From: Deltaproteobacteria bacterium
GTDB lineage: Bacteria; Myxococcota_A; Polyangia; Polyangiales; Houyiibacteriaceae
Assembly: GCA_013151775.1 (NCBI GenBank)
Contig: JAADHO010000004.1
Span: forward strand, 1-36,259
Direction of reading: 5' to 3'
Length of the DNA stretch: 36,259 nt
The position numbers and the translations under genes were made by a program. The notes beneath the pieces are model-generated. The model worked only from the letters and a program-made list of their open reading frames with translations. It made no database searches and had not been told where the DNA came from. This document shows positions 1-36,259 of the stretch, in pieces. Every line of letters begins with the position of its first letter. Positions within the stretch are counted from its first letter, which is position 1.

Positions 1-457
1 TGTTGAAGGCCGCCTTCTGGTGCACCAGCAGGTGGGCCAGCTCCGCCTCGAAGTTGTCCGCCGCGACCTCGTCGGCGAAGTAGCCGCCGAAGCTCTCGCC
101 CGCCTCGCGGATGGTGTGGACCACGCGGTGTACGAGCTGCTTCACGGAGCGCTCGCCCTTCTTGTGGTCTCCGTCGATGCCCGCCTTGCGGAAATACTTG
201 CTGACCGCGATGTCGGTCGCGAGCTGAGACCAGCCTTCGGGTACCTCGGCGCCCTTCATCTCGAAGACGATCGAGCCGTCCGAGCCCGAGATCACGCTGT
301 CGCGCAGCTCGTAGCTCGCCGTCTCGAGCGGGTCCTCGTCCGCTCGTGTGAAGCGCCGCTCGACTACGAGTCCGCCGCTCTCTTGGGTCAGCTCTGCGCG
401 TCGCTCGCCCGCGACCACAGAGGTGTTCTCTTCATTCATCGATTCCGTCACGTGCAT
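1..457 (-). CDS. nrdJ: Adenosylcobalamin-dependent (class II) ribonucleotide reductase, N-terminal fragment
   Basis: This is the first 152 codons of a gene that leaves the window at base 1. The class II enzyme reduces ribonucleotides to deoxyribonucleotides in the cytoplasm using coenzyme B12 and does not need oxygen. The translation begins MHVTESMNEENT. It then carries the stretches typical of the NrdJ N-terminus: YELRDSVI, EMKGAEVPEGWSQLA, SKYFRKAGI, and near the window edge GGYFADEV followed by HLLVHQKAAFN, which in the family runs into SPVWFN. The ATG at 457 is chosen because a GGAG lies five bases before it; a second in-frame ATG at 439 is possible. The active-site cysteines lie outside the window. 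The upstream DNA carries repeated CCACA-type elements that look like NrdR boxes. Confidence 0.88.
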   Translation of the reverse strand, partial: MHVTESMNEENTSVVAGERRAELTQESGGLVVERRFTRADEDPLETASYELRDSVISGSDGSIVFEMKGAEVPEGWSQLATDIAVSKYFRKAGIDGDHKKGERSVKQLVHRVVHTIREAGESFGGYFADEVAADNFEAELAHLLVHQKAAFN

Positions 458-524
458 ATCCACTCCCACGACAACCGTCCATCCTGGGCACAAAGGCCCC
501 CCGAAGGTGTCCGGCTGTCACTGT

Positions 525-607
525 CCACAGCTGGGTACCCATAGTTTCCACACCCGATCCACAACCTGTGGGGATGGTGCCGCCGACACCTCCACAACAG
601 CTAGTGG
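525..607. promoter_or_regulatory. Candidate NrdR-box array upstream of nrdJ
   Basis: Two 16-bp imperfect palindromes are visible: CCACAACAGCTAGTGG at 592-607 and CCACAACCTGTGGGGA at 559-574, offset by 33 bp. A weaker CCACAGCTGG element begins at 525, 34 bp further towards the gene. The first resembles the NrdR box, whose commonly given pattern is acaCWAtATaTWGtgt. Paired boxes about three helical turns apart in front of a reductase gene are the known NrdR arrangement. NrdR is an ATP-cone repressor of ribonucleotide reductase genes. The assignment rests on pattern match and position only. Confidence 0.5.
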
Positions 608-618
608 GACTGCTCGGC

Positions 619-798
619 TTAGCCCTCCGTCGATAGGTGGGTCAAGAGGAAATACTGGCAGTCCATGCGTTTCTCGTTTTCCCATGTAATTACAACTAGT
701 TCTGTGTTTGCATCAACTTGCCATCCGGCGGTCTCCGTGATGCGACCCAGAGGGTATCCAGACCGACACAGAGGGCATGACCAGGCAGGCAGTGCCAC
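619..798 (-). CDS. Doubtful small protein (59 aa) with a CPLC motif, possibly a gene remnant
   Basis: The minus-strand frame ending at 619 reads like a real protein end: WSCPLCRSGYPLG, then TAGWQVDANTEL and ITWENEKRMDCQYFLL before the stop. It is richer in A and T at third positions than the genes around it. A GTG at 798 could start it, but no good ribosome binding site precedes it and the frame stays open far upstream into antisense of the first AIM24 gene. It could be a small gene, the 3' end of a decayed one, or chance. I do not recognise a family. Confidence 0.18.
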   Translation of the reverse strand: MALPAWSCPLCRSGYPLGRITETAGWQVDANTELVVITWENEKRMDCQYFLLTHLSTEG

Positions 799-1195
799 TA
801 CGTGAACACTACTACCTGTAGTGGGTACGTCCCAAAAAACACGCAAGAGAAGCCACGTCAGCGTGTGTCGGTGAGGTAGCTTTCGCGTATCGATCCAGCG
901 CCACTGGGGTCGGCCGACCCGTATCGCCTGAGGCGCCAAGCTGGCTCGAGGCGTGCCCCGAGGCCCAGGCGATCCGTCCGGAAGCGGCATGATTCCAGTA
1001 GTCTGCAAGATTGATCCGGCCCAGATTGCACGCGGAGAGGTCTCCGCGAGGCCAAAATCCGAGTCTGCACGCCAGGGTCGACAGACCCCGTCACACTCCA
1101 GCGCGCGTGGAGTCACGGTGGGCCTCACAATTCGCAGGTTGCCCGCCGGGTTGGTCACTTGATATTCCCTGTCCGGGGGATCTGAGGAGTGAGCC

Positions 1196-1957
1196 ATGGA
1201 GCCGCAAGCGCCAATGCAGCCAGGCAACGCCGCAGTCGGCGTCGCCCCAGTCGTCTCTGCGACGCCGCACGAGATCACGCATGGACCGTCCTTCGCCATG
1301 CTGCGGGTCGACCTCGAGCCCGGCGTGACGGTGGTGGCGGAAGCCGGCGCGATGGTCGCGCGCAATCAGCATGTCGGGATGGAGGTGAAGATGAACGCCT
1401 CCCCACGCGCGAGCTTCTTCGCCAAGTTGAAGGCGTTCTTCATCGCGCTGATCCGAAAGGTGATCGGCGGCGAGACGTTCTTCGTCAATCATTTCACGTC
1501 ACCTCAGCCGGGCAGTGTGTGGCTCGCGCCCACCATGGCGGGGCAGGTCGCCTATCGACGGCTGAAGGGCGAGACGCTCACACTCTCCACGGGCGCCTAC
1601 CTCGCGCACGTGGGCGATCTCGACATGAAGATGAAATTCGGCGGACTGAAGAGCCTGCTCGCGAAGGAGGGCGCCTTCTTCTTGGAGCTGAGCGGCCAAG
1701 GAGACCTCTGGTTCAACAGCTACGGCGGCGTTCACGTCATCGAGGTCGACGGCAGCTACATCGTAGACAACGGTCACCTCGTGGGCTTCGAGGGGGACCT
1801 GAACTTCACCATCAAGGGCGCGGGCGGAGGCCTGATGGGCTTGGTGGCGTCGGGCGAGGGCATGGTCTGCGAGTTCTCGGGCCAAGGCCGCGTCTACATC
1901 CAATCGCGCAACGTCGGCTCTCTGGTCGGCTGGCTCACTCCACTCCTCCCCGGCTGA
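1196..1957 (+). CDS. AIM24-family protein (first of three)
   Basis: This 253-aa protein belongs to the AIM24/DUF124 family (TIGR00266-like), a beta-rich fold found in bacteria, archaea and yeast mitochondria with no settled biochemical role. The diagnostic blocks are EAGAMVARNQHVGMEV near residues 45-60, GGETFFVNHF near 95, WFNSYGGVHVIEVDG near 175-190 and GEGMVCEFSGQGRVYIQSRN near the end. It has no signal peptide or membrane segment, so it is probably cytoplasmic or peripheral to the membrane. It differs from its two neighbours by an extra Pro/Ala-rich N-terminus of about 25 residues. The ATG follows TGAGGAG by seven bases, a good ribosome binding site. It heads a plus-strand run with two more family members and the gene at 3364. 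Family assignment is firm; function is unknown. Confidence 0.88.
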   Translation: MEPQAPMQPGNAAVGVAPVVSATPHEITHGPSFAMLRVDLEPGVTVVAEAGAMVARNQHVGMEVKMNASPRASFFAKLKAFFIALIRKVIGGETFFVNHFTSPQPGSVWLAPTMAGQVAYRRLKGETLTLSTGAYLAHVGDLDMKMKFGGLKSLLAKEGAFFLELSGQGDLWFNSYGGVHVIEVDGSYIVDNGHLVGFEGDLNFTIKGAGGGLMGLVASGEGMVCEFSGQGRVYIQSRNVGSLVGWLTPLLPG

Positions 1958-1996
1958 GCGCGTCATGACTTTTCCTGCCTATGACAAGGAGCTCTC

Positions 1997-2671
1997 GTGC
2001 AAGTAGAGATCGGCTACCGACCCGCCCACGCCATGGCTCGCGTCGTGCTCGAGCCCAACGAGTCCATCGTCGCCGAGAGCGGCGCTATGGTCGGCATGAG
2101 CACAAACGTGCAGATGCAGACTCAGTCGGGCGGCCTGATGAAGGGGCTGAAGCGCATGTTCGGAGGCGAGTCCTTCTTCCGCAACACCTTCACGGCGGCC
2201 GGTGGCCCCGGTGAGGTGCTACTCGCCCACTCCCTGTGTGGCGACATGGTCACGATGGAGATGACGTCCACGGGCTACTTCGTGCAGTCTTCCTCCTTCA
2301 TCGCCTCCACACCCAACGTGAACCTCGACACCAAGGTGGGCGGCTTCAAGACCTTCTTCGCCGGCGAGGGGGTCTTCGTGCTGAAGGCGACCGCGAGCGA
2401 AGCGGGGCAGCTCGTGCTCGGCGCCTTCGGGGGCATCCAAGAGCTCGCCTGCGATGGCAACCTGGTGATCGACACGGGGCACCTCGTCGCATGGGACGCC
2501 AGCCTCGAGTACTCCGTGGGCAAGAGTGGCAGCGGCTGGATCGCCTCCTTCCTCTCGGGCGAGGGCCTGGTCTGCCACTTCCGTGGCCAAGGGCGCATCT
2601 GGATTCAGACGCGCAACCCCAGCGAATACGGTCAGGCCGTGGGCCGCATGCTCCCCCCGAAGAAGCGATAG
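1997..2671 (+). CDS. AIM24-family protein (second of three)
   Basis: A 224-aa AIM24/DUF124-family protein without signal peptide. The family blocks are ESGAMVGMSTNVQMQTQ near residues 30-45, GGESFFRNTFTA near 55-66, GAFGGIQELACDGN near 145 and GEGLVCHFRGQGRIWIQTRNP near 195-215. The start is a GTG at 1997 preceded by AAGGAG seven bases upstream; this places the alignable family start at residue 1. It lies 39 bases after the first AIM24 gene and 9 bases before the third, so co-transcription is likely. Compared with the first copy it lacks the N-terminal extension. The copies are clearly diverged, so this is an old duplication or a hetero-oligomeric set rather than a recent tandem amplification. 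Confidence 0.88.
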   Translation: MQVEIGYRPAHAMARVVLEPNESIVAESGAMVGMSTNVQMQTQSGGLMKGLKRMFGGESFFRNTFTAAGGPGEVLLAHSLCGDMVTMEMTSTGYFVQSSSFIASTPNVNLDTKVGGFKTFFAGEGVFVLKATASEAGQLVLGAFGGIQELACDGNLVIDTGHLVAWDASLEYSVGKSGSGWIASFLSGEGLVCHFRGQGRIWIQTRNPSEYGQAVGRMLPPKKR

Positions 2672-2680
2672 GAGAGCGCC

Positions 2681-3364
2681 ATGCGATACGAACTGAAGGA
2701 CAAGCCCGATTTCACCGTGGTCCACGTCGATTTCGAGGCGCCTGGCGAGCAGATCCTGGTCGAGTCCAGCGCCATGATTGCGCGTCACGGCGGCGTCGAT
2801 ATGCAGACGCAGATGAAGGGCGGGCTGCTCGCGGCCGCCAAGCGCAAGATGCTCGGAGGCGAGAGTATCTTTCAGAATACATTCACATCGAGTGCGGCGG
2901 GTCAGGATCTGTGGCTCGCACCGGGTCCCGAGGGTGACGTCGAGGCGCTAGAGCTCGATGGCAGCTACCCAGTGATGCTGTCGAGCGGCGCGTTTCTAGC
3001 CAGCGCGCCAAGTGTCAATCTAGATACGAAGTGGGGAGGCGCCAAGGGCTTCTTCAGCGGTGCCGGGCTCTTCCTGCTCAAGGCGGAGGGCACGGGCCCG
3101 CTCTTCTTCTCGAGCTATGGCGGCATTCACGCCGTGGACGTCGGACCCGCGGGCTTCATCTGCGACACGAGTCATATCGTGGGCTTCACCGGCGGACTCG
3201 ATTATGACGTCACGAAGGTTGGAGGCCTGAAGAGCCTGTTCTTCTCGGGAGAGGGCTTGGTCTGCCGCTTCAGCGGCCAGGGGCGCCTCTGGATCGCCAC
3301 ACGAAACCCCGGCGCGTTGGCGAGCTTCCTAGATCCCTATCGCCGAGCGGAGCGCAGCAACTGA
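2681..3364 (+). CDS. AIM24-family protein (third of three)
   Basis: A 227-aa AIM24/DUF124-family protein. The blocks include ESSAMIARHGGVDMQTQMKG near residues 29-47, GGESIFQNTFTS near 60, FFSSYGGIHAVDVG near 145-158 and GEGLVCRFSGQGRLWIATRNP near 195-215. The ATG has GGAGAG six bases upstream. Its TGA stop overlaps the ATG of the next gene by one base, which suggests translational coupling of the AIM24 proteins with the nucleotidase-barrel protein. No transmembrane segment is visible. The central bases (about 2870-3060) are a little less GC-rich than the flanks. Family assignment is firm; function is not known. Confidence 0.88.
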   Translation: MRYELKDKPDFTVVHVDFEAPGEQILVESSAMIARHGGVDMQTQMKGGLLAAAKRKMLGGESIFQNTFTSSAAGQDLWLAPGPEGDVEALELDGSYPVMLSSGAFLASAPSVNLDTKWGGAKGFFSGAGLFLLKAEGTGPLFFSSYGGIHAVDVGPAGFICDTSHIVGFTGGLDYDVTKVGGLKSLFFSGEGLVCRFSGQGRLWIATRNPGALASFLDPYRRAERSN

Positions 3365-5661
3365 TGTCACGAATCTCGTCTTCGATCCTCCTGACGCTCT
3401 GCCTTTGGCTGATCGCGTCTAGCGTGCAGGCCCAAGGTTCAGTCGACCTGCAGCTGATGGCGCGGCTCTACGTCAGCTCCGACACCCACGGCCACGTCGC
3501 CGATCCGGTCTGCAGAGATGGTGAAGACTTCGAGCCCACGGAGCTCGCGCGCAGCCTCAGCGCCTTGTCGATGGCGCGCCACGCGGATCCCCAATCCTTG
3601 ATGATCGACACAGGCACCATCCTCGGTCCCCACGCTGTGGCGCGCTTCGCGGCTCAGACCGAGCCCGCACAGCTCGCGGCGCTGCTGGCCGATTTGGGTT
3701 ACGACGCCATCGGCTTTGGCGAGACCGAGCTCGGTCTCCCGCGATCGATGCTGCTCGACGTCGCCCGCGCCCTGCGCTCTCGTGGCGTGCCGCTCCTGGC
3801 TACGAACTTGTATTGCGGCCCCGAGGCGCAGGATCTCTGCGACGCGTTGGTAGACGGCGTGGACGGCGTCCCGTTCTTTCAGGTCGGCCGTGAGCGCATC
3901 GCCCTCTTCGCCTTTCTCACTCCCGAGGCTCTCGGACGAGTCCCCCCGGAGAACACTCGCGGCGTGCGCCTCGCGCCGCTGAAGGAAAGCATGATCGCGG
4001 CCGTGCGTGCCGCCCGAGCGCGCGGCGCCACGGCGGTCATCGTCAGCGTGCAGGATGGCAGCGGCGCGGACGCAGTATCAAGAGTGATGGCAAATCTGGC
4101 AGGCGTCTCCGCGGAAGACAAACCCGATCTGGTGCTCTCGGCGGAGGCCGGAGCCGAGCTGATCTTCGCACGCCCCGCGACCTTCAGGCCACCCATCGCC
4201 TCGGCCCCTACGCGGGGAACCGCCAGCGTCGAGGTGCGGCGCGACACTCAGCGCGGGATCTTCGATGTGCTGGTGCAGCCCATGACGCCTGCGGACTCGG
4301 TCCACGATCCCCTCAGCTCGTTCCTCGATCGCATGGGACGCGCCTACTGCGAGCGTTGGGGTCGAGCTTTGCCCGGTGCGCGTCTCGGAGCCGATTCACT
4401 CGACGCGGACGGTATGCTGGACTTGACGGCGGGCATCCTGCTCGAGGCGACTGGCGCCGAGATCGCGCTGCTCGGGCGTGGCGTGACCGACTCGACCTAT
4501 GAACAGGCGGGAGACACCCCGCTCACGGCGAGCGACGTGTTCGTGGCGCTTCAATACGACGACCCTCTGGCCACCGCGACCGTGCCCGGGACCTGGCTGC
4601 GCACACTCGCGCGCAGTCTCGATCCAGCGAAACTGCTCGCCCTCGGGCTCAGCGTCTCCGGCGCCAACACCGCCACCGAGAAAATCAAGGTGAACGGACG
4701 CGCCCTCGAGCTGCAGGGCAACTACCGCATCGTGACCTCGAGCTTCTTGGCCACCGGAGGAGATCGTCTGCTGCCTGCGGGCGCCGACTTCACACTCTCG
4801 CACGACCTGCGCGTCCGCGGCGCCGTCTTGGACTACCTCGGGCGTCCGCGGCCGGGTGACCCGCGAGAGAGCTTGCCTGATCTGGCGGATCGCGTGGAGT
4901 GGTCGAGTCGCTTCGACACGGACGCCACCTTCACGGGCTCGTCCGTGCGCAACCCCGGCGACTACACGGACTCTCAGCTCGCGCGTGAGAATACGGCGGC
5001 GCTGGGCTTGGGTTCGACTCTGGCCTTCGCTGCGAGCTCTCGATCCCTCGCTTGGGACAACACCCTAACCGCTCGCTACAGCGTCACGCAGACGGGCAAC
5101 GGCTTCGACGAAGGCGACGACCTGATCTCCTACCGAACGAACCTGCGCTATCGCGGCTGGCACAGCCAGACGCCTGAGGTCTACGTTCCCGAACCATTCC
5201 TCGAGGCCTTCGTCGAGTCCGAATTCACCACGAGTGACACTCTCGGATATCACCACCTCTTGGTCCGGCCGACGCTGGGCTTCGCCTTCACGCTCACGAG
5301 CAAGCTGCTCCTGAAGCTCAACGGCGGCTTCGAGGTCGAGGCCCTCGATCCGGAGGCGTCCGTGTTGCCGGGCGCGGGCGCCAACCTCGAGCTCAAGCCT
5401 TGGCAGCTGATGCGCGACGGCGTGCGACGCGTGGATGTCGGCCTCACGGTCGACTACTTCGTTTCGGATATCGGCGCCGCCAACCGTCAGACGCTGCGCG
5501 CTCGCTTTGACACCACCTTCACCCTCAGCGGCAGCCTCTCTTTCGCGCTCTTGGTGGATCTCTTCGGTGTGCGCTCCGGCGCGGGTCCCTTCAGCATCGC
5601 CATCAACACCACCGCCGCTCTGCGCTTCCGCTTCGTTGGCAGGCGCCTCGCGGGCAGCTGA
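3364..5661 (+). CDS. Degenerate 5'-nucleotidase-like domain fused to a predicted outer-membrane beta-barrel
   Basis: A 765-aa exported protein. Residues 1-24 are a signal peptide ending VQA-QG. Residues about 30-300 follow the UshA/5'-nucleotidase metallophosphatase layout. SSDTHGHV (38-45) keeps the DxH of motif I, but the GD motif reads IDTGTILG, the GNHE motif reads GFGETELG, and the distal GHxH motif is not recognisable, so several metal ligands are missing. Residues about 320-490 resemble the 5'-nucleotidase C-terminal domain (TAGILLEATGAEIALLGRG; FLATGGDRLLP). From about 505 to the end there are alternating amphipathic strands rich in aromatic residues and Gly, such as DNTLTARYSVTQ and ALRFRFVG, as in an outer-membrane barrel. 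Usual UshA length is about 550, so the C-terminal 260 residues are extra. It is coupled by a one-base overlap to the third AIM24 gene. Likely role: an outer-membrane-anchored pseudoenzyme, by inference. Confidence 0.75.
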   Translation: MSRISSSILLTLCLWLIASSVQAQGSVDLQLMARLYVSSDTHGHVADPVCRDGEDFEPTELARSLSALSMARHADPQSLMIDTGTILGPHAVARFAAQTEPAQLAALLADLGYDAIGFGETELGLPRSMLLDVARALRSRGVPLLATNLYCGPEAQDLCDALVDGVDGVPFFQVGRERIALFAFLTPEALGRVPPENTRGVRLAPLKESMIAAVRAARARGATAVIVSVQDGSGADAVSRVMANLAGVSAEDKPDLVLSAEAGAELIFARPATFRPPIASAPTRGTASVEVRRDTQRGIFDVLVQPMTPADSVHDPLSSFLDRMGRAYCERWGRALPGARLGADSLDADGMLDLTAGILLEATGAEIALLGRGVTDSTYEQAGDTPLTASDVFVALQYDDPLATATVPGTWLRTLARSLDPAKLLALGLSVSGANTATEKIKVNGRALELQGNYRIVTSSFLATGGDRLLPAGADFTLSHDLRVRGAVLDYLGRPRPGDPRESLPDLADRVEWSSRFDTDATFTGSSVRNPGDYTDSQLARENTAALGLGSTLAFAASSRSLAWDNTLTARYSVTQTGNGFDEGDDLISYRTNLRYRGWHSQTPEVYVPEPFLEAFVESEFTTSDTLGYHHLLVRPTLGFAFTLTSKLLLKLNGGFEVEALDPEASVLPGAGANLELKPWQLMRDGVRRVDVGLTVDYFVSDIGAANRQTLRARFDTTFTLSGSLSFALLVDLFGVRSGAGPFSIAINTTAALRFRFVGRRLAGS

Positions 5662-5671
5662 GGTACCTCAG
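5658..5671. repeat. 14-bp perfect palindrome holding both convergent stop codons
   Basis: CTGAGGTACCTCAG is a perfect palindrome. The TGA of the plus-strand nucleotidase-barrel gene (5659-5661) and the TGA of the minus-strand cardiolipin synthase gene (5668-5670) are mirror images inside it. No T-run follows on either side, so it is not a textbook intrinsic terminator. Confidence 0.6.
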
Positions 5672-7167
5672 AGGTAGGGAGAGAACAGACGCGCGATGCC
5701 ATCGCGGAGGCGACGCGCCAAGCTGCGCCGGTCTAGTTCGGCTCGACTCAGTTCACGCGCGCCGAGGATGCGCTCTTCGACGAGACCGTCGATCTCACGG
5801 GCCAGCTCATGTGAGAAGCACTCGAGGTTCACCTCGAAATTGAGCCGCAGGCTGCGTGGATCCCAGTTTGCGGAGCCGACGAAGGACCAGCGCTGGTCTA
5901 CGACCATCAGCTTGCTGTGATCGAAGGGCGCCGGGCTCACCCAAACTCGGCAATGACCACGCGTGAAGATCGACAGCTGCGCGTTCATCGCCCAGCGAAT
6001 GATCGCGAGGTTCCCGTGCTCCGGCACCACGATGTCCACCTCCACGCCGCGCAAGGCGGCGACCTCGAGCGCCGTCTCCAGGCTGCGATCGGGCAGAAAA
6101 TATGGAGTGACGATGCGAATGGATCGCTCGGCCGAGTTGATCGCGCCCGCCATGATCCAGCGGATCTTGTCCATGTCGATGTCCGGACCATCCGTAAACA
6201 CGCGGCACAGAGTCTCCCCCGCGGGTTCGATCTCTGGGAAGAAGACCGTACCCTCGAGCGATTCGCGTGTGGCGAACTGCCAATCCTCCGCGAAGACCTC
6301 CTGGACTTGGCGCACCACGGGGCCCTCGACGCGAAAATGCGTGTCATGCGTGGGATGCTTGGGCCGATCGCCGAGCACGCAGTCGCCCCGAATGTTCATG
6401 CCGCCCATGAAGGCCAGCCTTCCATCGATCACCAAGATCTTCCGGTGATTGCGCAGATTCAGATAGGGCATGCGGATGAGTCGCGCTGGCATGAAGCTCG
6501 CGCAGGGCACGCCTCGGCGCTCGAGCAGCGTGTCGACGTGGGGACGGGCGTAGCGTTTGCCCGCGTCGTCGACCAACACGCGCACCTCGACGCCCCGATC
6601 CTTGGCGGCCTCCAAGGCGTCCACGAAGCGCAGGCCCCAAGCGTCCGTGTCGAAGATGTAGGTCGCGAGGGTGACGCTCTGGGTCGCCTGCTCGATGGCT
6701 TCGATCATGGCCGGGTAGGCGACATCTCCATCGACCAGCGACGTGATGCGGTTGGCGGGGAGCAGCGGACGACCCGCCACGGTCTCGCCTAGCCGGGCCA
6801 GCTCGGCGAGGTGGGAGTCTTCCTCGGGTAGGAATTCCTGCACCTCTTTGGGTGTCAGGGGTTCTGCCAAGCTCGGGAGGTAGAAGAGTCGACGCCCACG
6901 GCGCAGCATGGCCGCACGGCGGCGGATTCGGTTGATGCCGAAGCTTGCATAGAGCAGGGCCCCGGCGATCGGCACCATCCAGATCACGCCGACCCAGCCG
7001 AGCGTGGCCGTCGCATCGCGCTTGTGCAGGATCGCGTGCGCGGAGGCCACCAGCGCGAGACCCAGCACGAAGGCGGAACTCAGGTACGGCCAGACGTCGG
7101 CGAGCATCTGCATGGCGTCCCGAGTCCAGTCTCGCACGTCCTGCCAGAAGACGCTCGCCTCAGCCAC
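5668..7167 (-). CDS. cls: Cardiolipin synthase (phospholipase D family)
   Basis: A 499-aa membrane enzyme of the bacterial Cls type, which condenses two phosphatidylglycerol molecules into cardiolipin at the inner membrane. Two hydrophobic helices lie in the first 80 residues (SSAFVLGLALVASAHAIL and GVIWMVPIAGALLYASFG). Two HKD catalytic motifs are present: NHRKILVIDGRLAFMGGMN near residue 237 and DHSKLMVVDQRWSFVGSANWD near 415. Length matches the family. The start is a GTG at 7167; there is no strong ribosome binding site, and an ATG further in would remove the charged N-terminus but not the helices. It lies convergent to the nucleotidase-barrel gene and 28 bases after the stop of the lipoprotein gene on the same strand, so the two may be co-transcribed. 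Confidence 0.88.
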   Translation of the reverse strand: MAEASVFWQDVRDWTRDAMQMLADVWPYLSSAFVLGLALVASAHAILHKRDATATLGWVGVIWMVPIAGALLYASFGINRIRRRAAMLRRGRRLFYLPSLAEPLTPKEVQEFLPEEDSHLAELARLGETVAGRPLLPANRITSLVDGDVAYPAMIEAIEQATQSVTLATYIFDTDAWGLRFVDALEAAKDRGVEVRVLVDDAGKRYARPHVDTLLERRGVPCASFMPARLIRMPYLNLRNHRKILVIDGRLAFMGGMNIRGDCVLGDRPKHPTHDTHFRVEGPVVRQVQEVFAEDWQFATRESLEGTVFFPEIEPAGETLCRVFTDGPDIDMDKIRWIMAGAINSAERSIRIVTPYFLPDRSLETALEVAALRGVEVDIVVPEHGNLAIIRWAMNAQLSIFTRGHCRVWVSPAPFDHSKLMVVDQRWSFVGSANWDPRSLRLNFEVNLECFSHELAREIDGLVEERILGARELSRAELDRRSLARRLRDGIARLFSPYL

Positions 7168-7195
7168 CGAGCCGGGCGAGCGTCGTCTGCCGAAT

Positions 7196-9049
7196 TCAGC
7201 GTTCGGTCATCTGAATCAAACTCCCGAGGGCGCGCTCCTCCGAGGGGAAGCGTTCGCTGCGACGCTTGAAGAAGCGAGCGAGCAGCCTGAGCGCAGCGCG
7301 TTGATGAGCAGATTTCATGTTATTTATGAGGTCTCTCAGCATGCGATGGGGGAAGCCCTGGTGTCGCCCGCGGATATGATCGTCGCTCATGGCTCTGCCG
7401 AGCGGCCTGGTGAGCGCGTTCACCCCCGCTACGGGATCGCCGAGGGCTGGCCACACGTCTGCCACCTGCACCAAGGCGTCCTCGCCCAGGCTCAAGTAGG
7501 CCTCGAAATCGGCCGCGCTCGCCAGGCTCCCGAAGACTCGCCGGAAATCGTCCCAGGGCACCATGTCACGCCCGCCGCGTCCGCGGTTTCCGATGGCGGC
7601 GAGCAGATAGAGCAGCGGCCCATGGGACGCTCGGCTCTGTCTCCAGATGCGCGCTGCGTCGTCGTAGAGTTCGGTGCGCAGGTTCTGTCGGCTGTAGCCC
7701 GTCAGCTCGGCGAGCACGATGGTCGCGGCGGCCCACTGCTCGGGCACGTCCTCGAAGGCGCGCCACGCGACGATCACGTAGGGGCTCGAGATCCACCGGA
7801 GGTTGGCGAAGAGCGCTTCCGTCAGAGCCGTGTCGTTTCGTTGTAGGATCTCCGCCACGAGGCGTCCTCGAAGATCTGGATCCGTGGAGGCGTAGCGGTA
7901 GAAGTCGTGGTCGCAGCGCGGGGAGTCGAAGCGCCGCCGGTCGCTGCGCCTGGGCGCACAGACGACGAAGTCGAAGAGCTTCTGGGTGTGGTCGCGTGAG
8001 GTGACACGCTGAGGCGTGGGGCGACCCGCCGCGATCCAGCGGTCGACGACGCCGAGGGAGAGGGCGAAGAGGTCGACGCCGGGGAAGGGCTCGCGCAGGT
8101 AGGGATCCTGCTCTCGACCCGGCCCCGAGCGGCGCATGTACATGGCGTCGAGCAGCTTCAGCCGAGCCTGATCGTCGAGGCTGGGCCAGGCTTCGTTCAG
8201 CCACGCGATGTAGGCGCGCTCTCCTGCGTGCCAGGGATCGTCGTCGGGCAAGGCCGCGAGCTCGTCCGCGTGGTGGTTGTAGTCGTTGGTGAAGAAGCGG
8301 ATGCGGTCGACGAGCCACTCACCCACGGCGTCGTGATACTCACCGCCCGCCCGCGCGGTGGTCGTCCAGAGCACGGTGGCGTTCCGCAGCGCGAATCCGC
8401 GGCGTGATCGGTCGCCACGAAAACCCCGACGCTCGAGCCAGCGCAAGAAGGGCGCCTGGTCCTGCACCTGGATCTGCTCCGCCTCGACGCCATCGAAGCG
8501 CGCGTCGTAGTAGGCGTCGAAGGCCTCGCGGAAGGCGTAGCGCATCAGCCCACTGGGCACGCCTCTGTTCATCTTCACGAGCAGCACGCCCGCGTCGACG
8601 TCGAAGCTCACCTCGGGCTGCCTCAGGGAGCCGTCGTAGTCGAAGCGGAGCTCGGTCAGGCGCGTCTGCCCGAACTTGAAGACCTCGGGATCACGCTCAC
8701 GAAGACGTGCGAGATCCTGCGGGATCAGTCCGACCTCGTGGTCGAAGAAGGCGTCGAAGAAGCGCGCCACGGGCCGCGGCATCATCTGCACATCGAAGCG
8801 CAGGCTGATGGCGTGACCCAAGAGGCGCTGCATCTCGTCCATGGCTCGCCTCAGGCGCGCGTCCTGAAAGTCGATCTCTTCCTGACCGTTCGCGCCCCAG
8901 GCCACGTTCACCGATGGGCTGACCTGCGTCACGTTGACGTTGGTCACGTCGACGTTGGTCACGTTGTTGGACACGTTCACTTGGGTCTGAGCGCCGGGCT
9001 GTGCCGCGCCACAGCCGAGCACGAAGAGGAAGAGCAGATGCGTACGCAT
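7196..9049 (-). CDS. Large orphan lipoprotein (617 aa)
   Basis: I do not recognise a family. The protein opens MRTHLLFLFVLGCGAA: a short charged start, a hydrophobic core and an LGC lipobox with lipidation cysteine at residue 13. Next comes a short Asn/Val/Thr repeat (NNVTNVDVTNVNVT), then a soluble region without membrane helices that is rich in aromatic and charged residues and ends at RFPSEERALGSLIQMTER. No catalytic motif was evident. The ATG at 9049 is chosen because it gives a complete lipoprotein signal; the frame remains open for more than a kilobase upstream, but that part is antisense to the phosphofructokinase gene and is not credible as coding. It is divergent from that gene, with 108 bases between the starts. 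It is probably anchored in the outer or inner membrane facing the periplasm. Confidence 0.75.
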   Translation of the reverse strand: MRTHLLFLFVLGCGAAQPGAQTQVNVSNNVTNVDVTNVNVTQVSPSVNVAWGANGQEEIDFQDARLRRAMDEMQRLLGHAISLRFDVQMMPRPVARFFDAFFDHEVGLIPQDLARLRERDPEVFKFGQTRLTELRFDYDGSLRQPEVSFDVDAGVLLVKMNRGVPSGLMRYAFREAFDAYYDARFDGVEAEQIQVQDQAPFLRWLERRGFRGDRSRRGFALRNATVLWTTTARAGGEYHDAVGEWLVDRIRFFTNDYNHHADELAALPDDDPWHAGERAYIAWLNEAWPSLDDQARLKLLDAMYMRRSGPGREQDPYLREPFPGVDLFALSLGVVDRWIAAGRPTPQRVTSRDHTQKLFDFVVCAPRRSDRRRFDSPRCDHDFYRYASTDPDLRGRLVAEILQRNDTALTEALFANLRWISSPYVIVAWRAFEDVPEQWAAATIVLAELTGYSRQNLRTELYDDAARIWRQSRASHGPLLYLLAAIGNRGRGGRDMVPWDDFRRVFGSLASAADFEAYLSLGEDALVQVADVWPALGDPVAGVNALTRPLGRAMSDDHIRGRHQGFPHRMLRDLINNMKSAHQRAALRLLARFFKRRSERFPSEERALGSLIQMTER

Positions 9050-9157
9050 GCGGCGACCATGGCCTAGCCGGCGCGCCTCCCGCAAGTCGCCAGCTGGCGC
9101 TGCCTGGCATCGGTCGCGCATTGCATCATCCCCGAGCGAGGCTAGGCTCGCGCGAAC

Positions 9158-10492
9158 ATGAACGGCAAACGACTCGGCGACCACGTCAAGCGCGTGGGGA
9201 TCATCTTCTCCGGCGGTCCCGCACCCGCCGCCAACGCGGTCATCTCCTCCGCGGCGATCTCTTTCTTCGAGGACGCGCGCGAGGTGGTCGGCTTCTTCCA
9301 CGGCTACTCCAACCTTCAGGAGTACCACCCGGTCACGCATCGCCTGCTGCCCGACGAGCACTACCGCATCTTCGAGGAGCGTGATCTCCGCGGCCTGCGC
9401 AACAGCCGCGGGATCCTGATCGGCACCGCCCGGGCGAACCCCGGAAAGGGCCTCGAGACGCGCGCGGATCTGGCGGAGCCCGAGAAGACCAAGCGCCTGC
9501 GCAACGTCTACAACGCGCTGATCGACCTGGAGATCGACGCGCTGATCTCCATCGGCGGCGACGACACGTTGAAGACGGCGAACTTCCTCTACGAGTATCA
9601 GAAGCTGCTGCCCGAAGAGGCGCGCCGAGTGCGCATCGTCCACCTGCCCAAGACGATCGACAACGACTACCATGGCATCGACTTCACCTTCGGCTTCTTC
9701 ACGGCCGTCGACGTGATGGCCAAGGAGCTGCAGAACCTGCGGGCCGACGCCATCGCCACGAGCAGCTACTTCTTGGTGGAGACGATGGGTCGCAAGGCGG
9801 GCTGGCTCTCCTACGGCGTGGCCATCGCTGGGGAGGCGAATCTGGTGCTCGCGAGCGAGGATGTGCGCGGCTCCCTGGCCATCGACGAGACGGTGGTCGA
9901 TCCTGAGACGGGCGAGGAGCGGGTCGAGGTGCGCCTGAACGTCGATGAGCTCGCGAATCGGATCGTCACGCTGATCCAGACGCGTGAGCGGCGCGGGAAG
10001 CACTACGGCACGGTGGTCTTGGCCGAGGGTCTGGCGGAGCTGCTGCCCCGGAGCTTCCTCGATGATCTGCCGCGCGATGAGCACGGTCACCTTTCCCTCG
10101 GGCGCATCGATCTCGGCAAGCTGATGGCCGATCGTGTGGGCCGCCTCTACCAGGAGAGGACGGGTACGGCCAAGAAGCTCACGGGCGTGCAGCTCGGTTA
10201 CGAGTCACGCTGCGCGCCGCCCCACGCGTTCGACGTGATGCTCGGGAGTCAGCTCGGCATCGGCGCCTATCGAGCGCTGGTCGAAGAGGGTTTGGACGGC
10301 CACATGGTGAGCGTCAGCGGACAGCTCGACCTCCAATACGTGCCCTTCGCGGATCTGATCAACGCGGAGACGATGCGCACCGACCTGCGCTTCATCGAGC
10401 CAGGCAGCGATTTTCATCAGCTCGCGCGCTTCCTCGAGACGCGCACGGACGATATCCCCGAGTGGAGTACAGGGCGCAGACGCGAGCGCTAG
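9158..10492 (+). CDS. 6-phosphofructokinase, pyrophosphate-dependent type by motif
   Basis: A 444-aa phosphofructokinase-family enzyme that phosphorylates fructose 6-phosphate in glycolysis. Visible motifs are the N-terminal phosphate loop GIIFSGGPAPAANAV (residues 14-28), GGDDTLKTANF (from 133), PKTIDNDYHGIDFTFGF (from 164), ETMGRKAGWLSYG (about 207-220) and GYESR near 348. In this family an Asp after GGD together with a Lys before TIDND marks pyrophosphate as phosphoryl donor, whereas ATP enzymes have GGDG and GTIDND. This copy has the pyrophosphate pair, so the reaction is probably reversible. That is inference from motif rules. The start ATG at 9158 has only a weak ribosome binding site. 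The gene is convergent with the cytochrome gene, with two bases between the stop codons. Confidence 0.85.
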   Translation: MNGKRLGDHVKRVGIIFSGGPAPAANAVISSAAISFFEDAREVVGFFHGYSNLQEYHPVTHRLLPDEHYRIFEERDLRGLRNSRGILIGTARANPGKGLETRADLAEPEKTKRLRNVYNALIDLEIDALISIGGDDTLKTANFLYEYQKLLPEEARRVRIVHLPKTIDNDYHGIDFTFGFFTAVDVMAKELQNLRADAIATSSYFLVETMGRKAGWLSYGVAIAGEANLVLASEDVRGSLAIDETVVDPETGEERVEVRLNVDELANRIVTLIQTRERRGKHYGTVVLAEGLAELLPRSFLDDLPRDEHGHLSLGRIDLGKLMADRVGRLYQERTGTAKKLTGVQLGYESRCAPPHAFDVMLGSQLGIGAYRALVEEGLDGHMVSVSGQLDLQYVPFADLINAETMRTDLRFIEPGSDFHQLARFLETRTDDIPEWSTGRRRER

Positions 10493-10494
10493 GA

Positions 10495-10938
10495 TCAGCG
10501 GGCGCGCGCCAAGAAGGCGCTCAGGGCGTGCGCCTCGTTCGGCTTCAGCTCGAGCTGCACGCGCCCCTGGGGGGCCCCGTGGAAGTCGCGGAGCAGCAGC
10601 TCCTCGGCCCAGCGCGTGTCCTTGGCGGGATCGGTGGCGTCTGCTTCTCCGTCCCGATGTACGCTGATGATCCCGCTCAGACTGCCCGCGGGAGATTCGC
10701 TCGAGTCCAGGCTGTGGCAGCCCGTGCAGCCCCGGCCGCGAAAGAGCAGGGCGCCCCACTCGGCGTCGCTCAGACCGACCGGTCCTTGGCTCGCCCGCGG
10801 CAGCGGTGGATCTTCGTCACCGCCACAGGCGATCCCGGCGCTGAGCGCGAGCAGCGCGATCCCCACGCGTAAAAAGCGTCCGCGGTGCACCCCGAAGGGG
10901 ACCATGGACGCTCGTGCGGATCTCGGCGCTCGAGGCAT
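10495..10938 (-). CDS. Small c-type cytochrome lipoprotein
   Basis: A 147-aa protein with a hydrophobic segment ending in a lipobox (ALSAGIAC, lipid cysteine about residue 38) and one haem c attachment site, GCTGCH at residues 70-75. It should be a membrane-anchored monohaem cytochrome facing the periplasm, taking part in electron transfer. The usual distal methionine ligand is not visible: there is no Met after residue 12, while several His residues (in ISVHRD, RDFHGAP, NEAHAL) could act as sixth ligand or the site could be open. The start is uncertain; ATG 10938 is given, TTG 10941 precedes it directly, and an internal ATG at 10905 would give a more typical signal peptide. It is convergent with the phosphofructokinase gene. 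Confidence 0.72.
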   Translation of the reverse strand: MPRAPRSARASMVPFGVHRGRFLRVGIALLALSAGIACGGDEDPPLPRASQGPVGLSDAEWGALLFRGRGCTGCHSLDSSESPAGSLSGIISVHRDGEADATDPAKDTRWAEELLLRDFHGAPQGRVQLELKPNEAHALSAFLARAR

Positions 10939-10971
10939 CAAGATCTGCTGAAACTCACCGAGCTCGGCGGC

Positions 10972-11193
10972 TCAGAAGCCCTGACGGTCGCGCTTGCGAC
11001 GACGACGCGCGGCCTCGGCCTGCTTCTTACGTCGGCGAACCGAAGGCTTCATGTAGTGGCGCCTGCGCTTGAGCTCACGAAGGATGCCCTCGGAAGCCAT
11101 CTTGCGCTTGAGGTGCTTCACCGCGCGCTCGAGGCCCTTCTCTCCGACAACAACCTCGACGGGCTTGCACTGGACCGCCTCACCAATCGACAT
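10972..11193 (-). CDS. rpsU: 30S ribosomal protein bS21
   Basis: A 73-aa, very basic protein matching bS21, a small-subunit protein near the anti-Shine-Dalgarno end of 16S rRNA that takes part in translation initiation. It begins MSIGEAVQCKPVEVVVGEK, continues LERAVKHLKRKMASEG and RELKRRRHYMKPSVRRRKKQ, and ends in a basic tail. The length is normal. The ATG has AAAGGG eight bases upstream. It stands between the cytochrome gene and ruvB, all on the minus strand, with an untranslated gap of about 108 bases before it, so it probably has its own promoter. Confidence 0.93.
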   Translation of the reverse strand: MSIGEAVQCKPVEVVVGEKGLERAVKHLKRKMASEGILRELKRRRHYMKPSVRRRKKQAEAARRRRKRDRQGF

Positions 11194-11301
11194 AGATTAA
11201 CCCTTTCCCAAAACGGGCGCGGACCTTGGCATGTGGACCCCGGTAGCGCAAGCCTCACGACGCGTCTTTCGTGATCCCAAGGCGCTTCCTGACGCCAATT
11301 C

Positions 11302-12327
11302 CTAGAAGAGCCGGCCTTGACGCTTGGGCTCTTGGCGGCCGAGGTGCTCGTAGGCGTGGCGTGTGGCGACGCGACCGCGGGCTGTGCGCGCGAGGAAGCC
11401 CTGCTGCAGGAGATAGGGCTCGTAGACGTCTTCGAGCGTGTCCCGTGGCTCGCTGAGCGCCGCGGCGAGGGTCTCTATGCCCACCGGGCCGCCATCGTAG
11501 TGCTCCATGATCACGAGCAGGTAGCGTCTGTCCATCTCGTCGAGGCCGGCGGAGTCCACATCGAGCCTCTCGAGCGCCTCGCGCGACATCTCGTGGGTGA
11601 TGCGCCCATCGCCGAGCACCTCGGCGAAGTCTCGCGCGCGGCGCAGCAGGCGGTTGACGATGCGCGGGGTGCCGCGGGCGCGGCGTGAGATCTCGCCTGC
11701 GGCCGGCGCGTCGAGCGGGCAGCCGAGCAGGCCCGCGCTGCGCGAGACGATCGATTCGAGGGCCTCGGGAGGATAGTAGTCGAGACGCGCGGGATACCCG
11801 AAGCGTGAGCGCATGGGGTTGGTCAACAGGCCCGTGCGCGTGGTCGCCGCCACCAAGGTGAAGGGATGAATCGGCAGCTGCAGCGTCTGCGCGTAGGGCC
11901 CGTCGCCATGCACGACCTCGATGCGGAAGTCCTCCATGGCCGAGTAGAGGTTCTCCTCCACGACCGCCGTGAGTCGGTGGATCTCGTCGATGAAGAGCAC
12001 GTCCCGGGGCTCGAGCTGCGTCAGGATGGCCGCGAGCTGCCCCTTGTGCTCGATGGCCGGTCCCGAGGCGAGGTGCAGCGTGACGCCCATCTCCTCGGCC
12101 AGGATGTAGGCCATGGTGGTCTTGCCGAGGCCCGGAGGCCCGCAGAGCAGCACGTGGTCGAGGGGGTCGCCACGTCGACTCGCTGCCTCGACCATGATCC
12201 GGAGGTTGTCCTTGATCTTGTCTTGGCCCACGAAGTCGTCGAAGCGTGAGGGACGCAACGCGATCTCGTAGCGACGCTCCTCCACACCCGCACCGGGCTT
12301 CAGCGTCTCGCTCTTCTCGGTGGTCAT
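11302..12327 (-). CDS. ruvB: Holliday junction branch-migration DNA helicase RuvB
   Basis: A 341-aa AAA+ ATPase that drives branch migration of Holliday junctions together with RuvA. Visible features are [18 protein letters not shown], Walker [10 protein letters not shown] (residues 63-71), Walker [11 protein letters not shown], sensor region [19 protein letters not shown], and the C-terminal winged-helix region ending in [12 protein letters not shown]. The ATG at 12327 is selected over an earlier in-frame codon at 12372 because GGAGAG lies eight bases upstream and the family normally begins here. It follows ruvA by 67 bases. Confidence 0.95.
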
Positions 12328-12394
12328 GCTGCTTCTCTCCGACAGCATGCGGGCTCGCCTCTGGGACTGCAAGGATGTTCAGGTTCTCGAAGCA

Positions 12395-13003
12395 TCACGC
12401 CTTGGAGAGGGTCGCCAACGCGGCACGCAGAAAGACCTCGAGGCTCGCCTCGCGGGCGTCACCCTCGACGCGCGCCACGGCACCCTCGGCGATGGCCCGC
12501 TTGTAGCCCAGATTCACCAGCGCAGCGATCACCTCAGTGGCCGCATCGCCTGGCGTGGGAGCGCTGGCGCTCGCGCTCGTGACGGGCGAACCCGGTGGCA
12601 GGTCGAGCTTGTTCTCCAGGTCGAGGAGGATGCGCTCGGCGGTCTTCTTGCCGACACCGCTGACGGCCTGGAGCGCCTTGCGATCCTTGCGCGCGATGGT
12701 CTGCGCCAAGGCCGCGGCGTTCATCTGTCCGAGGATGGCGAGGGCGAGCTTTGGGCCCACGCTGTTCACGCCGAGCAGCGCACGAAAGGCCAACTTGTCG
12801 GCGGATCCATCGAAGCCATAGAGCGTCAGGGCGTCCTCGCGCACCAGCGTGTGGATCTCGAGCGTGGTCTCCTCGGGCGACGCGGCCAGCCGCCCCAGAG
12901 TGCCGAGCGGGACGAAGACCTCGTAGCCCACACCGTGCACGTCGACGACGCACGATCCGTCGCTGCCGCGTTCGACCACCACGCCCCGGAGTCTGCCGAT
13001 CAT
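12395..13003 (-). CDS. ruvA: Holliday junction branch-migration protein RuvA
   Basis: A 202-aa Holliday-junction-binding protein that forms the tetramer on which RuvB motors load. It opens MIGRLRGVVVERGSDGSCVVDVHG, the OB-fold start typical of RuvA. It has the helix-hairpin-helix region (LQAVSGVGKKTAERILLDLE) and a C-terminal RuvB-binding domain (AALVNLGYKRAIAEGAV) after a short Ala/Pro/Ser linker. The ATG at 13003 lies seven bases after the ruvC stop and has GGTGAGGG upstream. A longer in-frame reading up to 13189 is antisense-like and rejected. Co-transcription with ruvC and ruvB is expected. Confidence 0.94.
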   Translation of the reverse strand: MIGRLRGVVVERGSDGSCVVDVHGVGYEVFVPLGTLGRLAASPEETTLEIHTLVREDALTLYGFDGSADKLAFRALLGVNSVGPKLALAILGQMNAAALAQTIARKDRKALQAVSGVGKKTAERILLDLENKLDLPPGSPVTSASASAPTPGDAATEVIAALVNLGYKRAIAEGAVARVEGDAREASLEVFLRAALATLSKA

Positions 13004-13010
13004 CGCGCCC

Positions 13011-13529
13011 TCACCGTCTGCTGAGCTTCTTCTTGGGGCGCGTCCCAGGGATAGGCAAGGCGCTGCGCGTGGCCTGCGCGTGGGTGATGGCGATGGCCAA
13101 GGCGTCCGTGGCGTCCTCGCCGGGCAGCTCCGTGAGGCCCAGGATCGCACCCACGAGCCGTGCGACCTGGGACTTGTCGGAGCGTCCACGCCCGGCCACC
13201 GTGCGTTTCACCAACGCGGGCGCGTAGCTCGCCACCGGGAGCCCGGCCTCGGCGCCGGCCAAGAGCGCCACGCCGCGCGCCTGCGCCAGCTTCAGCGCGC
13301 CTGTCACGTGCTTGGCGAAGAAGAGATCCTCCACCGCCACCTCGTCGGGCTCGGTCGCCGCGATGATCCGCGTGAGGCCCTGATACATGAGTAAGAGGCG
13401 CCGATCGAGGCTCGCCTTCTGCGGGGCCTTGATGGTCTCCGCCGTCACGTACACGAGCCGTGTCCCCGCTCGCTCCACGACGCCCACGCCCATGCAGCGG
13501 CTGCCTGGATCGATACCGAGGACGCGCAA
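13011..13529 (-). CDS. ruvC: Crossover junction endodeoxyribonuclease RuvC
   Basis: A 172-aa Holliday junction resolvase. It shows GIDPGSRCMGVGVV with the first catalytic Asp at residue 7, VAVEDLFFAKHVTGALKLAQARG with the catalytic Glu, and the C-terminal DATDALAIAITHAQ with the remaining acidic residues. Length is normal. The start appears to be a TTG at 13529, three bases after the yebC stop; no ATG or GTG fits before GIDPGS. A Lys/Arg tail closes the protein. It sits between yebC and ruvA in the conserved order. Confidence 0.94.
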   Translation of the reverse strand: MRVLGIDPGSRCMGVGVVERAGTRLVYVTAETIKAPQKASLDRRLLLMYQGLTRIIAATEPDEVAVEDLFFAKHVTGALKLAQARGVALLAGAEAGLPVASYAPALVKRTVAGRGRSDKSQVARLVGAILGLTELPGEDATDALAIAITHAQATRSALPIPGTRPKKKLSRR

Positions 13530-13532
13530 CGC

Positions 13533-14270
<738 letters not shown>

Positions 14271-14434
14271 CGGGGCTCCTGTGCTGCTGTGGGCGCGCCA
14301 AGCTCGCTGCTCAGCTCCTCACCCGCATTTCGAGTCGGAGTCTACTTAGGCGCGACCGCTAGCTCAGGTCAAGTCTCGGTCGACGCCTCCCTGTGCGAAA
14401 AGCGCACAACTTGACTTGTCGCATTCCGGTTCCC

Positions 14435-14872
14435 ATGAATACTCACGTTATGGGCGCAAACCATGAGGTTGATGGGGAGATCATCATCCGCTTTCGGACG
14501 AGCCTCGAGCGCTGCCTCGCGCGCAGCGAGTTCCTCGATCGCTTTTACGACCGCTTCATGAGCTCCTCGGACGAGGTGAAGGAGATGTTCGCCAAGACCG
14601 ACTTCTCCAAGCAGCACCGCATTCTGCGCGGTTCCCTCTATCTCATGAGCCGAGCGGCCATGGGGCTCGAGGACGGCCGCGAGCACTTGATGGCGGTCGC
14701 CAAGACGCATGGGGCGGACAGGCTCGCCATCCCACCGCATCATTATGACTTCTGGCTCGAGGCCCTGATCGAGACCGCCCGGGAGATGGAGCGTGACTTC
14801 GACTCCGAGCTCGAGGCCGCGTGGCGTGAGGTGCTCGGCCTCGCGGTGCGAATCGTTCGCCAACACGATTGA
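14435..14872 (+). CDS. Single-domain globin-like protein
   Basis: A 145-aa haem-globin-type protein. The helical pattern fits: LDRFYDRFMSSSDEVKEMFAKTDF with a Phe at the CD1 position (about residue 52), LRGSLYLM for helix E, then VAKTHGADRLAIPPHHYDFWLEALI, where His about 92 matches the proximal F8 ligand and the PxHYxxW block is common in bacterial globins and globin-coupled sensors. No transducer domain follows, so it is a stand-alone globin. It could bind oxygen or nitric oxide; the ligand is not determined. The ATG at 14435 is preferred for length. A GTG at 14393 and an ATG at 14450 are alternatives, and none has a clear ribosome binding site. Confidence 0.72.
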   Translation: MNTHVMGANHEVDGEIIIRFRTSLERCLARSEFLDRFYDRFMSSSDEVKEMFAKTDFSKQHRILRGSLYLMSRAAMGLEDGREHLMAVAKTHGADRLAIPPHHYDFWLEALIETAREMERDFDSELEAAWREVLGLAVRIVRQHD

Positions 14873-14881
14873 AGGCTCGCG

Positions 14882-15367
14882 TCAGCAGCCTTGGCCGATC
14901 AGCATCAGGCTGAGCATGACCACGTCGCCGCCCGTGACGACACCCGCTACCGATCCGTCGCGTTCGACCACCGGCACGCAGCCGATGCGCTCTCTGCGCA
15001 TGGCGCGGAGCACGTCGATCACGGGAGCGTCCGCATCGACGATGTGAGGATGCGGGCTCATCACGTCCCTCACCTTCATCAGCGACAGGGCCTTCTCGCG
15101 CATCGTGGGCTCCTTCACCAACAGGCTCGAAGGCTGCGCAGCGCGCAGGTCGCGATCGCTCACCACACCGACGACGCGACCGCGCTCGTCGAGCACCACC
15201 AAATGAAGCACGTGGGAGCCACGCATGCGCGCTGCGGCCTCCCGCGCGCTCTGGTCGACGCCCACCGTGCGCACGGGGCTGCTCATGATGTCGCGGGCGA
15301 GCCGCTCACGTTGGGCAGCCCTTGGACCTCGAGAGTGAGCTGATTCGCTGATCTTCCCATGGTCCAC
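14882..15367 (-). CDS. Tandem CBS-domain protein
   Basis: A cytoplasmic protein made almost only of two CBS domains, which usually form a Bateman module that binds adenine nucleotides. The first domain runs DIMSSPVRTVGVDQSAREAA to HLVVLDERGRVVGVVSDRDL, the second VRDVMSPHPHIVDADAPV to GCVPVVERDGSVAGVVTGGD. It ends in a short hydrophobic tail, VVMLSLMLIGQGC. The start is uncertain: GTG at 15367 is given, a TTG at 15415 extends it to 177 aa, and neither has a clear ribosome binding site. It stands convergent to the globin gene with nine bases between. No effector domain is present, so the partner is unknown. Confidence 0.8.
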   Translation of the reverse strand: MDHGKISESAHSRGPRAAQRERLARDIMSSPVRTVGVDQSAREAAARMRGSHVLHLVVLDERGRVVGVVSDRDLRAAQPSSLLVKEPTMREKALSLMKVRDVMSPHPHIVDADAPVIDVLRAMRRERIGCVPVVERDGSVAGVVTGGDVVMLSLMLIGQGC

Positions 15368-15622
15368 GCAGGTGACGTAGGCACCGCCTCGCCGGCGTGA
15401 GTTGCGCCCACGCAATCAGCCCCGGCGCTCGAGCGCTCGCGCTTCGATCCGATCATGGCGCGCAACACTTGCTCGATTGGGCAGTCGTTGCCTCTCGGGC
15501 GTCCAGGATCTCTCGCGATCGCTGGGCGTTGGGGTTGGCACGGGCGTTGCGATGAGGTCGGTCAGCTCGGCGAGAAGTTCGCCGGCGGCATGCAGCGAAG
15601 CGCTGCAGATGGAGAGACTCAA

Positions 15623-16030
15623 ATGCTAGGTGGACTCATCGTAATCGTAGGCGGGCTGATCGCCTCCTCGAACCTGATCGTAGGCCGACTTCCCAACGCC
15701 AAGGACTGGCTCGACAAGCTCTCGCCCTACCAGGGCTCGATCGGCGGGCTGATGTTCTTCTGGGGTATCTGGGAGACGATCAGCGTCGTGACCAACATCG
15801 GCGTGCTCTCGAGCGCGCCCTTGGACTGGATCCTGTGGCTCGGGATCGCCATGGCGGACCTGCTGGTCGGCTTCTTGCTCGGCTTCGGGCTGATCACCAA
15901 GTACGCCCTGAGCAAGAACGAGCAGGCGAGGGAGAAGGGCCAGACCATTCGCGCCAAGCTCGCTCCTTTTCAGGGCATGCTCGGCCTCTTCGCCATCGCA
16001 ATGGGCGTCGCATACATCGTGATCGTCTGA
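15623..16030 (+). CDS. Small four-helix membrane protein, function unknown
   Basis: A 135-aa integral membrane protein. Four hydrophobic segments are visible at about residues 1-19 (GGLIVIVGGLIASSNLIVG), 39-60, 67-91 (WILWLGIAMADLLVGFLLG) and 115-135, with a short basic loop KNEQAREKGQTIRAK between the last two. The ATG at 15623 is chosen because GGAGAG precedes it by six bases and the protein then opens directly with a membrane helix; the frame is open further upstream, but that part does not look coding. I do not recognise a family. It is divergent from the CBS gene. Confidence 0.72.
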   Translation: MLGGLIVIVGGLIASSNLIVGRLPNAKDWLDKLSPYQGSIGGLMFFWGIWETISVVTNIGVLSSAPLDWILWLGIAMADLLVGFLLGFGLITKYALSKNEQAREKGQTIRAKLAPFQGMLGLFAIAMGVAYIVIV

Positions 16031-16062
16031 GCTTGGGACGCCGCCGCAGACATCCAGAGGAC

Positions 16063-16091
16063 GACGGGCGCCCCCGATTGGGACGCCCGTC
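16063..16091. terminator. Hairpin between convergent genes, possible terminator
   Basis: GACGGGCG at 16063-16070 pairs with CGCCCGTC at 16084-16091 around a 13-base loop, just after the membrane-protein gene and before the stop of the convergent lipoprotein gene. There is no clear T-run on either side, so it may be a Rho-assisted or weak bidirectional terminator. Confidence 0.4.
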
Positions 16092-16140
16092 TGGATGGAT
16101 TGGCTGTACACCGGCCCTGCGGACCGGGAGAGCATTCGGA

Positions 16141-17562
16141 TCAGTTCTCGGGGTAGGACGTCCAGCCCGAGGTCCAGTCGGCGCCGCCGGGCTCGATGGC
16201 ACCAGCGTAGGTTGCGCCGGTGTCGAAGCCCGCGGGCGGGGTGGCGCCGGCCAGCTCGGTGGCGCTCGCGGCGGGTGCGTAGTCGGGCGCGGTGATCGAC
16301 GTGGAGCCGAGCATGGGGTCGACGCTGAAGCTGTTCATGCGCGCGGCGTCCATGGCCATGGCGGACTCGTCGAAGCCCGCGTCATCGTCTTCTGTGCCGG
16401 TCTCGCTGACGAACTCGCCGTTGTTCCAGAAGTAGCTGTTCTCGATCACGAGCGTGCTTGGCCAGTTCGCCGTGGTCGCGGTGTCGCGCACGTCGAAGGC
16501 CTCGGCGCCGAAGTCGGCGATGATGAAGTTATGCATGTTGTCGCTCACGCCCTCGCGCAGCACCATACCGCGCGTGTCGGGCGTGCCGATCATGGTGAAG
16601 TTCCACAGCTCACCGTGGGTGCGGGGCTCGCTGTCCATGTCAGGAGTCGCGTTGTCACACTCGATGCCGTTGTCACCGATACCAGCGAATTGATGGATGA
16701 TCATGAACTGCACGTTGCCGCGCCAGCCGAGGTCACAGTCGAGGTTGTCGTCGGTGGATCCCGAGGCGACGATGTGATCCATGGAGGTCGTGCCACCGAA
16801 GAACTCGATGGCGTCGTCCTTGCCGCGGTGGATCTGAAGGTAGCTGAGCTGTGTGGCCGAACCGCAGGCCGCCACCGTGAGCCCGTTGAGCTCGTTGTCG
16901 GGGCTGAGCTCCGCGCCGGCGAACTCGATGCGCACGTACTCGAGCTGACCGCAGTCGCTCGCCTCGTCCGTTCCGCCGAAGGTGCCTCGTGGATCCGCCA
17001 CGTCGATGCCCTCGATGTGCCCCTCGAGATAGCCGGGCGCGTCGCACGCCTCGCTGCTCGGGTCCGCGTCGTCCACGCAAGATCCCTTGTTGATCGTGGA
17101 GGCGCCGATCAGCGCCACGCCCGCCCAGTCGCCCGTGGCGCGCGCTCCATCGGGGTTCGCCGAAGTGAACACGATGGGCGCCTCGGCGGTGCCCACGGCC
17201 ACCAGACGGCTGCCTCGCGTGGTGAGCAGCGCGGCTCCCGACTCTCCCAAGATGGTCGTGCCGGCTTCGATGCTGAGCGTCGAGTCAGCGGTGACGAAGA
17301 TGTGTCCCGTGAGCACATAGGTCTTGTCACAAGTCCAGGTCGTGTTCGCCCCGATGTCTGCGCTGACCATCACCTCACCGCCCGTGCCACAGCCTCCGCT
17401 GGCGGCGTCCATGTCGGTGGTGGCGTCCATGTCGGTGGTGGCGTCCATGTCGGTGGCGGCGTCGGGCGTTGGCGTGGAGCTGTCGACGGGAGTGCTGGAA
17501 TCATCGCGGCAACCTGCGCCGAAGACGAGCATCATCGAGAGTAGGAATATATACTTTTTCAT
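16141..17562 (-). CDS. Surface or periplasmic beta-helix-like lipoprotein next to the TonB receptor
   Basis: A 473-aa lipoprotein. It opens MKKYIFLLSMMLVFGAGC, a lipoprotein signal with lipid cysteine at residue 18, then a low-complexity Asp/Thr/Met linker made of three TDMDAT-type units. The rest has strand-turn repeats that suggest a right-handed parallel beta-helix: VLTGHIFVTADSTLSIEAG, GTAEAPIVFTSANPDG, YVRIEFAGAE, SYLQIHRGKDDAIEFFGG, LVIENSYFWNNG. Proteins of this kind often sit beside TonB-dependent receptors and are sometimes misnamed transporters. It lies downstream of the receptor gene on the same strand, after about 120 bases. The ATG at 17562 has GAGG upstream and gives a proper signal; codons further up are rejected. 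By analogy a substrate-capture partner of the receptor is plausible; the substrate is unknown. Confidence 0.72.
   Translation of the reverse strand: MKKYIFLLSMMLVFGAGCRDDSSTPVDSSTPTPDAATDMDATTDMDATTDMDAASGGCGTGGEVMVSADIGANTTWTCDKTYVLTGHIFVTADSTLSIEAGTTILGESGAALLTTRGSRLVAVGTAEAPIVFTSANPDGARATGDWAGVALIGASTINKGSCVDDADPSSEACDAPGYLEGHIEGIDVADPRGTFGGTDEASDCGQLEYVRIEFAGAELSPDNELNGLTVAACGSATQLSYLQIHRGKDDAIEFFGGTTSMDHIVASGSTDDNLDCDLGWRGNVQFMIIHQFAGIGDNGIECDNATPDMDSEPRTHGELWNFTMIGTPDTRGMVLREGVSDNMHNFIIADFGAEAFDVRDTATTANWPSTLVIENSYFWNNGEFVSETGTEDDDAGFDESAMAMDAARMNSFSVDPMLGSTSITAPDYAPAASATELAGATPPAGFDTGATYAGAIEPGGADWTSGWTSYPEN
17404..17457. repeat. 18-bp tandem repeat inside the lipoprotein gene
   Basis: Three near-identical copies of GGCGTCCATGTCGGTGGT occur head to tail (plus-strand reading). 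They encode the repeated TDMDAT units of the linker behind the lipidation cysteine. Such units can change number by slippage in steps of six residues without breaking the frame. Confidence 0.75.
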
Positions 17563-17682
17563 TTCATGCCTCATATGCGCCCATGCGCAAGCAATAGGGT
17601 CTCGTGACGTCGTCACGAATCTACATCTATTTCATCAATGCATCGACTGACGCGATATGCATATGTGTTCACGAGTAGTCGT

Positions 17683-20571
17683 CTAGTAGCTGAGTGTCAG
17701 ACCAACGCTTCCAGACATCCCCGGGACTCTTCTGGCGACTAAGAATCCACCTTGTCGGTAGTCGCGAGTCGAGAGCGCGATGTTCTTGATCTTCAGCTTC
17801 AACACAAGCCGGCTGCTCGCTTGGTAGGATGCAACAAAATCTATGGAGTGAAATGCTTGTTCTACGATGTTCGGTAGGATGATCTCGCTCGATGCACGAA
17901 CACCAACATCTGAAATCCTCGGACCGACGACGTTGTAGACGATAGATGCAGTCAATCCGGTGTCAGGATCGTCGAATCGAAGTGACATGTTGACCAGATA
18001 GGGCGACTGCCCGGCCAACGCGCGATTCGCGCGCACGGCGCCCGCGTCCTCCGGCCTCAGTTGGATCCGTGAGCGTATTAGCGCGAAGTTTCCGCCGAAG
18101 GAGAAGCGCTTCAGCGAGTCGCTCAGAGCGCCCAACGCCAGCCGCCCTTCGAACTCCGCACCAAAGGTGCGCGCCGCTGCAGCGTTGCGGAATGTGGCGT
18201 CGTAGGTGGTTGGATCCGAGATGACCAACTCGATGGGATCCTTGAAGTACTTGTAGAAACCACTTACCGCGAAGAGGTTCGTTCCGTCACCAAAGATCTC
18301 CAGGCGAAGGTCTAGATTGTGGATGCGTGTGCGACGGAGGTCTGGATTTCCAGTAACGTTCCGATCGCGAAGAAAATCGAAGTACTGATATGGCGCCAAC
18401 TCTCGAACCTGTGGGCGAGACACGGTCATCCCGTATCCAGCGCGGAGGTCGATGTGATCGTTGATCGGCAGAACGAGTGACGCGGACGGCAGAATGTCCT
18501 GATCCAACCTCGACGTGCCAGGAAGGTCCGCTGGCGTATTCCCCGATGCCACGGGATCACGCGATTGCACCGTCTGGTCGAATCCTTCGAAACGCGCGCC
18601 CGCCGCGAGGCGCATACCCGCGAACAGAGGCGTCTCCAGCATGGCGTATGCCGCATAAAGTCGCTGGGTCGACGTGTAGGAGTCGTCCGGTCGCGTGAAC
18701 TCGCGAATCCGTGTGACCGGACCGATGTCCGCCGCTCCGAAGAGCGTCTCCACGGGATCGGCGTACACGGTCTGGTCCGTCGCAGAAGGCGCTTGCAGCA
18801 TGCGGAACCTTCGGTTCGTGAGCTGTCGGCTCGAGTCGCGCACACGTCCACCCACGGTCGCCCAGCCTTGGCTCCAGAGGGGGAAACGCAGACTCGCGCC
18901 ACCGCCCAGGTCACGCTGATGAAGCTGACTGTAGTAGCGCTCGCCGGAGCCCGACTTCTCGAGCCAGCGGAAGACGCCTCCATTGGGCCCATAGATCACC
19001 GTTCGGCGATCGGGTTCGCTGCGGCTCCCAGTGGCGGCGAAGAGGTTCCAGCGCAGACGCATACGCGTGCCTCCGAGGTTTCGATGGTCACCGCGCAGCT
19101 GATGGAAGGAGATGTCGCGAGCTAGGAAATCCAGCTGCCACTTGTCGACGAAGCCGTCGATCTCTCCGGCCTGACCTGTCTGGCGCTGCGTCGTGTCCTC
19201 GGCGCTGCGGTTGTACATGGTGAGCAGCGTGATCTCGTGGTCTCGACCGACTCGTAGGCCAAATGAACCCAGCGCTCCCCAGCGCACCGCTTCGCCTCCC
19301 GTCTCGACGCGGAAGTCGTCGAAGGGGCTGAAGCTGTAGCTGCCGTCGTCTGCCACCTCGATGTTGGGACGCGCTCGCGAGAGCCCGGTTCGCCGGAACT
19401 CGGAGTGATCATAGCTGGCAGAGGTCAGGAAGCCGAAGGTCGTGTTGCTTCCCAGGGAGTAGGCGTCACCGGCCGTCAGGTTCACGCCGAAATTCGGCAG
19501 GGCCCGCCGCCGTCGCCACTGCCAACGATCCTTGAAGTCCTTGGCGACGCTCTCGAGGGCCGCGAAGGATTGGAAGCTGCCGCCGCGGCTGATGTCGAGG
19601 CGCTCGTGCCTCGGTACGCTCGAGGGGATGCTGCGCCCGCCATCGTCGAAGCCCACTGCGTCCAGGCTGCCTCCCTCATAGTCGAGGCGCTGACGCAGCG
19701 TGGAGGCGGTATTTCCGCCCATGGACACGCCGAGCTCCAGCGTGGGCTCCGTGGGAAAGGACGTGGTGTCGATCAGCAGCAGGCCACCGGCGAAGTCAGC
19801 CGGCAGATCGGCGCGCGCCGTCTTCACCACCGACAGGCTGCGGAGCATGCTCGTGGGGAAGATGTCCAAGGCCACACCCGGCACGTCCGGATCCGTGCTC
19901 GGGACGCTGACGCCGTTGAGCAGCGTGCGCGAGTAGCGCCCACCGAGGCCGCGCACGACGAGCTGACTGCCTTCGACGCTCACGCCGACCACGCGTCGCG
20001 CCGCGCTCTGGGCGCTGCCATCGCCGCTGCGGCTCATCTCCTCGGCGCCCACGGAGTCCTCCACGCTGGTGCGCGCACGACGCAGCTCGAGCTGCGCCGC
20101 TTCGCTGCTGGTGTCGGCGGCGTAGGCGACCTCGATCTCTTCCACCGGCACTTCCGCGTCCTCGATGGGCGCGAGCACGAGGTTCAGGTCGAGCAGGTGT
20201 CCGCGACGCACGCGCAGCCGGTCGTAGCGCGCTCCGTGGTAGAGGTCGTAGTAGGAGCGCACGGTGTAGTGGCCGGGCGGCACATGGGCGATGAAGGAGC
20301 CCGTCTCGTCGGCGATCACGGCGCGCGTGCGGCCACGACCCGTGATCAAGACGGGCGCCGACTCGAGTCCCTGGCGCAAGTCCTCCGCGCTCACGCGTCC
20401 GCGGATGCCCGTTTCGAGGTCGGCGCCCTCTTCGAGAGCCGGCGCGTGCTCCGCGGGCGAGTCACCGCTGTCGGCGCTCGACGCGTCCTGCGCGCTCGCG
20501 ATCGGCGCGCAGCAGATGCTCAACAGCATCGCGAGACACAGCGCCTCGCCTCGTGGGTGGTTCGTAGGCAT
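17683..20571 (-). CDS. TonB-dependent outer-membrane receptor with N-terminal carboxypeptidase-regulatory-like domain
   Basis: A 962-aa receptor. Residues 1-27 form a signal peptide (cut after IASA). Residues about 48-130 are a carboxypeptidase-regulatory-like beta-sandwich (GIRGRVSAEDLRQGL to PPGHYTVRSYYDLY). EIEVAY near 145 may be the TonB box. The plug follows at about 160-265 (GLGGRYSRTLLNGVSVPSTD; DLPADFAGGLLLIDT). The rest is a 22-strand-type barrel ending MSGSVGLTLSY with the usual aromatic last residue. The ATG at 20571 has GGAG six bases upstream. The gene follows exbD by 19 bases in the tonB-exbB-exbD-exbD locus, so it is probably energised by that complex. The last third of the gene (17683 to about 18600) is visibly poorer in GC than the plug-coding part. 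The substrate is not evident. Confidence 0.88.
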   Translation of the reverse strand: MPTNHPRGEALCLAMLLSICCAPIASAQDASSADSGDSPAEHAPALEEGADLETGIRGRVSAEDLRQGLESAPVLITGRGRTRAVIADETGSFIAHVPPGHYTVRSYYDLYHGARYDRLRVRRGHLLDLNLVLAPIEDAEVPVEEIEVAYAADTSSEAAQLELRRARTSVEDSVGAEEMSRSGDGSAQSAARRVVGVSVEGSQLVVRGLGGRYSRTLLNGVSVPSTDPDVPGVALDIFPTSMLRSLSVVKTARADLPADFAGGLLLIDTTSFPTEPTLELGVSMGGNTASTLRQRLDYEGGSLDAVGFDDGGRSIPSSVPRHERLDISRGGSFQSFAALESVAKDFKDRWQWRRRRALPNFGVNLTAGDAYSLGSNTTFGFLTSASYDHSEFRRTGLSRARPNIEVADDGSYSFSPFDDFRVETGGEAVRWGALGSFGLRVGRDHEITLLTMYNRSAEDTTQRQTGQAGEIDGFVDKWQLDFLARDISFHQLRGDHRNLGGTRMRLRWNLFAATGSRSEPDRRTVIYGPNGGVFRWLEKSGSGERYYSQLHQRDLGGGASLRFPLWSQGWATVGGRVRDSSRQLTNRRFRMLQAPSATDQTVYADPVETLFGAADIGPVTRIREFTRPDDSYTSTQRLYAAYAMLETPLFAGMRLAAGARFEGFDQTVQSRDPVASGNTPADLPGTSRLDQDILPSASLVLPINDHIDLRAGYGMTVSRPQVRELAPYQYFDFLRDRNVTGNPDLRRTRIHNLDLRLEIFGDGTNLFAVSGFYKYFKDPIELVISDPTTYDATFRNAAAARTFGAEFEGRLALGALSDSLKRFSFGGNFALIRSRIQLRPEDAGAVRANRALAGQSPYLVNMSLRFDDPDTGLTASIVYNVVGPRISDVGVRASSEIILPNIVEQAFHSIDFVASYQASSRLVLKLKIKNIALSTRDYRQGGFLVARRVPGMSGSVGLTLSY

Positions 20572-20590
20572 CAAAGGCTCCGTTCGTCTG

Positions 20591-21031
20591 CTAGTGCAGC
20601 GCCTCGGTCATCACGGCGATGTGGGCGGCGCCGCCTCCGCGGGCCATGTCGAGCACCGCCACCGCGCGCTCGAAGGGCGCGTCGTCGTCCGCGTCGAAGT
20701 AGACGCGTCGCTCCGCGCGCGCTGCCAGCATGCGACGCAGACGCACGGGGAAGTCGGCGTCGGGGTAGACATCGCGGTTGATCCGAATCTGGCCTTGGGC
20801 GTTGACCGACACGACGATCGGCCCTTGGTCGTCTGGATCCGGCGCGCTGGCCTCGACCGGCTCGGTCGGCCGGCTCGGTACATGAATCCAGAAGTGTTCG
20901 TTCATCATGGGCGTCATGACCATGAAGATGATCAAGAGCACGAGCACCACGTCGACCAGCGGCGTGACGTTCATCTCCGGATGGGAGCGCCCCTTCTTCT
21001 TGCCCTTGGCCGGTCCGATATCCATGCCCAT
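20591..21031 (-). CDS. exbD: Biopolymer transport protein ExbD (second copy)
   Basis: A 146-aa ExbD/TolR-type inner-membrane protein. After a basic start (AKGKKKGRSHPEMNVTPLVD) comes the single helix VVLVLLIIFMVMTPMM with the conserved Asp of the proton path in PLVDVV. A periplasmic domain follows (GPIVVSVNAQGQIRINRD; ERRVYFDADDDAPFERAVAVLDMAR). The ATG at 21031 overlaps the stop of the preceding exbD by one base and has GGAG ten bases upstream. Its periplasmic domain differs clearly from that of the first copy, so the two may form a mixed dimer or serve different partners. Confidence 0.9.
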   Translation of the reverse strand: MGMDIGPAKGKKKGRSHPEMNVTPLVDVVLVLLIIFMVMTPMMNEHFWIHVPSRPTEPVEASAPDPDDQGPIVVSVNAQGQIRINRDVYPDADFPVRLRRMLAARAERRVYFDADDDAPFERAVAVLDMARGGGAAHIAVMTEALH

Positions 21032-21474
21032 CAGCTGGCTCCGCTGTCGCCCGAGTCCTCGCTGCGGTGATTCACTCGCAGGGAGACTCCAGGAAATCCG
21101 ATATCTCGACACACGCGCAGCAGGTCGCGCACGCGCGAGTAGTGCACGCCTCGATCACCCCTGAGGACGATCTTGCGTTGCGGCTCGCGGCGGTTGGCTT
21201 CACGCAGGAAGGACTCGAGCTGCGTCGGGTCCATCGGCGTGTTCTCGAAGTACATCGTGCCGTCCCGCGTGACGCTGAGCAGGAATGGATCGACGGCGCT
21301 CTCCTGCTTCGCATCAGGGTGCGCGATGGCCGGCACCTCCACGTCGAGGCCCTGCTCCATGGCGGGGATCACGACCATGAAGATGATCAAGAGTACGAGC
21401 ACCACGTCGACCAGCGGGGTGACGTTCATCACCGGTGTGGGGCGACTCGAGCCTTTTCTGGAGAGGGACGCCAT
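21031..21474 (-). CDS. exbD: Biopolymer transport protein ExbD (first copy)
   Basis: A 147-aa ExbD/TolR family protein. The N-terminus MASLSRKGSSRPTPVMNVTP leads to the membrane helix PLVDVVLVLLIIFMVVIPAM with the conserved Asp. The periplasmic part includes DPFLLSVTRDGTMYFENTP and RKIVLRGDRGVHYSRVRDLL, typical of ExbD. With ExbB it uses the proton gradient to energise TonB. Its ATG lies just after the exbB stop (TGAGCCATG), and its own stop overlaps the next exbD start. Confidence 0.9.
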   Translation of the reverse strand: MASLSRKGSSRPTPVMNVTPLVDVVLVLLIIFMVVIPAMEQGLDVEVPAIAHPDAKQESAVDPFLLSVTRDGTMYFENTPMDPTQLESFLREANRREPQRKIVLRGDRGVHYSRVRDLLRVCRDIGFPGVSLRVNHRSEDSGDSGAS

Positions 21475-21477
21475 GGC

Positions 21478-22218
21478 TCAGCAGGCGACGGCGCTGCGGA
21501 CGGGCTCGCTCACGGGTGCCGCCTCTTCACCGGGTGAGCTCTGGCTCGAGGCGATGCGTGCGCCGGACTCGAGCTGATCGACCAGCTCGCTGCCCGCGTT
21601 GGCGAGGCCCGCCTCGTACTTGGCGATGCGCGCCGAGAGGAAGTTGAAGATCAGCACGGCGGGGATGGCGACCATCAGCCCGTAGCCCGTGACGACGAGC
21701 GCCTCGCCGATCGAGGCGCCGATGGTGGCGATCCCGCCCGAGCCGCCCTGCGCCATCATGTGGAAGGCGTTGAGGATGCCGAGGACGGTGCCGAGCAGTC
21801 CGATGAAGGGCGCCGTGGAGCCCGTGGAGGCCAGCACATTCATGCCTCGGTTCAGGCTCTCGGAGAGGTTCTCACCCTTGCGCTCGAGGGCGCGGTTGGC
21901 GAACACGGCGGCGCGCTCGCGACCGAGGCCCATGTCTCGCTTGTCGAGGAAGACCGAGACGCCGGTCTGGATGAAAGACGCCAGATGACTGCCCTTGTGC
22001 TGCTCCGCGATCTCGAGGGCGTCCGCGTACTCACCGCTCGCGAGCAGGCGACCCGCCGCGCGGGCGAAGTGCTTGGATCGCCGACGTGACATCCAGAGCA
22101 TGATCGTGCGGTCGACCGCCACCGTGATGCAGCCGAGGGCCTCGATCGTCAGCAGGCAGACGACGGCGCGCACGAGGCCGTTCATGTTCGCCCAGATCTC
22201 TATCAGGTTCATGTCCAT
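21478..22218 (-). CDS. exbB: Biopolymer transport protein ExbB
   Basis: A 246-aa MotA/TolQ/ExbB-type proton channel subunit. The first helix is near residues 13-35 (GLVRAVVCLLTIEALGCITV). The characteristic core follows: NVLASTGSTAPFIGLLGTVLG, then IGASIGEALVVTGYGLMVAIPAVLIFNFL. The C-terminal tail is hydrophilic. The ATG at 22218 follows CTGGAGAAG by about six bases. It lies 33 bases after tonB and is followed directly by exbD. It forms the stator-like complex in the inner membrane with the two ExbD proteins. Confidence 0.92.
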   Translation of the reverse strand: MDMNLIEIWANMNGLVRAVVCLLTIEALGCITVAVDRTIMLWMSRRRSKHFARAAGRLLASGEYADALEIAEQHKGSHLASFIQTGVSVFLDKRDMGLGRERAAVFANRALERKGENLSESLNRGMNVLASTGSTAPFIGLLGTVLGILNAFHMMAQGGSGGIATIGASIGEALVVTGYGLMVAIPAVLIFNFLSARIAKYEAGLANAGSELVDQLESGARIASSQSSPGEEAAPVSEPVRSAVAC

Positions 22219-22251
22219 GATCTTCTCCAGCTCTTTCGGCGTGTTGGGGCT

Positions 22252-23016
22252 CTAGAGGTTCGAGGGGCGGAACACGAAGCGCCGCATGAAGGGGTAAGGG
22301 ATGGCGGTTCCGTCGCTCAGGCGCGCGGGTTCGAAGCGCTCTGCGCGGGCGCAGGCGAGCACGAGGGCGTCGGGGATCAGCGGGTGCGACCGCACCATGC
22401 GCGCGCTCATGGGCACTCCGTCCGCGCCCACGAGGATGCGCACGTCGATGCGTACCGTGGCCGCTTGATGGCGCAGCGCGTCGGGCACCTCGGGGGCGCG
22501 ACAGCCCGAGAGGAAGCTCGGCCGCGTGATGGACTCGCGGCGCTGAGTCGGTGGCGGGGTCGCCGGCGCAGGTGGTGGCGGCGCGGGTGCGGGCGCCGGC
22601 GCGCTCTCTCCGTCGCCGTCCCCTTCCTCCGTGCCGTCGAGGAAACCATCCACGGGGCCCGTGTCACCCGCGTCGACTAGCTCGTCGTCACTCTCGTCGG
22701 GCTGCTCATCGGGGATCTCGCTCGGCGGACCGAGCTCCGGACGGTGCGCGCGCCGACGTGGCCCACGACGCCTGCGTGGCGGAGGAGGCGGAGGAGGTGG
22801 CGGAGGTGGCGCCTCTTCGACGGCCGGCGCCTGAGGCAGCTCCGCGAACTCGACGCTCACCTCACGCTGACGTCGAACCACCGCTCGCGCCGTGGCCACG
22901 GCCGTGGCCAAGAACACCGCGACGAGTCCGAAGAGCGCGAGGGACACGCCGAAGGAGACGCCCATGCGACCGCGTCCCTCGTCCCTGCCTGGCTTGTCGT
23001 CGAAGTCTTGAAACAT
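22252..23016 (-). CDS. tonB: TonB energy-transducing protein
   Basis: A 254-aa TonB. A cytoplasmic start of about 17 residues precedes one membrane helix (GVSFGVSLALFGLVAVFLAT). Then comes a periplasmic linker with eleven prolines in a row followed by a run of Arg, an acidic stretch (DEQPDESDDELVDAGD) and a Pro/Ala stretch. The C-terminal domain (about 165-254) has DVRILVGADGVPMSARMVRS and ends YPFMRRFVFRPSNL. The family role is to span the periplasm and pull on receptor TonB boxes. As first gene of the minus-strand run with exbB, two exbD and a receptor, it forms a dedicated transport set. The ATG at 23016 is the only codon giving the full cytoplasmic start. Confidence 0.88.
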   Translation of the reverse strand: MFQDFDDKPGRDEGRGRMGVSFGVSLALFGLVAVFLATAVATARAVVRRQREVSVEFAELPQAPAVEEAPPPPPPPPPPPRRRRGPRRRAHRPELGPPSEIPDEQPDESDDELVDAGDTGPVDGFLDGTEEGDGDGESAPAPAPAPPPPAPATPPPTQRRESITRPSFLSGCRAPEVPDALRHQAATVRIDVRILVGADGVPMSARMVRSHPLIPDALVLACARAERFEPARLSDGTAIPYPFMRRFVFRPSNL

Positions 23017-23247
23017 GTCTCAGCGCAGCGAACCCGCCGCATGTCGAGACGTGTAGGTGGCGCTTGCGTCAGTCTGGTGACGAAGCCGTCTCGGCTACGC
23101 GAGACGCGTGCGACGCCCAGGTGACAGACATGTTTCGAGCGAGCTCGAAGCCGACAACGTACTGCTCACGATCGACAGCGACTTCCGGGTTTACCGCAGG
23201 AACCGTCGCCGAATCGTACCCGTGCGGATGCCCGCGAGCTGATCGCT

Positions 23248-25881
<2,634 letters not shown>

Positions 25882-25986
25882 GGTTCTCTCCGGTAGTTCC
25901 TCGGAATTGAGCGCAGGAGCGATGCGGACGTTGTGGAGTCAGCCCCGCGGACTCGCGCGAATCCCGCTCCTCGTGGGGCTTCACGC

Positions 25987-26014
25987 AAGCTAAGCATCAC
26001 CCATGGCGCGTCAA
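25987..26014 (-). promoter_or_regulatory. Candidate vegetative promoter for clpB
   Basis: On the minus strand TTGACG (26009-26014) is followed after 16 bases by TAGCTT (25987-25992), about 105 bases before the clpB ATG. The -35 is a close match to the consensus, the -10 a fair one. No CIRCE element and no clear heat-shock sigma promoter were seen in the gap. Confidence 0.35.
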
Positions 26015-26047
26015 CGTATGAAGCGCGAGAGCTCGAGACCGAGCCCC

Positions 26048-27322
26048 TCAAACAGCCGAATGCCGCGCAGCCCAGATGGTCAGAACCAGCTCCGCATCAT
26101 CGATCACGCAATACTCCGGACGCCGCCCGGAGAGCTGCTCGCTTCGGTCCAAGATGATGCCCACGCCCTCGCCGCGCTTGTCCATGAAAGTGCTGCGATC
26201 GGTCTCGAGGCCTGACAGGCCCGAGTGTATCGAGCAGCGCGCGAGTAGGCTGGTCAGGACCTCATTCCGTGCTGACTGTCGAAGAGCAAGACTTTCTACC
26301 GACATCGTATTGGGAAGGCCTCCCGGGGACGCCAGCTCCAGACGGTCAGCGAACAGCCGTAGCCGGATCTTCGATCCGTGGATGGCGTAGTCCCGATGTG
26401 CCACAGCATTCACCAAGGCCTCGAAGACAGCCGTGAGATCGTACTGAGGAAGATCCACGCGCCCGACGTCCTTCGTCGCGGCGGTGCGCATGTTGCGGGC
26501 AACGAAACGCAGTGCATCCATTACCTGAAGATCAATTGGACCGGAGATGTCGGCAGCATCGAGCTGATACGCATCTGTTCCGTTTCCGGGAACGGACGAC
26601 ATTCCTTTGTACGCGACCGCTTGGATAAAGGCGTTCGGAAGGAATCGTCGAGGATTGTCACTCGCGAGCAGGACTCCGGCAACGGTAGGTCGAACAGTGC
26701 CTTCTTCATCGCGTCGCGCTAGGCCGAGCTTGCCCAAGATACTATCGTCAGGCTCCGCTTTGGAACGCGCTGTGCGAAAGCGCTCCCAGAGTTCAGCATT
26801 CAGATCCGTCAACGTCGCGTTTGGTACGACCTGCTCGTCGAAGCGAATGAGACGTGCCTGACTGCGCTGTTGAAACAGACGCGCAAGATACTCGGGTCTC
26901 ATCTCGCGTTTGCTGCTTCCGATCCTGTGCACATATCCACCTGGACTCTTGTGTACAAATAGACTCTTCGGAACGTCTATCCTGACAATCGGCACTTCCG
27001 CACCGATATCCGTCGGCACGAGAAGCTTTTGGATCACAGCCACCAAAGGAGGATCTATGGAATCATTGCAGATCTGTCGTGCAAATGCTTCGACAGCAGC
27101 GAGGCGATCTAGAGGTATGCCAATAATCTGATTTGTGCCATCTTCCACACCCAGAACACACACGCCACCACGTGAGTTTGCGAAGGCCGAAAGCTCGTCC
27201 GCCAGGCTGTCTCGGTGCGGCGCATTGACACGACCTCCAGCGAATCGCACTTCCTTGAGTTCGAGGACGGAGTCCCCGCCCAGGGTGATCTTGTCGAGCA
27301 ATTCCTTGGTGGTGTCGAACAT
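26048..27322 (-). CDS. AlbA_2/HATPase domain protein (Schlafen-like putative ATP-binding regulator)
   Basis: A 424-aa protein with an N-terminal AlbA_2 (Schlafen-type) domain: SVLELKEVRF near residue 20, then DELSAFANSRGGVCVLGVEDG near 42-62. A C-terminal HATPase_c_4-type region follows, with VFEALVNAVAHRDYAIHG near 298-315, LASPGGLPNTMSVE, and DKRGEGVGI near 390. The family is common on accessory islands and has been annotated as ATP-dependent helicase-like or as transcriptional regulator. Some AlbA_2/Schlafen proteins act in phage defence, but no function can be read here. The ATG at 27322 is chosen over the more distal in-frame start at 27460, whose N-terminus is unlike the family. GC is visibly lower than in clpB or udk, which suggests transfer. 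Confidence 0.78.
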   Translation of the reverse strand: MFDTTKELLDKITLGGDSVLELKEVRFAGGRVNAPHRDSLADELSAFANSRGGVCVLGVEDGTNQIIGIPLDRLAAVEAFARQICNDSIDPPLVAVIQKLLVPTDIGAEVPIVRIDVPKSLFVHKSPGGYVHRIGSSKREMRPEYLARLFQQRSQARLIRFDEQVVPNATLTDLNAELWERFRTARSKAEPDDSILGKLGLARRDEEGTVRPTVAGVLLASDNPRRFLPNAFIQAVAYKGMSSVPGNGTDAYQLDAADISGPIDLQVMDALRFVARNMRTAATKDVGRVDLPQYDLTAVFEALVNAVAHRDYAIHGSKIRLRLFADRLELASPGGLPNTMSVESLALRQSARNEVLTSLLARCSIHSGLSGLETDRSTFMDKRGEGVGIILDRSEQLSGRRPEYCVIDDAELVLTIWAARHSAV

Positions 27323-27545
27323 CAGCTCTTCATTCCAAGTCGCGCATACCGCCGTTCGAACGCCAAGCGCCTGGCACGGTCTCGTTTTCTCGTGTGGTGC
27401 GTTCAGCTTGGTAGCGCGCTGAGCAGCTGTCAATATGCACGTCGCGCCCTGCAGACGCACCTTCTACACCAGAGGTGTCGTACGCGAAACGCGAGCAGCG
27501 CTCCGAGCTACCACCTGTCTTTCCCGCTTTGGTCGCGTGGCGCGC

Positions 27546-28037
27546 TCAGATCGCGGAGGAGTCGGCAGAGGCTTGCGCTGTGGGTTCCTCGGCGCTCGCG
27601 TCCGTGTCCTCGCCACCGCTGCTCGGCACCTCGGCCAGCAGGCGTGGATCTCCGTCGCTGACGCTCTCCTCGATCAGCCGATAGCCGCCGATGGCGGCGC
27701 GCCACTTCTGCTTCAGAGTCGTCTCCGCGAGCATCATGGTGTCGGTGGAGTACCAACGCACGGTCACCGTCGACGTGGCCTCGTCGTGATCCTCGCCCAC
27801 TTCGACACCGAGGATCTCCGTGTCCGCTACGCGAATTGCGTGTCCCCAACCTCGATGCGTGGCTCGATACTCGCGCCGCAGGCTCGGCGCGACCTGTGCG
27901 ATCGCAAGATCGATGCGCGCCCAGCGAGCCTGATCGTTCAGCTCGATCACCGAGTCCCGGAGACGCTCTGCCGAGCTGATGTTGCCGAAGATGCAGCCGC
28001 TGAGCAGCAGGCACGCGAGGAGTAGTGCGGATCGCAT
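27546..28037 (-). CDS. Small lipoprotein of unknown function
   Basis: A 163-aa lipoprotein. MRSALLLACLLLSGC is a classic lipoprotein signal with lipid cysteine at residue 15. The mature part is a soluble alpha/beta-looking domain (RLRDSVIELNDQARWARIDLAI; ATSTVTVRWYSTDTMMLAET; WRAAIGGYRLIEES) that ends in a disordered Ser/Glu/Ala tail. The middle resembles small NTF2-like or DUF-type domains of myxobacterial lipoproteins, but I cannot name a family. It is divergent from udk, with 79 bases between the starts. Confidence 0.75.
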   Translation of the reverse strand: MRSALLLACLLLSGCIFGNISSAERLRDSVIELNDQARWARIDLAIAQVAPSLRREYRATHRGWGHAIRVADTEILGVEVGEDHDEATSTVTVRWYSTDTMMLAETTLKQKWRAAIGGYRLIEESVSDGDPRLLAEVPSSGGEDTDASAEEPTAQASADSSAI

Positions 28038-28116
28038 GAGTCGACGCTAGTGCGACGTGGATCTAGCGGGCAAGAAATCGGCACCTCGCGCGCTCGGCTC
28101 GTGCTATGCGCGGAGC

Positions 28117-28758
28117 ATGCCCTTCGTGATCGGCATCGCCGGAGGCACCGGCTCCGGAAAGACCACCATCGCTCGACGCATCGCCGCCTCCGTGCCCGCG
28201 GAGAGCGTCTCCACGCTCGAGCACGACAGCTACTATCGCGACCGTCCCGACCTGACCTACGAAGAGCGCTGCGCTCTGAACTTCGATCACCCCGAGTCCC
28301 TCGAGACACCGCTGCTCGCGCAACAGCTCGAGGCGCTGCGGGCGGGCGACCGGGTCGACGCGCCGATCTACGACTTCAAGACCCACACGCGCAAGGACGA
28401 GAGCCGCCGCGTCTTGCCCACGCCCGTGATCGTCGTCGAGGGCATCTTGGTCTTGGCCGAGTCGAGCCTGCGCGAGCTCTTCGACATCAAGATCTTCGTC
28501 GACACGGACGCCGACATCCGCGTCTTCCGGCGCATCCGCCGCGACATCGAGCAACGCGGGCGCGACTTCGCCTCGATCCGCGAGCAGTACTATCGCACGG
28601 TGCGACCCATGCACCTGCGCTTCGTCGAACCCTCGAAGCGTTGGGCCGACATCATCATCCCCGAGGGAGGCGATAACCGCGTCGCGCTCGATCTCGTGCT
28701 GACCAAGCTGCGCAGCGTGCTCAGATCCTCCACCAGCTCGCTGCCGCCTGCGCCCTGA
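28117..28758 (+). CDS. udk: Uridine kinase
   Basis: A 213-aa P-loop kinase that phosphorylates uridine and cytidine in pyrimidine salvage. It opens MPFVIGIAGGTGSGKTTIARRI with Walker A at residues 9-17. It has STLEHDSYYRD (substrate-binding Asp), NFDHPESLETPLLAQQLEAL, IYDFKTHTRKDE, VVVEGILVLAES, and the LID-region Arg run RRIRRDIEQRGRDF. The ATG at 28117 is chosen over an in-frame codon at 28057 because the family starts with this P-loop strand. The C-terminal tail (VLRSSTSSLPPAP) is short and disordered. Confidence 0.93.
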   Translation: MPFVIGIAGGTGSGKTTIARRIAASVPAESVSTLEHDSYYRDRPDLTYEERCALNFDHPESLETPLLAQQLEALRAGDRVDAPIYDFKTHTRKDESRRVLPTPVIVVEGILVLAESSLRELFDIKIFVDTDADIRVFRRIRRDIEQRGRDFASIREQYYRTVRPMHLRFVEPSKRWADIIIPEGGDNRVALDLVLTKLRSVLRSSTSSLPPAP

Positions 28759-28784
28759 AGCGCCCCTGCGCACCGCGCGCGACG

Positions 28785-29390
28785 TTACGCGCGCGAGTCC
28801 GCCCCGACAAAGAGGAGCAGCGCCGTGAAATCGCCCTGGTCCGCATTGCGCAGCGCCTCGATGTACCGCATGCGCCTGTCGTTGGGCCGCAGTAGGTCCT
28901 GGCCCCCAATCCAATCGATCCCGGGCTCGCCAAGGATGTGCATCAGGATCGCGTCCGCCATGATGCGTGAGTGACGGCCGTTGCCGTTGGGGAATGGGTG
29001 GATGGCGACCAGGCGATGGTGGAAGCGCGCTGCGAGCTCCTTCGGCGGAAACGTATGGCACTCGATCCAGGTCCGCGTGTCATCCAAGAGCTTGCGCAGC
29101 TCGATGGCGATCATGCACGCCTCGACACCGACGTTCTTTCCCGTGCGACGAAACGCCCCTGCCCAGCACCAGACCTCTCCGAAGAGCTTCTCGTGCAGCT
29201 GACGGACGAATTGCTCGGTCAGCAGGTCGGTCCTCTCTTGGCGTCGCAGCCACAAGAGGCCCTGCTGCACGTTTGCCTGCTCCAGCTCGTCCAGCTGTGC
29301 TCGCGTGGCCACGTGCGGGTGCCGGATGCCTTCCAGCTCTTCGGGGCTCAGCGCTGTTGCTCCGTCGGGGCGATGCGGCGGCTCTCTCAT
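28785..29390 (-). CDS. Fic-domain protein, mobile mystery protein B type
   Basis: A 201-aa Fic/DOC-fold protein. The Fic motif is HPFPNGNGR at residues 131-139, preceded by FHHRLVAI and followed by HSRIMADAILMHILG. Upstream blocks LHEKLFGEVWCWAGAFRRTGKNVGV match the family called mobile mystery protein B (TIGR02613-like), always found next to an HTH protein. In AMP-transferring Fic enzymes the fifth motif position is Asp or Glu to hold magnesium; here it is Asn, as I recall for this subfamily, so activity may differ. The ATG at 29390 overlaps the stop of the upstream gene (ATGA), and GAAGAGG precedes it. I see no inhibitory (S/T)xxxE(G/N) motif. A toxin role is inference. Confidence 0.88.
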   Translation of the reverse strand: MREPPHRPDGATALSPEELEGIRHPHVATRAQLDELEQANVQQGLLWLRRQERTDLLTEQFVRQLHEKLFGEVWCWAGAFRRTGKNVGVEACMIAIELRKLLDDTRTWIECHTFPPKELAARFHHRLVAIHPFPNGNGRHSRIMADAILMHILGEPGIDWIGGQDLLRPNDRRMRYIEALRNADQGDFTALLLFVGADSRA

Positions 29391-29851
29391 GCCTCTTCCC
29401 ACAACCGTGAGGCGCGCCCCTCGAGCAGCTCGCGTGCGAGCCGCTGCGCCTGTTCCTCTTGCGCCGCCACGTCGAGCACTTGGTCCTCGAGCGCCATGTG
29501 CGCCCTGGCCGTGGCGACCTCCCTGCGCGCAAGCTGCAGCGCGCGCTGCCAGACCATGTTCTCGACGCCGCCATTTGGCACCAAGGCATAGACGAAGCGG
29601 TAGCCCATGGCGTCCGCCATCCGTCGCATGGTCCGGAGGGTGACCCTTCCATCAGCCTCCGCCCGCTCCGTCCGCGACACGAGCGCCCTCGTTACCTTCA
29701 TGCGTCGGGCGAGCTGTGCACCGGACATCTTCAGCGCCTTGCGGGCAGTACGGAGCCAACCCTCGGGTGGAACTCGGAGCCGCGCACCGACCTCGACCGT
29801 CTGGTCCAGAGTGGCCCTGTACTGCTTGTCGACCAGCGTTTCGAGACTCAT
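29387..29851 (-). CDS. HTH protein, mobile mystery protein A type
   Basis: A 154-aa cytoplasmic DNA-binding protein matching mobile mystery protein A (TIGR02612-like). Blocks are RVPPEGWLRTARKALKMSG, the XRE-type helix-turn-helix at about residues 42-68 (AQLARRMKVTRALVSRTER), then LRTMRRMADAMGYRFVYALVP. The C-terminal 60 residues are helical. It is the first gene of a two-gene unit with the Fic protein, overlapping by four bases. By analogy with toxin-antitoxin modules it should bind the palindrome just upstream and could neutralise the Fic partner; both are inference. The ATG at 29851 has no clear ribosome binding site. Confidence 0.88.
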   Translation of the reverse strand: MSLETLVDKQYRATLDQTVEVGARLRVPPEGWLRTARKALKMSGAQLARRMKVTRALVSRTERAEADGRVTLRTMRRMADAMGYRFVYALVPNGGVENMVWQRALQLARREVATARAHMALEDQVLDVAAQEEQAQRLARELLEGRASRLWEEA

Positions 29852-29870
29852 GATGACATCTGCTTTGTCA

Positions 29871-29904
29871 ATGCATACGTATACGCATGGAACGCAGGTG
29901 TCAA
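29871..29904 (-). promoter_or_regulatory. Promoter with overlapping palindromic operator for the HTH/Fic unit
   Basis: On the minus strand a perfect -35 hexamer TTGACA lies at 29899-29904. About 15-17 bases downstream is an 18-bp imperfect palindrome, ATGCATACGTATACGCAT as read on the plus strand (29871-29888), which covers the -10 region. The inner ATACGTAT and CGTATACG are both self-complementary. This is a typical layout for autorepression by an XRE-family regulator. The start codon is 20 bases away. Confidence 0.6.
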
Positions 29905-29976
29905 CATATAGATCTCCACTGGCTGTCAGATGTATATCTATGAATATACGCGAAAGCCTCGTGCCCTGAAGATCCC

Positions 29977-31161
29977 TCAGATCAGCAGCGTCGCGCAGCC
30001 CAGGGCCACGTCCACACGGCCCGTCGTGTCCGCCTCGAAGACGCGGCAGGTGTTGGGGCAGACCACGATGCGATCGGGATCCGTCGGGTCTCCGTCGTAG
30101 TACCAGCCCTGATCCGTGCAGCCCGTGTAGTCGCGGACGAAGGGGATGGTGGTGGTCGATCCGTCCGTGCGCGTGTGTACGATGTTGACTCGCGCGGGGT
30201 CGAAGCTCATCCCGTCCGGCGGCGTGGGGATGTCGTAGACGCAGGGCAGAGGCATGGCCACGGCGATGGTCGCCGAGAGATCACCGAAGAGCCCGCTCCA
30301 GTCTTCGCTGCAGATCGAGAAGGTGCGCCCGCCCGTGAGGCGCGAGAGCTCCCAATAGGTGTCGCCGTTGTCGGCGGCTTCGCCCGATGGCCCTGCGCAG
30401 CCCGGTTGAGTGATGCCGATGCCGAAGGGACTGTGCGTGGAGCCGGGCGGCGACGCGATGCTGTGGAAGCGGAAGTTCTTGCCGAGCATCCCCTGCATGG
30501 CGCTGATGAAGGCGCTGGCGCCCATGTTGCTCTCGTCGTCCGTGACCTCGATGAAGTGCATGACGGCGCTGCGGCGCAGGAAGCTGCTGTACATGGGGAA
30601 GGTCCGCAGCAGCACGTCGAGCGAATCACTCGAAGCCACCGAGGCGTTCACACGTAAGAAGCGCACGGGATCCGTCCCGAGGGGCGCGGGCACTTCGACG
30701 AATCCGGGTGAGGTGATCAGCACGACGTGAAGATCGATGCCGACGCCTGCGAAGGCCGTGGCAAAGCTGTTGATGTTGGTCTGAACCAGCGACGCCTCTT
30801 CGCTCATGGAGCCGGAGTTGTCGATCACCCAGACGATGTCCACCGGCGTGAAGCCGGTCATGGCCTCGACACGCACGGCGGCGCACTCGCCCGTGCCCGA
30901 GTCCACGGGCGGCAGCGTCCCCGAGTCTCCGGGCGTTGTGCCGACGCAGGCGGGGACGCCTGCGCAGCCCGGGTCGTCGCAGTCCGTCAAGCCATCGCGA
31001 TCGTTGTCCACGCCGTCCGAGCAGGCGGAGACCGTGTTCTCGGCCACGCCTACGCTGCCGTCTCTGCGCGGTCCTTGAGTGTTGGCGGAGCAGCCGGCGA
31101 GCAGCAAGAGCGCGGCCAGAGCCGACGCGCCAGCGAGACGTGATGAAGAAAGGTAGTTCAC
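29977..31161 (-). CDS. VWA-domain lipoprotein with a calcium-type Asp-rich motif
   Basis: A 394-aa lipoprotein. From the GTG at 31161 the signal is VNYLSSSRLAGASALAALLLLAGC with lipid cysteine at residue 24 (first residue read as Met). A Cys-bracketed motif CSDGVDNDRDGLTDCDDPGC (47-66) resembles thrombospondin type 3 or MopE-like metal-binding loops common in myxobacterial surface proteins. A von Willebrand A domain begins at about 105 with IVWVIDNSGSMS, which holds the MIDAS DxSxS, and continues with DLHVVLITSPG and HFIEVTDDESN. Six Cys residues lie in the last 120 residues. The 12-codon longer start (TTG 31197) gives an odd Arg-rich N-terminus. It lies 77 bases after the large scaffold gene on the same strand. 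Ligand unknown. Confidence 0.78.
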   Translation of the reverse strand: MNYLSSSRLAGASALAALLLLAGCSANTQGPRRDGSVGVAENTVSACSDGVDNDRDGLTDCDDPGCAGVPACVGTTPGDSGTLPPVDSGTGECAAVRVEAMTGFTPVDIVWVIDNSGSMSEEASLVQTNINSFATAFAGVGIDLHVVLITSPGFVEVPAPLGTDPVRFLRVNASVASSDSLDVLLRTFPMYSSFLRRSAVMHFIEVTDDESNMGASAFISAMQGMLGKNFRFHSIASPPGSTHSPFGIGITQPGCAGPSGEAADNGDTYWELSRLTGGRTFSICSEDWSGLFGDLSATIAVAMPLPCVYDIPTPPDGMSFDPARVNIVHTRTDGSTTTIPFVRDYTGCTDQGWYYDGDPTDPDRIVVCPNTCRVFEADTTGRVDVALGCATLLI

Positions 31162-31238
31162 GCGGGCAGCATAGCGGCGCCGACGTGACCGAACCAAGGC
31201 CCCCTCCTCTCATCCGATAGGCGAGTCGCCTCGAGGCC

Positions 31239-34200
31239 TCACTCCCCGGCTGCGTGCGCTCGTGCCGCGCGGTTGTTCGGGTCCAGCTCGAGGGCGCGGC
31301 GGTAGGCTTGTCTCGCGCCCGAGGCGTCGCTCGCGGCGGTGAAGGCGTCGCCGAGCAGCACTTGGTAGCTCGCGCGTCGCCGGCGTCGTCGCGCCGCCTT
31401 CTCGGCCCACTCCACCGCTTGGGCCGAGTCGCCTGCGGCCAGGTAGTAGCGCGCGAAGGCGGCCATGGCGTGGGGGTTCCGTGGATACAGGTCGATGGCT
31501 CGGTTGAGCGCGCGCTCGGCGCGGCTCATGGCGCCGCTCTGCAGGTCTCGCTCGGCCTGCTGTACCAAGGCATCTGAGGCCTCCTGCGGATCCGAAGGCA
31601 GGTCGGACTGCGGCTCAGGCTGGGCCTCGGGTTCGGGCTGCGGCTCAGGCTGGGCCTCGGGTTCGGGCTGCGGCTCAGGCTGCGCTTCGGGTTCAGGCTG
31701 CGCTTCGGGTTCAGGCTGCGCTTCGGGCTGTGCCTCAGGTTCAGGCTGTGCCTCGGGCTGCATCTCAGGTTGTGCCTCAGGCTGTGCCTCAGGTTCGGGC
31801 TGCGCTTCGGGCTGCGCTTCGGGCTGCGCCTCAGGCTGCGCTTCGGGCTGCGCCTCAGGCTCTGTGGTCGCGACCCGCGCGTCCGCCATGCCCAGCCACT
31901 CGGGGTGCGTCAGGTACACCGCTGCGCCTCCTCCGAGGGCGGCGAGCAGAAAGATCAGCGCGATCCAGGCGGCCGCACCTGGGTGCTTCGTGGGAAGCGG
32001 TTCCATTTGGGCCTCGTCCACTGTGGGCATCTCCAGAGGCATGGACGGCAAGGTGGCGTCGGGCATCTCGATGGCCGGTGGCAATCCGCCTTCGTCCAAG
32101 TTGGGTGGTGGTTCGAAGTTGGGTGGTGGCTCGAACTTCGGCATCTCGAACTCCGCCGAATCCAAGGCTTGGTTGGGCTCAGCACCCGCCGAGAGCTCCG
32201 CGTCGAGCGCGTCGTCGAGGGCGGCTAGCTCCGGGGGCAGCTCCAGCTCCTCCGAAGGCGGTGGCGGCACGGTCTCGGCCGCCTCCACACGCTCCGCTTC
32301 GCGCAGGGCGGCGATGGAGTCTCCGATGATCGTCGGCTCGTCTTCCTGAATGACCTCGTCTTCGTCTTCGTCGTGCTCCGGCGGTGGTGGCGGCGGCTTC
32401 GGTGGCAGCGCGCCCATGCCCGCTGGCATGCCGAGCATCGTGCGCTTGCGAGCGGCCTTGGGCGGAGCCGCCTTCTCCGCGGCATCCGCGCTCTTCGCGT
32501 CGCTTGGCTGAGTGCCCGCTGCGGACGGGTTGGGCGGCGGCGCCGGCGCGAGGCCGACGGGCGGCTTCGTCGAGCTCTTCGCCCCGAGCTTGGCCACGGG
32601 CGGTGGCGAGAGCCCGAGCATGGTGCCCTTCTTCTTGGGCGTGGAGCTCGACAGCTTGGGCAGCTTGCCCGTGCCCGGTCCAAAGGCGCCCGCGCCGGTG
32701 GCCGCCGCTTCACCCTCCGTGTCGGCAGTGGCCACGGGACGTCCACCGAAGGCGCCGGCGGGCCCTGTGGCTTTGCGTGTGCGCTTCGCGGGGTCGCCAC
32801 CCAGAGACATCCTCGTGGCCGCCGTGCCAGAGACCTTCTCCGGCGGCTTGGCGGGCGTCGGTGGCGTGGGCGCGCTGGCCTGCGTCGGAGGCTCGGGCGG
32901 TGCGTTCGAGCGCCGATTGCTCGAGTCTCCCCAAGACATGGCGCCCTTGTTCCCGCGCGTCGCCCGCAGCGGGTCGACGTTGGCCGATCGCACCTGCTCC
33001 GAGAGCACGGGGCCCGCGCCCGTGGCGGACAGGTCCACTCCCTCGTCGTCCTCTTCGTCGGCCATGGGGCCTCCCTGCTTCAAGCTCGCGGCGGTTGGGA
33101 ACGGCATGGACCCGCTCGGCTTCTTCCGGTCCCCACCCTCGGGTTTCGGCACAGCGTCGCTGGTGCTGGGTCGCTCTTCGAGGGCCAAGGGCGGAGCCAC
33201 GCGCGCGGCGGCGTCTAGGGCCTCGTCCACCGGAGTCATCAGGTTCGCGATGGCGGGGTGGCCGACCTTCTCCACGTGCACGCGGGCCGAGCCCAAGGCG
33301 AGCAACGCCGCGAGCGCTTCGCCTGCCAACAGCTCGTCCTCATCGCCGAGGCGAGTGCCCGTGGCGCCCACCACGAGTCCGTCCGAGAGGTCCACGTCCA
33401 CGCTGGCCTCACGGCTGCGCACGGCGGCGTGACGCGTGCCGGGCACTCGCGCCAGGTTGCGCAAGAGCCGGCTCGGTCCCGTGAGCTCGAGGCGTGTGTC
33501 GAAGGAGTCTTCCTTGCGCGCTCTCTGCCTCAGCTCGCGATCGTTCTCGGTCAGCTTGCTGATGCGTCCCGCGAGCTGCAGCAGGTCGGGCGTGGGCGCG
33601 TTGGCTGGCCAGAGCTCCTCCCAGCGCACGACCAGCAGCGAGGCCCAGCGCAGGCGAGGATCGCGACGGATCGCCCGGACGGCCTCGAAGCCGTCGCCCT
33701 CGATGGCCGTGGCGTCGAGGATCACCACCTCGGGATCGAGCCCTCTGGCCCGACCGAGCCCGTCGACGCTGGCTCGCGTCACCGCCACCAAGGTGCCGTG
33801 ATCGCGCAGCGTCTGCGCCAGCACGTCAGCGCGACCGGGATCGTTGTCCATCAGCAGGATGCGCAGGCCCCGAAGTGTGCTCAGATCGCCTCCGCCATCC
33901 GATTCGTCGCCATCGAAGAGTCGAAGCCGCCCGCCCGGGGCCTCGAGCAGCTCGTAGCGCATGGGCTCGGCCTTCTCGATCAGCGGGCGCAGCTTCGCGA
34001 CGAACTCTTCCAGCGCCTCCGCGACGGGCCCACCTGCTCCGAGCACGAGCCGGATGGCCTCGCTGCCTTGGGCGGAACTCTCCACCGAGAGGATGCCGCT
34101 GCGCAGCTCCTTGTTCACCAGACCGAGCAGCTCGTCCAAGGTCGCCTCGCCGAGCTCACCCGCTGCCCCGCCCGGTCGGTTGGGCAGCTCGCGGCAGAGC

Positions 34201-34568
34201 TCAGCGACACGCCTGGCGATGGCGTCGACACTCGCGCCTCTGGGTACGACGGCCACGGCGCCGCTGCGAAACGCGCTGAGGCGCTCGTCGAGGGCGGCGT
34301 CCGCGGAGAGCACGGCGACCGGTACGATGGAGGTGTTCGGCTGGGCCGCGAGGGCGCGCAGCACGGCGCCCCCGCCTTCCTCGGCTGCGTCGCCGAGCAG
34401 CAGCGCCAGGTCGGGCGCGGCCGCGACCACGGCGCCGCTCGCAGCCGACGCCTTCACGCACTCCACGGCCAGCCCGTGGCGGTCGAGGGCTTCTTCGAGC
34501 CCGACCTGCATGGGATCGCCCTCGCCGATCATCAGCAGGGTCGGTCGGTCTTCAAGGGAGGCGCTCAC
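31239..34568 (-). CDS. Receiver/PATAN (DUF4388) protein with disordered linker, one TM helix, PEAQ repeats and TPR domain
   Basis: A 1109-aa protein from the GTG at 34568, which has GAGG five bases upstream; a TTG at 34595 adds nine residues. From the N-terminus: a receiver-like domain without a clear phosphoacceptor (8-125), a PATAN/DUF4388-like domain ([19 protein letters not shown], 140-222), a second receiver ([12 protein letters not shown], with the Asp of VVILDA about 285; 231-340), a second PATAN-like domain (360-437), 420 disordered residues rich in Pro, Ala and Lys with two TMLG motifs (KKKGTMLGL about 646, RKRTMLGM about 704), a membrane helix ([21 protein letters not shown], 865-885), QPEAQPE repeats (900-993) and TPR units to the end. 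The receivers should be cytoplasmic and the repeats and TPR outside. Combining signalling domains with a periplasmic TPR suggests a transmembrane scaffold. Confidence 0.75.
31600..31862. repeat. Low-complexity PEAQPE-coding repeat
   Basis: Imperfect 12-, 18- and 36-bp units rich in GGCTGCGCTTCGGG and GGCTCAGGCTGGGC (plus-strand reading) encode alternating QPEAQPE and QPEPE blocks. The two most regular copies, near 31610-31680, are nearly identical over 36 bp. The repeat forms the extracytoplasmic spacer between the membrane helix and the TPR domain of the scaffold protein and could vary in length between strains. Confidence 0.8.
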
Positions 34569-34713
34569 GGAATCCTCGGCGGCTGTTCGGGGCAAGGCGA
34601 CGCACGGAAATCACGCGCGAGGCGGGGAGTCACGTCCCATGGTCGCTGATCCTGAGCTTCGTGGCCAAATCCTCGCTCAGCATGCGCAACATCACAGGAG
34701 TTTTCCAGCACCA

Positions 34714-34742
34714 TTGACGTGCGTACACTCACGTGTTTCGAT
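34714..34742 (+). promoter_or_regulatory. Candidate promoter with palindrome for the VWA/MopE gene
   Basis: TTGACG at 34714-34719 is followed after 17 bases by TTCGAT at 34737-34742, about 40 bases before the ATG. An 18-bp imperfect palindrome, ACGTGCGTACACTCACGT (34717-34734), overlaps the -35 and spacer and could be a regulator site. The -10 match is weak (3 of 6). Confidence 0.3.
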
Positions 34743-34782
34743 GTAACGTCCTGAGCTGACCGCTTTTGGACGGGGATCTTGG

Positions 34783-36259
34783 ATGAGCTGTATTTTTTTC
34801 CGTGTCCGCTTGGCGCTGGGCTTTGCCTGTGCCGTAACCCTGCTCTTTTCCGGTGCGAGCCCAGCCTCAGCACAGGTCAAGCCACGCATCGTGATCGCCT
34901 TCGATACGTCCGGGTCGATGGCGCTCGACTTCGGTGGCACCCCGACCTTTGGCGACGGGGTGATGACAAATTGCACGGGCAGCCCGGGCAACCCCTACTG
35001 CGGCGCGAATTGCACGGCAGGCATCGACACCGACTGCGACGGGTTGCCGAACGACAGCCGCATCACCATCGCGAAGAACGCCTTGCGCAACATGGTGCTC
35101 GCGTTCGGCGACGTGGAGTGGAGCCTCGCGCGCTTCGCTCAGAATGAAGGCACGAACATCTCGTGTCCGATTGTCGATAACCTCGAGTGCACATTGGCGT
35201 TTGGACCGGGCAGCTTCTACATCACGTCGTATGGAAATCCACAGTGCAATAGTGGTGGATCCATTCCTCGTAACAGCTGCAACTACAACTTCAACTTCCC
35301 CGGTCTTTGGCCTGCAGCGTGTCGACCTGGGAGTGGCGGAAGGCCACCGCTGCGAATGTTTGGAGGCGGGAGTCCTACGGTCTGTGGCAACTATGCTGGC
35401 CAGTGCGGAAACGGCGATTTCCTCGTCAATTTCCCTGGGATCGGTGCCTTCGCAGGTCTCGACAACGAGAGCGCCCTGTTGAAGTGGATCGATAACCAGG
35501 AGACCAACTTCAACACCAGCACGGCATCAGGCAATTTCTGCAATCATCGTGGCGGTGGTGATTGCGAGTTGCGCCCTGAGGGTGGAACGCCGATCGCCGG
35601 TTTGCTGGACAGCATTGGTAACAATGTCGCGCCGATCCAAGCAGCTGACACGGCGTCTTCTTGCCGACCCTACTCCGTGATCCTACTCACTGATGGTCAG
35701 GAGAGTCGGGGATGTCACGGCGGCAGCCAGGCCGCCGCAGACGCGGCGCCCCCCGCGGCAGCGGCAGCCCTGCTTGCCGCAGGGATACGCACGTACGTCG
35801 TCGGTTTGGCCATTGCGGGCGGTTCGCAGGCCAAACTCAACGCCATCGCCACGGCGGGCGGTACGGACGCGGGCGCGGCCGGTGGTGACACCGCCTTCTT
35901 CGCCAACAACCAGACGGAACTCGCAGCGGGACTCGCCGACATCGTGCGGCGCTCGTTGCTGATCGAGACGTGCAACGGTCTCGACGACAACTGCAACGCG
36001 CTCTACGACGAGGGCTTCCCGCTCTTCTGCAACCGACCCGCGGGAGTGACCACGGTTCCGAACTACACGAGCCCGCATCCAGCGGCGGCATGCGTGGATC
36101 CTGGTGAGACGGTGTGCGATGGCTTCGACGACAACTGCAACGGGCTGATCGACGAGGGCTTCACGAAGTACTGCGACATCCCGGGACACGCGGCGGTGGA
36201 CCTGTGCGTCAACCCCGGCGAGGTGTGCGACGGGATCGACAACAACTGCAACGGAGTGA
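34783..36259 (+). CDS. Secreted VWA protein with MopE-type metal-binding repeats (5' part, leaves window)
   Basis: An open frame of 492 codons continues past the last base. Residues 1-30 are a signal peptide (ALGFACAVTLLFSGASPASA). A von Willebrand A domain starts at once with PRIVIAFDTSGSMAL, carrying the MIDAS DTSGS at 41-45, and ends near YSVILLTDGQES (about 297-308) and IRTYVVGLAI. A Cys-, Asn- and Gly-rich insert lies between. From about residue 396 the protein has repeats of the MopE copper-binding-like type: ETCNGLDDNCNALYDEGF, TVCDGFDDNCNGLIDEGF and the start of a third at the edge. Such proteins are exported and bind metal ions or surfaces; the ligand is unknown. The central bases (about 35150-35650) are poorer in GC than the ends. 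It is divergent from the scaffold gene. Confidence 0.8.
   Translation, partial: MSCIFFRVRLALGFACAVTLLFSGASPASAQVKPRIVIAFDTSGSMALDFGGTPTFGDGVMTNCTGSPGNPYCGANCTAGIDTDCDGLPNDSRITIAKNALRNMVLAFGDVEWSLARFAQNEGTNISCPIVDNLECTLAFGPGSFYITSYGNPQCNSGGSIPRNSCNYNFNFPGLWPAACRPGSGGRPPLRMFGGGSPTVCGNYAGQCGNGDFLVNFPGIGAFAGLDNESALLKWIDNQETNFNTSTASGNFCNHRGGGDCELRPEGGTPIAGLLDSIGNNVAPIQAADTASSCRPYSVILLTDGQESRGCHGGSQAAADAAPPAAAAALLAAGIRTYVVGLAIAGGSQAKLNAIATAGGTDAGAAGGDTAFFANNQTELAAGLADIVRRSLLIETCNGLDDNCNALYDEGFPLFCNRPAGVTTVPNYTSPHPAAACVDPGETVCDGFDDNCNGLIDEGFTKYCDIPGHAAVDLCVNPGEVCDGIDNNCNGV

Follow-up and report, generated by a model that had tools for sequence, protein, structure and literature searches.

Three different AIM24 proteins are encoded side by side in a Deltaproteobacteria bacterium (contig JAADHO010000004.1), directly ahead of an exported protein that combines a nucleotidase fold with a β-barrel. 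The locus raises the question of what such a trio does and whether the barrel protein is its partner, given that a 2019 paper describes the physiological function of bacterial AIM24 proteins, without exception, as unknown (PMC6677890). Analysis of the window, which is the whole stretch of 36,259 nucleotides, confirmed four co-directional open reading frames on the plus strand with inter-gene gaps of 39, 9 and −1 nt (Table 1). The initial annotation, which had described three packed AIM24 genes followed by an exported nucleotidase-barrel gene, with gaps of 39 and 9, was exact to the base. The stop–start overlap suggests that AIM24c and the barrel gene are translationally coupled, and a sequence scan of the window revealed no terminator-like site between them. 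The operon promoter presumably lies in the long region upstream of AIM24a. No sigma-70 consensus promoter was found there, although this consensus is uninformative for the phylum of the host. A riboswitch upstream of the trio, beside the ribonucleotide reductase gene, was also considered and ruled out, as the region matches no Rfam family.

Table 1. Features of the AIM24–barrel locus, in window coordinates.
Feature	Position	Strand	Details and evidence
Ribonucleotide reductase gene start	1–457	minus	divergent from AIM24a
Long divergent intergenic region, ribonucleotide reductase start to AIM24a	458–1195	.	putative promoter site of operon
AIM24 paralogue a (P0001)	1196–1957	+	253 aa, ATG; PF01987 E 9e-55, TIGR00266 E 1e-56; clade a
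AIM24a start, second candidate ATG	1214	+	
AIM24 paralogue b (P0002)	1997–2671	+	224 aa, GTG start; PF01987 E 4e-62; clade b
AIM24 paralogue c (P0003)	2681–3364	+	227 aa, ATG; PF01987 E 3e-59; clade c
Stop–start overlap TGATG, AIM24c/barrel gene, one shared base	3362–3366	+	sequence
Pseudo-5'-nucleotidase with C-terminal outer-membrane barrel (P0004)	3364–5661	+	765 aa, ATG; PF02872 E 2e-8, AF2 pLDDT 89, nucleotidase fold Z ~25, homologues
Signal peptide region of P0004, residues ~1–24	3364–3435	+	hydrophobic helix, residues 6–22
Pseudo-metallophosphatase domain of P0004, residues ~29–306, without metal ligands	3448–4281	+	alignment, AF2 model, fold match
5'-Nucleotidase C-terminal domain of P0004, residues ~315–506	4306–4881	+	PF02872, AF2 model, fold match
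12-strand β-barrel of P0004, residues 511–763	4894–5652	+	pLDDT 92.5 when folded alone; matches generic outer-membrane barrels

The three AIM24 proteins are full-length members of their family, scoring 186–210 bits against PF01987 (cut-off 25.7) and 191–211 bits against TIGR00266 (curated cut-off 96.6). AIM24b and AIM24c are 35–41% identical to AIM24a, which has an N-terminal extension and an 11-residue insertion within a cationic amphipathic segment; this segment spans residues 74–87 in AIM24a and residues 44–57 in AIM24b. Relatives of AIM24b are found in the PDB (1PG6 and 1YOX). The solved bacterial structures of the AIM24/TIGR00266 family represent single proteins with no known function, whereas the window encodes a fixed set of three ancient paralogues. 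In 38 Myxococcota triplets from 12 families, the a, b and c proteins fall into three separate clades and are encoded in the same order. Two Bacteroidota triplets share these clades and this order (FastTree supports 0.99, 0.99 and 0.87), and each window gene belongs to the clade expected from its position. Recent tandem amplification was therefore ruled out, because the three clades span phyla. Within the order to which the window belongs, genomes with trio-type genes hold all three together, with the exception of G003, where the copies lie at three separate places. The stable retention of three distinct paralogues that had been claimed for this locus is thus borne out by clades that extend across phyla, a fixed a–b–c order and nearly all-or-none presence, and such retention fits a hetero-oligomer.

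The protein encoded downstream, P0004, matches 5_nucleotid_C (PF02872), and its AF2 model (pTM 0.83) consists of a nucleotidase fold followed by a 12-strand barrel. In the predicted model the two-domain nucleotidase fold (Foldseek E 1.9e-22, VIA-align Z ~25) is the one found in the 5'-nucleotidases UshA and CD73; unlike these enzymes, the P0004 family lacks the metal ligands and is fused to an outer-membrane barrel. Only the first D-x-H of the dinuclear metal site (DxH, GD, GNH, H, GHxH) is kept in P0004, and none of the 28 aligned relatives has the complete site. A catalytic nucleotidase was ruled out owing to this family-wide loss of metal ligands, and the original designation as a "pseudo"nucleotidase was apt. 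With a predicted signal helix and 12 strands, P0004 has the hallmarks of an outer-membrane barrel protein. The barrel matches OmpG, NalP and similar structures with low TM scores, and no specific family could be assigned to it, as the best 50 matches are generic outer-membrane barrels with TM ≤0.46. The order of its parts agrees with that of autotransporters (type V), and NalP, BrkA and EspP are among the weak matches; ahead of the first strand, however, the model shows no linker helix of the kind that lies in the pore of the 12-strand autotransporter translocator.

A survey of gene neighborhoods for co-occurrence of AIM24 and barrel genes, for which a lack of linkage elsewhere had been set beforehand as the refuting outcome, found them linked in other genomes. 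The arrangement is present in 13 surveyed genomes besides the window, 14 in all, which belong to three families of a single Myxococcota order; such recurrence exceeds what chance would give. The AIM24–barrel coupling proposed in the initial annotation thus holds as a recurrent gene linkage, but it is confined to one order, and most other trios surveyed lack the barrel. Elsewhere in the phylum the survey revealed no AIM24 gene near barrels of this type, and the linkage is limited to one barrel clade. It is real but lineage-restricted, and the barrel cannot be called the usual partner of AIM24 trios. We found no report of the arrangement in the literature.

The widespread, deep partner of the trio is instead a membrane-anchored BepA/OMA1-like M48 peptidase. 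The order M48 peptidase, AIM24a, b and c was observed in 73 of the best 80 named loci, in at least ten phyla; these loci were retrieved with a Bacteroidota b protein as seed, so the M48-linked type is over-represented among them. Median gaps at the M48-linked loci in this set are 4 nt (M48 to a) and 15 nt (a to b). Two Bacteroidota plasmid records contain the same order, and solo AIM24 controls have no M48 neighbor. The HExxH motif is intact in all 74 trio-linked M48 proteins; a strong transmembrane segment is present in 72 (median start residue 108), preceded in 68 of the 74 by an excess of K/R that indicates an N-in orientation. The closest NCBIfam model is BepA, although at ~100 bits the matches lie far below its equivalog cut-off of 570. 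These proteins share the M48 domain and HExxH with the metallopeptidases BepA, LoiP and OMA1, but differ from them in having an N-terminal domain of ~100 residues without a Pfam match and one transmembrane segment. No literature report of an M48–AIM24 trio operon was found.

There is no M48 gene in the trio neighborhood of the window, and its genome contains no match to the model of the trio-type M48 at E ≤1e-15, while four other M48 matches lie elsewhere in that genome. Among 39 myxobacterial trio loci, 7 carry M48, 12 carry the barrel and none carries both; the mutual exclusion supports the reading favored below, whereas the small number with M48 weakens it. The trio-type M48 is also missing from several other barrel-linked genomes, and the trio can therefore function in its absence.

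We therefore favor, with a probability of about 0.5, a reading in which the locus is a lineage-specific form of an ancient module, with the trio as a membrane-surface hetero-oligomer that serves membrane quality control or organization and the barrel as a later addition. AIM24 a, b and c would most likely come together in a single hetero-oligomer at the inner membrane, on its cytoplasmic side, where their cationic amphipathic segments could hold them. In many bacteria from at least ten phyla this trio shares an operon with the M48 zinc metallopeptidase of the BepA/OMA1 type, a membrane-anchored protein likely to expose its catalytic domain to the periplasm, and the trio may scaffold or gate such membrane or envelope quality control. 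In the lineage of the window the M48 gene is missing at the locus, and the place downstream of the trio is occupied by the dead-nucleotidase barrel family. Barrel and trio are probably expressed together, but the barrel would act in a different compartment, where it might serve as a surface for ligand binding or a receptor in the periplasm; it would not be a trio subunit. It is best read as a later, separately localized addition in this lineage.

The trio and barrel might alternatively constitute one trans-envelope system, in which the trio organizes or positions a functional barrel component. The TGATG overlap at the AIM24c–barrel junction would be consistent with this, as would an order kept in 14 genomes from three families, even at the loci (L103–L107) that differ at the upstream ribonucleotide reductase gene. 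We nevertheless consider it improbable. The AIM24 sequences of the window contain no signal peptide whereas the barrel is exported, which places the former in the cytoplasm and the latter in the outer membrane by prediction and makes a direct AIM24–barrel complex unlikely. Furthermore, G006 and G014 have the barrel beside the ribonucleotide reductase gene and no AIM24, the barrel having stayed in place after AIM24 loss; most trios are barrel-free, and other barrels of the phylum lie away from AIM24. Slightly less doubtful is the proposal that the four genes are mere neighbors in a synteny block of ribonucleotide reductase, trio and barrel, their co-transcription being incidental. The divergent ribonucleotide reductase gene is part of the block at 10 loci, that of the window among them, without any obvious relation to AIM24, and its adjacency to the trio is conserved nearly as well as that of the barrel; part of the trio–barrel linkage may thus be inherited synteny. 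This proposal does not readily account for the five genomes (L103–L107) in which the linkage survives with short co-directional gaps and without an adjacent ribonucleotide reductase gene, or for barrel identities across linked loci of just ~35–45%.

Single AIM24 genes also occur inside Ter clusters (PMC5822837), for example at an Aromatoleum locus, which could make the trio part of a tellurite/Ter-type stress system. This is very improbable: no TerD-like gene was found among those trio-locus neighbors examined by sequence or annotation (other loci are partly annotated), and the Ter-linked Aromatoleum AIM24 is a solo gene whose product is ~30% identical to b. In the window the neighbors are ribonucleotide reductase, the nucleotidase-barrel and a PLD-type protein, none of them TerD.

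The preferred reading of a membrane-surface trio linked to quality control draws support from eukaryotic AIM24 proteins, which are found with membrane machines. In yeast, Aim24 is tightly attached to the inner membrane in a ~400 kDa assembly with MICOS, has its C-terminus in the matrix or membrane, and is tied to membrane architecture and cardiolipin (PMC3975624); it shares the domain with the trio but is encoded by one gene rather than three. No literature report linking yeast Aim24 to OMA1 was found. The plant AIM24-domain proteins PAWH1 and PAWH2 belong to the Hrd1 ERAD complex, where they stabilize a membrane protein-quality-control machine (PMC6677890), although here there are two proteins, a ubiquitin ligase in place of a peptidase, and the ER in place of a bacterial envelope. 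Among M48 peptidases, Oma1, Ste24 and HtpX have roles in the quality control of membranes, and BepA contributes to the integrity of the outer membrane (PMC8423444). A bolder version, which we offer tentatively and regard as possible rather than probable, is an undescribed, phylum-spanning membrane-organizing or quality-control machine in which a hetero-oligomeric AIM24 a/b/c platform at the inner leaflet would control a periplasm-facing BepA/OMA1-like peptidase, Aim24–MICOS and PAWH–Hrd1 would be later versions built on that principle, and the barrel would replace the peptidase in one myxobacterial order.

A four-gene M48–trio operon that occurs across no fewer than ten phyla and includes a protease from a family with known membrane quality-control roles brings AIM24 function within reach of ordinary genetics in culturable Flavobacterium, Flammeovirga, Reinekea, Alcanivorax and Undibacterium species. 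If AIM24 and OMA1-type peptidases are indeed an old bacterial pair, this would bear on the origin of mitochondrial inner-membrane quality control. The barrel-linked form suggests that rewiring of the trio is possible. The PLD/cardiolipin-synthase gene downstream of the barrel (5668–7167) clusters with the neighbors of no other locus surveyed; it is a tempting neighbor because yeast Aim24 influences cardiolipin.

The four-gene arrangement proposed in the initial annotation was confirmed, with extent, gaps and overlap as described there. All three AIM24 paralogues are full AIM24/TIGR00266 members; AIM24b and AIM24c are 35% and 41% identical to AIM24a, respectively, and 1PG6 and 1YOX are solved structures related to AIM24b. 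The intergenic gaps are 39, 9 and -1 nt, the last reflecting a TGATG overlap, and no terminator-like site was found between AIM24c and the gene for the exported pseudo-5'-nucleotidase with a C-terminal outer-membrane β-barrel (the barrel protein). No Rfam families were found in the window. A divergent gene of cluster c2, which encodes a ribonucleotide reductase (relatives measure about 1100 aa), precedes the operon, and a convergent gene for a PLD-family protein follows it; the position of the latter is not conserved, and it is of note because yeast Aim24 affects cardiolipin.

Features of the operon, its neighbours and the barrel protein
Feature	Coordinates	Strand	Remark
Ribonucleotide reductase gene start	window 1-457	-	divergent from AIM24 operon
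AIM24a	window 1196-1957	+	ORF
AIM24b	window 1997-2671	+	ORF, GTG start
AIM24c	window 2681-3364	+	ORF
Barrel protein	window 3364-5661	+	ORF, 765 aa
PLD-family protein	window 5668-7167	-	cardiolipin-synthase type
Metallophosphatase domain	residues 29-306		AlphaFold2 model
5'-Nucleotidase C-terminal domain	residues 315-506		AlphaFold2 model
Twelve strands	residues 511-763		AlphaFold2 model

Judged from sequence, the AIM24 trio is ancient. A survey of 58 relatives and of 193 genomes from the class found same-strand triplets in many families, and in a maximum-likelihood tree built from 115 sequences the first, second and third genes fall apart into distinct groups. The three clades persisted after addition of two Bacteroidota triplets (supports 0.99, 0.99 and 0.87). 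Genomes of the order carry all three genes together or none, with the exception of G003, which has three scattered copies; one single AIM24 gene of this genome groups with clade b. At the sequence level, a three-part assembly is best supported by these separate clades and the all-or-none presence. Several variants were observed: the c gene is duplicated in G049 (L112), giving four AIM24s; the c protein of certain gammaproteobacterial-type trios (L220, L222, L234 and L240) is extended at its N-terminus by a further domain of about 110 aa that contains a conserved 'pvtIKk.vd..tA' segment; and a 457-aa frame (L141; G000:C389:5082-6452) combines tetratricopeptide-like repeats with an AIM24 domain at the C-terminus that has degenerated (PF01987, 32 bits), weak matches of this kind recurring in many relatives.

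The more important finding is the AIM24 trio with a partner other than the barrel protein. Two Bacteroidota plasmid loci encode an M48 peptidase followed by three AIM24s, and a scan of named genomes with a b-type alignment as query found the same-strand order M48 > a > b > c in 73 of the best 80 loci. This proportion does not hold for trios in general, since the scan favours relatives of the seed. These loci span Pseudomonadota, Bacteroidota, Verrucomicrobiota, Spirochaetota, Acidobacteriota, Lentisphaerota, Planctomycetota, Fibrobacterota, Thermodesulfobacteriota and Sumerlaeota, with median gaps of 4 nt (M48-a) and 15 nt (a-b); five of the remaining seven end at a contig edge and two (L253 and L261) have no upstream M48. 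The trio-linked peptidases, to which BepA is the closest curated model, retain HExxH in 74 of 74 cases; their transmembrane segment, strong in 72, lies at about residue 108 and is preceded by more positive charge in 68. Their N-terminal domain has no Pfam match; it comprises about 100 aa before the transmembrane segment ('GGa.nRfiFF...iyT.D...L'; for example L180:4167-5306 and L187:3192-4328), and a proline-rich region takes its place in some myxobacteria (L139 and L158). None of five solo AIM24 loci has an M48 neighbour, and one of them lies among TerD genes. Of 39 myxobacterial trio loci, 7 have M48 nearby, 12 have the barrel gene and none has both. Four M48 matches are present in the window genome, but at E<=1e-15 none belongs to the trio type; several barrel-linked genomes keep a trio-type M48 away from AIM24. 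No paper on AIM24 together with M48, or on a nucleotidase-barrel pseudoenzyme, was found in the searches of open-access full text, in which three papers mention TIGR00266, and the listed publications that mention both AIM24 and OMA1 concern mitochondria.

The window AIM24 proteins have no evident signal peptide or transmembrane segment, and the strongest cationic amphipathic stretch falls in the same segment of AIM24a and AIM24b (residues 74-87 and 44-57). Yeast Aim24, although hydrophilic, binds the inner membrane tightly and is part of an assembly of about 400 kDa connected with MICOS (PMC3975624); the plant AIM24 proteins PAWH1/2 are members of the Hrd1 ERAD complex (PMC6677890); and M48 peptidases act in membrane quality control (Oma1) and outer-membrane integrity (BepA) (PMC8423444). 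From these features we infer the assembly, membrane binding and function of AIM24: a hetero-oligomeric platform at the cytoplasmic face that would scaffold or control membrane quality control, with M48 as its usual effector. In the window lineage, the barrel gene occupies the operon slot.

The envelope system initially proposed is supported in part: a three-part assembly is favoured, and the AIM24-barrel coupling recurs in other genomes but is a local variant. The barrel gene lies immediately downstream of the triplet in G000, G001, G004, G007, G008, G009, G012, G015, G016, G035, G040 (counted across contig ends), G044, G049 and G054, which belong to three families of one order; G015 (L106) has two tandem barrel genes. 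All AIM24-linked barrels fall in one barrel clade, and no barrel from another family is near AIM24, f39, which lies outside the class, being among those covered. Because the ribonucleotide reductase gene is common to the block in 10 loci, the window included (spacing to AIM24 about 540-1440 nt), the linkage may in part be plain synteny; the adjacency nevertheless persists in five genomes without this gene beside the trio. Within the linked clade, the barrel genes of G006 and G014 adjoin the same divergent reductase gene in genomes with no AIM24 match, most simply explained by loss of the trio and retention of the barrel.

An AlphaFold2 model of the barrel protein (28-row alignment; pLDDT 89, pTM 0.83) places a signal-like helix at the N-terminus. 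The N-terminal part matches 5'-nucleotidases from CD73 through UshA (Z about 25), and the barrel domain predicted in isolation (pLDDT 92.5) matches only generic outer-membrane barrels among the best 50. In the alignment, the window protein retains one D-x-H, while GD, GNH, the catalytic His and GHxH are gone. None of 28 relatives has a complete metal site; only one distant relative still has GNHE, and a few retain GD. Conservation extends across all aligned relatives for NL-x-C and additional cysteines, and across most for GGD of the C-terminal domain. Loss of the metal-site motifs makes a binding or structural role more likely than nucleotidase activity. Direct contact with AIM24 is unlikely because the barrel is predicted for the outer membrane, and its tie to the trio is therefore probably regulatory or physiological. 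In several genomes the barrel gene has at or near it a gene for a PPC-domain protein (PF04151) that is small, secreted and lipoprotein-like (L102:11879-12337, L103, L104, L106 and L130), also where AIM24 has been lost.
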